Source of the DNA: Agrobacterium rubi TR3 = NBRC 13261
Lineage (GTDB): Bacteria > Pseudomonadota > Alphaproteobacteria > Rhizobiales > Rhizobiaceae
Reading direction: 5' to 3'
Assembly: GCF_000739935.1 (NCBI RefSeq)
Contig: NZ_BBJU01000020.1
Coordinates: 1 to 64,000 of the forward strand
DNA: 64,000 nucleotides
The notes under the pieces were generated by a model. That model had not been told where the DNA came from. It searched no databases and was given only the letters and a program-made list of their open reading frames with translations. Of the stretch, positions 1-64,000 are shown one piece after another. Position numbers and translations under genes: made by a program. Numbering within the stretch: the first letter of the stretch is position 1; the number at the start of each line of letters is the position of its first letter.

Positions 1-21
1 AAGCCGCGAACTCTGCACCAT
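1..21 (-). CDS. Start of a gene running off the left edge (possibly ATP-dependent DNA ligase)
   Basis: An ATG on the minus strand overlaps the stop of the exonuclease gene in a TGATG junction and opens a frame of seven codons to the window edge. Translational coupling of this kind suggests an operon. Ligase-associated exonucleases of this family are usually followed by an ATP-dependent DNA ligase, which is the only reason for the suggestion; seven residues cannot identify it. Confidence 0.35.
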
Positions 22-1031
22 CAATCCCCCTCATCCTCATAACCCACCAGATGCAACGGTCTGGCCGGAATGCCCTGCAACTCGCACCAGCGCACTAGCG
101 CCTCCTCGCGGCCATGCGTAACCCAGACCTGCGACGGCGCAACTTCCTTGATGGTCTCCAGCAACTCCGGCCAATCGCAATGGTCGGAAATCACCAGCGG
201 CAGTTCCACGCCGCCCTGTTTGGCGCGCTGGCGCACCATCATCCATCCCGAGGCAAACGAGATCAGCGGTTCGTTGAAGCGGCGGGCCCATTTCTCCTGA
301 AAGGCGGAGGGTGGACCGACGACGATGGCGCCTTTGAACTGGGCGGGGTTGCTTTTTTCCAGCGTCGCGGGACGCAGTTCGCCAAGGTCTATGCCCTGCG
401 AAATGTAGTAATCGCACAGCTTGGCGAGCGCGCCGTGGATGTAAACCGGTTCGGAATAACCATTGTCACGCAACAGACGCAGCACGCGCTGCGCCTTGCC
501 GAGCGAATAGGCACCGACAAGATGGGTGCGCTCAGGAAATTGCCGAATGGAGGTCAGAAGCTTGCCGATTTCCACGCTGGGTTTGGGGTGGTGAAAGACC
601 GGAAGCCCGAAGGTCGCCTCGGTGATGAAGACATCGCATGGCACCGGCTCGAACGGCGCGCAGGTTGGGTCGATACCACGCTTGTAGTCACCGGATGCGA
701 CAATACGGATGCCGCCATGTTCGATGGAGATTTGCGCTGAGCCAAGAACGTGGCCAGCGGGATGGAAGCCGACGGTCACGCCGTTGACATCAACCGTTTC
801 GCCGAACCCGACCGCCTGTTCGCTGCCGGTGAAATCCTCGCCGTAGCGGATGCGCATGATATCGAGCGTCTGGCGCGTCGCCAGAACCTTCTCATGGCCG
901 GCACGGGCGTGATCGGAATGGCCGTGGGTGATCAGCGCCCGTGGCACGGGCCTCACGGGATCGACGTAGAAATCGCCAACGGGGCAATACAGCCCTTTCG
1001 GCGTGGGGCTCAGCAATTTCTCAGGCTTCAT
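21..1031 (-). CDS. Ligase-associated DNA damage response exonuclease (metallo-beta-lactamase fold)
   Basis: The 336-residue protein belongs to the metallo-beta-lactamase/beta-CASP nucleases found beside bacterial ATP-dependent ligases, thought to process DNA ends in repair. The metal motif HGHSDH lies at residues 36-41 with a further His at 46, and a THG motif near residue 309 fits the C-terminal part of the fold. Length is normal for the family. The gene overlaps the next frame at its stop, so it is probably translated with a downstream ligase just outside the window. The family role is from known relatives; no substrate can be read from the sequence. Confidence 0.85.
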   Translation of the reverse strand: MKPEKLLSPTPKGLYCPVGDFYVDPVRPVPRALITHGHSDHARAGHEKVLATRQTLDIMRIRYGEDFTGSEQAVGFGETVDVNGVTVGFHPAGHVLGSAQISIEHGGIRIVASGDYKRGIDPTCAPFEPVPCDVFITEATFGLPVFHHPKPSVEIGKLLTSIRQFPERTHLVGAYSLGKAQRVLRLLRDNGYSEPVYIHGALAKLCDYYISQGIDLGELRPATLEKSNPAQFKGAIVVGPPSAFQEKWARRFNEPLISFASGWMMVRQRAKQGGVELPLVISDHCDWPELLETIKEVAPSQVWVTHGREEALVRWCELQGIPARPLHLVGYEDEGD

Positions 1032-1117
1032 GTGCGCTATCGGCTGCGATGTGGACTGGAGAAACGCGTGGCCCTGGCAACACGTTCCTCATCCACCAGC
1101 ATTTTCAGCGCAACCAG

Positions 1118-2644
1118 CTACTCGACAGCCGCGGCAGGCTTTTCGACGGCTGCTGCCGGTAGCTTGACGTTCTTCAATGCCAGCGCCGCGACCAGACCGA
1201 TGGCGGCCGTGGCTGCTGCTGCGTAAAACAGCGGCGTGAAGGCACCGGCATAGAGGTTCGCCACCGCGCTCTGCGACTCAGCGGGCAACTCAGACAGCAT
1301 CTTCGGTGTCAGTTCCTGTATTTTGCCAACGCCTGGGATATCGACAGCCACGCCCTTCAGATAGGACGCGACGATGGCTCCATAGATGGAAATCGCGATG
1401 GCAGCACCGCCCATGCGGGTCAATGATACTGCACCGCTTGCCGCACCGATGTCGGCTTTCGGCGCGGAGTTCTGCACGGCGATGATGGGGGCTTGCTGCC
1501 CAAGCCCGACGCCAAGACCCTGAGCAAGCATGATGATGGCGATGATGGGCAGTGGTGTTCCCGCATGGACCTGGGAAAACGCCAGCATTGCAAGTACGGC
1601 GATGCTGAGACTGACGACGGAGAATATCTTGTAGCTGCCCGTCATCGAAATCAACCGACCAGCGGTCAAGGACCCCATTACGATGCCGCTTGTGACGGCG
1701 ATAAAGAACAGACCTGCGGACGATGGCGACAGGCCAGTCGTCGTTTGCAAAAACAGCGCGTAATAATTGACCATGCCGATGCCCAGACCACCGCTGACCA
1801 GCGAGATGACCATGAACAGCGGGAACGTGCTGTCCTTGAACAGCCGCAAGGGCACGATGGGCTCCGGTGCGCGTCGCTCCACCTGCACCCACAGATAGGC
1901 GGTAACAGCGGCAAAGACGACGATGCAGAGGCTCTTCCAGGCGAAGATGGAGCCGAAGAGCTGCGAACTGTCAGCCCACAACACAACGCTGGAAATCGTC
2001 AGCGCCAGAAGCACCGCACCGAGATAGTCGATCTTCGGCTGACGTTCCGGGCGACGATAGGGCAGCATAAAGGCAAGGCCCGTCAGCACGATGATACCGA
2101 TGGGCAGGTTGATGAGGAAGATCGAGCGCCAGCCGAACAGATCGCTCATCGTCCCGCCGAGGATCGGTCCCACGCTGCCCGATGCCATGATGACGAGGCT
2201 GGAGTAGCTCTGGTAACGCGCCCTCTCCCGTGCCTCGAACAGATCGGCGTTGACGGAGAAGATCGACACCATGATGCCGCCGCCGCCAAGACCTTGCAGC
2301 ACGCGCGCGGCAATCAGCGAATCCATCGACCATGCCAGCCCACAGGCCAGCGAGCCGAGCGTGAAGATGACGATCGCGGCCATCATGACGTATTTGCGCC
2401 CGAAGAGATCACCCAGCTTGCCATAAACCGGCATGATGGCGCTGGTGGCGAGAAGATAGGCAGAGCCGATCCAGCCGAAACGTTCCAGCGCACCGAACTC
2501 GCCAACGATGGTCGGTAACGCGGTGGAGACGATCTGATTATCGAGCGTTGCCATAAACATGGCAAACATCAGAAAGAAGAAGACAACGAGCCTGCGACGG
2601 CGGTCCGGAACGAGCGGCGTCACAGGCTTAACAGACATATCCAT
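1118..2644 (-). CDS. MFS drug:H+ antiporter, DHA2 (14-TM) family
   Basis: A roughly 508-residue inner-membrane transporter of the EmrB/QacA type. After a short basic N-terminus come about 14 hydrophobic segments. The MFS signature GKLGDLFGRK lies between segments 2 and 3, and the family's GxxxGPxxGG-like motif C appears as GSVGPILGG. I chose the ATG at 2644, with GAGA about 7 bases upstream; a GTG at 2656 and an ATG at 2638 are alternatives. It is divergent from a MarR regulator across a short spacer with two inverted repeats, the usual arrangement of an efflux pump under local repression. The substrate cannot be read from sequence. Confidence 0.88.
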   Translation of the reverse strand: MDMSVKPVTPLVPDRRRRLVVFFFLMFAMFMATLDNQIVSTALPTIVGEFGALERFGWIGSAYLLATSAIMPVYGKLGDLFGRKYVMMAAIVIFTLGSLACGLAWSMDSLIAARVLQGLGGGGIMVSIFSVNADLFEARERARYQSYSSLVIMASGSVGPILGGTMSDLFGWRSIFLINLPIGIIVLTGLAFMLPYRRPERQPKIDYLGAVLLALTISSVVLWADSSQLFGSIFAWKSLCIVVFAAVTAYLWVQVERRAPEPIVPLRLFKDSTFPLFMVISLVSGGLGIGMVNYYALFLQTTTGLSPSSAGLFFIAVTSGIVMGSLTAGRLISMTGSYKIFSVVSLSIAVLAMLAFSQVHAGTPLPIIAIIMLAQGLGVGLGQQAPIIAVQNSAPKADIGAASGAVSLTRMGGAAIAISIYGAIVASYLKGVAVDIPGVGKIQELTPKMLSELPAESQSAVANLYAGAFTPLFYAAAATAAIGLVAALALKNVKLPAAAVEKPAAAVE

Positions 2645-2671
2645 CGTAGATCTCACAATTGGTCAGCGATT

Positions 2672-2690
2672 TATGTGCTTTTCGCACATA
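2672..2690. promoter_or_regulatory. Inverted repeat, candidate MarR operator 1
   Basis: Seven-base arms TATGTGC and GCACATA are separated by five bases. The site lies between the divergent MFS and MarR genes, close to the MFS start, where a repressor would block the pump promoter. Its sequence resembles the second repeat only in the ATGT core. Confidence 0.5.
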
Positions 2691-2711
2691 TATGTCAATG
2701 ACACATTTACT

Positions 2712-2731
2712 GATGTCTGCTATAAGACATC
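2712..2731. promoter_or_regulatory. Inverted repeat, candidate MarR operator 2
   Basis: GATGTCT and AGACATC arms are separated by six bases (GCTATA). The site ends 21 bases before the MarR start codon, a typical place for autorepression by MarR proteins. Assignment is by position and symmetry only. Confidence 0.55.
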
Positions 2732-2752
2732 GAAATTCGGGGTATAGGGTCC

Positions 2753-3277
2753 ATGAGCGAACAGGCTTTAGTGCCGCCAACGTGCGAAAACACCGTCAGC
2801 GATGAGGTGCTGGCCATCAGCCATACGATGACGCGCATGCGGCTGATGATCGGGCGGCGCGTGATCGGTCGCATGGCGATTGCCAAGCTCGCACCGGGGC
2901 TCGACCTGTCGCATATCGACGTGCTGGATATCGTTCACCGCGCAGAAACAGCAGCCACCGTCGGTGCGATTGCAGACGCCATGCGTCTCGACCCGTCACG
3001 CGGAAGCCGTGTGGTGGCGGAAATGGTGGCCCGAGGCCTGTTGAAACGCGAGGCATCCCAGGAAGACGGACGCCGCAGCGTCATCGATATCACGCCGCTG
3101 GGTCACAGCATTCTGGAAGAGATGCGCAGCGCCAAGATCAGCATCGTCCACGAAGTGGTGAGTGACTGGCCTGACGAGGACGTGGCGGATTTTGCAAGAT
3201 TGTTCGATCGCTTCATCGGGCGGCTCGAAAAGCGGCTGTCGCCGGATGCAAATGAGGCGCTGGCGGCGAAAAGCTGA
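2753..3277 (+). CDS. MarR family transcriptional regulator
   Basis: A 174-residue winged-helix regulator. The MarR core runs from about residue 25 to 150, with a recognition region around SRGSRVVAEMVARGLL and a wing containing EDGRRSVIDITPLG, the usual D-x-R-s motif. AGGG sits just upstream of the ATG. The gene is divergent from the DHA2 exporter and likely represses it and itself through the inverted repeats in the spacer. The ligand is unknown. Confidence 0.88.
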   Translation: MSEQALVPPTCENTVSDEVLAISHTMTRMRLMIGRRVIGRMAIAKLAPGLDLSHIDVLDIVHRAETAATVGAIADAMRLDPSRGSRVVAEMVARGLLKREASQEDGRRSVIDITPLGHSILEEMRSAKISIVHEVVSDWPDEDVADFARLFDRFIGRLEKRLSPDANEALAAKS

Positions 3278-3302
3278 AGATGGGTAACACCCTCTTCGCC
3301 TG

Positions 3303-4778
3303 TCAGATGCCTCCGCCCCAATATTGGTCGGAGACGCAGTTTGTATTGCGGCCTCCCTTCTTGGCCTCATACATCGCCGCATCGGCCTTTGCCAAAAGCA
3401 CTTCCGGCGTATCGCCATCGCTGGGGTAAAATGCCGTGCCTGACGAGCAGGTCACGGTGATCGAACCATGTTCGAGAGGGATCGGCTCGGCAGCACGCTG
3501 ACGAATGCTCTCCAGCCTGCGCATGATACCCTGCTCATCATGTCTGGGGTTGCTGAAAATAATGGCGAACTCATCACCACCCAACCGCACCGCAATGTCG
3601 GACGCTCTGATGCAGGCCATGATCCGTTCCGCCAGACAGCGCAGAACCTCATCCCCTACGGCGTGTCCGTGCAGATCGTTGATCTGTTTGAAGTTATCCA
3701 GATCGATGTAGCTGATCGCCACCAGCCGGTCTTCGCGCTTTGCCTCGTGAATGGCGCGCCGGAACTGGGTCCAGAACAGGTTTCGGTTGGAGAGACCCGT
3801 CAGCGGATCATGATGCGCCATGAAATGCACGCGCTCTTCAGCGCGGCGGCGGTCGATTGCGATGCCGGCAATGTTGGTTGCCATATCGATGATTTCACGC
3901 TCGAGCGGAGATGGCATTCTCACCGTGCCGGAATAGAGAGCAAAAGTGCCAAGCAGCACGCCGCCATTGCCCATCATCGGTGTCGACCAACAGGAGCGCA
4001 GATTGTGGCGCATGACGATTTCGACGTAATTGCCCCAGAGCGGGTCTTGAAACGTATCGCTGACGTAAACCGCTTCGCGCCGCCATGCGGCCGTGCCGCA
4101 GGAACCGACATCAGGTCCAATCGACACACCATCGATCAGCGACGTATAGGTGTCAGGCAAGGATGGCGCAGCACCGTGCCAGAGCCTGCCCTCCTTTTCC
4201 TCCAGAAGCAGGATGGAGCCCGACACATTCTCCAATAGGCCTTCCACCGTATGGATGACAGCCTCCAGAATGCTGGGAAGCGGCTGACCGTGAACGATCA
4301 TTTCCAGGATCGCCGCGTGGCTGCGCCGCAGCGTTTCCTGCCGTTTGACATTGGTGATATCTCTGGAAATACCTGCGATCCCAACAATCGCGCCGTCCGC
4401 ATCACGAACGGGAATACGCGTGCCGGAATACCAGCGGACCTGCCCGTCTTCCGTGGGAAAACGCTCCTCCACATCGTAGAGCGCCTCACCCGTTGTCAGA
4501 ATGCTGCGATCGAGAGCATCGATCTTGCGGGCGACTTCGGGAGCTGCCATGTCGAAAATAGTCGGCCTTGAGAGGCGAAGAACAGCTGCATCGTACCCCA
4601 GCGAGGCGAGACCTGCAGCATTAATATAGGTATAAACGCCGTTCACGTCCTTAAGAAATACAATTTCTGGTATATTATCAAGAAGATAGATTAACCGATG
4701 ATCTGTGGGACCGGAGGTTAGCAAATCTGTTGCCCATGATTGCATATTGAATGCAAGAGAACCGTTCTCGTCCCGCAT
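3303..4778 (-). CDS. Diguanylate cyclase with PAS and GAF sensor domains
   Basis: A 491-residue soluble protein predicted to make cyclic di-GMP. A PAS domain covers about residues 25-145, a GAF domain about 155-315, and GGDEF about 325-480. The active-site motif GGDEF is intact at 400-404. An RASD motif five residues upstream (391-394) matches the RxxD inhibitory I-site, so product inhibition is likely. No membrane segment is seen, so the signal is presumably cytoplasmic. The gene stands alone, convergent with the MarR gene. Confidence 0.9.
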   Translation of the reverse strand: MRDENGSLAFNMQSWATDLLTSGPTDHRLIYLLDNIPEIVFLKDVNGVYTYINAAGLASLGYDAAVLRLSRPTIFDMAAPEVARKIDALDRSILTTGEALYDVEERFPTEDGQVRWYSGTRIPVRDADGAIVGIAGISRDITNVKRQETLRRSHAAILEMIVHGQPLPSILEAVIHTVEGLLENVSGSILLLEEKEGRLWHGAAPSLPDTYTSLIDGVSIGPDVGSCGTAAWRREAVYVSDTFQDPLWGNYVEIVMRHNLRSCWSTPMMGNGGVLLGTFALYSGTVRMPSPLEREIIDMATNIAGIAIDRRRAEERVHFMAHHDPLTGLSNRNLFWTQFRRAIHEAKREDRLVAISYIDLDNFKQINDLHGHAVGDEVLRCLAERIMACIRASDIAVRLGGDEFAIIFSNPRHDEQGIMRRLESIRQRAAEPIPLEHGSITVTCSSGTAFYPSDGDTPEVLLAKADAAMYEAKKGGRNTNCVSDQYWGGGI

Positions 4779-5088
4779 TGCTTAAAGACCTCTACCTAAT
4801 CCCTACTCGTACCTGCCAGCGCTCTCACAACCGGAAACCAACGTCTCCCACATATCTCGCTTCGCGTAATCATGTCGCTAATTTACTTATGTGAAATTAA
4901 TATGGGTGATAACAATCTCAATATCTTAAAACTATATTCACCCCACGCCCTCAATATATCCATTTACCATAACGTGCAATTAAAAGATGTAATACTTAGA
5001 GAGAAAACCTGCTTCCAAGCATGATTGCTGCTTCCGTTTTTCCTGCGGCAGCAATAGGTTGACATGACGCAACCGATGAGGATTTGGA
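4779..5088. other. Intergenic, A+T-rich, between the diguanylate cyclase and GST genes
   Basis: About 310 bases with visibly low G+C compared with the flanks. It must hold the promoters of the two divergent genes. I see no gene, convincing hairpin or repeat in it. Confidence 0.6.
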
Positions 5089-5748
5089 ATGCTGACGATT
5101 TATGGAGTTTACCGTTCTCGTGCCACACGCACCCTATGGCTGGCCGGAGAACTGGGAATAGAATTCAAACACGTACCCGTCATTCAGGCCAGACGCCTGT
5201 CCGATCCGCTGGCTGCCGATGCGCCGCTCAACACGCTGACGCCGTCCTATCTCACCATCAACCCGATGGGCACCATTCCCTGCATCGATGATGACGGCAT
5301 GGTTCTATACGAATCCATGGCCATCAACCTCTACCTTGCCCGCAAGCATGGAAGCGCGCTCGCACCGGCCGATCTGGTGGAAGACGCACAGATGATGCAG
5401 TGGTCCTTTTTCAGCGCGACCGAAATCGAGACAAATGCGCTGAAGATTTCGTCCACCGCAGCGGAAGGACTTGCCAGTACCGATGCCGGTCAGGCCGTGA
5501 TCGAAGTGGCCGCCCGCATGCTGCGCCGCCCGTTCAAGGTTCTCGAACAGCATTTGTCGGGCAAGGACTATCTGGTCGGCAACCGTTTCAGCGTGGCGGA
5601 CATCAACGCCGCCGAAGTGGTTCGGTATGCACAGGCCCACGGCCCCTTGTTCGATGCAAACCCGTCGGTCACGGCATGGCTGGAACGCTGCCAGTCTCGC
5701 CCTGCCTTCAAAGCCATGTGGGACGCCCGCAACAACGAAGCGGCTTGA
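5089..5748 (+). CDS. Glutathione S-transferase family protein
   Basis: A 219-residue two-domain GST. The thioredoxin-like N-terminal domain (residues 1-80) carries [13 protein letters not shown], with the cis-proline of the glutathione site, followed by [10 protein letters not shown], where Glu-Ser binds the gamma-glutamyl group. The helical C-terminal domain includes the FSVADI N-capping motif near residue 165. The substrate class cannot be told. It is convergent with the asparaginase gene, with only six bases between stops. Confidence 0.88.
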
Positions 5749-5754
5749 ACCTTC

Positions 5755-6756
5755 CTACAGTCGGGTGGTCACTCTAATGTCACCGACATGGATGCCGTTC
5801 CAGTTTTTCATGGGACGGTTGGCCATGTTCAAAAGTGCCTGCTGTTCATGGCTGTCATTTTCGAAATATCGCGCCAGCAGCGCCGTGATCATCGCTTCGG
5901 CAGCACGCGTGGTGCCATCCTCGCACTTCACCGCCATGGCGATGCCCTGCTGCGGCAAGGCTGCAACGAACACGCCTTCCGCGCCTGTCTTAGCAAAAAT
6001 CTGGCCGGGTGCGAGTTCCATCAGCCGCGTGCAGGTGCGGCCCGTTCCGGCCACATAAAACGGCTCCGCCATACAGGCATCGATCAGACGGCGGGAGGCT
6101 TTGGCCCGGCCTGCGTCCAACCCCTGCCCCGTCGCCATCCTAGCAAAGCCATGGGCCAGCCCTTTCAGCGGCACCGCATATGTCGGGATAGAACAACCAT
6201 CGACGCCGCAATTGTCATGACCCAAGACGGCACCGGTCAGGCTTTCCATCGTCGCGCGTATCTCGGCCTGAAGTGGATGGTCGTAACCGACATAGCCCTT
6301 CGTCTCCATGCCTGAATGGACGCAGGTGCAGACGAAGCCTGAATGTTTGCCGGAGCAATTGTTGTGAAGCGCCGTGGGCTTATCCATCGTGCGGGCCTGA
6401 TGGATGATCGTCTTCTGGTCGGAAGACCAGTGCGCGCCGCATTCCAGTGTCTCCACGTCCCTGCCTGTCTTTGCCAGCATGGCGGCCGCAAGCTGCGCAT
6501 GGGCGTCTTCGCCCGAATGGGAGGCGCAGGCGAAAGCCAGTTCCCGGTTTCCAAATCCATAGGCATCCGCAGCGCCGCTTTCGATGAGCGGCAGCGCCTG
6601 CATCGCCTTGCAGGCGGAACGTGGAAACACGCCACCTTCCACATCGCCTGCGGAAAACACGACGGAGCCATCGCCATCCACCACCACGGCCATGCCGCGA
6701 TGGCGGCTTTCGACGAGATTTCCTCTGGTGATTTCGACGGTAACGGGGTTGTGCAT
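5755..6756 (-). CDS. Type 3 (rhizobial) L-asparaginase
   Basis: A 333-residue enzyme that hydrolyses L-asparagine to aspartate and ammonia, of the family typified by the Rhizobium etli inducible asparaginase, unrelated to E. coli asparaginases. Two Ser-Lys style elements are visible: Ser47-x-x-Lys50 (RSACK) and Ser79 (CASHSGE). The Cys134 and Lys137 of NNCSGKHSG and a Cys near 188 in NCGVDGCS match the residues known to hold a zinc ion in the R. etli enzyme. No signal peptide is seen, so it is cytoplasmic. The gene is divergent from the DUF3750 gene. Confidence 0.88.
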   Translation of the reverse strand: MHNPVTVEITRGNLVESRHRGMAVVVDGDGSVVFSAGDVEGGVFPRSACKAMQALPLIESGAADAYGFGNRELAFACASHSGEDAHAQLAAAMLAKTGRDVETLECGAHWSSDQKTIIHQARTMDKPTALHNNCSGKHSGFVCTCVHSGMETKGYVGYDHPLQAEIRATMESLTGAVLGHDNCGVDGCSIPTYAVPLKGLAHGFARMATGQGLDAGRAKASRRLIDACMAEPFYVAGTGRTCTRLMELAPGQIFAKTGAEGVFVAALPQQGIAMAVKCEDGTTRAAEAMITALLARYFENDSHEQQALLNMANRPMKNWNGIHVGDIRVTTRL

Positions 6757-6829
6757 GGGTCCGGCCTCAAAAAATACGAAATTGAGATCGTTCTATCCAA
6801 CTTCTCTTATTGATGCACGAGGCCCATCG

Positions 6830-7609
6830 TTGAAAGTTGCCAAACGTTTGCTGCTTGCCATCCTCATCATCTATCTCTTGCCCGCGCTGGCCTCGGCTGG
6901 GCTGTGGGCCATGAAGGAACATCCGACCGGCTATCGCAATGCGCGCTGGTCTTCCGCCGGTATTTTACCGGAGGCACCCGCCGACAAACCCGCCGCCATC
7001 TACGTCTATTCCGCCATGACCGGCGGCTTCAAAGGCTCGATCGCCAGCCACGCCTGGATCGTGATGAAGCCGCAGGGCGCGGACAGCTATGAGCGCTATG
7101 ACAAGGTCGGCTGGGGCAACCCCATTCGCCGCAACGCCTATGCGCCGGATGCCTATTGGTACTCCAACATGCCGAGACTGGTGGTAGAGCTGCATGGCGA
7201 AGAGGCCGAAAAGCTGATCCCGAAAGTGCAGCAGGCCATTGCCGACTATCCCTATGGCAAGGCGGGCGGATATCATATTTATCCCGGCCCCAACTCCAAC
7301 ACCTTCGTTGCCCACGTGCTGCGCAGCGTGCCGGAACTCGGCGTTGTTCTGCCGCCCGATGCCGTGGGTCGGGATTACCTGCCCAATGGCGAGTTCATCC
7401 ACGTTGCCGACGACTGGAAGGATGTCAGCCTTTCGCTTGGCGGCTTCTTCGGCGTCTCGGCGGGTGCCAGAAGCGGCTTCGAGGTCAACTTCCTCGGCCT
7501 CGTGGCTGGCATCGACGTGATGAAGCCCGGCATCAAAATTCCAGGGCTCGGTTATTTCGGCGTCAACTCTTTCGAGCCTGCCCCCGAGAGACCGCCGACC
7601 AGCGCCTGA
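6830..7609 (+). CDS. DUF3750 domain-containing membrane-anchored protein
   Basis: About 259 residues starting at a TTG (position 6830), chosen because ACGAGG lies seven bases upstream and the protein then begins with a short basic stretch and a hydrophobic segment (residues 8-25). The open frame continues upstream over the asparaginase gene without a plausible start. The body resembles DUF3750 proteins: YVYSAMTGGFKGSIASHAWIV near the N-terminus, a PYGKAGGYHIYPGPNSNTF segment in the middle and a glycine-rich C-terminus. Function is unknown. The HAW and PGPNSN motifs recall permuted papain-like folds, but that is only an impression. Confidence 0.75.
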   Translation: MKVAKRLLLAILIIYLLPALASAGLWAMKEHPTGYRNARWSSAGILPEAPADKPAAIYVYSAMTGGFKGSIASHAWIVMKPQGADSYERYDKVGWGNPIRRNAYAPDAYWYSNMPRLVVELHGEEAEKLIPKVQQAIADYPYGKAGGYHIYPGPNSNTFVAHVLRSVPELGVVLPPDAVGRDYLPNGEFIHVADDWKDVSLSLGGFFGVSAGARSGFEVNFLGLVAGIDVMKPGIKIPGLGYFGVNSFEPAPERPPTSA

Positions 7610-7621
7610 CGCCAGCGCTCG

Positions 7622-8965
7622 TCAATGGTCCGGTGCATGCTCCGCGCGTCGTGAGCGAATGACGTTGGCGACGAAGACACGCGCCATGCCGTGATAGAAC
7701 TGCTCTGGCATGATGATGCGCGAGGCCAGATAGCCGATCATGGACGCTGCCATGATGGGGATCATGCAGCGGTGATTTCCCGTCATTTCGAGAATGATGA
7801 CAAATGTCGTCATCGGCGCCTGCGTGACGCCGGAAAAATATCCCGCCATGCCGAGAATGGCACCGAGGCCGATGCTGGCGCCGATCATATCCGCAACCGT
7901 GCTGCCAAGCGCGGTGCCGACCGAGAGCGAAGGCGCGAAAAAACCGCCGGGGATGCCGGAGAGCATAGCGAGGAATGTGGCCAGCAGTTTTTCGATGAAG
8001 AAGATGGCAGGAGCAGCGTGGCCTTCAATGGCGGCGCGGGCCTGTTCGTAACCCGTACCGTAGGTCGTGCCGCCCGAGACGATACCGATAATGGCAGACA
8101 GCAGGCCGCAGGTTGCGGCAACGATCAACAGGCGTTTCAGCGGTAGCACATGGCTCCAGCGGCGAATGCGCGCCATGATTTTGACGGCGGTTGAACTGAA
8201 CAGCGCACCCAGCACGCCTCCGAGAAGACCGCAGATCAACACCAGCAGCCAATCGATGGCGGTGGTCGCCATCATGGCACTCGTGCCGAAATAATTGTAG
8301 CTGCCGACGAGCCCGATCGATGACAGGCCCGCGAGAATGACGGCTGTCAGCACGATGCCGTTGGTGCGGGTTTCGTAGGCTTTGCCCATCTCCTCGATGG
8401 CGAAAACGATACCGGCCAAAGGCGTGTTGAAAGCGGCAGCGATGCCAGCGGCAGAGCCTGCAAGAATAAGACCTCTGGCCTGCGCCATGCCGCCCCAGCG
8501 TGCGGCCTGAAGCATGATCGAGGCTCCCACCTGCACAGTCGGGCCTTCACGACCTATCGAGGCCCCGGAGAGGAGACCCGCGACCGTCAGCACGATCTTG
8601 CCGAAGGCAAGCTTCAGCGAAAGGAGACGGGATCGATCCTCATCGTCATGAAAGTGACGCGCCGCAATGGCCTGCGGAATACCGCTGCCCTGCGCATTGG
8701 GAAAGAATGAAAACGCAAGCCAGGTGCACAACATGAACCCCAAGGGACTGATCACCAAAGGCAGCAGATACGTATATTGCCCGGACGAGACTGCCACGGA
8801 AAAAAGATGCTGAGCATGGTCTGCCAAGATCGCAAACACAACGCTGATGACACCAACGGCAAGCGCACCCAGCCAGAACACCGCCCGCGGCTTCCAGATG
8901 CGCCACGATCCCCACACGACACGGGTACGACGCAGCATTTTCAGCTTTTTGGACTTGGCAGGCAT
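7622..8965 (-). CDS. ClC family chloride channel or Cl-/H+ antiporter
   Basis: A 447-residue membrane protein with the three ClC selectivity motifs in order: GSGIPQA, GREGPTVQVG and GGFFAP. The Glu of GREGP corresponds to the gating glutamate, so the filter is complete. It ends without CBS domains, as in E. coli ClcA. It stands alone, convergent with the DUF3750 gene with 12 bases between stops. Confidence 0.92.
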   Translation of the reverse strand: MPAKSKKLKMLRRTRVVWGSWRIWKPRAVFWLGALAVGVISVVFAILADHAQHLFSVAVSSGQYTYLLPLVISPLGFMLCTWLAFSFFPNAQGSGIPQAIAARHFHDDEDRSRLLSLKLAFGKIVLTVAGLLSGASIGREGPTVQVGASIMLQAARWGGMAQARGLILAGSAAGIAAAFNTPLAGIVFAIEEMGKAYETRTNGIVLTAVILAGLSSIGLVGSYNYFGTSAMMATTAIDWLLVLICGLLGGVLGALFSSTAVKIMARIRRWSHVLPLKRLLIVAATCGLLSAIIGIVSGGTTYGTGYEQARAAIEGHAAPAIFFIEKLLATFLAMLSGIPGGFFAPSLSVGTALGSTVADMIGASIGLGAILGMAGYFSGVTQAPMTTFVIILEMTGNHRCMIPIMAASMIGYLASRIIMPEQFYHGMARVFVANVIRSRRAEHAPDH

Positions 8966-9115
8966 GATGATCCAGACATTTCGAGGTGGGAATTTGACAG
9001 GTGTCAGGAGAGCCCCGTTATCGACCCGTCCGGCATCGATTTCAACCGCATCTTTGACAATTGGCTAGAAAAGGAGCAGGATCACGCATCGCAATTGCAA
9101 TGCATGGAGTTGCCC

Positions 9116-9403
9116 ATGAGCCGCACCTTAAAGACTGCCACGTTGCCTTCCCTACGCGTTGAGCCGGAATTTCGCGACAAGGCGGAAAGCGTTTTAAACG
9201 AAGGCGAGACGCTCTCCGCATTCATGGAAGCAGCAGTTCGCAAGCAGGTGGAAATTCGCAAATCGCAGGCGGAGTTTATTGCGCGAGGGCTGGCCGCCAG
9301 GGACGAATCGAAGCGGACGGGAATCTACCACCGAGCTGAAGATGTTCTTGCAGAACTTAAATCCATGCTAGATGCTAAACTTGCTGAAGATAACAAGCAG
9401 TGA
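9116..9403 (+). CDS. Antitoxin-like protein (YlcI/YnfO or ParD type) of a RelE/ParE pair
   Basis: A 95-residue protein starting at the ATG at 9116, with GGAG six bases upstream; the longer open frame overlaps the ClC promoter and is unlikely. The N-terminal half (SLRVEPEFRDKAESVL, then SAFMEAAVRKQVEIRK) has the form of a ribbon-helix-helix DNA-binding fold. The rest is a charged tail that would wrap the toxin. It overlaps the next gene by four bases, the hallmark of a toxin-antitoxin operon. Confidence 0.72.
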   Translation: MSRTLKTATLPSLRVEPEFRDKAESVLNEGETLSAFMEAAVRKQVEIRKSQAEFIARGLAARDESKRTGIYHRAEDVLAELKSMLDAKLAEDNKQ

Positions 9404-9699
9404 CGTATCAAATATTTCTTGCCGACAGAGCGCGCGATGACATTAAGCGCCTATACCGATATCTTCTTGATTACGATAAGTACGCTGCAAAGCGTGCGTA
9501 TGATGCGATTGAAAAGGGGATCAGTGCGCTTGGCGACTTCCCGATGAGTTGCCGCAAAGCGGACACTGAAAATCCCTTTTTGCGCGAACTCATCATTCCA
9601 TTCGGCTCGTCGGGATATGTTGTTTTGTTTGAAATAGAGACTTCAGACAAAATCACCATCCTCGCAATCCGCCACCAGCGCGAAGACGACTATCACTAA
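9400..9699 (+). CDS. RelE/ParE family toxin
   Basis: A 99-residue protein from a GTG that overlaps the antitoxin stop (GTGA). It has the RelE/ParE pattern: FLADRARDDIKRLYRYL at the N-terminus, a helix AAKRAYDAIEKGISALGDFP, an RELIIPFGSSGYVVLFEI strand pair and the terminal ILAIRHQREDDYH, where RHxRxxxY is typical of ParE. The target (ribosome or gyrase) cannot be decided. Base composition is lower in G+C than the flanking genes. Confidence 0.8.
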   Translation: MTYQIFLADRARDDIKRLYRYLLDYDKYAAKRAYDAIEKGISALGDFPMSCRKADTENPFLRELIIPFGSSGYVVLFEIETSDKITILAIRHQREDDYH

Positions 9700-9702
9700 T
9701 CC

Positions 9703-11355
9703 CTACCGATCACTGACCGCTGCACGCGGGTTGACCCACGGCTCCTGATTGGAGCGCGGCAGCGGCTGTCTCCCCAGAATATGATCCGCCGCCTTCTCGC
9801 CCGTCATGATCGAAGGGCCGTTGAGGTTGCCGTAGGTGACATGCGGGAAGATCGAGCTGTCGGCAACGCGTAAGGCCTCCACGCCGATCACCCGGCATTC
9901 GGGATCGACCACTGCCATCGGATCATCTCGGTCGCCCATTCGGCAGGTACCGCAGGGATGATAGGCGCTTTCCAGATGCTCGCGCAGGAATGCGTCGATG
10001 GCTTCGTCCGACTGAACGCCCTCGCCCGGCTGTATTTCCGGCCCGCGATAATCGTCGAATGCCTTCTGGCTGAAGATGTCCCGCGTCAGGCGAACGCAAT
10101 GGCGGAATTTCTCCCAGTCTTCTGCGTGGCTCATATAGTTGAAGCGAATGACCGGATCGTCCTTCGGATCGGACGAGCGCAGCGTGACATTGCCGCGTGA
10201 TTTCGACAGGTTGAAACCGACATGCACTTGAAAACCATGGCTTTTCGCCGCCGCCTTGCCATCATAGGAAATGGCGACGGGCAGGAAGTGGAACTGGATA
10301 TCTGGCTGCTTCAGCCCCGGTTCGGAACGCAGGAAGGCGCAGGCCTCGAACTGGTTGGAGGCACCCAGACCACCCTTGGTTACCAGCCACTGCGCGCCTG
10401 CCACGCCCTGCCAGAACCATGGCAGCCATGAATAGAGCGACACCGGCTTGGTGGAGACCTGCTGGAAATAGAACTCCATGTGGTCCTGAAGATTGGCACC
10501 CACACCGGGACGATCGACCTTCACCTCGATACCCATATCCTGCAGATGCTGGGCAGGGCCGATACCCGAGAGCATCAGCAGCTTGGGAGAATTGAAGGAT
10601 GAGGCCGCGACGATGACCTCGCGGTTTGCGCGCACGGTTTCCACTCTGCCCCGGCGTTCGATCTCGACGCCCGTGGCACGACCGTTTTCGATAACGATCT
10701 TTCGCGCAAAACCTTGCACCAGCGTCACGTTTCCGCGTTTCAAGGCGGGCCGCAGATAGGCATTGGCGGCGGACCAGCGGCGGCCATTGTGGATGGTCTG
10801 CTCCATAAGGCCGAAGCCTTCCTGCTTGGAGCCATTATAGTCATCCGTCAATTCGAAGCCGGCCTGTGAACCGGCTTTGACAAAGGCATGAAAGAGCGGG
10901 TTTTTGACCGGCCCGCGCTGCACATGCAGCGGTCCATCGGTTCCGCGCCAGCCCTCTTCGCCGCCATGGCTTGTTTCCATGCGCTTGAAGTATGGCAGGA
11001 CATCCGCATAGGCCCAACCCTGCGCACCCAGCGCCTCCCACCGGTTGAAATCCTCCGCATGGCCGCGAACATAGACGAGACCGTTGATGGAGGAAGAGCC
11101 CCCCAGCACCTTGCCGCGCGGCGCGGTGATGCGGCGGTTGTTGAGGTTCGGCTCGGGTTCCGAGTGGTAGCCCCAATTGTAACGCTTCATGCTCATCGGC
11201 CACGCAAGGGCAGCGGGCATCTGGATGAAGGGGCCGAAATCGGAACCGCCTGCCTCGATGACGATGACGGAATATTTGCCGTCTTCCGACAGGCGATAGG
11301 CCATTGCAGAGCCTGCGGAACCGGAACCGACGATAACGAAATCTGCGTTTTGCAT
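9703..11355 (-). CDS. betA: Choline dehydrogenase (GMC oxidoreductase)
   Basis: A 550-residue FAD enzyme that oxidises choline to betaine aldehyde, the first step to the osmoprotectant glycine betaine. The FAD-binding GSGSAG motif is at residues 10-15, the GMC signature [18 protein letters not shown] follows at about 80-97, and the C-terminal HPCGTCRMG carries the active-site His. It is the third gene of betI-betB-betA, all on the minus strand, separated from betB by 276 bases that hold two inverted 42-bp repeats. No betC (choline sulfatase) lies in the cluster, unlike the Sinorhizobium arrangement. Confidence 0.93.
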
Positions 11356-11380
11356 TGTGGTTGCTCTTTGCTGTGGCCAC

Positions 11381-11422
11381 CTCGTCCTTCGAGGCCCGTT
11401 TCACGGGTACCTCAGGATGAGG
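11381..11422 (+). repeat. RIME-like palindromic intergenic repeat, copy A
   Basis: A 42-bp unit that is the reverse complement of the unit at 11543-11584 with one mismatch. It contains three short hairpins: ACGGG/CCCGT-type, CCTCA/TGAGG-type and CCTCG/CGAGG-type. Units of this look are scattered between genes in rhizobia and agrobacteria; that statement is from general knowledge. Confidence 0.8.
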
Positions 11423-11542
11423 TGGAGAGACGTTGTGTTATTTCGTAAAAAACATGCTGCTAAGATTGCCTCAGGGACTTAGGCCATACTGCACCCGCCA
11501 TCGCCTTTGAGGGGTACCTCGGTCGGAAACGCCCACTCTCAT

Positions 11543-11584
11543 CCTCATCCTGAGGTGCCCGTGAAACGGGCCTCGAAGGACGAG
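11543..11584 (-). repeat. RIME-like palindromic intergenic repeat, copy B
   Basis: The inverted partner of copy A (41 of 42 bases match after reverse complement), 120 bases away. Together they could fold betB-betA mRNA into a very long stem. The short hairpin CCCGTGAAACGGG lies at its centre. Confidence 0.8.
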
Positions 11585-11631
11585 GATGAGCCGCTGATCC
11601 CAATACCCCCTAAGCAGCGAGGCCTACCCAA

Positions 11632-13101
11632 TCAATACGGCGCGTCCACCTTCCCCGTCGCCACATAAACCGTCTTCAATTCACTATAATGACTGAGCGC
11701 AGCCGCAGAATTCTCACGCCCGAACCCTGACTGTTTCGACCCACCAAACGGCATCTCCACGGGGCACAAATTATACGTATTGATCCACAACGTACCCGCC
11801 TCCAGCTGGTCCACCACCCGGTGGGCGCGGTTGATGTCGACGGTGAAGACGCCGCCTGCGAGTCCGAATTCGGTGGCGTTGGCACGGGCGATCACCTCGT
11901 CTTCGTCATCGAAATCCAGCACGCACATGACGGGCCCGAAAATTTCCTCGCGAGCGATGGTCATGCCATCCGTCACATCGGCAAAGACCGTGGGCTGCAC
12001 GTAAGCACCCTCGCCCGCAACATGGTTGGGAATTCCGCCGCCAGTGATGAGCGTGGCACCTTCGGCTTTGCCCTTTTCAATATAGGCCAGCACCTTTTCC
12101 TGCTGCGCCTTGGACACCAGAGGGCCGATCTGCGTTGCCTCGTCCATCGGGTCGCCGATCACCATCGCATCGGTGCGGCTCTTGAGGTTTTCGAGGAAGC
12201 GCTGCTTTGCACCACGCTGGACGAAAACGCGGGTGCCATTGGAGCAGACCTGGCCGGACGAGTAGAAATTGCCGAGCATCGCCCCGCCAACGGCGCTTTC
12301 GATATCGGCATCGTCAAACACGATGAGCGGCGACTTGCCGCCGAGTTCCATGGTGACGTGCTTCAGATGGCCCGCAGCGGCAGCGGCCACCTTGCGACCT
12401 GTTGGCACCGAACCCGTCAGCGACACCTTGGAGACATCCGGATGGTTGACCAGCAGCGGGCCGGTGTCCCGGTCGCCCTGAATGACGTTGAAGAGACCTT
12501 TGGGAAGCCCGGCTTCAATCAGAATTTCCGCGATTTTCAGTGCGCCCAGCGGCGTGTTTTCCGAAGGCTTGAACACCATGGCATTGCCAGCGACCAACGC
12601 GGGTGCGGCCTTCCAGCAGGCGATCTGCTGCGGGTAGTTCCACGCGCCGATGCCAACGCAGACGCCAAGCGGCACGCGCTTGGTATAGGCGAAGTCACCA
12701 CCCAATGGAATGTAATCGCCGTTCAGCGCAGACGGTGCGATGCCGCCGAAGAACTCGAAGCTGTCCGCACCGGAGGTCGGGTCAGCAACGATGGTTTCTT
12801 GGATTGGCTTGCCGGTATCCAGCGTCTCCAGTTCCGAGAGCTCTCGATTGCGCTCGCGCATGATATCGGCGGCACGGCGCAGGATGCGCCCGCGTGCGGT
12901 GGGGCTCATCGCCGCCCACTCCTTCTGCGCCTTCTTGGCGGAAGCGATTGCGCGCTCCACGATGGCAGGTGTTGCGGCATGCAGTCTTGCCACGACTTCT
13001 CCGGTCGCAGGATAGATGCTTTCGAATACGGTGCCCGCAGTATCTTCGACATAGTCGCCATCGATGAAATGCGAGGCTTTGGGCTGGGCTTTCAATGTCA
13101 T
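11632..13101 (-). CDS. betB: Betaine aldehyde dehydrogenase
   Basis: A 489-residue NAD(P)-dependent aldehyde dehydrogenase converting betaine aldehyde to glycine betaine. Visible landmarks are [13 protein letters not shown] (cofactor region), MELGGKSP with the general-base Glu, and [12 protein letters not shown] with the catalytic Cys. The C-terminus has the usual [13 protein letters not shown]. It lies 11 bases after betI and upstream of betA in the same direction, so all three genes are probably one operon. Confidence 0.94.
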
Positions 13102-13112
13102 CTAAAAGGTCC

Positions 13113-13739
13113 TCAGAGAATGCGAATGGACGGCTTGCCTTCACGAGAAGGGGCGTCGGAAAAGGGTTTGAGCTGCGTGTCGAAATAATTTTCGACCAGC
13201 GCCGGTGCGGCGGACAGGCCGAGCGGGGCGGCTTGAAGGCTGTGCCTGATATAGAGACCGTCGATCAGCGCTGCGGCCCCTTCGGCAATGCGCGCCGCAT
13301 CATCCGGCGGGCAGAGGCGATTGAGGCTGTCCATGATGTTGGAGCGCAGGCGGCGGGTATAGGCAATCAGCAGGCGGCGCATCTCTTCCGAGCGCTGTGC
13401 TTCCACATAAAATGCAAGCCATGCGGCAACCGTATCATTGGTAAACTGGTCGCTCTGGAACGAGACGCGGACGATGGCGCTCAGCCTTGCTCGCGGGCCT
13501 GACGCCTGCCCGAGGGCGGTAATCGCATCCCGGCGAAGCGCGCGCAGCAGGCTGCGGATGGTTTCCAGTAGAAGCTGTTGCTTGCTGCCAAAATAATGGT
13601 GCGCCAGAGCCGCCGACACACCCGCCTCACGGGCTATATCCGACATGGTGACGTTGAGCGAACCGTTCTGGCCGATGGCGCGCAGGGCGGCATCCATCAG
13701 CGCCTTTTTGCGCAGCGGTTCCATTCCAAGCTTGGGCAT
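13113..13739 (-). CDS. betI: Choline-responsive TetR repressor BetI
   Basis: A 208-residue TetR-family regulator. I chose the ATG at 13739 because AAGGAG lies seven bases upstream; a GTG at 13745 is possible. The N-terminal helix-turn-helix is LNVTMSDIAREAGVSAALAHHYFGSKQQLL. The rest is the ligand domain. It is the first gene of betIBA and lies just below a long perfect operator palindrome, so it should repress its own operon until choline is present, as known for BetI. Confidence 0.93.
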   Translation of the reverse strand: MPKLGMEPLRKKALMDAALRAIGQNGSLNVTMSDIAREAGVSAALAHHYFGSKQQLLLETIRSLLRALRRDAITALGQASGPRARLSAIVRVSFQSDQFTNDTVAAWLAFYVEAQRSEEMRRLLIAYTRRLRSNIMDSLNRLCPPDDAARIAEGAAALIDGLYIRHSLQAAPLGLSAAPALVENYFDTQLKPFSDAPSREGKPSIRIL

Positions 13740-13762
13740 CAGCACTCTCCTTTGCGCAGCAA

Positions 13763-13796
13763 TTTATTATTGATTGACTGATCAATCAATAATAAA
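13763..13796. promoter_or_regulatory. BetI operator, 15-bp-arm palindrome
   Basis: TTTATTATTGATTGA is followed by four bases and its exact reverse complement. The core with TGATTGA/TCAATCA matches the A+T-rich operator type known for BetI. It begins 24 bases upstream of the betI ATG. Confidence 0.85.
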
Positions 13797-14077
13797 TGCG
13801 ACATGCAGCCATGTCTGTTGTGCTCCTCAGGAGAGGCATGCGGCGCGACCGGACGCGTGATGGTTGTCTCACCGCTTCCTGATGTCTTAAAACAATGTTT
13901 CATCTGGAACCCGAAAGTAACGCGTACGTTTCTCGCGCGTGCTTTGCGTTCGTGCTAATATTGCAGTCAATCAAAGTCTGATCACCACTGGCCAGTGACG
14001 GACATCTTATAGGGCCAAAGACGGTTTGGTTTCGGTGCGTTCATCCAAAACTGGTCCATCACAACGGGAGAGAAACA
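13797..14077. other. Intergenic between the bet operator and the ParD-like gene
   Basis: About 280 bases with no gene I can support. It should hold the betI promoter (minus strand) and the promoter of the ParD-like gene (plus strand). A Shine-Dalgarno GGGAGAG precedes the latter. Confidence 0.55.
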
Positions 14078-14308
14078 ATGCCAATGGTAACTGTATCCAT
14101 TTCCCCAGAGCAGGCAGCGCGCATGCGTGAAGCCGTTGATAGCGGCGACTATGGCTCCGGCAGCGAGGTTGTTCGTGCAGCGCTGCGGCTGTGGCTTGAA
14201 ACCGAAGCACGCAACGGAGGCTCGCAAAGCAGGCGTCCCTCCAATGACGAGCATCTCGACGTCGCCAAGCTCTATGCTGCCCACTCGACGAGAAGACGCC
14301 ACGCCTAA
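14078..14308 (+). CDS. Orphan ParD/CC2985-type antitoxin
   Basis: A 76-residue ribbon-helix-helix protein: VTVSISPEQAARMREAVDSGDYGSGSEVVRAALRLWLE is the standard ParD N-terminal domain. GGGAGAG sits eight bases upstream of the ATG. In normal pairs a ParE gene overlaps or follows at once; here only ATGGCATTCCTGCG followed by a stop comes next (14313 on), and no ParE frame is found before the next gene. It may be a solitary regulator or the remnant of a broken pair. Confidence 0.75.
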   Translation: MPMVTVSISPEQAARMREAVDSGDYGSGSEVVRAALRLWLETEARNGGSQSRRPSNDEHLDVAKLYAAHSTRRRHA

Positions 14309-14475
14309 GTCTATGGCATTCCTGCGTTAAACCTGTTTTAGAGCTTCACGCTGACGTCATAAAAACTTCAAAAAAGCTTCATCAACGGGAAAGTTTTTGT
14401 TGAGGAGTTTGCAGCATCGTCGCCATCAAAACGCGCCCTTACGATTCCGTAGGGATGCGATGGTGGAGAGAGTTC

Positions 14476-16278
14476 ATGCAGTCGACGGCGATCGACCCTG
14501 ACGTCATCCGGCGGTTTGCCAGCGGGCAAATGGCCTCCATGGCCAAACTCGTTCTAGAAACTGCGTTCCAACCCATTGTCGAAGCCACCACCGGGACCGT
14601 GTTCGGATACGAGTCGCTGATGCGCGGCTTCGACCGCATTGGTTTTTCCAGTCCGCTGGCGCTTCTGGATCACGTCGCGGCTGACGGACAGCTGATTACC
14701 GTCGAGCAGATGCTGGCGGGCCGGGCTCTGGCAAAATTCTCCACCCTGCCGGAATTTCAATCGGCCACGCTTTTTCTCAATCTCGATGTGCGGCTGATTC
14801 CCCATGGCGATGCCATTCTGGACAAGCTGCTGGAGCGGCTGGCAAAAGCCTCCATACCGCCCTCCTCCATCTGCTTTGAGCTTTCCGAGCGCTTCGACAA
14901 CACCAGCGTGCCGGAGTTCAGCGCGCTGATTGCCCGCATGCGCAAGGAAGGCTTCAAGCTGGCCATCGACGACTTTGGTGTCGGCCATGGCGAGATGAAA
15001 CTACTGTGCGAATTTCCGGTCGATTACTTAAAGATCGATCGCTATTTCATCGACGGCGTCGACCGCAACCCGCGCAAGCGCCATCTCGTGAAAAACATCG
15101 TCAACATCGCCCATACGCTGGGTGTGCGGGTGATTGCCGAGGGTATCGAGACCGAAGCCGAGTTTCTCGCCTGCCGGGAACATGGTGTCGATCTGGTCCA
15201 AGGCTGGTTCATTTCCCGGCCGACCACCTTCGTCAGCGAATTGCAGAGCGCCTTTCCGCATTTGCAGCATCTGGGCGAAACGCGTCGCAGCAGCCAGACA
15301 CTGGATGAAATCCTCATCCGTCGCCAGATCGAGCGGCTGCCCACGGTTTTTGAAAATGACAGCATCGACAGCGTGTTCGAACTGTTTCGTCGCAACCCGG
15401 CGCAGGCGTTCTTTCCCGTTCTCAACGCCAATGGCGAGCCGCGCGGCGTCATCAACGAGCACCATCTGAAGGAATATATCTACCAGCCTTTCGGTCGTGA
15501 CCTGTTGAAGAACAAGGTCTATGAGCGGACGATTTCGCATTTCGTCGATGGTGCGCCCATCGTCGGGCTGGATGCGGATGCCGACCAGTTGATGAACGTC
15601 TTTGCCAATACCGGTGGCAGCGCCTGCGTGATTTTGACCGAAAACATGCGCTATATCGGCGTGGTCTCCGCCGCATCGCTGATCAAGGTCATCAACGAAA
15701 AGCAGCTGAAACTGGCGCAGGAACAGAACCCGCTGACGGCGCTTCCCGGCAACCGCGCCATCAGCAGCTTTATTGAAGACAGTTGCGGCGACAGCGATGA
15801 CGACCGCTTTTTCTGCTATTGCGATTTCGACAATTTCAAACCCTTCAATGACAAATATGGTTTCCACATCGGCGACCACGCCATCACGCTGTTTTCGGCA
15901 CTGTTGAAGCGCTATTTCTTTTCCGGCGATTGTTTCCTCGGTCATATCGGCGGTGACGACTTCTTCATCGGCGTCCGCGACTGGACGAAGGACGAGATTA
16001 CGGAAATTCTTGAACGCCTGCTGAGCGATTTCCACGACGATGTGGTGGGGCTTTATTCCGACGAAGACCGGATGGCTGGTCAGATCAAGGGTCACGACCG
16101 GTTTGGAAACGAGCGCGACTTTGCGCTGTTGCGGTGCTCCATCGCTGTACTCCAACTGCAAAAAGGGCTGATCATCGCCAATCCCGAGCGCATCGGCAGC
16201 GATATCGCCGCCATCAAGAAGGCCGCCAAGGAAAGCACATCCGGCCTTGTCATTCGTGGCTTCGGCGAGCCGGAATAA
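14476..16278 (+). CDS. EAL-CBS-GGDEF protein, probable cyclic di-GMP phosphodiesterase
   Basis: About 600 residues in the inverse of the common order: EAL (25-265), a CBS-pair-like region (about 285-410), then a GGDEF-like domain (about 420-590). The EAL catalytic set is present: ESL 46-48, Asn102, Glu135, DDFG 165-168, Lys186, AEGIE 221-225 and Gln242. The cyclase motif is degenerate (GGDDF, 492-496), with Asp for the catalytic Glu, so cyclase activity is uncertain and it may only bind GTP. I chose the ATG at 14476, behind GGAGAG; an ATG at 14455 adds seven residues. No membrane segment is seen. Confidence 0.88.
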   Translation: MQSTAIDPDVIRRFASGQMASMAKLVLETAFQPIVEATTGTVFGYESLMRGFDRIGFSSPLALLDHVAADGQLITVEQMLAGRALAKFSTLPEFQSATLFLNLDVRLIPHGDAILDKLLERLAKASIPPSSICFELSERFDNTSVPEFSALIARMRKEGFKLAIDDFGVGHGEMKLLCEFPVDYLKIDRYFIDGVDRNPRKRHLVKNIVNIAHTLGVRVIAEGIETEAEFLACREHGVDLVQGWFISRPTTFVSELQSAFPHLQHLGETRRSSQTLDEILIRRQIERLPTVFENDSIDSVFELFRRNPAQAFFPVLNANGEPRGVINEHHLKEYIYQPFGRDLLKNKVYERTISHFVDGAPIVGLDADADQLMNVFANTGGSACVILTENMRYIGVVSAASLIKVINEKQLKLAQEQNPLTALPGNRAISSFIEDSCGDSDDDRFFCYCDFDNFKPFNDKYGFHIGDHAITLFSALLKRYFFSGDCFLGHIGGDDFFIGVRDWTKDEITEILERLLSDFHDDVVGLYSDEDRMAGQIKGHDRFGNERDFALLRCSIAVLQLQKGLIIANPERIGSDIAAIKKAAKESTSGLVIRGFGEPE

Positions 16279-16371
16279 GACGTCGTCAGAACATCGTGGC
16301 AAAACGCCTCCTTCCATCTCGTGTGCATCTGACCTAAGTTCCCGGCCAATGAAACAGGATGGAGGCCGACC

Positions 16372-17373
16372 ATGACTTTGCCCGAAACGATGCGATTTGT
16401 TGACCTGCCAAGCTTTGGTGGCCCCGAAGTGATGGCGTTTTCGACGGGACCGTTGCCCTCTCCCAAAGTCGGCGAAATCCTCGTTCGCGTTCAGGCCGCC
16501 GGCATCAACCGGCCGGATGTGGCACAACGCCAAGGAACTTATCCCGCGCCGAAGGATGCAAGCCCGGTGCTGGGACTGGAAATCGCCGGAGAGGTCGTCG
16601 CACTCGGCGAAGGCGTGAGTGAGTTCAAGCTGGGTGACCACGTCTGTGCGCTCGCCAATGGTGGTGGTTACGCCGAATATTGCGTGGTGCCCGTGGGCCA
16701 GGCCCTGCCCTTTCCGAAAGGATATGATGCGGTAAAGGCCGCCGCTTTGCCGGAAACCTTCTTCACCGTCTGGGCCAATCTGTTCCAGATGGCTGGGCTG
16801 ACGGAAGGTGAAAGCGTGCTGATCCACGGCGGCAGCAGCGGTATTGGCACGACGGCCATCCAGCTTGCTAAGGCGTTTGGCGCGGAGGTCTACACCACCG
16901 CAGGCTCAAAGGAAAAGTGTGACGCCTGCGAAAAGCTTGGTGCGAAGCGGGCGATCAATTATCGCGACGAGGACTTTGTCGAGGTCATCAAGGCGGAGAC
17001 CGGCGGCAAGGGCGTCGATGTCATCCTCGACATGATCGGTGCGTCCTACTTCGAAAAGAACTTGTCATCACTCGCCAAGGACGGCTGTCTATCGATCATC
17101 GCCTTTCTGGGCGGTAACATTGCCGAAAAAGTAGATCTGCGCCCCATTATGGTCAAACGCCTGACCGTAACCGGCTCCACCATGCGCCCCCGCACCGCAG
17201 ACGAAAAACGCGCGATTCGTGATGAACTGGTCGCGGAAGTCTGGCCGCTCTTGGAGGCCGGAACGATTGCGCCAGTTATTCACGATGTGATCGATTTTGA
17301 TCAGGTGGCAGAGGGCCATAGGTTAATGGAAAGCAGCAGCCATATCGGGAAGATCGTGATGCGGGTTGCTTAA
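16372..17373 (+). CDS. NAD(P)H:quinone oxidoreductase (zeta-crystallin/PIG3-like MDR)
   Basis: A 333-residue medium-chain reductase without the catalytic or structural zinc ligands, so of the quinone oxidoreductase branch. Landmarks are [14 protein letters not shown] in the catalytic domain and the nucleotide motif [25 protein letters not shown] at about 145-168. It likely reduces quinones with NADPH in the cytoplasm. GGAGG lies 9 to 12 bases before the ATG. It is a single gene between the EAL protein and the TumE/TumA pair. Confidence 0.88.
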
Positions 17374-17389
17374 CTCGTATGATGCGTAT

Positions 17390-17409
17390 TGTTGTTATCA
17401 TTGACAACA
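17390..17409. promoter_or_regulatory. Half-symmetric TGTTG/CAACA repeat, candidate operator
   Basis: TGTTG and CAACA arms 10 bases apart, overlapping the -35 element of the toxin-antitoxin promoter. The arms repeat the core of the perfect palindrome just downstream, suggesting two sites for one repressor. Confidence 0.45.
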
Positions 17410-17429
17410 CCAAAGCATGTTGTTACAAA
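17401..17429 (+). promoter_or_regulatory. Sigma-70-type promoter of the TumE/TumA-like operon
   Basis: TTGACA at 17401-17406, a 17-base spacer, then TACAAA at 17424-17429. Transcription would begin at about 17436-17437, at the toxin ATG itself, giving a leaderless mRNA. Confidence 0.6.
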
Positions 17430-17439
17430 TAACAACATG
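17416..17439. promoter_or_regulatory. Perfect palindromic operator overlapping the toxin start codon
   Basis: CATGTTGTTA, four bases, then TAACAACATG: 10-bp exact arms. The final ATG is the start codon of the toxin gene and the palindrome covers the -10 element, so binding would block transcription. The likely binder is the helix-turn-helix antitoxin encoded next. Confidence 0.7.
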
Positions 17440-17718
17440 AAAGCGACGCTGATTGAAAAATCTCGAAGGGTCGTCAACGAGACGACCTTTTTCGAGGTTG
17501 TGTTGTGGCATCTGCCAGAAGCCCTACCGGGCAGCACTCATCCATTCAAATATAGATTGGCTCTTGTCGTGAATGGCGATTGTATTCTTCGATACGACAA
17601 TGAGCGAGGCAAAGGAGATCATCGCCATATCGGTGATCACGAAGAGGCAATCGAATTCACCACACTCGAAGCACTCTTCGACGCCTTTCAAACCGACATG
17701 GAAAGGGCACTGAAATGA
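17437..17718 (+). CDS. TumE-like (DUF6516) toxin
   Basis: A 93-residue protein with the DUF6516 hallmark YDNERGKGDHRH at residues 53-64; this family is the toxin of TumE/TumA systems. An upstream TTG gives a longer frame but runs through the promoter, so I use the ATG at 17437. No Shine-Dalgarno is present in front of it, in keeping with the apparent leaderless transcript. The toxin gene comes first and overlaps the helix-turn-helix antitoxin gene by ATGA. The toxic activity is known only for relatives. Confidence 0.75.
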   Translation: MKATLIEKSRRVVNETTFFEVVLWHLPEALPGSTHPFKYRLALVVNGDCILRYDNERGKGDHRHIGDHEEAIEFTTLEALFDAFQTDMERALK

Positions 17719-18080
17719 CGAGTTTGACGATACGATTGAGCACGATGGACGAAATGAAATCCCGTTTTGCTGCAGCGGGGAAACGGGCAATCTCCGGCAA
17801 CATCGTGGAGGCAACACCCTCCATAGAGTTTGCGAGCTACGACGACCTCCACCGCATTCTGGCACCCCTGCGCCTAAGCATCGTGAAGGCGTTGGCCGGT
17901 CAAGGACCCCTCGCCATTCGCGAAGTGGCCCGCCGTGTGGGGCGTGACGTGCAGGCCGTGCACCGCGATGTAACGACGCTTATCAATGCAGGCATTATCG
18001 ACCGGCATGAAAACGGCGTCGAATTTCCTTACGAGCAGATTCATTTCGAATTCGACGTGAAGGCAGAAAAGGCAGCGTGA
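17715..18080 (+). CDS. TumA-like antitoxin, HTH (HVO_A0114-type) protein
   Basis: A 121-residue protein. A winged helix-turn-helix covers about residues 45-105 (LHRILAPLRLSIVKALAGQGPLAIREVARRVGRDVQAVHRDVTTLINAGII), close to the MarR/ArsR-like HVO_A0114 group that accompanies DUF6516 toxins. Its start codon overlaps the toxin stop. It is the probable repressor acting on the palindrome at 17416-17439. Confidence 0.75.
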   Translation: MTSLTIRLSTMDEMKSRFAAAGKRAISGNIVEATPSIEFASYDDLHRILAPLRLSIVKALAGQGPLAIREVARRVGRDVQAVHRDVTTLINAGIIDRHENGVEFPYEQIHFEFDVKAEKAA

Positions 18081-18157
18081 TTTTTTGCGCTCTTGCAATC
18101 TCGCCGAATCGTATTACCTTCTTCTCATGTTCAACGTAGTGAAAGGAAGGTGATCCA

Positions 18158-18232
18158 ATGTCTAATGAGATTTCGGTCTTGGTATCGGGCAATGGAAAGG
18201 ATTTGATTTTGACGAGGCAGCCCTCGGCTTGA
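18158..18232 (+). CDS. Possible 24-residue small protein
   Basis: An ATG with GGAAGGTGA six bases upstream opens 24 codons (starting MSNEISVLVSGNGKD). The Shine-Dalgarno is better than most in the window. It is followed by a small hairpin (GAAACGT/ACGTTTC, 18246-18265) and then a terminator, which makes a short transcription unit possible. No homologue is recognised; it could equally be the rest of a decayed gene. Confidence 0.25.
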   Translation: MSNEISVLVSGNGKDLILTRQPSA

Positions 18233-18293
18233 TCCGCCTTCCAGCGAAACGTTGATAGACGTTTCAGGTCTGAAACAATGACCAAACTCATGG

Positions 18294-18318
18294 AAGGGCC
18301 GCCACAAGCGGCCCTTTT
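18294..18318. terminator. Rho-independent terminator between the TA pair and cysA
   Basis: AAGGGCCGC and GCGGCCCTT arms with a five-base loop, ending in TTTT on the plus strand. It should end rightward transcripts; read on the minus strand it also follows cysA, but the T-run there is short. Confidence 0.65.
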
Positions 18319-18329
18319 CCTATTGTGGC

Positions 18330-19367
18330 TTACTTGCGGAAGACTTTCCAGCGCGTTGGGCGAAAGCGGACTTCGCTGCCGACAACCACGGTGGCATCGA
18401 GCGGGACTTCGATTTCCAGGTGGTGTGGTTCGTGGCCGTTGTTGGCGATGTCGATTTCGGCGATCCGCGTTCCCGCCAGACGGCGGCAGATGGTGACTTT
18501 GCCGTAAAGCGCGTCGCGTTCGTCTGTCAGCACAACGTCTTGCGGGCGGAAGAACAGATCGCCATCCCCTTCGCAGGCATCGCGAATGCCGATATTTTCG
18601 CCCTGAAACAGCATATGCCCATCGCGGATCGTGACCGGCACGTTGGACGATTCGCCGATGAAGGAGAAGACGAAGGGCGAGTTTGGGGTATCGTAGACGT
18701 CGTCTGCCGTACCGACCTGCTCGATCTTGCCTTGGCTCATGACGACCACTCGGTCGGCTAGTTCAAGTGCTTCTTCCTGATCATGCGTCACGAAGACCGT
18801 GGTGTGGCCGGTGCGGTCGTGGAATTCGCGCAGCCAGCGGCGCAGTTCCTTGCGGACCTTGGCATCCAGCGCGCCGAAGGGTTCGTCCAGCAACAGAACT
18901 CTGGGTTCGATAGCAACAGCGCGAGCAAGCGCCACGCGCTGGCGCTGACCGCCGGAGAGCTGGTTGGGATAGCGGTTTTCGAGACCGGAGAGATGCACCA
19001 TATCCAGGAGATCGGAGACCCGCTTGCGGATGTCTGATTTCGCAGGACGTTTCGAGGATGGGCGGACTTTGAGGCCGAAGCCGATATTATCGGCGACCGT
19101 CATGTGGCGGAACAGAGCGTAATGCTGAAACACGAAGCCGACATTGCGCTCCTGCACGGAGCGGTGGGAGGCATCTTCGTCGCCGAAGAAAATCTGGCCA
19201 TCGGTGGGCTGCTCCAGCCCGGCGATCAAGCGCAGAAGTGTTGTCTTGCCGGAGCCGGAGGGGCCGAGCAGTGCGATCAATTCCCCGGAACGGATATCGA
19301 GAGAGACATTGTCCAATGCCGGAAAGCGGTCGAACTGCTTGGTAATGTTGGAAACTTTGACGTCCAT
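18330..19367 (-). CDS. cysA: Sulfate/thiosulfate ABC transporter ATP-binding protein CysA
   Basis: About 345 residues, the ATPase of the sulfate importer. Walker A is GPSGSGKT, the ABC signature is [14 protein letters not shown] and Walker B is [14 protein letters not shown]-terminal TOBE-like domain follows from about residue 240. I chose the ATG at 19367, with AAGGG seven bases upstream; a TTG at 19382 would overlap cysW. It is the last gene of sbp-cysT-cysW-cysA on the minus strand. Confidence 0.93.
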
Positions 19368-19378
19368 GAACATGCCCT

Positions 19379-20251
19379 TCAATGCTTGCCGGCGGCGTTG
19401 CCCGCGCCAAAGCGTATTTCAAGAATGGTTTTGAGAACAAGCGTAACGAGTGCCAGACCCGCAAGCAGTGTCGCGACCGCGAAGGCCGCGCCGATATTGT
19501 ACTCGTTGTAGAGGATTTCGACATGCAGCGGCATGGTGTTGGTTTCGCCGCGGATATGGCCTGACACCACCGAGACGGCACCGAACTCGCCCATGGCGCG
19601 GGCGTTGCACAGCAGCACGCCGTAAAGCAGACCCCATTTGATATTGGGCAGCGTGACGAACCAAAAGGTCTGCCAGCCGGATGCCCCCAGTGAAATAGCC
19701 GCCTCCTCATCTCCCGTGCCCTGATCCTGCATCAGCGGTATCAATTCACGCGCCACGAAGGGAAATGTCACGAAGATGGTGGCGAGCACGATGCCCGGTA
19801 CGGCAAACAGGATTTCGATGCCGTAGCTTTTGAGGACCGGCCCCAGCACGCTGTGGGACGAAAACAGGATGACGTAGACGAGGCCTGAGATGACCGGCGA
19901 GATGGAGAATGGCAGGTCGATCAGAGTGATCAAAAACGCCTTGCCCTTGAACTCGAATTTGGCGATGGCCCAGGCGGCGGCAACGCCGAAGACGACGTTG
20001 AGCGGCACCGAGATGGCGGCGACGAGAAGCGTGAGGCGGATAGCCGAAAGCGCATCCGGCTCGATGATCGATTCCCAGAAATATTCACCGCCCTTGCGGA
20101 ACGCTTCCACGAAGACGGCGACCAGCGGCAGGACGAGAAACAGCGCCAGAAACAGGAAAGCAAGGCCGATCAGCACCAGCTTTGCGGGCAAGCCTTCGCT
20201 GGCCGGATCACGGAAGGGTCTAGATGAGGTGGTGCGCGCATTATCAGGCAT
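19379..20251 (-). CDS. cysW: Sulfate ABC transporter permease CysW
   Basis: A 290-residue inner-membrane permease with six predicted segments. The EAA loop is [24 protein letters not shown], and [26 protein letters not shown] is characteristic of CysW. It overlaps the end of cysT by eight bases and stops 11 bases before the cysA start, so the three are translated together. Confidence 0.94.
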
Positions 20252-21101
20252 AACCGTACCTCTTGCGGCTCCACGCCTGAATGAGATTGATGACGAACAG
20301 CATGGAGAAGGAAATGATCAGCATGATGGTGGCGATGCCGGTGGCGGCGGGGTAGTTAAACTCCTCCAGCCGGATGACGATCAAAAGCGGTGCGATTTCA
20401 GAGACATAAGGAATGTTACCGGCGATGAAGATGACCGAGCCGTATTCCCCTACCCCACGCGCGAAGGCCAGTGCGAAGCCGGTGAGAATGGCGGGCGTGA
20501 GACCGGGCAGCAGAATACGGGTGATGGTCTGGAAACGGTTGGCACCCAGCGTTGCGGCCACTTCTTCCACCTGACGGTCGATTTCTTCCATGACCGGCTG
20601 CACCGTGCGCACGACGAAGGGCAGACCGATGAAGATGAGAGCAATGACGATGCCGGTTGGTGTAAAGGCGATCTTGATGCCGAAAGGTTCGAACATTTGG
20701 CCGACCCAGCCGCGATTGGAATACAGCGCCGTCAGCGCAATACCGGCAACGGCAGTGGGCAGTGCAAACGGCAGATCCACGATGGCATCTACGAAACGGC
20801 GGCCGGGGAAGCGATAGCGCACCAAAACCCAGGCGATAAGCACGCCGAAGACGGCATTGACGAGGGCGGCCAGGAAGGCGGTGGTAAAGCTGATGCGCAG
20901 CGCGTTGAGCGTTCTGCTATCGGTCACGATTGCGAAAAATTCGCCGGGGCCAAGCCGTGCCGTGGACCAGACAAGACCGGCAAGCGGGATCAGAATAATC
21001 AGAAACAGATAGGTGATGGTGTAACCGAGCGTCAGTCCGAATCCCGGCAAAACACTGGATTGACGCCACGTCCACTTCGTCGGCGATGGGGTATTGCTCA
21101 T
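20244..21101 (-). CDS. cysT: Sulfate ABC transporter permease CysT (CysU)
   Basis: A 285-residue permease with six predicted membrane segments and the conserved [15 protein letters not shown] and [24 protein letters not shown] (EAA loop) segments. The ATG at 21101 has GGAG five bases upstream. It forms the transmembrane channel with CysW and lies downstream of the binding protein gene across a stem-loop. Confidence 0.94.
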
Positions 21102-21151
21102 CAAGGCTCCGGGTTAAACGGGGGCCATCGTCAGCCGCCCTCTTATGCGCC

Positions 21152-21177
21152 ATCGACCGGCCTCAAGGCCGGTCGAT
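21152..21177 (-). terminator. Stem-loop between sbp and cysT without a T-run
   Basis: Twelve-base perfect arms ATCGACCGGCCT/AGGCCGGTCGAT with a two-base centre. No poly-U follows on the minus strand, so it is more likely an mRNA 3'-end stabiliser or attenuator that lets the binding protein be made in excess of the permeases. Confidence 0.6.
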
Positions 21178-21238
21178 CGTGTTTCCGTTCCAGACAGGAT
21201 GCGATGGCACGGCCTGTTCGGTGTTTTATATCATCCGC

Positions 21239-22264
21239 TTACTTGGCGGGCTTGTAAATCTGATCGAAGATGCCGCCATCACCAAAATGTTCCGGCTGCG
21301 CTTTTTCCCAACCGCCGAACTGCGGATCGTCGATGGTGACGAGCTTGATATCCGGCAGTTGCTTCAGCAAATCCTTGGAAACCACCGAAGGATTGGACGG
21401 GCGGTAGAAGTGCTTGGCGGCGATGTTCTGCCCTTCGTCGGAATACAGATATTGCAGGTAAGCTTCGGCAGCCTTGCGCGTGCCCTTCTCATCGACGTTC
21501 TTGTCAACCACGGCGACCGGCGGTTCTGCGAGGATGGAGATGGGCGGAACGACGATTTCGAACTCGTCCTTACCGAATTCCTCACCGGCCAGATAGGCCT
21601 CGTTTTCCCAGGCCAGCAGTACGTCACCGATCTGGCGCTGTGCAAATGTCACGGTCGAGCCGCGGGCACCCGTATCAAGCACCGGAGCGCGCTTGTAGAG
21701 TTCACCGACATAGGCCTTGATCTTGGCCTGATCGCCCTTGTACTCCTCGTTGGCCCATGCCCAGGCAGCGAGATAGTTCCAGCGCGCGCCACCCGATGTC
21801 TTGGGGTTTGGCGTGACGATCTGGATATCGCCTTTCACGAGATCACCCCAATTGTGGATGCCCTTCGGGTTGCCCTTGCGAACGAGGAACACGATGGTGG
21901 AGGTGTAAGGCGATGAATTGTGTGGCAGGCGCGTACGCCAGTCGGCGTTGATCTTGCCGCTGTTCTTTACGATGGCGTCGATATCGCTTTGAAGCGCCAG
22001 CGTGACCACATCGGCCTCGAGACCATCGATGACCGAGCGGGCCTGCTTGCCAGAGCCGCCGTGCGACTGCTGGATGGTGACATCTTCGCCGGTATCGGCT
22101 TTCCATTTCTTCGCGAAGGCTTCGTTGAAGTCCTTATAGAGTTCGCGGGTCGGATCGTAAGACACGTTCAGCAGCTTGGTGTCTGCAGAGGCCGTTGCGA
22201 CTGCACCCAGAGTGAACGACAGGCCAAGCACAATAGCGCTCAGGCCGGAAAGAAATTTGGACAT
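21239..22264 (-). CDS. sbp: Periplasmic sulfate-binding protein
   Basis: A 341-residue protein with a signal peptide (hydrophobic residues 6-24, cleavage after ASA, residue about 27) and the sulfate-binding protein pattern: [17 protein letters not shown] at the start, [26 protein letters not shown], and [10 protein letters not shown]. It captures sulfate (or thiosulfate) for CysTWA and is the first gene of the importer operon, divergent from cysHDN. Confidence 0.93.
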
Positions 22265-22786
22265 GGATACCCTCCTAGATGCTCTGCGCCTAACACTACT
22301 TGTAAAGACAGGCTGGTCAATCAGGTGCGATACGATCGCAAAAGTGTTTCCATTACAGTCGTTTGAGCGGCAACAAAACCGCCGCTAGTGGAGCAAAACA
22401 CGCAACAGGACGTGTGTGAAACAGACGCTCAACGCAAAATCAATTCGCATTTTTACCATATTTCCGCCATGGACATCGAAAAAATTTCTATGACCGGAAT
22501 GATTTTTCGGGCCTCTACAGCCATACGGCTCACCAGCAATCGGCTTTCAAAATAGAAATCTACAAAAATGAGCGAATATATCGCAAATTGATCTTGCTTT
22601 TTTCTGGCAAACCGATTTTATGCGGCAGGCTAGATGCGCCAATACTACGTCTGTGGGTGACTTTTGCGCATATCCTGCGCACACGAGAGATATTTGCTCT
22701 CTGGCGATCCACACAAGCATAGCCATTCCTGTAAAAAGACGCCGATATCGGGGATATTCTGATCAGTAATGTTCGGAACCCGTGAA
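22265..22786. other. Divergent regulatory region between sbp and cysH
   Basis: About 520 bases, A+T-rich in its middle, holding the promoters of both cys operons. I could not find a riboswitch or a clear palindrome. The unusual length for two start sites fits a LysR-type (CysB-like) control region, but that is only inference. Confidence 0.5.
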
Positions 22787-23560
22787 ATGACCATCAGTAC
22801 CTCGTCGCAGCATTTTTCCAACCTCAACGTCGCATCGCTGAATGATGAGCTCGCCAATCTCGATCTGGCAGGGCGCTTGGCATTCGTGGTGGGGCTTGGC
22901 GGGCGGGCGGTGTTTACGACGAGCCTCGGCATCGAGGATCAGGTCATTACGGCTGCCATCGGCACGCATCGGCTGCCTGTCGAGGTTTCCACCTTGGAGA
23001 CCGGACGGCTGTTTGCCGAGACGGTCAATCTCATCAGCGAGACCGAAGAACGTTATGACATCACCATCAAGCGCTTTTATCCGTCGCAGGATGATGTCGA
23101 TGCCTTTGCCGCAAAATACGGAATCAACGGTTTTTACGATAGCGTCGAGGCCCGTCATGCCTGCTGCCATGTGCGCAAGCTGGTGCCGCTGGCACGGGCG
23201 CTAGACGGAGCAAGCTTCTGGATTACCGGTCTTCGCCGGGGCCAGTCGGGCAATAGAGCGACAACGCCCTTTGCCGAATTCGACGCCGAGCGCAATCTGA
23301 TCAAGATCAATGCTATCGCAGACTGGGATATCGATGTGATCAAGGCGCATGTTCTTGCGGAAAACATTCCCGTCAATCCTCTCCACGCCCGTGGATATCC
23401 ATCCATCGGTTGCGAGCCCTGTACCCGTGCCATCAAGCCCGGCGAAACGGAACGCGCCGGTCGATGGTGGTGGGAAAATGACGAGAAGCGCGAATGCGGT
23501 CTGCACGTGGCCGAGGCACCTCAAGCCTCATCCATCTCAGCCGCCTCACAACAATCCTAG
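22787..23560 (+). CDS. cysH: Adenylyl-sulfate (APS) reductase, assimilatory, 4Fe-4S type
   Basis: About 257 residues. It carries both cysteine pairs that ligate the 4Fe-4S cluster, Cys126-Cys127 (ACCHVRK) and Cys209-x-x-Cys212 (GCEPC), which marks it as reducing APS rather than PAPS, and the catalytic Cys237 in ECGLH. The start is set at 22787; an ATG at 22769 in the same frame has no ribosome-binding site. It is the first gene of cysH-cysD-cysN and reduces activated sulfate to sulfite. Confidence 0.92.
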   Translation: MTISTSSQHFSNLNVASLNDELANLDLAGRLAFVVGLGGRAVFTTSLGIEDQVITAAIGTHRLPVEVSTLETGRLFAETVNLISETEERYDITIKRFYPSQDDVDAFAAKYGINGFYDSVEARHACCHVRKLVPLARALDGASFWITGLRRGQSGNRATTPFAEFDAERNLIKINAIADWDIDVIKAHVLAENIPVNPLHARGYPSIGCEPCTRAIKPGETERAGRWWWENDEKRECGLHVAEAPQASSISAASQQS

Positions 23561-23587
23561 ACTTTTATCAGATTGCCGGAGTTTACA

Positions 23588-24541
23588 ATGTCCAATGCAG
23601 TTCCGGAGACGGAAGGCAGCAATGTCAGCACACCAAAGCAGCCGCTCGATCCACATCTGAAGGCGCTTGAAAACGAAGCCATTCACATTTTCCGCGAAGT
23701 TGCGGCAGAATTCGACAATCCAGTGATGCTGTATTCCATCGGCAAGGATTCGTCCGTGCTGCTGCATCTGGCGCGCAAGGCATTCTTTCCTGGTCGCATC
23801 CCCTTCCCGCTTCTCCACGTCAATACGGGCTGGAAGTTCAAGGAAATGATCGAGTTTCGCGACAACATCGTCAAGGAATACGATCTCGACCTCATTTCCT
23901 ACACCAACCCGCGTGGTGCGAGCGAAAACGTGACGCCGTTCACCCATGGTTCGGCGCTCTACACCGACATCATGAAGACGGAAGCGCTGCGCCAGGCACT
24001 GGATGCGGGCAAGTTCGACGCTGCCTTCGGCGGTGCGCGCCGTGATGAAGAAGCCAGCCGCGCCAAGGAGCGCATCTATTCCTTCCGCACGCCTGATCAT
24101 AAATGGGACCCGCGCAACCAGCGCCCGGAACTTTGGAACATCTATAACGGCATGGTGCGTCAGGGTGAAAGCGTTCGCGCCTTCCCGCTGTCCAACTGGA
24201 CCGAGGTCGATATCTGGCGTTACATTCAGGCTGAGAACATTCCGCTTGTACCGCTCTATTACGCCGCAGAGCGCCCTTATGTCGAACGGGACGGCATGAT
24301 GATCCTGGCCGAAGACGAGCGGTTGGAGCTGCTGCCCGGTGAAGAAATCCAGCACGGCATGATCCGCTTCCGCACACTCGGCTGCTTCCCGCTGACCGGT
24401 GCGATCAACTCCGAGGCGACGACGCTGGACGAGGTGATTTCCGAGCTTGAGATCGCCACCGTTTCCGAACGACAGGGCCGCGCCATCGACCGCGACCAGT
24501 CCGGCTCCATGGAAAAGAAAAAGCGCGAGGGCTATTTCTGA
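23588..24541 (+). CDS. cysD: Sulfate adenylyltransferase subunit 2
   Basis: A 317-residue PP-loop ATP pyrophosphatase subunit that forms APS from sulfate and ATP with CysN. The PP motif is [17 protein letters not shown] near residue 50, followed by [12 protein letters not shown] and [14 protein letters not shown]. The ATG at 23588 is preceded by GGAG at six bases. It overlaps the cysN start by one base. Confidence 0.95.
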
Positions 24542-26016
24542 TGACACAGAATGCAAACGCACAATCCGCCACCATTCTGCCTTTTGTCGAGCCCGCCAAG
24601 GCCGTGCGCGATACGCGACCTTTGCGTCTCATCACCTGCGGCAGCGTCGATGACGGCAAATCCACGCTGATCGGTCGCTTGCTTTGGGACACCAAGGCGG
24701 TCAAGGAAGACCAAGCCGCCACGCTTCACCGCGACAGCGGCAAGCAGAACGATCTTGGCCTGCCCGATTTCGCGCTGCTGCTGGACGGTCTTCAGGCCGA
24801 GCGCGAACAGGGCATCACCATCGATGTCGCCTATCGATATTTCGCCACCGACAAGCGCGCCTTCATCGTTGCCGACACACCCGGCCATGAACAATATACC
24901 CGCAACATGGCAACCGGCGCATCGACTGCCGATCTGGCGGTTCTGCTGGTGGATGCCCGCACCGGCATTCTCGAACAGACCCGCCGCCACGCGACGATCG
25001 CCGCGCTGATGGGCATTCGGCAATTCGTGCTGGCCGTCAACAAGATCGACCTGACCGACTATGACAAGGCCGGGTTCGAGCTGATTGCCCATGACTTCCG
25101 CGAGTTCGCGCTATCGCTGGGCATAAAGCAAATTACGTCGATCCCCATGTCGGCGCTAAAGGGCGAGAACGTCGTCCTTTCCGGCAAGCCCTCCATGCCG
25201 TGGTATGAAGGCCCGACACTGGCCGAAACATTGGAACTGGCAACGGCACGATCCACGCAGACCGGCGGCTTCCGCCTGCCCGTGCAGCGCGTGTCGCGTC
25301 CCGGCGAAAGCTTCCGTGGATATCAGGGCACTGTCGCCGGTGGCGCTGTGAAGCCCGGTGATTCCGTCGTCATCCTGCCATCGGGCATGGTGGCCAACGT
25401 CAAGCAGATCGTCACCTTCGATCTCGTGCGCAATGCTGCCGTCTCCGGCGATGCCATCACGCTGGTTCTCGACCGGCAGGTGGATGTGTCGCGTGGCGAC
25501 GTTATCGTTTCCATCGAAGCGCAACCGCAGACCGGTCACGCCTTCGATGCGCAGATCGTGGCGCTCCAGCCCGGCGGCATCGAACCCGGCAAGCGCTACT
25601 GGCTGAAAAGCGGCAGCCGCCGCCAGCGCGTCAGCGTGCAACCGGTCACGCAGTTGGACCTGAAAAACGGTCAGTGGCTGGCCCACACCGACACGCTGGC
25701 CATGAACGCCATCGGCAAGGTCCGCCTTTCCTTCGACGAAACGGCGATTTTCGACCCTTACGAACAGAACCGTTCCACCGGCTCCTTCATCCTGATCGAC
25801 CCCGACACCAACAACACCGTCGCGGGCGGAATGATCCTCGGCAGACGTGCCGAGACGGGCAAGATTTCCCAGGGAGAACGCGTCGTCATCTCGCTTCCTG
25901 CCGATCTGGCCGAAGCACTGTTGGCCAGCGAACAGCTTTCCAGCCGCAGAGACGAAATCGAAGTCCGCAGGACAAGTGCTGCAACGGCGTCGCGGTTGCT
26001 GGACGAGTTGGATTAA
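24541..26016 (+). CDS. cysN: Sulfate adenylyltransferase GTPase subunit
   Basis: A 491-residue EF-Tu-like GTPase that drives APS synthesis with CysD. The P-loop GSVDDGKST is at residues 34-42, with DTPGHEQYTRNM and NKIDL as the G3 and G4 motifs. It ends after the beta-barrel domains and has no fused APS kinase (CysC), which agrees with the APS-type reductase in the same operon. ATG and the cysD TGA share a base. Confidence 0.95.
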   Translation: MTQNANAQSATILPFVEPAKAVRDTRPLRLITCGSVDDGKSTLIGRLLWDTKAVKEDQAATLHRDSGKQNDLGLPDFALLLDGLQAEREQGITIDVAYRYFATDKRAFIVADTPGHEQYTRNMATGASTADLAVLLVDARTGILEQTRRHATIAALMGIRQFVLAVNKIDLTDYDKAGFELIAHDFREFALSLGIKQITSIPMSALKGENVVLSGKPSMPWYEGPTLAETLELATARSTQTGGFRLPVQRVSRPGESFRGYQGTVAGGAVKPGDSVVILPSGMVANVKQIVTFDLVRNAAVSGDAITLVLDRQVDVSRGDVIVSIEAQPQTGHAFDAQIVALQPGGIEPGKRYWLKSGSRRQRVSVQPVTQLDLKNGQWLAHTDTLAMNAIGKVRLSFDETAIFDPYEQNRSTGSFILIDPDTNNTVAGGMILGRRAETGKISQGERVVISLPADLAEALLASEQLSSRRDEIEVRRTSAATASRLLDELD

Positions 26017-26024
26017 ACCAAAAA

Positions 26025-26052
26025 AGAGGCGTCGGATTGATCCGGCGTCTCT
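26025..26052 (+). terminator. Rho-independent terminator after cysN
   Basis: Twelve-base arms AGAGGCGTCGGA and TCCGGCGTCTCT (two G-U pairs) with a four-base loop, then TTAATTTT on the plus strand. It ends the cysHDN transcript 9 bases past the stop. Confidence 0.8.
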
Positions 26053-26087
26053 TAATTTTGACAGTTATTTCAGTGGCTTGAGCGCTC

Positions 26088-28343
26088 TCACACCGTTCGT
26101 TTGACGGAGAATGTCGCGCCTTCCATATTCTTCACACCCAGAGTGCCACCGTCAGTGTTCAACGAGACGTAATCGATGTTACCGGCGGTCCATTTCATGG
26201 CACCCGTTCCGTTTGCCATGGGGAACCAAGCACCCGCTGTTTCCCCACCCACTTCGAAGGTGAAATTGTTGGCAAAGGTGATTTTCTGTCCGGTATCGGT
26301 TTCCCAGCTGCCCGTGAGCGGGCCGAGCTTTGGAAAGAACTTTTCAGCCCCTGAAATGTTGGTGATGACGCAGGCAATGCGATCAGGCCTGCCCGGACGG
26401 GTTATGGTCGCGACCAGTCGATAGTCCGGCGAGATTGTCTTGAACAAGGCAAGCCATTGCCCAGGATGGAAAACGGAACAATGGCTGTGTCCGTCGTCGT
26501 AGCACGCAATCACGTGATAATTGTAGCGAGCCGCTTCATGCAGTTTCTTCACGAGTGCGGGCAAGGCATGCGGTTCGAAATGCTCGAGAACGTCGGCAGA
26601 CACACACACATGTCCGGTCGGGATATCATCCTTCAAAACGTCTGCTGTCCGGAACTCGACATTGTTCGGAATGACCGCGAGCTGTGGCGCACGCGCCCAG
26701 TCGAGACCGATGACATTGGGAACGACGGAAGCGATTTTGCGGAGGAACCGGCCATTGCCGCAGCCGATTTCAATGACGACACCAGGATTGACGGAGGCAA
26801 TGACATCGCAGTGGTCAACAAGCCAGTTGTTGTCCTGATAGCCGCGGTCATGATCGTGTAGCCGCTGATAATCCGTGGCCGTCCGGTTTTTGTGCGTAAG
26901 TGTCGGGTCCATACCCGCAGCATAGGCCGAGGTCAGCATCTCGACTTCCACATGGCGCCTCAGCTCAGGAGACCGCATTGCGGTCATAGCCATGTCCGCA
27001 TAAGCCGAATAGGCGGAGCGAATGGTCGTTCCCAGGATCGTCTCGCCAAAGCTGGCAGCCAAGCCTCCCGCGTGCAGGCGCGTCGCAACCTCCGTGGCTG
27101 CGGCGACCGTATGTCCAGAACCTGTGGACTGTCCGCCTTGAGATTCCGCCTGCTTTTTCAGGCGGGCCGCCAATTCGACGGCCTGTGTTGCAACTTGGCG
27201 CAGATTTGCATTTTCGGCCTGCGCATCCGCAAGAGCCGCGCTGAGACGATCATTGTCTTGATGCACACCGGCCTCGCTTTCGTCTGAGCCTACCTTGACT
27301 ACGTTAGCGGACACGCCCGCCAGGGCACGACTGACGTGCCGCTCGAGACTGTTGTTGTCGTAAATCGAAAAGCAGCAATATTCCAAATAGTAGTGCAGAA
27401 ATTGCGCCATCCAGGCCGAATTATCTGGCAGCTCTGCGGCAAACGCTGCGTCGAGCTCGTCCAGCGAACCGATCGCCGTTGTCGCAAGCTCGTATTCGCT
27501 CGCCGCAAAGGAGAAAACGGGCTTCGAATACATCAAAGCTTCCAAGCCCACGCCGGAGTTCGCGACGATGACGGACCGGCATCCTTCAAGATGCTGATGG
27601 ATCGAGGCATTTGACACGACGACTGAGGAGAATGCTTTCTGAACTTCTTCCAACACTTCCTTGACGACGGCCGAACGGCACAAGGGGTGCCGTTTCAAAA
27701 CGAGGAAATAGCCACTTTTCTGAGCCAGCTCGGCCGCTCGAACAATGACATCAAAAGGATTCAGTCTGCAAAACTCGCTGACAGGATCGTCAATAAGCTG
27801 CAATGGGAAATAGACATAGGGGCGATCAAGCCCAAAGGCTTCGGTCGACTGGCTGTATTTCGACACGTTTTGACGGCGCAGATTGTCTTTCAGACGCTGG
27901 ACATAGGCGCGACTGGCTTCAGGATCGCATCCTCTAATCCGTGAAAGGTGCGATGTCGGAAACTTTGCAAGCGAACTCCAGCCGGAAAACCCGTTCGGAT
28001 CGAATGAATACCAGCCGGCAATCGGCGTTTCTTTGATTCGCCAGACATTCTGCTCGGTACCGATGGAGTGATAGGAAAACACCACCCCGTTCGCGCGCGC
28101 ACGGCGTGGGACATTGTGCATCCCATGCGCGACCGGCTTGAGATGAACATCGATCGGGCGGGACGCGAGAACCGAGCAAAACTGCGAGAACATCGCCCGA
28201 TGACGATCACCATCCAGCGGCGACGGAAACCATGTCGTCGGCACTTCGAGATCGACCGGTATTCTGCTGGGCTGCGTTCCGACCAATGGAGAATGGTCAG
28301 ACACCAAGGCAAGTGGGGAATTCATTTTCATCACAGAATCCAT
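26088..28343 (-). CDS. Capsule-type glycosyltransferase fused to a SAM methyltransferase
   Basis: A 751-residue soluble protein of three parts. Residues about 60-345 resemble capsule synthesis proteins of the KpsC/KpsS kind (YFPLQLIDDP, KRHP at 217-220, NSGVGLEALMYSKPVFSF at 262-279). A helical linker with a coiled-coil-like stretch (about 365-402) follows. Residues about 490-670 are a class I methyltransferase with motif I EIGCGNG at 525-531 and ADVLEHFEPHALPALV as the post-II region. The last 80 residues (672-751), rich in Gly, Trp and Thr, look like a small beta domain that I do not recognise. It is followed upstream by a glycosyltransferase gene in the same direction. Confidence 0.72.
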   Translation of the reverse strand: MDSVMKMNSPLALVSDHSPLVGTQPSRIPVDLEVPTTWFPSPLDGDRHRAMFSQFCSVLASRPIDVHLKPVAHGMHNVPRRARANGVVFSYHSIGTEQNVWRIKETPIAGWYSFDPNGFSGWSSLAKFPTSHLSRIRGCDPEASRAYVQRLKDNLRRQNVSKYSQSTEAFGLDRPYVYFPLQLIDDPVSEFCRLNPFDVIVRAAELAQKSGYFLVLKRHPLCRSAVVKEVLEEVQKAFSSVVVSNASIHQHLEGCRSVIVANSGVGLEALMYSKPVFSFAASEYELATTAIGSLDELDAAFAAELPDNSAWMAQFLHYYLEYCCFSIYDNNSLERHVSRALAGVSANVVKVGSDESEAGVHQDNDRLSAALADAQAENANLRQVATQAVELAARLKKQAESQGGQSTGSGHTVAAATEVATRLHAGGLAASFGETILGTTIRSAYSAYADMAMTAMRSPELRRHVEVEMLTSAYAAGMDPTLTHKNRTATDYQRLHDHDRGYQDNNWLVDHCDVIASVNPGVVIEIGCGNGRFLRKIASVVPNVIGLDWARAPQLAVIPNNVEFRTADVLKDDIPTGHVCVSADVLEHFEPHALPALVKKLHEAARYNYHVIACYDDGHSHCSVFHPGQWLALFKTISPDYRLVATITRPGRPDRIACVITNISGAEKFFPKLGPLTGSWETDTGQKITFANNFTFEVGGETAGAWFPMANGTGAMKWTAGNIDYVSLNTDGGTLGVKNMEGATFSVKRTV

Positions 28344-28417
28344 TTTCGACTTCTCTGCTTACAAAACATTCCCACCGTTAACACGTCAGCCTTGCCCCGA
28401 ACTGTCGATACACCCCG

Positions 28418-29620
28418 TCAGATGAACTGCTCCAGATAAGCAGGCAGATCAAACGCCGCATCACTACGCTTGAGAGGTTCACCGAAGCGCGGGTCGAGGC
28501 GAAGCCAGGCGCGGGGGCCATCGTCGTGGGATGGCAGTTCGCGGGTGATGCGGTCTTTTACGGCGGGCGGCAGGAGATCGACGATATCGTTGCCGACGGC
28601 CGGGTCGATGATGATGAGCTGATCGCTGAAGGCAGCTGCTTCTTTGGCCGCGACGACGAGGCCGGCGAGTTTCTGGATCGTATCGATCGAGGTGCCAGCC
28701 AGAGGCACGTTCTGGTAAGCGGCCATGCGGTTATAGAGGATGTAGGCTTCAGGCCAGTTGCGCGCTTCGATATGCAGTCGCAAGGCGACGCCCTGTCGCT
28801 GCATCATGAATTCGGTCAGACGGCGGACGAAGTCGTCGCGTTCGTAAGTGGACGGTATCTTGTTTTTCCACATCTGCGCCGCCAAAAACTCGATGCCGCC
28901 GCGATAGGTGTCCCACTGGAACATGCACTCATTGTTGCCCTGCTGCATTCTGGGATCATCGGAGATGGCGGTGACGCGTGCAAAGGGTTCCGGCATGAAA
29001 AGGACATCGGCCTTGTCGAGCGCACGGACCGTATAGAGGTAAGCCCAGAAAATGAACGGGGTCGCGCTGGATATGGACTTTGCCAGAACATCGCGACGAA
29101 CGATCAGAAACTCTGGGAACACATGGTGGTTGAAGATGAAGTTGAGGAAGGACGAGAAGTCCGCCTTCGAATGGCGTGTCGGGCCGGGAATGCGGTAGAA
29201 CGGCCCGATATCGCGCTGACCGCCACGGGCATCCACCAGCAACCATGGCGCCTGCACCATACCGATGCTGGGCTCAGCCTGCATGATCTCAACATATTCT
29301 TTGACCTTTTCAGGGATCAGCAGGTCGTCATCGCCTAGAAATACGGCGTAGCGGCCGCGCGCGCGGCGCATGGCAAAAGCATAGTTGCTGACGAAGCCGG
29401 AGTTTTTGACGCGTCTGTAGGCGCTGACTTCGGGAACATCGGCGAGGGTCTTGATGTAGTCGGCGGTGCCATCGGTCGAGCAATCGTCAACAAGGACAAT
29501 CTCGAACGACATACCAAGTCTGCGAAACCATTCCAGATGGAAATTGACATTCCGCTCGAGCAGAAACTGCCTGTTATAGGTCGGCACACAAATTGAGAGT
29601 AGGATTTCTGAACTGGACAT
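28418..29620 (-). CDS. Glycosyltransferase family 2
   Basis: A 400-residue enzyme. The GT-A nucleotide-binding region is at the N-terminus: SICVPTYNRQFLLERN, VLVDDCSTDGT and FLGDDDLLIPEK, where the Asp triplet is the metal-binding DxD. The C-terminal 200 residues are not assigned. It lies 74 bases upstream of the fused glycosyltransferase-methyltransferase in the same direction; together they probably decorate a surface polysaccharide. No flippase or polymerase gene is nearby, so the pathway is incomplete here. Confidence 0.85.
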   Translation of the reverse strand: MSSSEILLSICVPTYNRQFLLERNVNFHLEWFRRLGMSFEIVLVDDCSTDGTADYIKTLADVPEVSAYRRVKNSGFVSNYAFAMRRARGRYAVFLGDDDLLIPEKVKEYVEIMQAEPSIGMVQAPWLLVDARGGQRDIGPFYRIPGPTRHSKADFSSFLNFIFNHHVFPEFLIVRRDVLAKSISSATPFIFWAYLYTVRALDKADVLFMPEPFARVTAISDDPRMQQGNNECMFQWDTYRGGIEFLAAQMWKNKIPSTYERDDFVRRLTEFMMQRQGVALRLHIEARNWPEAYILYNRMAAYQNVPLAGTSIDTIQKLAGLVVAAKEAAAFSDQLIIIDPAVGNDIVDLLPPAVKDRITRELPSHDDGPRAWLRLDPRFGEPLKRSDAAFDLPAYLEQFI

Positions 29621-29902
29621 TGCGCGACCGCCTGTGAATATCGACTGACATCGCCTCTCTGGAAGAATTCACCCTGACATGGGTGGCGGATACGCGCACC
29701 CTCGTCGGCAGGAAATTCTCGAGCCCGAGGACGGATGCGGGGTGAGTCTCTTGCTACCCGCCAGCGCTGCTCTCCTCATGAACGAACAGCCCGGCAGACT
29801 GTGGAAAAAGGGATATAGAGCCCGGCTTTCGCGAAGCTTATGCACCAACTCAAAGTTGGGTGGGATAGGCAGATGAAAAGACGATGTCTGCGCTCGAAAG
29901 TT
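29621..29902. other. Intergenic between the glycosyltransferase gene and tRNA-Pro
   Basis: About 280 bases without a gene I can support. It must contain the promoter of the minus-strand glycosyltransferase operon. No attachment-site repeat of the tRNA end was found by eye. Confidence 0.5.
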
Positions 29903-29979
29903 TGGTCGGAGTGAGAGGATTCGAACCTCCGACCCCGTCGTCCCGAACGACGTGCGCTACCAGACTGCGCTACACTCCG
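29903..29979 (-). tRNA. tRNA-Pro(CGG)
   Basis: A complete cloverleaf of 77 bases including the encoded CCA. The acceptor stem is CGGAGTG/CACTCCG, the anticodon stem CGTCG/CGACG with loop TTCGGGA, giving anticodon CGG, and the T loop is TTCGAAT. Confidence 0.96.
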
Positions 29980-30210
29980 CGACCAGATGATTTTCTATAA
30001 ACCAGCGCTTTTTTCCCGACAAGCGGGGTGTTTGAATTTTTCAAATGCCTGCGAATGGCGTGGAAAAACGCGTTCAATCGTTACAAAAAAGCAATTGTGG
30101 CGAAAAATATTCGTCAAAGCGCACTGGGTGTCTGTTGCATGCCGTCAAATCTGCTAGGGGATCATGATCTCCCGCAACAACCGGAAACGGCTCAACAAGG
30201 ATAATTCGAC

Positions 30211-30621
30211 ATGCGTTTTCGCAGCGTAACATTGGCAGGGCTGGCCATTGCCCTTTCCGCTTGCACGACCACCACCCCTTCGCTTGCTCCAAAGAACGCT
30301 GTGGAAACCCGCTGGGTCGGCAAGTCGGCTGGCGTTTTCTTCGCCAAATTCGGCCCACCGCTGAGCGATGTCGATACCGGTAGCACGACCACGTTCAACT
30401 GGCGCGGCGGTTACAAGACCACGACGATCCCGGCGAAGTTTGACGAAACCAAGGATGGCAAGCGCGGTCGCCAGGTGTCGTCTGCCCGCAAAGTCTATCT
30501 CTCCTGCACCGTGCAGCTGACGGTGGGTTCGGATTACAACATCCGCTCCATCCGCACGGTATCGGATCGCCCAGGCGTGAACGGCCCGAGCTATTGCGCC
30601 GAATTCCTCGCTGCCGACTAA
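30211..30621 (+). CDS. Small lipoprotein of unknown function
   Basis: A 136-residue protein with a lipoprotein signal: basic start, hydrophobic stretch and lipobox LSAC, with Cys18 as the modified residue. The mature part (WVGKSAGVFFAKFGPPLSDVD, then a Trp-Arg-Gly-Gly segment and two Cys) suggests a small beta-rich periplasmic or outer-membrane lipoprotein. GCTCAACAAGGATA lies before the ATG, with AAGGA nine bases upstream. A clear terminator follows, so it is a single-gene unit. Confidence 0.75.
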   Translation: MRFRSVTLAGLAIALSACTTTTPSLAPKNAVETRWVGKSAGVFFAKFGPPLSDVDTGSTTTFNWRGGYKTTTIPAKFDETKDGKRGRQVSSARKVYLSCTVQLTVGSDYNIRSIRTVSDRPGVNGPSYCAEFLAAD

Positions 30622-30645
30622 AGGCCGCTCTATCCCAACAAAATC

Positions 30646-30677
30646 GCCCGCGGAAGGTCACTTCGGCGGGCTTTTTT
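30646..30677 (+). terminator. Rho-independent terminator after the lipoprotein gene
   Basis: GCCCGC, one unpaired base, GAAG, loop GTCA, CTTC, one base, GCGGGC, then six T on the plus strand. Confidence 0.85.
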
Positions 30678-31034
30678 GTGGATTGACGCGATAGGCGGAA
30701 GAACCGGGCACGGCGACGTTTATCCAGAAATCGGCTCTGCACATCTGTTATGCGTTTTGCGCATGCCGCCCTATATTAGCATTGCATGCTTCGCACAGAT
30801 TGTAATGCTTTGGCCGTGGCGGCACATCACCGCAGCCTTATGATACGGAAAAATAAGGCAAAATGTCGCAGGCGTCACTTTTACGCCCGCTTTTCGACAC
30901 GGCTTATTCCTTCGCCAAGCCGCGCCCTTGCTCAGACTGCGTCAGCAAGCGGGTGTATTGCAAGAGTTGTCTTACAGGATTGATTGCGTTATTGCGCCGC
31001 ACAATTGAAAATCATCAAGAGCTTAGGAAAAGAC
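30678..31034. other. Intergenic upstream of mqo
   Basis: About 360 bases with no gene that I can support; the short open frames have no ribosome-binding site. A CCCTATATTAGC stretch near 30770 could be a promoter -10 region, and an ATGCG/CGCAT repeat is near 30750. Confidence 0.4.
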
Positions 31035-32765
31035 GTGACCATAAAAGACAAGGGCAACGGCCTGACCACCGGATTTTCTCGCGACACACTGACCATGAAC
31101 CGCCGCCAGGTGCTGGGTACCGCGCTGGCAGGCCTTGCTGCGGCGACCGTGCCGGGCGCAGCAGCGCTGGCTCAGACTGCGGACAAAAAAGTCGATGTTT
31201 TGCTGATTGGTGGCGGAATCATGAGTGCCACGCTTGGCGTTTGGCTGCATGAGCTTGAACCGACATGGTCCATCGAAATGCTGGAGCGTCTGGACGCCGT
31301 GGCCATGGAAAGCTCCAATGGCTGGAACAATGCCGGTACGGGCCACTCTGCTCTAGCAGAACTGAACTACACGCCTGAAACCGCCAATGGCGGCATCGAT
31401 ATTTCCAAGGCCGTTGAAATCAACGAATCCTTCCAGATTTCCCGCCAGTTCTGGGCATGGCAGGTGCGCAATGGCGTGCTGAAAAACCCACGTTCCTTTA
31501 TCAACCACACTCCACATATGAGCTTCGTGTGGGGTGACGAGAACATCTCCTATCTGGAAAAGCGCTACGAGGCGCTGAAGGCCAGCCCGCTGTTTGCCGG
31601 CATGCAATATTCCAGCGATCCGGAAGAGATCAAGAAATGGGTTCCGCTGATGATGGAAGGCCGCGATCCCGGCCAGAAGATTGGCGCGACATGGTCTCCG
31701 CTGGGCACCGATATGGAATTCGGTGAGATCACCCGCCAGTTCGTTGCCCATCTGAAGAGCCAAGAGAATTTCAACCTTCAGGTTTCCAGCGAAGTCGATG
31801 GCATCGAGCGCAATGCCGATGGCACATGGCGCGTGAGCTACAGCAACACGAAGGATGGCAGCACCCACACAGTGGATGCGAAGTTCCTCTTCGTCGGTGC
31901 CGGTGGCGGCGCGCTGCACCTGTTGCAGATGTCCGGCATTCCCGAAGGTGAGGATTACGCAGGCTTCCCGGTCGGCGGTTCGTTCCTCGTCAACGAGAAC
32001 CCTGACGTAACCATGCTGCATCTGGCCAAGGCCTATGGCAAGGCATCAGTCGGCTCTCCGCCCATGTCGGTTCCGCACCTCGACACACGCGTCATCGGCG
32101 GCAAGCGCGTCATCCTGTTTGGACCTTTTGCGACGTTCTCCACCAAGTTCCTGAAGGAAGGCTCGTATTTCGACCTGCTGACCTCGACCACCATGAGCAA
32201 TGCATGGCCGATGATGAGCGTTGGCATGGATGAATATCCGCTGGTGGAGTATCTGGCGGGACAGTTGATGCTGTCCGACGACGACCGCTTTGCGGCGTTG
32301 CAGGAATATTTCCCCGGTGCGAAACAGGGCGAATGGCGTCTGTGGCAGGCAGGTCAGCGCGTGCAGATCATCAAGCGCGATGCCGACAAGGGCGGCGTGC
32401 TGAAGCTCGGCACGGAAATCGTCAGCGCCAAGGATGGCAGCATTGCCGCTCTGCTCGGCGCTTCGCCGGGTGCGTCCACGGCTGCTCCCATCATGCTGCA
32501 GGTTCTGGAAAAGGTCTTCGCCGAAAAGGTCGCGAGCCCCGAATGGCAGGCCAAAATCCACCAGATCGTTCCAAGCTATGGCACGAAGCTGAATGCCGAT
32601 CCTGAAAAGGTCATGCAGGAATGGGCCTATACCAGCGAACATCTACAACTGCCGACCCCACCACAGATCGATATGGCAGCGCTGTCGCAGGCGGCTGCGG
32701 CTGCTCCTGCCGCCACCACGGCTGACAGCATTCCGGCCAAGCGCGTGGGTGATCTCGCGCCTTGA
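31035..32765 (+). CDS. mqo: Malate:quinone oxidoreductase with a Tat-like N-terminus
   Basis: About 576 residues from a GTG with AGGA six bases upstream. The core matches FAD-dependent malate:quinone oxidoreductase, which oxidises malate to oxaloacetate and passes electrons to quinone: [16 protein letters not shown] (FAD motif), [23 protein letters not shown], and [15 protein letters not shown] near the end. Before the FAD motif is [26 protein letters not shown], an RR motif with hydrophobic stretch and A-x-A like site, resembling a Tat signal peptide; an ATG at 31095 starts exactly there. Classical Mqo is a cytoplasmic-face peripheral protein, so this extension is odd. The tail (about 35 residues) is Ala-rich and probably disordered. 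Confidence 0.9.
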
Positions 32766-32775
32766 TATCGCTGAT

Positions 32776-32806
32776 GCTTCAGGTGGTTATGGAAGCCACC
32801 TGAAGC
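32776..32806. terminator. Stem-loop between convergent mqo and DUF4239 genes
   Basis: Eleven-base perfect arms GCTTCAGGTGG/CCACCTGAAGC with a nine-base loop. No T-run follows on either strand, so it may act as a 3'-end structure for both transcripts rather than a classical terminator. Confidence 0.55.
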
Positions 32807-32812
32807 CAGACG

Positions 32813-33568
32813 TTATTGACGGACTTCGGCCAAGGCACGCCTGAGTGGTTCATCCGATACCTGGATGAAACCCCGGAACGGTATGTCCATGTCCAGGACG
32901 AGATAGAAGGCCGCCGCCAGAAGCGTGGCAGCGATGATGAAGGATGTGACGACGATGGCGTTTCTGGGGGCGCGGTAACCGAAGCTTCCGAAAATCAGCA
33001 CGAGCCAGGCAACCAGTATGCCGACGAGCGGCATGGGGATCACGCCTTCGGATTGCTCGATGATTGTCCAGCGTTGCTCCATCACGCGCTGGAACTGTCG
33101 CCTGATGTCCGAGGCGAGATCCTGATGATAAGTATCTGACGGCTGAATGGTGACGAGCGCATCCGACAGCCGGTCCATCGCTTGTCCTGCCGGATCGGGC
33201 AAACCTCTCAAGCTGTCATCGGCGCGCGCGGGTTGCGCAATCGCTTTATCGATATAGTCCACCAGCGCGCCGCGTGCTTCCCGACCGCCAATACCGTAGT
33301 TGCGCAGCGACTGATCGAGCAGGATCAGGTTGGTCGCATAGGAGTGCGCGTTGGCGTTGACGGTCTCGAAGGTATTCTTCGACGAGTTGATCATCAGACC
33401 GAAGACCAGAGAGGTCATGACCACAAAGATATTGGCAACCAGACGGATCACCGCATTGGTTTCATCGTCCTTGTGGCGCGCAGACAGACGCGGCGAAATC
33501 GCCATGGCACCGAGCGAGGCTGACAGGAGACAGATGAAGACGCCGGATGCCAGCCATATCTCGCTCAT
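32813..33568 (-). CDS. DUF4239 (bestrophin-like) membrane protein
   Basis: A 251-residue protein with four likely membrane segments: two near the N-terminus (residues about 5-25 and 45-65) and two near the C-terminus, around a soluble helical middle. This is the DUF4239 layout. The ATG at 33568 has GGGAG six bases upstream. It follows the hybrid sensor kinase gene by 43 bases in the same direction, so the two are likely cotranscribed and the protein may take part in that signalling. Function is unknown. Confidence 0.78.
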   Translation of the reverse strand: MSEIWLASGVFICLLSASLGAMAISPRLSARHKDDETNAVIRLVANIFVVMTSLVFGLMINSSKNTFETVNANAHSYATNLILLDQSLRNYGIGGREARGALVDYIDKAIAQPARADDSLRGLPDPAGQAMDRLSDALVTIQPSDTYHQDLASDIRRQFQRVMEQRWTIIEQSEGVIPMPLVGILVAWLVLIFGSFGYRAPRNAIVVTSFIIAATLLAAAFYLVLDMDIPFRGFIQVSDEPLRRALAEVRQ

Positions 33569-33611
33569 CGACGCTCCCTGAACGTTTGGGGTCGAAAGGT
33601 CAGAAGGACGC

Positions 33612-36017
33612 TCAAGAGGAGCGTCCAATCAGGTCGTTTACCTTGCGCGCGAACACATCCATCTGGAAGGGTTTCGTCATCACGTGCATGCCGTGATCCA
33701 GATGACCGTGGTTGAGAACGGCGTTTTCGGCGTAACCGGTAATGAACAGCACACCGAGATCAGGCCGCGACAGACGTGCCGCTTCAGCCAGTTGACGACC
33801 GTTCATGCCATTGGGCAATCCGACATCGGTAACGAGCAAATCGATCCGTTGATCGGAGTTGAGAATTGCCATGGCGGAGGGGCCGTCGCCGGCCTCCAGA
33901 ACCGCATAGCCGAGATCTTCGAGCTGCTCGACGGCAATCATTCTCACCAGCGGTTCGTCATCGACCACAAGGATCGTTTCGCCGCCGCTTGATTGCGGTG
34001 TCGGCGACTGTGGCTCGGCTTTGGCTTCCTCGACTTGGACGTCCATGCTGTGGCGCGGCAGGAAAATACATATCGTCGTGCCCTGCCCGACCTTGGAATC
34101 GATGCGCACGGCACCATCCGATTGTCCGGCAAAGCCATGCACCATGGAAAGGCCAAGGCCCGTTCCCTGCCCGATGGGCTTTGTCGTGTAGAACGGGTCG
34201 AAGGCGCGCGCCATCACATCGGCAGACATGCCGGTTCCGGTATCGCTGACGCACAGGGATACATATTCGCCGGCTTTCAGGCCCTGTTCTTTGGCCGCCC
34301 GCTCGTCCAGCCAGTGATTACCCGTCTCGATGGTGATCTTGCCGCCTTCAGGCATGGCATCGCGGGCGTTGATGCACAGGTTGAGCAGAGCATTTTCAAG
34401 CTGGCCTGCGTCCACAAAGGTCGTCCACAGACCCGGCGCCGACGCCGTTTCGACCTCGATGCTTGGTCCGATACTGCGATGGACGAGTTCGAGAATACCG
34501 TTCACGAGGCTGTTGAGATCGGTGGGCTTCGGGTCGAGCGTCTGGCGGCGCGAAAAGGCCAGCAGTCTCTGGGTCAGTCCGGCGGCGCGCTTTGTCGCTG
34601 CACTTGCTTCGACCAGGTAGCGATCCAACTCGCCGATGCGTCCCTGTGCAAGCCGCGTCTTCATCATCTCCAGACTTCCGCCGATGCCCGCAAGGATGTT
34701 GTTGAAATCATGCGCCAGACCACCGGTGAGCTGACCGATGGCCTCGATCTTCTGTGCTTGACGCAATTGCTCCTGGGCATCCACGAGTTCGGCCTCACGG
34801 GCTTTGTATTCTGAGAGATCACGGCCGACGGCAATGAAATTGACGTTGTCTGCCTCCGGCGAGACCGTCCAGTCGATGGGTGTCCAGACGCCGGTCTTGG
34901 TCAAGACCCGGTTTTCAAAACGCGTCGGGTGGCCTGTTTTCGCCATCTCCATTAGCGCAGCCGTCGTTCCTGCCACGTCCTCGGGATGAATGATATCGGC
35001 GTAGGGATTGCGCAACAGCTCCAGCTCGCTCCAGCCTAAAACCACGCTCCAGGCAGGATTGACGGCCGACAGTTCTCCATCATAGCTCGCACGGGCCAAC
35101 ATGTCCTGTGACAGTCGCCAGAGCTGATCGCGCTCGGCACGCGCCGTTTTCTCATCGGTCACGTCACGAATGATGCAATAAATCTTGCCGTGGTCGGGAA
35201 CACAGACCCACGAAAACCATCTATAGACACCGTTCTTTGCCCGGTATCTGTTCTCAGCCTCGATCACCGCCTCACCTGCGATCAGCTTAGCCAAAGCTGC
35301 CTTGGCATGCGGAATATCGTCAGGATGCAACAGGTCGGTATAGGCAAAACCGCGCATGTCTTGAGCACTGTATCCAAGCGTCTTGCCCCATGCGGGGTTG
35401 GTGGCCAAAAAGCGGCCTTCCATGCTGACGACGGCCAGCATATCCGGGTTTATGTTCCAGGTCGTGCCCTGTTCGAGCACCCGCTCCAGAACCTGACGCT
35501 CGAGGTCTTCATTCAGCGCCTCCAGCTGATGGGACGCCTTCACCCGCTCGGACGTGTCTCTCACGACAGCGAAGACACCGACGGTGACACCTTCATCATC
35601 GACCACGGGCGAATAATCGAGATCCAGCCAGACGTGTTCGGGGCCACCATTTCTGAAAAGAGTGAATTCCTGATCCTTGTAGGACAGCGTTTTGCCCGCC
35701 ATGCCGGTTTTCATGACCGCATCGTTGAAATTGGCGGCTTCCGGCCAGCCTTCGCGCAGCTTGGCGCCCAGCAAGCCCGGATGTCTCTTGCCGGCGATTT
35801 CCACATAGGCGTCATTGTAGATCATGATGCCGTCATCACCCCACAGCGTGGCGATGGCGACGGGAGAGCGCAACATCATGGCCACCGCTGTTCGAACGGT
35901 GGAACTCCATTGTTCAATGGGTCCCAATGAGGTCGTGGACCAATCGAATTGATGGATGAGATCGGCTGTCTCGCCAGTCTCTGGCAAATAGGACGGCCGG
36001 GTAGAACCTGCAGGCAT
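33612..36017 (-). CDS. Hybrid sensor histidine kinase with three PAS domains and a receiver
   Basis: An 801-residue soluble kinase. Three PAS-like regions (about 35-160, 180-295 and 300-415) lead to the DHp helix with GGLAHDFNNIL (phospho-His), a HATPase domain with DAGQLENALLNLCINARDAMP, DTGTGM and GTGLGLSMVHGF, and a C-terminal receiver with VVDDEP and phospho-acceptor Asp in LLVTDVGLPNG. There is no membrane segment, so the signal is sensed in the cytoplasm. No separate response regulator gene is adjacent. Confidence 0.9.
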   Translation of the reverse strand: MPAGSTRPSYLPETGETADLIHQFDWSTTSLGPIEQWSSTVRTAVAMMLRSPVAIATLWGDDGIMIYNDAYVEIAGKRHPGLLGAKLREGWPEAANFNDAVMKTGMAGKTLSYKDQEFTLFRNGGPEHVWLDLDYSPVVDDEGVTVGVFAVVRDTSERVKASHQLEALNEDLERQVLERVLEQGTTWNINPDMLAVVSMEGRFLATNPAWGKTLGYSAQDMRGFAYTDLLHPDDIPHAKAALAKLIAGEAVIEAENRYRAKNGVYRWFSWVCVPDHGKIYCIIRDVTDEKTARAERDQLWRLSQDMLARASYDGELSAVNPAWSVVLGWSELELLRNPYADIIHPEDVAGTTAALMEMAKTGHPTRFENRVLTKTGVWTPIDWTVSPEADNVNFIAVGRDLSEYKAREAELVDAQEQLRQAQKIEAIGQLTGGLAHDFNNILAGIGGSLEMMKTRLAQGRIGELDRYLVEASAATKRAAGLTQRLLAFSRRQTLDPKPTDLNSLVNGILELVHRSIGPSIEVETASAPGLWTTFVDAGQLENALLNLCINARDAMPEGGKITIETGNHWLDERAAKEQGLKAGEYVSLCVSDTGTGMSADVMARAFDPFYTTKPIGQGTGLGLSMVHGFAGQSDGAVRIDSKVGQGTTICIFLPRHSMDVQVEEAKAEPQSPTPQSSGGETILVVDDEPLVRMIAVEQLEDLGYAVLEAGDGPSAMAILNSDQRIDLLVTDVGLPNGMNGRQLAEAARLSRPDLGVLFITGYAENAVLNHGHLDHGMHVMTKPFQMDVFARKVNDLIGRSS

Positions 36018-36405
36018 TCAGAACTCCAAGCGCGAAAACCAGACTAGGCTTTTAGCGGTGTTTTCATGCGTCTCGCAACGCATGTTTCGTATATACCGAC
36101 TTCACTTTTGCGGATTCTCGATGATTTGTCTTTTTTGCCGATCAGGCCTTATAACCGTTTTCACGATCACGCCGGGCAAAGAAAGCCATGGCAGTTGAGA
36201 CACACATCTGAATGCTTATCGTCATCGCCGCGCTCATATAAGGAACCGGACATCAACACGCGCGTTCAACGCCTCGCATACGGCGTGACAGTCCGGTTGT
36301 GCGTCACTCAGTTCGACCTGCCCGCCAAAGTTTTTGCACATCCGCTGGTGCTCTTTGTCGCATTGGTCCGCACAGTGAACCGGATGAGCATAGGGCGGGA
36401 AAAAC
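36018..36405. other. Divergent intergenic region upstream of the sensor kinase and AI-2E-type gene
   Basis: Nearly 390 bases. An imperfect repeat TGCGTCTCGCAACGCA is near 36066. I see no gene or clear regulator site beyond this. Confidence 0.4.
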
Positions 36406-38349
36406 ATGGACTTTCCAAAAACAATCAGCGCGGTAACGGCGGGTCCAACCTATCCGAAAACCGACGCGGCCTCGACCAATATGCTGTCGGGCAAGACAGT
36501 GCTGATCCTGATCGGGGTGGCGTTTCTGTTGCGCGTGGGTCAGGAAATCTTCATTCCGCTTGCGCTCTCGCTGCTTTTGTCGTTCACGCTGGCGCCCATC
36601 GTCTCCTTCCTGCGCAAACGCTCGGTGCCGAAGATTCTGGCCGTCATTCTCGCCGTCATATCGGCCTTCAGCGCGATCGCGGTTTTCAGTTTCATCGTTG
36701 CCACACAGGTGGCAAACTTGGCCGAAAACATTCCGACCTATCAGCGCAACATCGTGGCCAAGGTTCAGGTTCTGGCGCAGGCCGGTGCGGGCAACGGCCT
36801 GCTCGACCATCTCAGCAAGGTGGTGGAAAAGGTAGGGGCCGAGATACAGGTCCGCGCCGTGGAGAGCCAGGATGACGCTGCGCCCGAAGTTCAGCCGCGC
36901 GAACCCATGCCCGTCGAAATCATATCGCGCACCAATCCGTTGCAAACGCTCGGCAATTTGATCCTGCCGCTCATCAGCCCCTTTGCGACGGCGGGCCTTG
37001 TCATCGTTCTCGTCGTCTTCATGCTGCTGGAACGGGAGGATTTGAGAGATCGCTTCATCCGGCTGGTGGGCCTGAGCGACCTGCATCGAACCACGGCAGC
37101 ACTTCAGGATGCAGGCAAGCGCGTCGGCAAATATCTGCTGATGCAGCTGGTAGTGAATGCGCTTTACGCCCTGCCCATCACCATCGGCTTGTGGATATTG
37201 GGAATACCCAATGCGATCCTCTGGGGCCTGCTGACGCTCGTATTGCGGTTCGTGCCCTATATCGGGCCTGTCATTGGCATGATCCTGCCGCTGTTTCTGG
37301 CGCTGGCCATCGCGCCCGGTTGGTCGCTGGTTGCCTGGGTGGCGGCGCTGTTCCTGACGACGGAACTCATCAGCAACAATGTAGTCGAGCCCTGGCTCTA
37401 CGGCTCTCACACGGGCCTGTCGCCGCTGGCGATCATCGTGTCGGCCATTTTCTGGTCCTGGCTGTGGGGGCCGATCGGCCTGATGCTATCGACGCCGCTC
37501 ACCGTGTGCCTTGTCGTGCTTGGCCGCTACGTTCCGCAGTTCGGTTTTCTCGATGTTCTGCTTGGAAACGAGCCGGTTCTGGAACTGCACGAAAAGCTCT
37601 ATCAGCGTCTTCTGGCAGGCGACCCGAACGAGGCGACGGACAATGCCGAGGACTATCTGAAGGACGAATATCTCGTTGACTATTACGACAAGGTCGGGCT
37701 TCCGGCTCTCCTTTTAGGTGAAATGGACAGGCAGCGTGGCGTCATGTCCGATGCGCAGATCGCGCTGTTTTCCTCCAGTTCGATAATGCTCGTCGAAAAC
37801 CTTTCCGACATTGCCGACGAAGAGGAGAATGAGGAAGAGGACGCGGAAACATCTGCAACCGGCGAAGACGTGGGCGACCTGCCGGACGGTGCGGGCCAGA
37901 CCATTCTGTGTCTGGGTGGCCGTGGCGCCATAGACGACGCCGTATCGGCGATGCTGTCGCAGATCATCGACATTCAAGGCGCGGAGGTCTCGTCTTCAAG
38001 TTATTCTGCGATGACTGGGCAAAGCTCGCAAAAACTCGAGCTCGATGGTGTCGATACTGTCGTCGTCTCGTTCCTCAACGGCAACTCCAAATCCCATGCC
38101 CGCCAGATCATCCGCCGTTTGAAGCGTGCCAAACCCTCCATGCGGGTGGGCATCCTGATGCCGACTGCTAACGGGCAGAATTTCGCGCAGATCGATGCGT
38201 CGGATATCAGCGCCGATTTCATCGCGACAACGCTGAATGAAGCCGCAAAACTCGCCTTGACGAAGACGGCGCCGACGGAACTCGTCGTTCTTGCGCGCAA
38301 GATCGGTCGCCCGCGACTAAGAGCGGTCAAGCCGATAGAGGCAGCTTAA
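36406..38349 (+). CDS. AI-2E/PerM family transporter with a long cytoplasmic C-terminus
   Basis: A 647-residue protein. The membrane part (residues about 25-385) has the AI-2E/PerM pattern with seven to eight segments, including LRFVPYIGPVIGMILPLFLALA and SPLAIIVSAIFWSWLWGPIGLMLSTPL. The usual family member ends near 350-400; this one continues for about 250 residues through a helical region, an acidic run (about 466-475) and a final domain around AIDDAVSAMLSQIIDIQGA and RVGILMPTANGQNFAQIDASD. The substrate is unknown; family name does not prove AI-2 transport. It overlaps the convergent DUF2161 gene by four bases. Confidence 0.82.
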   Translation: MDFPKTISAVTAGPTYPKTDAASTNMLSGKTVLILIGVAFLLRVGQEIFIPLALSLLLSFTLAPIVSFLRKRSVPKILAVILAVISAFSAIAVFSFIVATQVANLAENIPTYQRNIVAKVQVLAQAGAGNGLLDHLSKVVEKVGAEIQVRAVESQDDAAPEVQPREPMPVEIISRTNPLQTLGNLILPLISPFATAGLVIVLVVFMLLEREDLRDRFIRLVGLSDLHRTTAALQDAGKRVGKYLLMQLVVNALYALPITIGLWILGIPNAILWGLLTLVLRFVPYIGPVIGMILPLFLALAIAPGWSLVAWVAALFLTTELISNNVVEPWLYGSHTGLSPLAIIVSAIFWSWLWGPIGLMLSTPLTVCLVVLGRYVPQFGFLDVLLGNEPVLELHEKLYQRLLAGDPNEATDNAEDYLKDEYLVDYYDKVGLPALLLGEMDRQRGVMSDAQIALFSSSSIMLVENLSDIADEEENEEEDAETSATGEDVGDLPDGAGQTILCLGGRGAIDDAVSAMLSQIIDIQGAEVSSSSYSAMTGQSSQKLELDGVDTVVVSFLNGNSKSHARQIIRRLKRAKPSMRVGILMPTANGQNFAQIDASDISADFIATTLNEAAKLALTKTAPTELVVLARKIGRPRLRAVKPIEAA

Positions 38350-39008
38350 GGGGCGTCAGATGATTGGGGCCATCGGATAAGCGCGTCGCGGCCAGCGTCT
38401 GTCAGGCCATACACGCCTCTGTCCAATCGCTCGAACCAGCCATAGACATTGGATTGCAAAATTTTCCCGGCGTCCGGGATGCGTTCCCTCACATCGCGAA
38501 GGCGCATCGGCTCTGCGGAGAGAGCGGCTGCACAGCCCAAAGCCTGCTGGCGGTAGGCGGTCATCATTGGCGTGCGCGTGCTGCCGCCCAGGACGGGATC
38601 GCCGCGCCTGTTCTGGTGCTCGCGCACAAGCCTGGAGCGCCGTTTCGGATTGGTACGTGGCATGGGCGATACGGAAGCAACGATGACGCTGACATCCCCA
38701 CGGTCGGACACACCGAGCATGCCGATGCCAAGACGACGGCAGAGATCGCGATAGCGCTTGTCAGCCTCCCGCCCCCTGCCCTTGGCCGAGATGCGCGCGG
38801 CAATCCAGACCTCGTCCGAAATCGCCGCTCTGTCGACAGCCTGAAGGATGAGCTCGAGATTGAAGGTGAGTTTCAGTTCGCACACGACGACGATAGGTGG
38901 ATCATCCCCATTGATCCCCACCAGATCACAACCGCCAATCTCGCCTTTGACCACATAACCAGCGGATTCAAGGAAGGTTTTGACAGGCAGATAAAGAGAG
39001 GTTTCCAT
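38346..39008 (-). CDS. DUF2161 PD-(D/E)XK-like nuclease-fold protein
   Basis: A 220-residue protein of the DUF2161 family, predicted PD-(D/E)XK phosphodiesterase fold. The likely active-site set is Glu23 (GEIGGCDLVG), Asp28, and Glu44-x-Lys46 in VVVCELKLTF. The C-terminal 80 residues look like a winged-helix DNA-binding part (RLRDVRERIPDAGKILQSNVYGWFERLDRGVYGLT). A role in nucleic-acid processing is inferred from the fold only. Confidence 0.75.
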   Translation of the reverse strand: METSLYLPVKTFLESAGYVVKGEIGGCDLVGINGDDPPIVVVCELKLTFNLELILQAVDRAAISDEVWIAARISAKGRGREADKRYRDLCRRLGIGMLGVSDRGDVSVIVASVSPMPRTNPKRRSRLVREHQNRRGDPVLGGSTRTPMMTAYRQQALGCAAALSAEPMRLRDVRERIPDAGKILQSNVYGWFERLDRGVYGLTDAGRDALIRWPQSSDAP

Positions 39009-39066
39009 GTAGGTTGACTATCACAGACGGGAATGATTCGGACCGTCAGGAACGCCGAAAAATGTG

Positions 39067-39141
39067 TGGCTGGGGCGCCAGGATTCGAACCTGGGAATGC
39101 CGGTACCAAAAACCGGTGCCTTACCGCTTGGCGACGCCCCA
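39067..39141 (-). tRNA. tRNA-Gln(TTG)
   Basis: Seventy-five bases including encoded CCA. The acceptor stem is TGGGGCG/CGCCCCA, the anticodon stem CCGGT/ACCGG with loop TTTTGGT, giving anticodon TTG, and the T stem is CCAGG/CCTGG around TTCGAAT. Confidence 0.96.
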
Positions 39142-39313
39142 CCAGGGCAGACGGCGAAGCGCCACTGCCTGAACCGGGCCTGATTAGCAAAGCCGACTGG
39201 CAGCGGCAATCATTAAGTTGAGGGGTGAACAATATTTCTTGTGTGTCCACTTCGTGCTTCATGTTACGTCAGAAGACAACCTGTCGTTCCACAGCTATTC
39301 GGTGAACAGTGTC

Positions 39314-39610
39314 ATGAGCAAATACAGCGCCCGCCCGCCCGCCATTCCCACCACGCTTCTGGATGACGATGTGGTGCGGATCATTCGCTGGGATTTCGAA
39401 CCGGGGGCCGATACGGGTCACCACACCCATGGGCTGGGCTATGTCGTCGTGCCGATGACCGATTGTCATTTCCTGATCGAAGAAGAAGACGGTAGCCGCC
39501 ATGTGGATGTGGCGCAGGGCATGCCCTATCGACGTGAAGCGGGTGTTTCGCACAATGTGGTCAATGCCGGCAGCGAACCGATGTCCTTCATCGAAATCGA
39601 ATACAAGTGA
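39314..39610 (+). CDS. Small cupin-domain protein
   Basis: A 98-residue single cupin barrel. GHHTHGLGYVVVP gives the His-x-His of cupin motif 1 and VSHNVVNAG the His of motif 2, so a metal site is likely. I start at the ATG at 39314; the longer frame runs into the tRNA spacer without a good site. It is followed at once by an MBL hydrolase and a DCC protein on the same strand, apparently one operon. Confidence 0.82.
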   Translation: MSKYSARPPAIPTTLLDDDVVRIIRWDFEPGADTGHHTHGLGYVVVPMTDCHFLIEEEDGSRHVDVAQGMPYRREAGVSHNVVNAGSEPMSFIEIEYK

Positions 39611-39625
39611 GCATTGACTGAGCCG

Positions 39626-40534
39626 ATGGCAGACCCGGACTTCAACCGCGACTTCGACCCCGCCTATGGTACTGCCGTGCCGGTGGCGGATGGTGTGCAG
39701 CGCATCACGGTCAACAATCCCTCGGCTTTTACCTTTTACGGCACGAACAGCTATATCGTCGGAGACAAGTCCGTTGCCGTCATCGATCCCGGCCCGGAGG
39801 ACGAGGCACATTTTCAAGCGCTGATGACGGCGCTGGAAGGCCGCGACGTCACCCATATCTTCGTCAGCCATACGCATCGCGACCACTCGCCGCTGGCCGC
39901 CCGGCTTGCCCAAGCCACCGGCGCGCTGACAGTAGCCGAAGGGCCGCATCGCGCTGCGCGCCCCTTGCACGAAGGCGAGCGCAACCCGTTTGCCGAAAGC
40001 TCCGATACCGCCTTTGTGCCCGACATCGTACTCGGCGACAACCAGAGCCTTTCCGGTGACGGCTGGACGTTGACGGCGCTGCACACGCCCGGCCATACCG
40101 CCAACCATTCAGCTTTTGCGCTTGGCGATACCGGCATCGTCTTTTCGGCCGACCATGTCATGGCCTGGGCCACGACCATCGTCGCACCGCCGGATGGATC
40201 GATGAGCGACTATATGGCCTCACTGGCAAAACTGCTAAAACGCGACGACCGGCTGTTTCTGCCCGGCCATGGCGGGCCGGTCAACGACCCCACCGCCTTC
40301 ATGCGCGGGCTGCGCGCTCATAGACGCATGCGTGAAAAGGCGGTGCTTGCCCGTATCAAAGCGGGCGACAGAACCATACCTGACATGGTGAAGATCATCT
40401 ACCGCAGCACCGATCCGCGCCTGCACGGAGCAGCAGCCCTTTCGGTTCTGGCGCATATCGAAGACCTGATCGAAAAAGGCGAGGTACAGACAGATGGCCC
40501 GCCTGCGCTGGGTGGGCTTTATGTTCCGACATAG
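39626..40534 (+). CDS. MBL-fold hydrolase (glyoxalase II / LACTB2-like)
   Basis: A 302-residue metallo-beta-lactamase-fold enzyme. HTHRDH is the zinc-binding motif, HTPGHTANHSAFAL and FSADHVMAW supply further ligands, and LPGHGGPVNDP is the C-terminal His motif. A winged-helix-like tail follows (IYRSTDPRLHGAAALSVLAHIEDLIEKG), as in LACTB2-like thioester or endonuclease relatives. An in-frame TTG at 39614 is an alternative start. The substrate is not evident. Confidence 0.85.
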   Translation: MADPDFNRDFDPAYGTAVPVADGVQRITVNNPSAFTFYGTNSYIVGDKSVAVIDPGPEDEAHFQALMTALEGRDVTHIFVSHTHRDHSPLAARLAQATGALTVAEGPHRAARPLHEGERNPFAESSDTAFVPDIVLGDNQSLSGDGWTLTALHTPGHTANHSAFALGDTGIVFSADHVMAWATTIVAPPDGSMSDYMASLAKLLKRDDRLFLPGHGGPVNDPTAFMRGLRAHRRMREKAVLARIKAGDRTIPDMVKIIYRSTDPRLHGAAALSVLAHIEDLIEKGEVQTDGPPALGGLYVPT

Positions 40535-40991
40535 GAGCGAGACCCTGGGTACAGCCTATAGCTATCGCGCCGATCCAGCAGTGCCGGACTTCCCCGACGA
40601 TAGGCCATTGATCGTTTTCGATGGCGAATGCGGGTTTTGCTCTCGCGATATCGATTTCGTCTTACGCCACGATAAAAACGCGCTGTTTCGTTTCACTCCT
40701 GCGCAGTCTGAACTTGGCACGGCGTTGATGCGTCATTACGGCTATAGAACAGACAATTATGAAACCAGTTTGTTGGTTGAAAACGGCATCGCTTATCCCC
40801 GTTCGGACGGTGTTTTACGCGTGCTGAAGTTGCTGGGTGGCAGGACCAGTCTGCTGGCCATTTTCCGCTTCGTGCCACGCGGTCTTCGGGACCGTGTTTA
40901 CGATCTGGTTGCGCGCAACCGCATGAAGATTGCCGGACGGCGTCAGGCTTGCCGGATGCCGACAGCAGCGGAACGCGATCGATTCATCTGA
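40521..40991 (+). CDS. DCC family thiol-disulfide oxidoreductase-like protein
   Basis: About 156 residues. The DCC hallmark is FDGECGFCSRDIDFVLRHD, with a CxxC pair, then GVLRVLKLLGG and the basic C-terminal RNRMKIAGRR. It overlaps the end of the MBL gene (the ATG at 40521 with GGTGGG upstream, or the ATG at 40494), so is translationally coupled to it. The biochemical role of DCC proteins is not established. Confidence 0.82.
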   Translation: MFRHRSETLGTAYSYRADPAVPDFPDDRPLIVFDGECGFCSRDIDFVLRHDKNALFRFTPAQSELGTALMRHYGYRTDNYETSLLVENGIAYPRSDGVLRVLKLLGGRTSLLAIFRFVPRGLRDRVYDLVARNRMKIAGRRQACRMPTAAERDRFI

Positions 40992-40995
40992 TCGC

Positions 40996-41916
40996 TCAAT
41001 TGTCGTTCAAACCCTGCATTTCTGCATCCAGCGCGTCGAGATAGGCGTCTGCTATCTCTGCGCCCATGCCGAGATCGTGTGGGCCGAAGCGGGAGGCGAC
41101 GCGGACGTCTACCAGCGTGGTTTCGGTATCTTCGCGCAGGCGGATGAGCACATCGAAGCGCAGGCCCCAGATCAGCGTGCGCGTTTCGCCTTGCAGAAGA
41201 ACCACGCCGCTGCCGTTGAAGAAGGTCGGCGCTGGTGCCTCTGCAGGCCGGGCCATCGGCACGGGCACGTTGGTCGGCAACTCATCGATCGGCGTGTCGC
41301 TGACACTTTCGTTCTGATCCTGCTGCGGCACGCCCGGTTGCACATCCGGCAGTGAGCCGATCAAGCCCTCGGTATGCGCAATGCGGATGCGTTGTGCTTT
41401 CGCCACCTTGCGGGCGGCGGTGTAGACGCGGTCGATTGCGCCTTCGTAGCGGTGACCGGCAAGGCTCGGATAGGCAGCCATCTGCGCATCTCGATCTGCC
41501 TTCGATACAAGCGCCGGACGCGGCAGCCATTGTTGATTGGCGACAGGGATGGAGAGCCAGTTCGGCGCATCCACGACATCTGTCGATACATCGTAGATGT
41601 GGGGTTTCTGCCAATAGAGAAACGCTGCAAACGCCACGACACCGAGCGGGATCGCTGCGAGCAGAATGGCGTAAAGCGACCACAACCCACCTTTGGCGCC
41701 CGCAGCCCACAGGCGCTGCAAGCCGACCATAGCGAGCAAGAGGGCAGCGGCAGCGATGGCGGCGGAAATGAGGGTGAGCGAGATGAAGTCCGGTAATGTC
41801 AGCGGACCGAAGCGGTGAAGCGGTGCGGCGATGAGGAACACGACGAGCGCCGACAGCCCGAGATACCGAGACAGATATGCCGCATAGGACACGGGCCGAA
41901 CGAAACGCACAGTCAT
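40996..41916 (-). CDS. DUF1499 domain-containing membrane protein
   Basis: A 306-residue protein starting at the ATG at 41916, behind AGGTG; the longer open frame has no signal for a start and low-complexity content. Three or so membrane segments occupy residues 15-115. The C-terminal soluble region fits DUF1499: DVVDAPNWLSIP, YPSLAGHRYEGAIDRVYTAARKVAKAQ and RFDVLIRLREDTETTLVDVRVASRFGPHDLGMGAEIADAYLDAL. A Pro-rich insert lies within it. Function is unknown. Confidence 0.8.
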   Translation of the reverse strand: MTVRFVRPVSYAAYLSRYLGLSALVVFLIAAPLHRFGPLTLPDFISLTLISAAIAAAALLLAMVGLQRLWAAGAKGGLWSLYAILLAAIPLGVVAFAAFLYWQKPHIYDVSTDVVDAPNWLSIPVANQQWLPRPALVSKADRDAQMAAYPSLAGHRYEGAIDRVYTAARKVAKAQRIRIAHTEGLIGSLPDVQPGVPQQDQNESVSDTPIDELPTNVPVPMARPAEAPAPTFFNGSGVVLLQGETRTLIWGLRFDVLIRLREDTETTLVDVRVASRFGPHDLGMGAEIADAYLDALDAEMQGLNDN

Positions 41917-42231
41917 AAAGCGGCACCTGGCTTGGCATATCGCTGCTGCAACCGCTGAGCGGACTTGCACGACATGCCGTGGTATCTTTGTTGAAGGCGT
42001 TTCGCGCGAAGGTTCTGGTCCGCAAGGAATCGCCGGGTCTGTCCCGTCATAATGCGTTTCAGTGCCGAAGGGAATCGATCCGTCCTCTGATCGACGCACC
42101 ACAAACACTTTCGTGCGACCTGTTTCATGGACGCAACCTTTGCCGCACCGCAGACTTTTCTAGAAGCTCAAACAATCGTATCAGTGAAGCGCAAAGCAGC
42201 CGCAGTCGCTGCTGCCAAGGGAGTTATCAAC

Positions 42232-42501
42232 ATGCGTGTTTCCATTGTTCTCGGTGCAGTCGCAACATTGCTGGCGCTATCGTCCTGCCAGACGCTGAGC
42301 CCGGAGGAACGGCGCGCACGTGACGAAACGACCTGCCGAGGTTATGGCTTCCGCCCCAATACGGACCAGATGGCCGGTTGCCTGCTGGATCTCGACCTCG
42401 ACCGACGCGCGGATGCGCGTGCTTGGCAGGCACAATCCAGCCGCGACATGTTCTATCGCCCTGTTGTGGTGGAACGCCGCATCATCGTGCAGAACCGCTA
42501 G
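42232..42501 (+). CDS. Small lipoprotein
   Basis: An 89-residue protein from the ATG at 42232 with AGGGAG eight bases upstream. A signal peptide with lipobox LSSC predicts lipid attachment at Cys20. The mature part carries RARDETTCRGYGF and MAGCLLDLDLDRRADARAWQ, a pattern common in small rhizobial envelope lipoproteins. It is convergent with ppdK and overlaps its stop by four bases. Confidence 0.75.
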   Translation: MRVSIVLGAVATLLALSSCQTLSPEERRARDETTCRGYGFRPNTDQMAGCLLDLDLDRRADARAWQAQSSRDMFYRPVVVERRIIVQNR

Positions 42502-45224
42502 ACCTTCGCCGGAATCGCCCTGAGAGGCACGACCTTCGACACGGTTTCGGTGTCACGCTTTTGCGCCATGGCGAGCGTTGCCTGCGCCGCAGATAGCCGC
42601 GCGATCGGCACGCGGAAGGGCGAGCAGGACACGTAGTCCAGACCCGCATCCTCACAGAAATGGATCGACGCTGGGTCGCCGCCATGCTCACCGCAAATGC
42701 CGAGTTTCAATTCTGGCCGCGTCTGGCGTCCACGGTCGGCGGCGATGCGGATGAGTTCTCCGACGCCATCGAAATCCAGTGAGACGAAGGGGTCTCGCTC
42801 GATGATGCCTTTGCGCTGATAGGTCTCGATGAAGCGTGCGGCATCATCGCGGGAAATGCCGAATGTCGTTTGCGTCAGGTCGTTGGTGCCGAAGGAGAAG
42901 AATTCGGCGGCCTCGGCAATCACATGGGCACGGAGAGCGGCACGCGGTAGCTCGATCATGGTCCCGGTGAGATATTCCAGCGTCACGCCGGTTTCCTGCG
43001 CCACGGCTGCGGCGACGCGGTCGATGACGGCGCGGACATAGTCCAGTTCCGAACGAAGACCAACGAGCGGCACCATGATTTCCGGCACGACGGGTGCGCC
43101 GGTCTGGCGTGCGGCTTCGACGGCGGCCTCGAAAATGGCGCGGGCCTGCATTTCTGCAATTTCGGGATAGGAAATGGCCAGGCGGCAACCACGATGGCCG
43201 AGCATGGGGTTGAACTCGTGCAATGCATCCAGCCGTTGCCGGAACAGCGTCTGCGACATGCCCATGGCCGCCGCGACCTCCACGATTTCGCCATCGGTCT
43301 TGGGCAGGAATTCGTGCAAGGGTGGGTCGAGTAGGCGAATTGTCACCGGCAGGCCGTGCATGATGGAAAACAGGTCGGTAAAATCCTGCCGCTGCATGGG
43401 CAGCAACTGGTCGAGCGCGGCACGCCTGCCCTCTTCGTGTTCGGCAAGGATCATTTCGCGCATCACTTGAATGCGGTCGCCCTCGAAGAACATATGTTCT
43501 GTGCGGCACAGGCCTATGCCTTCGGCGCCGAAGGCGCGGGCAGCGCGGGCATCGGCAGGTGTGTCGGCATTGGTGCGCACCGTCATGCGGCGGGTGGCGT
43601 CTGCCCATTGCATCAGCTTGGCGAAATCGCCTGACAGTTCCGGCTGCGTCATCGGCACTTCGCCCTTCATCACGCGACCGGATGACCCGTCGATGGTGAT
43701 GACATCGCCCTGTCTCAGCATGCAGCCCACGCCGATCAGCACGTTGTTGCGCACATCCACCCGCATGGAGCCTGCGCCGGAGACGCAGGGAATGCCCATG
43801 CCGCGAGCGACAACCGCCGCATGGCTGGTCATGCCGCCGCGCGTGGTCAGGATGCCTTCGGCGGCATGCATGCCGTGAATGTCTTCCGGGCTGGTTTCCA
43901 TGCGCACGAGAATGACGCGTCGCCCTTCGGCTTTCGCCGCAACGGCCTCATCGGAGCTGAAGACGATCTCGCCGGATGCCGCACCGGGCGAGGCCGGAAG
44001 GCCGGAGCCGATGATAGGGCGCTCGATGGAGGGATCGATGGTGGGGTGCAGCAACTGATCGAGCGACGAGGGCTCGATGCGGCAGATGGCTTCATCGGTG
44101 GTAACGAGACCTTCGGCCACCATATCGACGGCGATCTTCATCGCCGCCTTGGTGGTGCGCTTGCCTGCACGGGTCTGCAACATCCACAATTTGCCGCGCT
44201 CTATGGTGAATTCCATATCCTGCATATCGCGGTAATGGCCTTCCAGCCGTCCGCAAATCTCGATGAATTCAGCAAATGCCTCGGGCATCAGCTTTTCCAT
44301 AGACGGCTTGTCGGAGCCGGAGTTTATGCGCGCCTCTTCGGTAATGGATTGCGGGGTGCGAATGCCTGCGACCACATCCTCACCCTGCGCGTTGACGAGG
44401 AATTCGCCGTACAGCTCTTTTTCGCCTGTGGAGGGATTGCGGGTGAAGGCAACGCCAGTCGCGGACGTAGAGCCGAGATTACCGAAGACCATGGCCTGCA
44501 CGTTGACCGCCGTGCCCGAGTCGCCCGGAATATTGTGCAGTTGGCGGTAGGTGACGGCGCGGGTGTTCATCCAGCTCGCAAAGACGGCGCCGATGGCACC
44601 CCACAATTGCACCTGCGTGTCCTGCGGAAACGGTTCGCCGAGCTCGTCTTCGATCAGGCCGTTATAGAGCGAGACGATGTGCTGCCACTCATCCGCCGAC
44701 AGTTCGGTATCGTATTCGTATCCAAGACGTCCCTTCTCATCCTCCAGGATTTCTTCGAAGATTTCGTGGTCGAGGCCCATCACCACATCGGCATACATCT
44801 GGATGAAGCGGCGGTAGCTATCCCAGGCAAAGCGGGCGTCACCCGAATCGCTGGCCAGCGCCTGCACCGTCTCGTCATTGAGGCCGAGGTTGAGGACCGT
44901 GTCCATCATGCCGGGCATGGAGGCGCGGGCGCCCGAGCGAATGGAGAGAAGAAGCGGTTGCGAGCCGGAGCCGAAAGTGCGACCGGTGATGGCTTCCATG
45001 CCGGAGATGCCGCTGGTGACCTGCAATTTCAGTTCTTCAGGCAAACAGCGACCGCCCTGATGGTAGCGCGCGCAGGCTTCGCTGATAATGGTCAGGCCGG
45101 GGGGAACAGGCAGGCCGAGGCTCGCCATTTCAGCAAGGTTTGCGCCCTTGCCGCCCAATATGGCGATGTCGCTCGCGCGTCCCTCAGCGATCCCATCGCC
45201 AAAGGTATAGACCCACTTTTTCAT
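42498..45224 (-). CDS. ppdK: Pyruvate, phosphate dikinase
   Basis: A 908-residue enzyme that interconverts pyruvate, ATP and phosphate with PEP, AMP and pyrophosphate. The N-terminal ATP-grasp domain starts with GGKGANLAEMASLGLPVPPG. The swivelling domain carries the phosphorylated His468 with the regulatory Thr466 (GGMTSHAAVVARGMG). The C-terminal TIM barrel holds FGTNDLTQTTFGISRDD and GICGEHGGDP with the catalytic Cys. In rhizobia it supports gluconeogenesis from dicarboxylates. It is a single gene with a terminator upstream of its promoter region. Confidence 0.95.
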   Translation of the reverse strand: MKKWVYTFGDGIAEGRASDIAILGGKGANLAEMASLGLPVPPGLTIISEACARYHQGGRCLPEELKLQVTSGISGMEAITGRTFGSGSQPLLLSIRSGARASMPGMMDTVLNLGLNDETVQALASDSGDARFAWDSYRRFIQMYADVVMGLDHEIFEEILEDEKGRLGYEYDTELSADEWQHIVSLYNGLIEDELGEPFPQDTQVQLWGAIGAVFASWMNTRAVTYRQLHNIPGDSGTAVNVQAMVFGNLGSTSATGVAFTRNPSTGEKELYGEFLVNAQGEDVVAGIRTPQSITEEARINSGSDKPSMEKLMPEAFAEFIEICGRLEGHYRDMQDMEFTIERGKLWMLQTRAGKRTTKAAMKIAVDMVAEGLVTTDEAICRIEPSSLDQLLHPTIDPSIERPIIGSGLPASPGAASGEIVFSSDEAVAAKAEGRRVILVRMETSPEDIHGMHAAEGILTTRGGMTSHAAVVARGMGIPCVSGAGSMRVDVRNNVLIGVGCMLRQGDVITIDGSSGRVMKGEVPMTQPELSGDFAKLMQWADATRRMTVRTNADTPADARAARAFGAEGIGLCRTEHMFFEGDRIQVMREMILAEHEEGRRAALDQLLPMQRQDFTDLFSIMHGLPVTIRLLDPPLHEFLPKTDGEIVEVAAAMGMSQTLFRQRLDALHEFNPMLGHRGCRLAISYPEIAEMQARAIFEAAVEAARQTGAPVVPEIMVPLVGLRSELDYVRAVIDRVAAAVAQETGVTLEYLTGTMIELPRAALRAHVIAEAAEFFSFGTNDLTQTTFGISRDDAARFIETYQRKGIIERDPFVSLDFDGVGELIRIAADRGRQTRPELKLGICGEHGGDPASIHFCEDAGLDYVSCSPFRVPIARLSAAQATLAMAQKRDTETVSKVVPLRAIPAKV

Positions 45225-45357
45225 TCTACGCTCTCCACCCAGAAGCGTTCTTGTTTTTCAACCCTTTACAGCATTGTCATAGTGTTGGAAACGCCAGTTT
45301 TGGCAGGTTGCCACCGCAGTGCAGCATAAATACGGCGCAGGCGCCAGCGCTCATCAT

Positions 45358-45383
45358 AAAAAACCGCCCGCGACGAGCACGGG
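45358..45383 (-). terminator. Rho-independent terminator after the mcp gene
   Basis: Read on the minus strand: CCCGTG, loop CTCGT, CGCGGG (one G-U pair), two bases, then six T. It lies 48 bases past the chemoreceptor stop. Confidence 0.75.
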
Positions 45384-45430
45384 GGGCATGGAAGGCATGA
45401 TCTTATCTCAGGTCATTAAAGCCTTTCGGC

Positions 45431-47332
45431 TCAAAACTCTTCCCATTCGGATTTGACAGCGGCACCGCCGTTGAAGGCAGAGGCAACCTTGCGGCCCAGC
45501 GCACGGGCCGGAGACTGAACCGGACGTTCCGCCTGCGTCGCCTGGCGCGGTGCCTCGTATCCACCGCCCAGCTTGAACTGGCCCAGCAACTGGTTGAGCG
45601 AAGCGGCTTCGCGAGCAAGGCCGTGGCTGGCCGCGGTCTGCTCCTCGACCATGGCCGCGTTCTTCTGCGTGTCCTGATCCATCTGGTTCACAGCCGTGTT
45701 GATCTGCTGCAAGCCGGAAGACTGCTCCTGCGCACCATCGACAATCGCCACAACGTGACGGTTGATTTCCTGCACTTCGGCAACGATGGTTTCCAAGGCG
45801 CGACCTGTCTCGCCGACTAGTTGCACGCCCTGCTGGACCTGACCGTTCGACGTCGTGATCAAAGCCTTGATGTCCTTGGCGGCATTGGCAGAGCGCTGGG
45901 CCAGTTCACGGACTTCCTGAGCCACGACCGCAAAGCCCTTGCCTGCTTCACCGGCACGCGCCGCTTCCACACCGGCATTCAAGGCCAGAAGGTTGGTCTG
46001 GAAAGCGATCTCATCGATCACGCTGATGATGTTGGAGATTTCAGACGAGGACTTCTCGATCTGTTCCATGGCAATGACAGCCTTGCGAACCACATCGCCG
46101 GACTGTTCGGCACCGGTGCGGGCCTTGGAGACCAGCTGACCGGCTTCCTGTGCACGCTTGGTGCTGTCCTTCACCGTCGTGGTGATCTGCTCGAGGGCCG
46201 CTGCGGTTTCTTCGACCGACGCCGCCTGCTGTTCGGTGCGCTTGGCCAGATCGTCGGCAGCGGCGCGGATTTCATTGGCACCGGCGTCGATACCACGCGC
46301 GTTTTCGGCAACGCGAGACAGGGCCGATTGCAGCTTTTCGGCGGAGGCGTTGAAGTTGCTGCGGACAGCATCGAGATGAGCAGCGAAAGGCTGGCTGATG
46401 CGATAGGAGACATCGCCGTCCGACAGGCGCGACAGCGCATCGGCCAGGTTATCGACGGCAAAGCTGGTGTCTGCCGCTTCCTTGGCTTTCTGTTCCTCAC
46501 GGGCAATGCGTTCCTTTTCGGACAGGCTGCGATTGGCATCGGCTTCATGTTCGAGGCGAGCGCGCTCGATGGCATTGTTGCGGAAGATGACGACGTTCTG
46601 GGCCATCTTGCCGATCTCGTCCTTGCGATCTGCGCCGGGAATCTCCAGATCGACATTGCCGGATGCGAGCGACGACATGGAACCCGTCATGCGCTGAATG
46701 GGCTTGATGACACCGCGAATGACGATGAGCACGCAGACCACCGCCAGCGCCAAAGCAATGGCACCGAGAATGGCCAAGGTGTGGACGATGAAGGATTTGA
46801 GGTCTTCACCGGCAACCATGCCGTCCTTGGCTGCGGTCAATTGAATGTCTATGAGTTTCGAGACGGACTCTCCCAAGGGATCGATGATCGAATAGAGCTG
46901 ACCATCGGCGAAATTGCCGATCTCCTCCAGATTACCGGCCTGCAACAGCGTGATGATGCCCTGGATTTTCTGATCCGCCGATTGGCGCATGCTCTGAAAT
47001 TCATCGGCCAGACGCTTCTCATCCACTGTCAGATAGGTAGCGGTATAATCCCTCCAGGACTTGTCGATGTTCTGCATCGCGCCACGGATGTTCTGGATAC
47101 CCTGGTCGACGGTCAGGGAGCCGCCACTCACCTTGTGAACGGTATCCACAATCTTGACCGCGTAATCATCCGAAATGGATTTGAGCTGTGCCATGGGTAT
47201 CACGCGGTCGGCGACAACGCTGCGCAGCAGCCTTGCTTCTTCATTCAGCGCGTAAAACGAAAAGACCGACGTCACCGCAAGTATTGCGACGAGGAAAAAT
47301 ATGCAGGACAGAAGTTTTGACCGAATAGACAT
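45431..47332 (-). CDS. Methyl-accepting chemotaxis protein
   Basis: A 633-residue receptor starting at the ATG at 47332 (GAGGATCTCC upstream). A membrane segment at about 10-30, a four-helix-bundle-type periplasmic domain (35-185) and a second segment (about 187-212) precede two HAMP regions and the signalling domain. The hairpin tip is EIAFQTNLLALNAGVEAARAGEAGKGFAVVAQEVRELAQRSANAAK. The C-terminus ends in EWEEF, like the NWETF-type pentapeptide that tethers CheR and CheB. The ligand is unknown. Confidence 0.92.
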   Translation of the reverse strand: MSIRSKLLSCIFFLVAILAVTSVFSFYALNEEARLLRSVVADRVIPMAQLKSISDDYAVKIVDTVHKVSGGSLTVDQGIQNIRGAMQNIDKSWRDYTATYLTVDEKRLADEFQSMRQSADQKIQGIITLLQAGNLEEIGNFADGQLYSIIDPLGESVSKLIDIQLTAAKDGMVAGEDLKSFIVHTLAILGAIALALAVVCVLIVIRGVIKPIQRMTGSMSSLASGNVDLEIPGADRKDEIGKMAQNVVIFRNNAIERARLEHEADANRSLSEKERIAREEQKAKEAADTSFAVDNLADALSRLSDGDVSYRISQPFAAHLDAVRSNFNASAEKLQSALSRVAENARGIDAGANEIRAAADDLAKRTEQQAASVEETAAALEQITTTVKDSTKRAQEAGQLVSKARTGAEQSGDVVRKAVIAMEQIEKSSSEISNIISVIDEIAFQTNLLALNAGVEAARAGEAGKGFAVVAQEVRELAQRSANAAKDIKALITTSNGQVQQGVQLVGETGRALETIVAEVQEINRHVVAIVDGAQEQSSGLQQINTAVNQMDQDTQKNAAMVEEQTAASHGLAREAASLNQLLGQFKLGGGYEAPRQATQAERPVQSPARALGRKVASAFNGGAAVKSEWEEF

Positions 47333-47677
47333 GGAGATCCTCTTGAACGACGCATCTTCGCGACAATCGGACCGAGCCGAATAATGTCTGGCGATGTATG
47401 GATGCGCGATCAAAGAGTGATCTCGAAGTATTAATTAGATATGAAACACATCCTTTATGCTGATAATTTGAGCAGTTTGCGCGTGGAATGATCAGACTTA
47501 ATCGTCAGGAAGAAATAATACCAATCAAGAGATGTATAATAATTATGCAGACGTCGCGGAGGCGCCAACTTCCAAGAGAGACTATAAGGCAGCACATCGC
47601 CAGGATGGATAAATAGTCAAATTTACGTTACGGAAGCTTTCGCATTCTGGCGTTTATTTTTGCGAAATCGTAAAAAT
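47333..47677. other. A+T-rich intergenic region upstream of the chemoreceptor gene
   Basis: About 345 bases, clearly lower in G+C than the genes. It should hold the mcp promoter. No gene is supported. Confidence 0.5.
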
Positions 47678-47784
47678 AAATCGACGGAAACGAGTTGCAA
47701 CGCCCTGCTCTGCCATGGTGACTGAAGAGGCGGACCATGGTGATGACGACACGCTTTTCGATGGAGGCTACCATCTTCTCCATG
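47678..47784 (-). pseudogene. Decayed fragment of the 3' end of smc
   Basis: About 107 bases align with the intact smc at 49417-49554 (SMC residues about 1098-1144 of 1154), in the same orientation. Stretches of 16-25 bases match with few differences: 21 bases with 2 mismatches, 25 with 1, 16 with 2, then about 44 with 8, interrupted by gaps of 2, 2 and roughly 27 bases. The gaps destroy the frame, so it cannot be functional coding DNA. Confidence 0.8.
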
Positions 47785-47801
47785 TGCGCGTACCCTCAAA
47801 T

Positions 47802-47839
47802 ATAAAAACCAAACCCCCCGCCTTGGTTCACGGCAGGGG
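47802..47839 (-). terminator. Terminator after the 28-residue-repeat protein gene
   Basis: Read on the minus strand: CCCC, one base, GCC, nine-base loop, GGC, GGGG, then TTTGGTTTTT. It lies 26 bases past the stop codon. Confidence 0.7.
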
Positions 47840-47864
47840 ATTTTTATGACGCGGGCGGGTTTCT

Positions 47865-48902
47865 TCAGAATTCCGCAGTGATCTTGATTTCGATCTGATG
47901 GTCTGCCTTGCCGGAGGCACCGGAATTGCGCTTCGCCGCCACCTCCACCTTCAGGTTCTTTGGTCGATCATAGGCCACACCGATTTCCGTGCTCCGTTCA
48001 TCGCCGTAGCGGGTATGACGGCCAGAACCGCTCCAGTCGGATCCCGTGGGCTTGTAGCTTGCCCCGATCGAATGGCCGCTGACATTGCCACTCCTGCTGA
48101 CATTGCCATCCACAGCCCATTGCCTGTCGGTGGACTTGTAGTCGGCACCCAATTGGCGCTTCAGCACGTCGCCATTTTTCTGAACAATGCCCTGCACGCC
48201 CCAACCGGTGTCTCCCGCGCGATACGCGGCATCCAGCGAGGCGTTGACCACATCGCCAGCCTTTTCGTAGCTTGCCTTGCCAGTAAAGCCGTTGCCGCCT
48301 CCGCTTACGTTCAGTGCACGCTTGGCCACATTCATGTGATTGTCGAGTGTGACGCTGCCATCGGCCTTCAGGGACGCCGTGTCAAAGCTCGTGTCGAAAT
48401 AGAAGGTGGTGTTCTTGGAAGCGAGATCGGTGTAGACGCTCACATTCGGATTGATGCCATTGGTCTTCAACCCGATGACGCTGTTGCTTTTGGCATCCAT
48501 CGTGATGAGCTTGCCGGGGTTGGAAATATAATTTCCGAGCAGCTTTTTCTGGGATGACGTGGGCTCGACAGGCTTTCCGGCAGGATCGAATGCGCCCATC
48601 GCCGTATAGTCCCGCGCGCCCACCCGGGAATTGATTGCGTAGAGCAGATAGCCGTCGCTGGTCATCCCGGCCACGCTCTGATGCTGGGTCCTGCGCAGAT
48701 TATACTTCTCGTAGACGGAAAACGTTTCGTCGATGATGGCGTCCAGTTCGCGACCGCTGAGAACGACCGTCGCCTTGCCTTCGGAACCCGACAGATTCGG
48801 CGAGCTGGACAGCGGGATCGGCCGAAACACGGGGGGTGTGCTCTGGGCATTTGTGTTTGCAGAGGCCTGGCCTGTCGGCCGTGGTACAGTGGGTATTGCC
48901 AT
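47865..48902 (-). CDS. Unrecognised protein with 28-residue tandem beta repeats
   Basis: A 345-residue protein not recognised. The N-terminal 40 residues are Pro/Ser/Thr-rich and have no signal peptide. Residues about 45-175 form an unassigned domain. From residue 206 to the end are five consecutive units of exactly 28 residues (206-233, 234-261, 262-289, 290-317, 318-345); three begin with Trp and the common pattern is W-x-V-x-G-x-V-x3-G-D-x5-I-G-A-x-Y-K, the look of paired beta strands. A weaker unit may precede them (178-205). The last residue is Phe after alternating hydrophobic positions, as in outer-membrane barrels. It has its own terminator. A barrel or fibre is only a possibility. 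Confidence 0.7.
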   Translation of the reverse strand: MAIPTVPRPTGQASANTNAQSTPPVFRPIPLSSSPNLSGSEGKATVVLSGRELDAIIDETFSVYEKYNLRRTQHQSVAGMTSDGYLLYAINSRVGARDYTAMGAFDPAGKPVEPTSSQKKLLGNYISNPGKLITMDAKSNSVIGLKTNGINPNVSVYTDLASKNTTFYFDTSFDTASLKADGSVTLDNHMNVAKRALNVSGGGNGFTGKASYEKAGDVVNASLDAAYRAGDTGWGVQGIVQKNGDVLKRQLGADYKSTDRQWAVDGNVSRSGNVSGHSIGASYKPTGSDWSGSGRHTRYGDERSTEIGVAYDRPKNLKVEVAAKRNSGASGKADHQIEIKITAEF

Positions 48903-49382
48903 GATCTACCTTCCATGTTTGCGCACTTGGCGTCCGGTTCGTCTCCAGGCGGATAACCTCACCTTTCGCAGTCCCGACACCAGGTGCGGCTTTGGGGCTT
49001 TGGTGTTCAGCTCCCGAGAACAACCAGCCAGCCAACACATTCATATATTCCCCGCGCATCGACGTGCGACGAGGAACGATAATCGATGAGAATATCTGGC
49101 TGGAGGGCCAGATTTTCATGGAATGGACACGGGATCTACCGCACCCCGTAACCGCTGTGAAAATGCCTTACAAAACGTCTGATTGCAAACTTCTAGTGTC
49201 AGATTGCAATTAGCCGCCATCAATGCGGAGGAAAATGGCGCTCGGATGGCAAATTTCAACTTTTGGCCAATGTTTTGCAGCATCGCAGATCGGTGGGAGA
49301 AAGATGCCATGACGTAAATGCTGGCAAAGAAACCGCGGAAAGGCAGAAAATCAGGCTTAGGAGCAGCCTTCAGAGCTTCCCC
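48903..49382. other. Intergenic between the repeat-protein gene and smc
   Basis: About 480 bases. Short open frames on both strands lack ribosome-binding sites and composition of a gene. A small direct repeat (GATTGCAA) occurs twice near 49178 and 49202. No terminator was found directly after smc. Confidence 0.45.
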
Positions 49383-52300
49383 TCAGACCGTTTCGATCAG
49401 TTTTTCCGCCATCTGCAAATCGACGGACACCAGTTGCGAAACGCCCTGCTCGGCCATGGTGACTCCGAAGAGGCGATCCATGCGGGCCATGGTGATGGGG
49501 TTGTGGGTGATGATGACGAAGCGCGTTTCGGTGGAGGCCACCATCTCGTCCATCAGGTTGCAGTAACGCTCGACATTGTGGTCATCCAGCGGTGCGTCCA
49601 CTTCGTCCAGCACGCAGATCGGCGCGGGATTGGTGAGGAAGACGGCGAAGATCAGCGCCATGGCGGTCAAGGCCTGCTCACCGCCCGAAAGTAGCGTCAT
49701 GGTCTGCGGCTTCTTGCCAGGCGGGCGGGCGAGGATTTCGAGGCCTGCTTCCAGTGGGTCGTCGGATTCGATCAGTTGCAATTCCGCCGTGCCACCGCCG
49801 AACAGGTGGGTGAACAACCGCTGGAATTGCGTGTTGACGATATCAAAGGCGGCAACCAGTCGCTCGCGACCCTCGCGGTTGAGATTGTGGATACCCGCGC
49901 GCAGCTTGCGCACGGCATCGATGATGTCGTCGCGTTCCTTGATCAGCGCCGCCAGCTTTTCAGAGAGCTCTGCCTGCTCCTCATCGGCACGCAGATTGAC
50001 GGCACCAAGGCGTTCCCGCTCGATTTTCAGCCGATCCAGATCACGCTCGACATCGCGGATCTCGGGCATCGGCGCATCGACCGCTAGGCCCGTCAGGCGA
50101 AAGGCCATGTGAGGCTCGACGTTCAGCGCCTCGCGGATGCGATGTTCACCTTCCTGACGCTTCTCGCGGGCCGACACGAGGCGTTCTTCAGCGCGGCCAC
50201 GTTTTTCGCGAGCTTCCGCCAATGCTGACAGAGCGATGGTGGCTGCGCGGTCTGCCTCGCGTTGCAGGTTTTCCGCCTCGACCAGCTGGTCGGCAGCGGC
50301 CCGCCGTGCTTCCTCGGTTTTTTGCAGTTGCGTTAGAAGATCGCGACGCTTCTCATCGAACTCTTCCGGCGCGATGTCCAGTTCGGCAAGCTCATCGCGC
50401 GCTTCATCCTCGCGTTCGCGCAGGGTTGCGATATGACCGCTGGCGCTGGCGGCACGGGCCTGCCATGTGGCACGTTCCTGCGCGATGGCATTGATGCGGC
50501 GCTGGCGTGCCTCGGCCTCCCGGTTCAGGCCTTCATGTTTCGCGCGAGCTTCGGCCACAAGGCTGCGGTCGGTTGCGACCTCAAGCTGGCTTTCGCGCAA
50601 GCGCAAATCGAGGTCGGAAAGATCCGCCGCGTCTTCCAGCTCGATGCGGGCATTTTCTTCCTGAACAGCGATGTCTTCGATCTGGCCGCTGATCTGGTTG
50701 ATCGCTTCGGAAACGATATCGCGGCGACGCAGAAGATCACCGGAGGCGCGTTCGGCCATGGACAATGCATCCCGGGCTTCGACCAGTTGACGGGATGCCA
50801 GACGGCTTCGTTCCCGCGCATCGGCAAGCTGGCTTTCGACAAGGCGAATTTCATCGGCGCTGGCGGCAAGCTGCTCTTCCGCCTCTTCCAAGGCGTAGCG
50901 CGCCTCTTCCACTTCACTTTCAAGCTCGGCAAGACGGTTTTTCTGGGCAAGCCGCAGGGCTGCATTACCGGGCGCATCGGCACTGGTGATGTGGCCATCC
51001 CAGCGGAACAGTGCGCCGTCTTTGGTGACGAGGCGCTGACCGGGTTTCAGCGCGGGCATCAGGCGCTTGGCTTCATCAGGGCTCGAGACGATACCCGTCT
51101 GGCGCAGCGTGCGTTTCAGCGCATCCGGCCCTGCGACATGCGCAAGCAGGGATGTCACGCCATCGGGCAGCGCCGGATCAGCGGCACCTTCGCCGTTTGC
51201 GGTCCAATAGGCCGGGGCGGCAGGGTCGAGCGGGCTTTCGAGATCATCGCCCAAGGCGGCACCAAGGGCTGCTTCGAAGCCGCGATCCACCTTCAGCTCT
51301 TCAGCCACCGGCGTGAACGAGCCGGAGACGGCACCGGCGGCCAGCATTTTGGAGATGGTGCGCGCTTCGGTTTCCAGCGCGTTGAGGCGGCTGCGTGCCG
51401 CTTCCACCGGGCCACGCGCGATCGCTTCCGCAGAACGAGCCTCTGCTACCGCAGTTTCAGCCTCTTCCACCACGATCAACGCGTCTTCGACGGCGATTTC
51501 GGCGGCTTCTACGCTTTCGCGCTTTTCCGAAGGGTCCGGAAGGCCGGAGAGTTTTTCATCGATATTTTCGATTTCGGCAGCAGCGTCCGAGGCCTGACGG
51601 TCTAGCCGCGCCTTCCGATCGGCAAGATCGCGGATGGTGCGTTCCAGTTGGGTACGGTTGGCGGAGGCTTCGGCGCGCTCTGCGGTGAGGCTTGCGAAAA
51701 CACGTTCGCTCTCGGCGAGCTTCGCGGCGGCCTCCTCGAAAGCTTCGCGGGTTTCTTCCGAGTAGCGGCCCGAGTCGGCCAGGATTTCGAGAATCTCGGC
51801 TTCTTCCGAATCCAGACGCGCGAGGATTTCGGCATTGTCAGAAACCATGCGCTCCTCGCGCTCTATATCCTCGCCCAGTTGCGCCAGACGACGGGCAAGC
51901 TCGTCGCGGCGGCGCAGTATGCGGTTGGTTTCCTCATCCAGTTGGGTGCGGGCGATTTGCAGGCGTTGCAAGGCGGCGGCGACCTTGGCTTCATTTTCAC
52001 GCAGTTCCGGCAGTTTGAAGCTGGCAAGGCCTTGCGCCTTGGCAGCTTCCATCTGTGCCTGCGCTTTTTCGGCCACCAGATTGGTCGCCTGATTGAGCGC
52101 GCTTTCCGCCTCGCCCTCGGCCTGCTTGGCGTCCACCCAGCGGATGTGCAGCAAGGTCGCCTCACGGGCGCGGATATCCGCCGACAGCATCTTGAAGCGG
52201 TTGGCCTGACGCGCCTGCCGTTTCAGGCTTTCGATCTGGCTCTCCAATTGCGCCGTGACGTCTTCCAGTCGCTCAAGATTGGCCTCGGCGGCGCGCAGGC

Positions 52301-52847
52301 GCAGTTCTGCCTCGTGGCGGCGCGAATGCAGGCCGGAGATGCCTGCCGCCTCTTCCAGAAGCTGGCGGCGGGCCTGCGGTTTGGCGTTGATGAGTTCACC
52401 GATCCGCCCCTGCCCAACCATGGAGGGCGAGCGTGCGCCGGTGGAGGCATCGGCGAACAGAAGCTGCACATCCTTGGCGCGGGCTTCCTTGCCATTGATG
52501 CGATAGACCGAGCCGTTTTCGCGCTCGATGCGGCGGGTGACTTGGATTTCATCGGCATCGTTGAAGGCAGCGGGAGCAGTGCGGTCGGAATTGTCGAGGT
52601 AGAGGCCAACTTCGGCGGTGTTGCGTGCCGGGCGATTGCCTGAACCGGAGAAGATTACGTCATCCATGCCGGATGCGCGCATGTTCTTGTAGGAATTCTC
52701 GCCCATCACCCAGCGAAGCGCTTCGACAAGATTGGACTTGCCGCAGCCATTGGGGCCGACGACGCCCGTCAGACCCGGCTCGATGATGAACTCGGAGGGC
52801 TCGACGAAGGATTTGAAGCCGAGCAGGCGCAGCTTGTTGAACTTCAT
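49383..52847 (-). CDS. smc: Chromosome segregation ATPase SMC
   Basis: A 1154-residue condensin core protein. The N-terminal head has the P-loop GPNGCGKSN at 31-39; long coiled-coil arms follow, with a hinge near residues 510-640. The C-terminal head carries the signature LLSGGEQALTAMALIFA and Walker B PAPICVLDEVDAPLDD. It organises and segregates the chromosome with ScpA/B. It lies downstream of dsbA across a terminator, so has its own promoter in the short spacer or some read-through. Confidence 0.96.
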   Translation of the reverse strand: MKFNKLRLLGFKSFVEPSEFIIEPGLTGVVGPNGCGKSNLVEALRWVMGENSYKNMRASGMDDVIFSGSGNRPARNTAEVGLYLDNSDRTAPAAFNDADEIQVTRRIERENGSVYRINGKEARAKDVQLLFADASTGARSPSMVGQGRIGELINAKPQARRQLLEEAAGISGLHSRRHEAELRLRAAEANLERLEDVTAQLESQIESLKRQARQANRFKMLSADIRAREATLLHIRWVDAKQAEGEAESALNQATNLVAEKAQAQMEAAKAQGLASFKLPELRENEAKVAAALQRLQIARTQLDEETNRILRRRDELARRLAQLGEDIEREERMVSDNAEILARLDSEEAEILEILADSGRYSEETREAFEEAAAKLAESERVFASLTAERAEASANRTQLERTIRDLADRKARLDRQASDAAAEIENIDEKLSGLPDPSEKRESVEAAEIAVEDALIVVEEAETAVAEARSAEAIARGPVEAARSRLNALETEARTISKMLAAGAVSGSFTPVAEELKVDRGFEAALGAALGDDLESPLDPAAPAYWTANGEGAADPALPDGVTSLLAHVAGPDALKRTLRQTGIVSSPDEAKRLMPALKPGQRLVTKDGALFRWDGHITSADAPGNAALRLAQKNRLAELESEVEEARYALEEAEEQLAASADEIRLVESQLADARERSRLASRQLVEARDALSMAERASGDLLRRRDIVSEAINQISGQIEDIAVQEENARIELEDAADLSDLDLRLRESQLEVATDRSLVAEARAKHEGLNREAEARQRRINAIAQERATWQARAASASGHIATLREREDEARDELAELDIAPEEFDEKRRDLLTQLQKTEEARRAAADQLVEAENLQREADRAATIALSALAEAREKRGRAEERLVSAREKRQEGEHRIREALNVEPHMAFRLTGLAVDAPMPEIRDVERDLDRLKIERERLGAVNLRADEEQAELSEKLAALIKERDDIIDAVRKLRAGIHNLNREGRERLVAAFDIVNTQFQRLFTHLFGGGTAELQLIESDDPLEAGLEILARPPGKKPQTMTLLSGGEQALTAMALIFAVFLTNPAPICVLDEVDAPLDDHNVERYCNLMDEMVASTETRFVIITHNPITMARMDRLFGVTMAEQGVSQLVSVDLQMAEKLIETV

Positions 52848-52864
52848 GCTGCGGCCCCGAGATC

Positions 52865-52901
52865 AAAAAAAACGGGCGCACGGAAGCATCCGTCGCCCGT
52901 C
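52865..52901 (-). terminator. Rho-independent terminator after the DsbA-like gene
   Basis: On the minus strand ACGGGCG and CGCCCGT flank an inner CGGA/TCCG pair, followed by eight T. It lies 19 bases past the stop and just before smc. Confidence 0.85.
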
Positions 52902-52919
52902 TTTATGAAGGAACGTTGA

Positions 52920-53600
52920 TTACAGCAGGCTGTCGACAAGAGCCGACATGTTTTCAACAGACATGTCTCCAGCGTAGCGCTTTCCGTTGACGATGAAGGT
53001 CGGGGTCGAGTTGACGCCGAATTCCGTGGCACCGCGTTGCATCGTGGCGTTCACATCATCCAGAAGCTTCTGGTTCGTCAAGCAGGCCTCGAATGTCTCC
53101 TGTGAAAAACCTGCCAGTTTCGACATTTGCAGAAGTGCAGCGCGTGCATCCTGCGCCGTTGCCCAGCTCTGCTGCTGTTTGAAGAGCATGGAAATGAACG
53201 GGTAATATTGCTGCTCAGGTGCACAACGGGCCAGCATGAAGGCGGCAGCGGCACGCGGATCGAACGGGAATTCGCGGATCACGAAATAGACCTTGCCGGT
53301 ATCGATGTACTTTTTCTTGATTTCATCAAAGGTCGTGTTGTGGAAATGCGCGCAGTGCGGGCACGTCATCGACATATATTCAACGATCTTCACGGGTGCG
53401 TTCGGATCACCCAGCGCACGGTCCGGCAGCGGGCCGGGCTTCATGACTGCCGTCATATCCACATCGCCGGACGATTCCGGCAAAGTCTGAGCAAGGGCAG
53501 AGCCCGGCGTCAGAGCGAATGGAAGGGCTGCGGCCACGGCGGCAAGGGCGATACCGCCCATAAGGTTGCGGCGGGTGATATTGAAGTCTGGAAAATGCAT
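52920..53600 (-). CDS. DsbA-family thiol:disulfide oxidoreductase, Tat-exported
   Basis: A 226-residue periplasmic protein. The ATG at 53600 (AGGTG upstream) gives a Tat-type signal: ITRRNLMGG followed by a hydrophobic stretch and an Ala-Leu-Ala site near residue 37. The thioredoxin-fold active site is CPHC at 80-83 (MSMTCPHCAHFHNTTF), and the cis-Pro loop is VNSTPTFIVNG. It likely forms or transfers disulfides in exported proteins. The gene precedes smc and follows dciA in the same direction. Confidence 0.9.
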   Translation of the reverse strand: MHFPDFNITRRNLMGGIALAAVAAALPFALTPGSALAQTLPESSGDVDMTAVMKPGPLPDRALGDPNAPVKIVEYMSMTCPHCAHFHNTTFDEIKKKYIDTGKVYFVIREFPFDPRAAAAFMLARCAPEQQYYPFISMLFKQQQSWATAQDARAALLQMSKLAGFSQETFEACLTNQKLLDDVNATMQRGATEFGVNSTPTFIVNGKRYAGDMSVENMSALVDSLL

Positions 53601-53736
53601 CAAGCACCTGTGTGTGAAAGACTGAAATTGTCTGCAATTGCGATATCGCGGCCACATGCTCAGAACAAGCGGCCATTTCTTCTCTTCTTGTCAAAGAATT
53701 GTGACCAGTCAAGGACTGCGTGGTCTGGGAACTGCG

Positions 53737-54246
53737 TCAAATGGTGCCAGAGCGGGTGCGCTTTTGCAAAACCGCGGTGCCAAGCCGTTCCACCGCCTTG
53801 CGCAAGGCTTCGTTTTCAATGCCGTCCATCATGCCTTCCAGCCGCTTGGCGGCATCGCCGCGCAGGGGCTGTGGCTTGGGCCGCCGGTTGAGCGTTCGCG
53901 ACACCGGCTTTTGCACGATCCTGATCTGGCGCACGGCGGGAAAACCGAAAAAGCCGTTGATGCGGGAAATCAACTCGCCCTGCGCATGCGTCAAAAACAG
54001 CGCGCGCGCGCCTTCGCAAGCAATGGTCAGCACACCGGCCTGATACCCACCACGATCCGGCCCCTCGTCGCGTCGCGGCCATGTGATCTTTTCCGGGCGG
54101 GTGCAATCGGCAAAATCGCTTCCGGCAATTTCATCCCAAGACCCTAGCAAGGCCGTGCTGATTCCAGCGCGTTTCGCCAGCACCGGATCGATGATGCCGT
54201 TTGCGATTTCGGCAATCTGGATAACGCCTTTGCGGGGCTTTTTCAT
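53737..54246 (-). CDS. DciA-like (DUF721) protein
   Basis: A 169-residue protein from the ATG at 54246 behind GAGGTG; the upstream open frame overlaps the mutY region and is rejected. The DUF721 core is ADPVLAKRAG-like at the N-terminus (IIDPVLAKRAGISTALLGSWDEIAG), then GVLTIACEGARALFLTHAQGELISRINGFFGFPAVRQIRI. DciA proteins load the replicative helicase where DnaC is absent, as in alphaproteobacteria. It is divergent from mutY. Confidence 0.85.
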   Translation of the reverse strand: MKKPRKGVIQIAEIANGIIDPVLAKRAGISTALLGSWDEIAGSDFADCTRPEKITWPRRDEGPDRGGYQAGVLTIACEGARALFLTHAQGELISRINGFFGFPAVRQIRIVQKPVSRTLNRRPKPQPLRGDAAKRLEGMMDGIENEALRKAVERLGTAVLQKRTRSGTI

Positions 54247-54326
54247 TTTCACCTCGTCAACTCGCGGCTTGATCGGCGCAAGCGGATGAACCAAGTATAG
54301 GCGCAATACGAGGACCACAGCAAACC

Positions 54327-55427
54327 ATGCTTCATAAAATCGACAACCCTGTTTATGCCGGCATGCTGCTGGCATGGTACGACCGACACCACCGCGACCT
54401 GCCATGGCGCACATCACCACCGATGACCGCAAAGGGTTTGCGGGCCAATCCTTATCATGTTTGGCTGTCCGAGGTCATGCTACAACAGACCACCGTGCAG
54501 GCGGTGAAGCCTTACTTTGCCAAGTTTCTGGCGCTATGGCCGAAGGTCGAGGATCTGGCCGCAGCCCCCAGCGATGACGTGATGGCCGCTTGGGCGGGGC
54601 TTGGGTATTATGCCCGCGCACGTAACCTGAAGAAATGCGCTGAAGCCGTTGCCAATCAGCATGGCTGCGTGTTTCCCGACACCGAAGAAGGCTTGAAGAG
54701 CCTGCCCGGCATCGGCGATTACACGGCAGCAGCCATCGCAGCCATCGCCTTCAACCGGCAATCGGCGGTGCTGGATGGCAATGTCGAGCGGGTGGTTTCC
54801 CGCCTGTTTTGCATCGACGCCCCTCTGCCTGGTTCCAAAGGTGTGATGCGGGCGAAGGTCGCGGAGATTACGCCTGCCGACCGCCCGGGGGATTTTGCTC
54901 AGGCGATGATGGACCTCGGCGCCACCATTTGCACGCCAAAGCGCCCGGCCTGCGCGCTCTGTCCGTTCAACAACCACTGTCTGGCGCTAGCGCAGGATGA
55001 GCCGGAGCGCTTTCCGGTGAAGGCTGCCAAGAAGGAGAAGCCGGTGCGCGTCGGTGCAGCCTTCGTTGCGGTGAACGACAAAGGCGAGATACTGCTGCGT
55101 CGCCGGATCGAAACCGGCCTGCTAGGCGGAATGACGGAGGTGCCGACGACCGCATGGACGGCGCGGATCGATGGCGGCACCGGCACTGAGCACGCACCCT
55201 TCGATGCGGATTGGGAGGCAGCTGGTACGATCGTCCATGTGTTCACGCATTTCGAGCTTCGGCTATCCATTTTCCGCGCCAAGGTTTCCGGCAGCGTGAA
55301 ACCGGGTGCGAATGACGAATGGTGGGAGCCGGTCACAAATCTTGATGCGCAGGCCCTGCCGACAGTGATGAAAAAAGCGATCGCGCAGGCTATTCCTCTC
55401 GCATTCGATAAAAGCAGGAAAAATTGA
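54327..55427 (+). CDS. mutY: A/G-specific adenine DNA glycosylase
   Basis: A 366-residue base-excision repair enzyme removing adenine opposite 8-oxoguanine. SEVMLQQTTV carries the catalytic Glu; LPGIGDYTAAAIAAIAF is the helix-hairpin-helix, and VLDGNVERV the catalytic Asp. CTPKRPACALCPFNNHC gives the C-x6-C-x2-C-x5-C 4Fe-4S cluster. A NUDIX-like C-terminal domain (from about 240) recognises 8-oxoG. The stop overlaps the start of the HAD gene. Confidence 0.95.
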   Translation: MLHKIDNPVYAGMLLAWYDRHHRDLPWRTSPPMTAKGLRANPYHVWLSEVMLQQTTVQAVKPYFAKFLALWPKVEDLAAAPSDDVMAAWAGLGYYARARNLKKCAEAVANQHGCVFPDTEEGLKSLPGIGDYTAAAIAAIAFNRQSAVLDGNVERVVSRLFCIDAPLPGSKGVMRAKVAEITPADRPGDFAQAMMDLGATICTPKRPACALCPFNNHCLALAQDEPERFPVKAAKKEKPVRVGAAFVAVNDKGEILLRRRIETGLLGGMTEVPTTAWTARIDGGTGTEHAPFDADWEAAGTIVHVFTHFELRLSIFRAKVSGSVKPGANDEWWEPVTNLDAQALPTVMKKAIAQAIPLAFDKSRKN

Positions 55428-56038
55428 TGACCAAGATCAATCACATCGTTTTCGACATCGGCAAGGTTCTGATCCATTACGACCCAAACATCCCCTACAG
55501 CCGCATCATTCCCGATGAGAAAGAGCGGGCATGGTTCTTCGAGAATGTCTGCACGCACGAATGGAACCTGGAGCAGGACCGGGGCCGCACATGGGAAGAA
55601 GCCGAGTCGCTGCTTTTGGAGGCTTACCCGGACCACGAAAAGACGATCCGCGCCTTTCGTCTGCACTGGCACGAAATGGTGTCGCACTCCTATGACGATT
55701 CGGTCGCCATTCTCAAAGGCCTGATCGCTTCAGGTCACGACGTGACGATGCTCACCAATTTCGCCTCCGATACCTTCCGCGAGGCACGGAAGATGTATCC
55801 GTTTCTTACCCTCTCACGCGGCGTGACCGTGTCGGGCGATGTCGGTCTGATCAAACCCGATGTTGCGATTTATGAATTGCATGCGCGGACCTTTGGGCTG
55901 GACCCTGCCAGCAGTCTTTTCATTGATGATTCGCCAGCGAATGTAGAAGGTGCTAAAATAGCAGGATGGGAATCGGTACATTTTACAGGTGCCGAGAAAT
56001 TGAGAGCCGACTTGGCGAAATATGGGGTGATTTTTTGA
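55427..56038 (+). CDS. HAD family hydrolase
   Basis: A 203-residue HAD phosphatase of the IA group. The nucleophile motif is VFDIGKVL with Asp at about residue 9 (the second Asp of the usual DxD is replaced by Gly), motif II is MLTNFA, Lys of motif III is in LIKPD and motif IV is FIDDSPANV. The missing general acid Asp in motif I is notable and questions classical phosphatase activity; some dehalogenase-type HADs share it. It is coupled to mutY (TGATG). Confidence 0.82.
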   Translation: MTKINHIVFDIGKVLIHYDPNIPYSRIIPDEKERAWFFENVCTHEWNLEQDRGRTWEEAESLLLEAYPDHEKTIRAFRLHWHEMVSHSYDDSVAILKGLIASGHDVTMLTNFASDTFREARKMYPFLTLSRGVTVSGDVGLIKPDVAIYELHARTFGLDPASSLFIDDSPANVEGAKIAGWESVHFTGAEKLRADLAKYGVIF

Positions 56039-56571
56039 CGGACAATCAAAATAGGAACGCGCTCGTTTTGTATGAGGAAATCGTTGTTCCAAGTCCGATC
56101 ATCATTCAAATCGCTAAAAGTATACCGCCCGAACAAAGCGACGTCTTTCAGTCATGGCTCCGGCAATTATTGCAGATAAGAAATCTTCCTATATCCAACG
56201 TAAAAAAAGGGGCAAAGGCGATAGCTTTGACACTGGATGTCAAACTTTTGTGGCCATCGGTTAAGCTGATAGCAGCCGAGATAAAAAGACATGGTTGGGA
56301 TAACCGAAAAAGAAGCCATCGTGTGGGTCTTGGTGCAGCTGCCGTTAGCCTTGCCGTTTTTGGGAATCAGGCGGCAGGAATAGCAGCACTTGGGTCTGCG
56401 ATCGGGGTGCCTCTGTGGATTGTGCTAGGTGCTGGATCGATGTTTGCAGACCAGCTCTTGAAAGAATTATCTGGAGCGCTGGCTGCAGGTAAAAAAACTT
56501 ATGAAAATGAACTGGGATTTAAAGAAACGTATCGGGACACTATCGATCTGTCAGCAAATCCTGAAAAGTGA
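56035..56571 (+). CDS. Unrecognised A+T-rich gene with a hydrophobic C-terminal half
   Basis: A 178-residue protein not recognised. I take the TTG at 56035, behind GGGGTGA and overlapping the HAD stop; no ATG fits. Residues 1-90 are mixed, residues about 97-138 are hydrophobic and Gly/Ala-rich (possibly one or two membrane helices), and the tail is charged. Base composition and codon use are visibly more A+T-rich than every neighbour, suggesting recent transfer. No partner gene is evident. Confidence 0.6.
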   Translation: MTDNQNRNALVLYEEIVVPSPIIIQIAKSIPPEQSDVFQSWLRQLLQIRNLPISNVKKGAKAIALTLDVKLLWPSVKLIAAEIKRHGWDNRKRSHRVGLGAAAVSLAVFGNQAAGIAALGSAIGVPLWIVLGAGSMFADQLLKELSGALAAGKKTYENELGFKETYRDTIDLSANPEK

Positions 56572-56865
56572 TAGGGTAGCCAGCATCTGAGCTGAGAATG
56601 TCTGGTGCAGGCGAAAATGGCGGTCTTCTACCTGCACCAGTCCGGCCGCGAACGGCCAGATTTTTAAATCTCACGAACGGGAAATTTGCCGTCTTTCTTA
56701 TTGTTGATCATGCCCTGCAAAACATCATGTCTGATGTCCGATCAGGCGTGTTGGCGGCTTGCTAGTGGCTCCCTTGGACGCAGTAGCTACAGAGCCATAC
56801 TTGCTCCAGGCTTGCCATGCAATTGATATACTTAAGAAAATTCTATTATGATTAATAACGGATAC
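56572..56865. other. Intergenic after the A+T-rich gene
   Basis: About 290 bases of low G+C with no gene I can support. It may belong to the same foreign segment as the gene before it. Confidence 0.4.
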
Positions 56866-56910
56866 ACAGACGCCCAACGGTCAGGGATCGTCGGGCGTCT
56901 GTTCCTCTTC
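56866..56910. terminator. Strong stem-loop between the A+T-rich gene and ccrM
   Basis: Ten-base perfect arms ACAGACGCCC/GGGCGTCTGT with a 17-base loop, then TTCCTCTTC on the plus strand. It may end rightward transcripts or, read the other way, follow ccrM. Confidence 0.6.
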
Positions 56911-56997
56911 ACCCGGGACTGAAGGTACTAAACCGGGTAAAGTATGCGCGGCGATGGACATCGCCTTGTGTTGGCAATGGCAAAGCGGTGGATCGCT

Positions 56998-58509
<1,512 letters not shown>

Positions 58510-59592
58510 ATGCGCGTTTCTATCATTATTGTTTCCACGCTTTTTGCCAGCACTGCTTTTGCGCAGAGCGCGACGCCGCAGGCTCCCAAGCCGCAGGTCA
58601 ACGTCAAGACCGATGCCATGCTCGTCAAGGGTGGGCCATCGCTGGGTGACAGCGACAAGGTGCGGTGGGATTTCTACAAGGCCGACAGCACCGGTGGCGC
58701 GAGTGACGAGAATGTCGGCGGCGCTTATGACGCGACATTCGAGGAGAAAATCCCGGTCGGCAAATATGTGGCGGTGGCAAGCCTCGGCAACATCACTCGC
58801 AATATTCCTGTCGAGATCAAGGATGGAGCGGTTGCCCAGGTGAACGTCGTGTTTGACGCCGCGCAATTGACCATTATTCCCAAGCGTAGCCAGGACAGCA
58901 AGGAAGCCGAGCCGCAGGCACGTGTCGATGTCAAGCAGGGCACTTTCAGCGACAGTATTTACGGTGCCAAGGAAATTTTCGTGCCTGCTGGCGAGCTAAA
59001 GCTTGAGGGCCGCATCGGCCCGACACGCGCTGAAGATACGATTACCGTTAAAGCGGGCGAAACAATCAGCCATGACCTCATCATCCCCAGCGGCGTCGTG
59101 ATTGCGAACGCGGTTTACAAGGATGGCGGACGCGCGGTGGAAACCGACAATATTCGCTTCGAGACCGTTTCCACCGACGAAACGCTCGATGGTACTCGCG
59201 ACACGCTGACCGGCACCTATGGCCCGGGGAAATTGATGCAGATGCCTGCCGGTTCCTTCGTCATGCGTGCGCGTCTGGGCAAGGTCGTCGTGGAAACGCC
59301 GTTCAGCGTGACAGCGGGACAGCGCACCAACGTGACGGTCAACCTCGATGCCGGTGTTCTGGCTGTGACCGCAAAGGATGCGCAGCGCATCGATATCCTG
59401 GAGACCACCAAGGATTTGCAAGGCACGCAGAAGGAAATTTCAGGTCGTTACGGCACCACGCATCAGGAAACCCTGCATCCGGGCAACTACTCCGTGAAGG
59501 TGACCTATGACGACAAAACCAAGCGCGAGCCAAAAGAAGTAACCGCCACGGTGACTGCCGCCGAGCGCACGGAACTGAATATTACCGACTGA
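58510..59592 (+). CDS. Secreted protein with four beta-sandwich-like repeats
   Basis: A 360-residue protein with a Sec signal peptide (hydrophobic 4-16, site after AFA at about residue 18). The mature part seems to be four divergent units of about 75-90 residues (about 30-115, 117-200, 200-285 and 285-360). Each has a turn with P-x-G-K/S-Y/F, then a short strand pair ending in V-x-A-G-x-x-T, like the carboxypeptidase regulatory-like or Ig-like beta sandwiches. It is probably periplasmic. No enzymatic motif is seen. AGGGG precedes the ATG. Confidence 0.7.
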   Translation: MRVSIIIVSTLFASTAFAQSATPQAPKPQVNVKTDAMLVKGGPSLGDSDKVRWDFYKADSTGGASDENVGGAYDATFEEKIPVGKYVAVASLGNITRNIPVEIKDGAVAQVNVVFDAAQLTIIPKRSQDSKEAEPQARVDVKQGTFSDSIYGAKEIFVPAGELKLEGRIGPTRAEDTITVKAGETISHDLIIPSGVVIANAVYKDGGRAVETDNIRFETVSTDETLDGTRDTLTGTYGPGKLMQMPAGSFVMRARLGKVVVETPFSVTAGQRTNVTVNLDAGVLAVTAKDAQRIDILETTKDLQGTQKEISGRYGTTHQETLHPGNYSVKVTYDDKTKREPKEVTATVTAAERTELNITD

Positions 59593-60028
59593 CAGCAGCC
59601 ACCATCTGCGGCGCGATTTTTACGCCGCAGAAATCGGATGCGGAGACGCGGTCGCAAAGGTCTATCCATTCGCAACCTGAGCATGCGGATCGTAGATGAC
59701 CCTGTTGAAAACCGGATCGAAGCTTTTCGATTAGGGCTCGGTCCGGTGTGATGCGGCTTCCAATTTCAAGTGTTTCGCCCAGCCAGCCACTTGCGACTGC
59801 CAAAGCGTGAGCGTCACGTGCCTGCACGCTGCTCCTGAAACAATGAGCGGTCTCGTCATCCAATAAAGGCGCGCAGATATCATCAGGGCCGGATATGATT
59901 TCGATCTCTTCTCCGCCATTCAGCCGCTCGGCAACACGGTCGTAATTGACCGTGAAGCTTTGCGTATAGCCTTTGCCCAGATAGGTCAGCATGCACAGCA
60001 GATGATGCGCCCTGAGACGAACCGTCAC
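59582..60028 (-). CDS. DUF1284 domain-containing protein
   Basis: A 148-residue protein beginning MTVRLRAHHLLCMLTYLGKGY, the DUF1284 signature. Several Cys (in HHLLC, DDICAP, SACSGCEWIDLCDR and SDFCG) could bind metal or an iron-sulfur cluster; CxxC followed by another Cys five residues later is suggestive. It overlaps bioY by four bases, so it is cotranslated with the biotin transporter. Function is unknown; the link hints at biotin metabolism. Confidence 0.78.
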   Translation of the reverse strand: MTVRLRAHHLLCMLTYLGKGYTQSFTVNYDRVAERLNGGEEIEIISGPDDICAPLLDDETAHCFRSSVQARDAHALAVASGWLGETLEIGSRITPDRALIEKLRSGFQQGHLRSACSGCEWIDLCDRVSASDFCGVKIAPQMVAAVSR

Positions 60029-60603
60029 CGGGCAACCTCTTTGCGCGGAGCGAGAAGCTTGAGGACGGCAGCAGCAAGAGCTGATTTCAGTACCGCGCCG
60101 AGAATAAAGGGAGCAACGCCTGCGATCCAGGCTTTTTCAGCGCCCAGCAGACCTGCCAGCCACGCCCAGCCGAGAGCAAGACCCACAGCATTTGCAACGA
60201 AGTGCAACAGGAAACCAGCAACAGGGCGGTGACCGCTGATACCCTTTTCCGTCATGAAGCCTACAAGTGCGGCCATGATCGGGAAGGACACGAGATAACC
60301 GGCAGTCGGCCCGACGAAGGGCGCAAGACCGGATGAAACGCCCGCAAGAACCGGCAGGCCAAGCATGGCTTCGCCCAGCCATGCAAGTACCGTCAAGGTG
60401 CCGAGCCGCCAGCCGTAGAGAGCGCCGATCATCGTGACCGCAAACGTCTGCATGGTGATTGGGACCGGCACCATTGGCACCGCAATTTTGGAAGCCAATG
60501 CCAGCACCAGCGTTCCAGCGATGACGAAAAGCGCCTGCTGTACGAAGGATTTCGACGAAAGATCGAGAAAGCCGGATGGAGCATTGCGAATGTGAGCCGT
60601 CAT
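60025..60603 (-). CDS. bioY: Biotin transporter BioY
   Basis: A 192-residue membrane S component of ECF-type biotin uptake, with six hydrophobic segments. BioY motifs are PMVPVPITMQTFAVTMIGALYGWRLGTLTVLAWLGEAMLGLPVLAG and GPTAGYLVSFPIMA. No bioM/bioN genes are adjacent in this window. A BioR-type box lies 19 bases before the start codon, and DUF1284 overlaps its end. Confidence 0.92.
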   Translation of the reverse strand: MTAHIRNAPSGFLDLSSKSFVQQALFVIAGTLVLALASKIAVPMVPVPITMQTFAVTMIGALYGWRLGTLTVLAWLGEAMLGLPVLAGVSSGLAPFVGPTAGYLVSFPIMAALVGFMTEKGISGHRPVAGFLLHFVANAVGLALGWAWLAGLLGAEKAWIAGVAPFILGAVLKSALAAAVLKLLAPRKEVAR

Positions 60604-60621
60604 GATGTCTTCCTTTTCAAA

Positions 60622-60631
60622 TTATAGATAA
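60622..60631. promoter_or_regulatory. BioR box in front of bioY
   Basis: TTATAGATAA (reverse complement TTATCTATAA), an exact match to the TTATMTATAA consensus of alphaproteobacterial BioR, placed 19 bases upstream of the bioY ATG. Confidence 0.8.
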
Positions 60632-60772
60632 TTCTACAAAGACGACATAATTGATACCAGAAACCACTTCGAAATCCAGATAGCAACTTAAAGATTCACG
60701 CAACAGCAACCACTTCATGTGGATAGTCTTCACATAAATTCCATAAAATCAGCATGATAAGACAATTTTAAA

Positions 60773-60782
60773 TTATCTATAA
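60773..60782. promoter_or_regulatory. Second BioR box, just after the bioR-like gene
   Basis: TTATCTATAA, an exact consensus match, one base past the stop of the GntR gene and about 150 bases from the first box. Paired boxes could be bound together. Confidence 0.7.
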
Positions 60783-60783
60783 T

Positions 60784-61464
60784 TTATCCGACGATTGCGA
60801 AGGCGTCGCGAGTCGAGCCCGTTGGCGTGCGAATTGCCGTTCGGCCAATCCACTGAACGTGTCCATCCAAAATGCGGATTGCCTCTTCTGCGCGCCTGCC
60901 GCGCAAAGCATCGATAATGGCGCGGTGATCAGTATCTGTGCGTCGTTCCCACCCTGCCCGCCAGGCCGAAAACAGAAATCGGGCGCTTGCGGCATGCAAG
61001 CCGTCGATGGTTTCCATCAGCCTCGGCATGTTGCAGGGTGCGGTAATCAGCCGATGGAAGCGGCGGTTCGCCTCTTCCCATTGGCGCACATCCATGGCCC
61101 TGTCGCCCGCAAGCGTGGCCGCTTCTGCCTCGTCCAATATGGCAGCGGTCAAATTGGGGATGGCATGGCGCAGCGCCAGCACCTCCAGTGCCGCGCGCAT
61201 CTCTGCCACCTCCTGCACATCAGCCAGACCGAAATCCGCCACCCGCACGCCCCGGCGTGGAATACTGATGGCCAGCCCCTGCGCTTCCAGCCGACGGAAG
61301 GCCTCGCGCACCGGCACGTGCGAGGCCCCGAACTCCTCGGCGACATGGTCCTGGCGCAGCCGTGCGCCCGGCGCCAGCTCACCGCGCACGATGCGGTCAG
61401 CCAGCGTGCGGCTGATTTTTGCAGCAATGGTGTCTTCGGGTTTGATCTTTGGAGTTTTAGCCAT
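60784..61464 (-). CDS. bioR: GntR-family regulator, probable biotin repressor BioR
   Basis: A 226-residue regulator from the ATG at 61464. The winged helix-turn-helix is at residues 10-75 (ADRIVRGELAPGARLRQDHVAEEFGASHVPVREAFRRLEAQGLAI), and an FCD ligand domain follows. BioR of Agrobacterium is a GntR protein acting at TTATMTATAA; this gene lies immediately before bioY, with two such boxes between. The naming rests on that context. Confidence 0.75.
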   Translation of the reverse strand: MAKTPKIKPEDTIAAKISRTLADRIVRGELAPGARLRQDHVAEEFGASHVPVREAFRRLEAQGLAISIPRRGVRVADFGLADVQEVAEMRAALEVLALRHAIPNLTAAILDEAEAATLAGDRAMDVRQWEEANRRFHRLITAPCNMPRLMETIDGLHAASARFLFSAWRAGWERRTDTDHRAIIDALRGRRAEEAIRILDGHVQWIGRTAIRTPTGSTRDAFAIVG

Positions 61465-61625
61465 GGCCTGACATAAAGCGCCGCAGGAAACTTGTCGAGC
61501 AAGGCTGCACCCGTGCAAGGCTCGTTTGCAGTGCCATCGGTTGAGCTTACCGCCCACATGGTCTAAAAGCGCGCCAATATTCGGTATCCAACGTTTCCTC
61601 CATACTCAATCGCGAAGGAGAGCCC

Positions 61626-62315
61626 ATGAGCGGCTTTGACCTCATCATTTTCGACTGCGACGGCGTTCTCGTCGATTCCGAAATCATCGCCGCCCAGGTG
61701 GAATCTCGCCTGCTGACGGATGCCGGCTACCCGATTTCGACTGAGGAAATGGGTGAACGCTTCTCCGGCATGACGTGGAAGAACATTCTTCTCGAAGTCG
61801 AGCGTGAAGCCATCATTCCGCTGTCCGCATCGCTACTGGAGAAATCCGAAAAGCTTCTGGATGCGCGGCTTGAGCGTGACGTAAAGGCGATCGAAGGTGT
61901 CAAGACCGCGCTGTCGCGTCTGACGCTGCCACGCTGCATCTGCTCCAACTCCTCCAGCGCCCGGCTGGAGATGATGCTGACCAAGGTCGGCCTCAAGCCC
62001 TATTTCGAAGGTCACATCTATTCCGCCAAGGATCTGGGCGCTGACCGCGTCAAACCCAAGCCCGACATCTTCCTCCACGGCGCCCAACAGTTCAACATCT
62101 CACCGGACCGCGTCGTCGTCGTTGAGGATTCCGTGCACGGCATCACCGGTGCCCGCGCCGCCGGCATGCGCGTCATCGGCTTCACCGGCGCATCACACAC
62201 CTACCCCAGCCACGCCGATCGCTTGACGGATGCCGGTGCTGAGACGGTGATTGCGCGTATGCAGGACCTGCCTGCAACGATCGAAGCGCTGTCTGAATGG
62301 GCTGGCGTGGCGTGA
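61626..62315 (+). CDS. HAD-IA family phosphatase (phosphoglucomutase-like)
   Basis: A 229-residue HAD phosphatase. IFDCDGVLVDSE is motif I with both Asp, CSNSS motif II, KPKPD the motif III Lys, and VVVEDSVHG motif IV. The helical cap (about 18-85) makes it resemble beta-phosphoglucomutase or 6-phosphogluconate phosphatase. Divergent from the bioR-like gene. Confidence 0.88.
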   Translation: MSGFDLIIFDCDGVLVDSEIIAAQVESRLLTDAGYPISTEEMGERFSGMTWKNILLEVEREAIIPLSASLLEKSEKLLDARLERDVKAIEGVKTALSRLTLPRCICSNSSSARLEMMLTKVGLKPYFEGHIYSAKDLGADRVKPKPDIFLHGAQQFNISPDRVVVVEDSVHGITGARAAGMRVIGFTGASHTYPSHADRLTDAGAETVIARMQDLPATIEALSEWAGVA

Positions 62316-62324
62316 TTACCGCGT

Positions 62325-62361
62325 AGCTCTCATGTTAGAACAAAGATCTCGCATGAGAGCT
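62325..62361. terminator. Stem-loop between convergent HAD and MazF genes
   Basis: Ten-base perfect arms AGCTCTCATG/CATGAGAGCT with a 17-base loop, no T-run on either side. A shared 3'-end structure for both transcripts is likely. Confidence 0.5.
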
Positions 62362-62381
62362 GTGGCTTGAGGCAGATGGTG

Positions 62382-62762
62382 TTACTCTTGGTCCGGCACT
62401 GCAAAAACGAGACCAAAGATGGGGGCAAACCGCTCTAGCACTTCTGCAAAAACATCATCCGGCACCTTGTCTTTGGACTTCTCCGCATTCCGGTTTCGCC
62501 AGTCCATTGATTTCACCTGGTCGATCTGGATGACACCTGTGGTGCTTGTACCCGCACCGATCAATGATATTGCAAATCCGTTGCTGCGAGAGGCGGTGCC
62601 AGTCGTGGTAATGGGCGCGATGAATGCAAAGCCTGTTGCCATGTTGAACTTGAACGCGGACAGAATAAGCCCAGCATGGCGACCGCGTTGCTCTTTGCCT
62701 GCAGACGGCTGCATGTCGAGCCACCAGATTTCGCCAGGTGCCGGAATGTTAGGCCTTACCAA
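62382..62762 (-). CDS. MazF/PemK family toxin
   Basis: A 126-residue protein from a TTG that overlaps the antitoxin's end, behind GGGAA. PAPGEIWWLDMQPSAGKEQRGRHAGLILS is the MazF/PemK start (the PAGKEQRGRH segment holds the catalytic Arg), and the core continues with APITTTGT and GVIQIDQVKSMDWR. Relatives are sequence-specific mRNA interferases. Antitoxin comes first in the operon, as is usual. Confidence 0.85.
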   Translation of the reverse strand: MVRPNIPAPGEIWWLDMQPSAGKEQRGRHAGLILSAFKFNMATGFAFIAPITTTGTASRSNGFAISLIGAGTSTTGVIQIDQVKSMDWRNRNAEKSKDKVPDDVFAEVLERFAPIFGLVFAVPDQE

Positions 62763-63079
62763 ACTTCATTTCCCACCGCTGGCGCATTAACCCACGCTTC
62801 TTGCTCCGGCGTCAAAGGCGAGTTTGCGTCGTGCCCATTAAGCAATTCATCGAGCGTGTATTTGGGCTGACGAACCTTTATCGTTCCAGAGGAGCTCGGC
62901 GCAGCCTCGGCAATAACCTGTCGTCCTCTCACAGAAACGATCATCTCCTGGCCTTCGGTAAGACCTAGCATATTGCGAGCGGCAGCCGGTACCGTGAGAA
63001 CCAATGATCCACCAGCCCTTTTCAGCTTGGATGTCGTCGAAAAATCTTTTCGCGCTGATTGACCCTTTATCGCTGCCAT
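62756..63079 (-). CDS. AbrB/MazE-type antitoxin
   Basis: A 107-residue protein from the ATG at 63079 with GGAGG eight bases upstream. The swapped-hairpin AbrB motif is KLKRAGGSLVLTVPAAARNMLGLTEGQEMIVSVRGRQVIAEA (residues about 20-62), followed by a flexible tail with PKYTLDELLNGHDANSP that would sit on MazF. Its end overlaps the toxin start by seven bases. Confidence 0.85.
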   Translation of the reverse strand: MAAIKGQSARKDFSTTSKLKRAGGSLVLTVPAAARNMLGLTEGQEMIVSVRGRQVIAEAAPSSSGTIKVRQPKYTLDELLNGHDANSPLTPEQEAWVNAPAVGNEVW

Positions 63080-63093
63080 GAGCTTCGCCTCCA

Positions 63094-63136
63094 AAATGTA
63101 GAACATTTGTATAACATTGAGAAGAACGTGTCGCAA
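63094..63136 (-). promoter_or_regulatory. Promoter and operator of the AbrB/MazF pair
   Basis: On the minus strand TTGCGA (63131-63136), a 17-base spacer and TATACA (63108-63113) form a promoter. An inverted repeat AAATGT, three bases, ACATTT (63094-63108) overlaps its downstream edge, fitting autorepression by the antitoxin. Confidence 0.6.
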
Positions 63137-63208
63137 GCTCTTGGCAAGGCAGAAAAGGCTGGCATAAACACAGGGCTTTGGGCGAAAACCAGTCGGCCTC
63201 CAGAATAA

Positions 63209-63793
63209 CTAACCGCGGCGGCCCTTCTTAGAGCCGGCCTTCGCTGCACCGTCATCAAACGAGATGAACACGTTGGTCTGGCGCGATGCGCCGCCGGGCG
63301 CATTGGGAATGGCGACGTTGGGGTTGTTGAAGATGAATTGCGTGCCCGCCTCGCCTGCTGGAACGTCGACCGGGAAGTTGGTGACCTGCGAGAAGATTTC
63401 GCCGTCGCCGTCTTTAACGGTTACGCGGATAGGAAGGTTGACGCGGCCGGGCTTGGAGAGCGGACCGGGAACGAGGCGGCCCTGGGCGAGAACGTTGACC
63501 GTCAGCGTTGCGTCATTCATGCTGCAAGAGCGCGTGGTGTCCGACAGCGACGCCTGATAGACCAGTTTGGACGGGTCGTCCTTGGCGCCGCCCGCATAGA
63601 CACGGCGCACGGCAGTACCATCGAGAATGGTGATCGGCGGGCAAGTGGCCTGAACCACGGGTGTAACGGCCTGAGCGGCGGGTGCATTCACTGCCATCGA
63701 ATCCGATGGATTGGACGAGTTGCAACCTGCAATCACTGTCAGCAGCGATATCGTGGCGGACAAACGCAAAATATTCCCTGTCACTCTGTTCAA
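63209..63793 (-). CDS. Secreted lipoprotein of unknown function
   Basis: A 194-residue protein with a lipoprotein signal: basic start, hydrophobic stretch, and lipobox VIAGC with Cys24 as the modified residue. The mature part has an Ala/Pro linker, one further Cys pair (ATCPP and RSCSM) and beta-strand-like repeats (VNVLAQGRLVPGPLSKPG, LPIRVTVKDGDG), with a Lys/Arg-rich C-terminal tail. Similar short envelope lipoproteins are common in rhizobia, with no assigned role. Confidence 0.75.
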   Translation of the reverse strand: MNRVTGNILRLSATISLLTVIAGCNSSNPSDSMAVNAPAAQAVTPVVQATCPPITILDGTAVRRVYAGGAKDDPSKLVYQASLSDTTRSCSMNDATLTVNVLAQGRLVPGPLSKPGRVNLPIRVTVKDGDGEIFSQVTNFPVDVPAGEAGTQFIFNNPNVAIPNAPGGASRQTNVFISFDDGAAKAGSKKGRRG

Positions 63794-64000
63794 CCCTTCA
63801 AAAACTATCCCGATACAGGACCAGAGAACCCATTTATTGGCCTTTCATGCCTGTCGGCGATGGTCTATAGCAGCGGCGCTGGAAAAAATCGATTGGTTGC
63901 GCTCGGATTTGCTTGAATTTTGCAAATTGCTGTTGAAACGCCCCAAATCCGAAGTTTCCAACGGATAGGCTACTGACGACAAGGGACCATCTCGTGGAAT
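63794..64000. other. Right edge of the window, upstream of the lipoprotein gene
   Basis: About 207 bases that contain the promoter of the minus-strand lipoprotein gene. No gene I can support begins here. Confidence 0.4.

Follow-up and report, generated by a model that had tools for sequence, protein, structure and literature searches.

In the DNA analysed here, a stretch of 64,000 nucleotides from Agrobacterium rubi TR3 (hereafter the window), the essential chromosome-organising gene smc raises the question of why a second, damaged version of its 3' end lies beyond another gene, its right edge 1.6 kb from the present smc stop codon. The genome that carries the window is called G000, and G015 and G016 are relatives from the same genus; the features of the locus are collected in the table. 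A blastn comparison with the 64-kb window aligned this relic to smc in two blocks, 47678-47739 against 49417-49482 (86.4% identity, 66 columns, E 3.6e-14) and 47738-47783 against 49508-49553 (82.6%, 46 columns, E 7.9e-6). A local alignment of 47600-47830 with 49300-49700 reached a score of 85, whereas 1000 dinucleotide shuffles of 47600-47830 gave a mean of 17.7 and a maximum of 29, and the identical blocks of relic and smc were also recovered by a second method. An earlier note on this DNA had described about 107 bases that match smc codons ~1098-1144 in the same orientation, too well for chance; the significant alignment bears this out, with the codons now being 1099-1144. In a search of the whole genome the relic sequence matched two places, the relic itself and smc (E 5.3e-14 for the smc copy), and no third match was present in G000.

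Features of the smc locus, with positions counted from the first letter of the window
Feature	Position	Strand	Basis or remark
Methyl-accepting chemotaxis protein gene (chemoreceptor), left neighbour	45431..47332	-	domain search
Inverted repeat (hairpin), 13-bp arms, 92% complementary	47653..47680		between chemoreceptor gene and relic
AAATCGA joint of hairpin flank and relic	47678..47684		sequence comparison with G015
Relic, read as the decayed original smc 3' end, codons 1099-1144	47678..47784	-	blastn and relatives
Insert between old and new smc tails, 1.6 kb	47785..49382		in the genus sample only in G000 and G016
Cargo gene, 345 aa	47865..48902	-	88% identical protein in G016
Present smc 3' end, repeat partner of the relic	49383..49553	-	blastn self-comparison
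smc, gene of the chromosome partition ATPase; 1154 aa, frame intact	49383..52847	-	SMC_N, SMC_hinge

The alignment contains gaps of 2, 2 and 27 bases. That the gaps break the reading frame, as had been stated, is correct for both 2-base gaps and incorrect for the 27-base gap, which is frame-neutral. The relic of G000 also lacks the final 34 bp of the gene including the stop codon, which the relic of G016 retains. At its left edge the relic is overlapped by 3 bases by the hairpin, which folds no better than shuffled sequences (z -1.09) and which is also found in G015, where it adjoins the smc stop codon. The motif AAATCGA occurs twice in G015, once after the hairpin and once inside the smc end, and its single occurrence in the window would be consistent with a deletion or a joining at this 7-bp repeat.

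Which of the two smc ends is the older one in its place can be read from the relatives. G015 does not have the insert. Up to position 47684 its left flank matches the window at 93.7% identity, and the smc stop codon follows 11 bp beyond this matching flank. G016 has the insert, and its relic includes the smc stop and continues into intergenic DNA. As the G015 flank meets the smc stop and the G016 relic runs through it, the relic marks the site at which smc originally ended. Comparison with the empty site of G015 thus establishes the position and ancestry of the relic, and it places the insert between the old and the present smc tail, with the present tail on the far side of the insert. The view that the relic records an old duplication or insertion at the smc 3' end is supported by this comparison, but its wording has to be changed: the decayed sequence marks the ancestral position, and the tail of the present smc is the copy beyond the insert.

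Within the genus, the occurrence of the relic is narrow. When 39 whole genomes were searched with the G016 relic, with at most 22 candidates scored per genome, G000 and G016 alone had a match in addition to smc, while 31 others had one match each and 6 had none. A direct comparison of the 1.5 kb beside smc in 28 relatives, a span that falls short of where the relic lies in the window, yielded only chance-like matches of 14-36 bp. The cargo gene, which the earlier note had called a repeat-protein gene, has an ortholog in 2/39 genus genomes, and these are the two that carry the relic, so that the expected absence of the relic from relatives lacking this gene was indeed found.

The cargo gene itself has no match in Pfam, NCBIfam or PHROGs; it is the one plausible gene of the insert, and no recombinase was recognised there. 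Remote relatives exist in Rhizobiaceae and on rhizobial plasmids. Remote homologues with 25-39% identity are present in 13 of the 39 genus genomes, none of them at the smc site, and 24 genomes are without any. In a family sample of 394 genomes, which includes G000 and not G016, the insert DNA has short matches of 26-97 bp in six further genomes. The non-coding stretch 48903-49382 is as conserved between G000 and G016 as the cargo gene (89% identity over 480 bp, against 88%). A remote relative of the cargo gene on a Phyllobacterium plasmid has a type VI hcp gene as its neighbour. Around 15 other relatives (13 + 2 neighbourhoods) nothing matches this Hcp, and the cargo was therefore not called an effector. 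A structure prediction from two sequences had a mean pLDDT of 30.0 and is unusable, and an Rfam search of 45000-50000 gave no hit. A tRNA as insertion site was rejected, the two tRNAs of the window being located at 29.9 and 39.1 kb.

The age of the event can be judged from the lesions of the relic and from the divergence of the insert. The relics of G000 and G016 have a 27-bp loss and several substitutions in common and agree at 74/80 distal positions, so the decay started before the split of the two insert lineages. Further lesions are private to each relic (2+2 bp in G000, 12 bp in G016) and indicate that the decay went on after this split; in its distal part the relic differs from the nearest smc by 16-21%. 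An assembly artefact was rejected, since the relic occurs in two species and its lesions differ between the two genomes. At fourfold sites, where identity is also affected by codon bias, G000 and G016 agree in the cargo gene at 132/163 positions (81.0%), against 761/1218 (62%) for the five neighbouring genes smc, dsbA, mutY, HAD gene and methylase summed (Fisher p = 2e-6); the chemoreceptor gene (48.4% of 153 fourfold sites) has a different history and was excluded from this total. In line with this, the 480-bp non-coding stretch is far more similar between G000 and G016 than the stretch before the chemoreceptor gene (62%), while the chemoreceptor gene of the window is 79% like that of G016. 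In none of six trees (unrooted, 7-9 genomes each) are G000 and G016 sisters. Because the insert is closer than the neighbouring genes and the two genomes never group as sisters, the insert probably moved horizontally, and the comparison strongly suggests such a spread, with an exchange between the lineages that probably took place after their core genes had separated.

The borders of the exchanged piece may be faintly visible. The tract common to G000 and G016 seems to extend only a few bases into the smc tail, where the two genomes agree at bases 4 and 7 against the majority of six others, and the next such base is at 94; bases of this kind are few, with 26 scattered over 1500, and they hint that both borders could lie inside the smc tails. 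The relic is too short to decide on a donor lineage by identity. On either side of the insert the window resembles G015: the 1.3 kb that precede the relic on its left are 93-97% like G015, and right of the insert the smc of the window groups with that of G015. Patches of mostly 89-96% identity between G000 and G015 were observed in the window at 42000-56500 and at 100-108 kb of contig C37, whereas most other 2-kb bins are at 78-88%, a pattern pointing to exchange between species.

We think it likely that the original smc 3' end of the resident survives as the relic, and that it was displaced when DNA with the cargo gene and with homology on one side only was inserted; the one-sided mechanism, like the vehicle and the direction in which the joins were made, is what we infer from the arrangement. 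In such an event the incoming DNA would have carried a homologous 3' end of smc and, behind it, the cargo gene. Homologous recombination inside the smc tail would have kept the smc frame and supplied it with a new end, and the other end of the incoming DNA would have been linked by an illegitimate joint inside the old tail, ~171 bp from its stop codon. A homologous exchange combined with a non-homologous joint would in one step leave smc whole, cut the old tail upstream and place it beyond the cargo gene. An equivalent route would be the single-crossover integration of a circle with an smc tail and the cargo gene. In either case the old tail, now startless and unneeded, could decay.

A comparable process, homology-facilitated illegitimate recombination (HFIR), has been proposed for the displacement of type VI effector modules in Vibrio cholerae (PMC5361080). 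Both cases have one homologous anchor and a displaced old 3' region left downstream, while the joining of the other end without homology, described for V. cholerae, is a joint that we postulate here. Unlike in that system, the anchor and the fossil at our locus are the tail of a core housekeeping gene and not of an effector gene, and the host gene is whole. The anchoring in homology is seen here as an smc tail on both sides of the insert, and the lack of a recombinase or transposase as a single plausible gene without a family match. Small variable segments in the core DNA of several species are flanked by direct repeats in 10-18% of cases, and homology-assisted illegitimate recombination has been given as part of the explanation (PMC2884548); 66-94% of these repeats are shorter than 30 bp, whereas the smc-tail repeat comprises ~150-171 bp of coding sequence. 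In the open-licence literature, judged on titles and the starts of abstracts, no paper on displaced smc tails was found.

A second case was found in another genus. A tblastn survey of the 394 family genomes, for which the final 59 codons of smc served as query, gave a match in 334 and more than one match in three, namely G290, G380 and G381; this survey misses decayed relics, and even G000 gave only one match. G290 was set aside because it has 9% contamination and carries its two long smc frames on separate contigs, which leaves G380 and G381 as the two others of 334 with an extra tail beside smc, and such tails are rare in the family sample. In a sample of the order, which overlaps with that of the family, 323/347 genomes gave a match, and more than one was found in G576 and G583, with the extra matches on other contigs. 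In G381 the last 151 bp of smc are repeated at 98% identity beyond a stretch of 1168 bp with a DUF347 gene. The relic of G381 and the DNA that follows it are continuous with the native smc tail and downstream region of its sisters G288 (93%) and G229 (86%) and briefly with those of G341, and three of the six congeners (G155, G445 and G417) have different DNA right after smc, so that continuity is not seen in these. The inserted stretch has no DNA match in any of the six congeners and a 77% relative elsewhere in G381. Taken together, the comparison indicates that the same displaced-tail layout arose in G381 with an unrelated cargo and another duplicated length. Just past the displaced tail of G381 an AbiEii-like nucleotidyltransferase gene is located (L120, 5974-6933).

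The same layout would result if the smc 3' end had first been duplicated in tandem, by replication slippage or unequal exchange, and the cargo had been inserted between the copies later. Plain tandem copies do arise: G380, a genome of 2.3 Mb, has three head-to-tail smc 3' ends without cargo (contig C9, 69034-69661; L121, ~6035-6720), with extra copies of 218-219 bp that are 80-83% identical. We nevertheless consider this order of events unlikely, as it demands two events at one small place, and this twice over, in the G000/G016 lineages and in G381, with cargo each time. A duplicate free of cargo is seen neither in the genus genomes nor in the six congeners of G381, and in the window and in G381 the copies are neither adjacent nor split by native DNA, the intervening DNA not being found in relatives.

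A more far-reaching idea is that the unit flanked by smc tails is a self-perpetuating cassette without integrase, for which the smc tail would serve as a homology-driven attachment site in alphaproteobacteria, open to cargo of gene size. Recombination of tail with tail would release a circle with the cargo gene and one tail, and this circle would enter the smc 3' end of any relative by a single crossover, by which both repeats would be rebuilt. This is consistent with the data because the tract common to G000 and G016 appears to end inside both tails, because the insert seems younger than the flanking DNA and because the arrangement recurs with another cargo in a second genus; we regard it as a speculation with little probability.

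Less probable still is a site-specific element with the smc 3' end as its attachment site, which would have brought a replacement tail, lost its integrase and survived here as a remnant. The model for such a layout is e14 at E. coli icd, where a 163-bp 3' end is duplicated, icd is restored by the incoming end, and integration leaves a pseudo-icd' tail beyond the element (PMC6379469). The likeness, a host gene restored by an incoming 3' end with the old end beyond the element, is seen in both G000 and G381. In contrast to e14, a 15-kb prophage that integrates at a specific site, the 1.6-kb insert has the cargo gene as its only plausible gene, and no integrase was recognised in it. The duplicated length is also not constant (151 bp in G381, 171 bp in G000), and the two loci have unrelated cargos. 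A conserved function of the relic, for example as an antisense or regulatory sequence, is hardly credible in spite of its persistence in two species, given that each copy has its own lesions in addition to the divergence of its distal part and that genus genomes without the insert have no second match to it, and a role as functional RNA or antisense was rejected for a sequence that is decaying.

A donor with smc followed by this cargo gene was not found in the searches made. With a view to a vehicle, smc tails were matched to 12 phage records, each below 80% identity, and to 43 plasmid records, and among the 20 listed of the latter the rhizobial ones are replicons of 1.9 to 4.6 Mb. Two contigs from a viral collection (L190 and L191) carry smc and are not a vehicle for this insert. 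L191 (1-4403) has an alphaproteobacterial-looking smc 3' end, and ~200 bp past it there are what we take to be portal, protease and capsid genes of a cluster of the gene-transfer-agent type. In L190 (2646-7600) smc is followed by what is presumably an island, in which unknown genes accompany one that resembles a cytosine methyltransferase gene.

The locus is a readable fossil of how a single gene can be added next to an essential one that stays intact, and relatives that are empty, filled and differently filled allow the event to be polarised. The parallel in G381 suggests that displaced tails of conserved genes may reveal gene gains that bear no mobile-element signature, and such relics are not expected in the output of ordinary gene calling. 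A search of 784 kb (the window and relatives) for direct repeats of 50-400 bp that lie close together gave 7 candidates including the relic pair, and another is in L063. In 60 further genomes, the smc tail was compared with its own downstream DNA (up to ~4.5 kb, with only 130 bp available in one genome and 2.6 kb in another), and nothing beyond 16-26 bp was found. In 48 of these 60 genomes (L122-L181), the distance from the smc stop codon to the first match of pyruvate phosphate dikinase ranges from 130 bp to 4 kb, and the interval between smc and ppdK is a variable slot.
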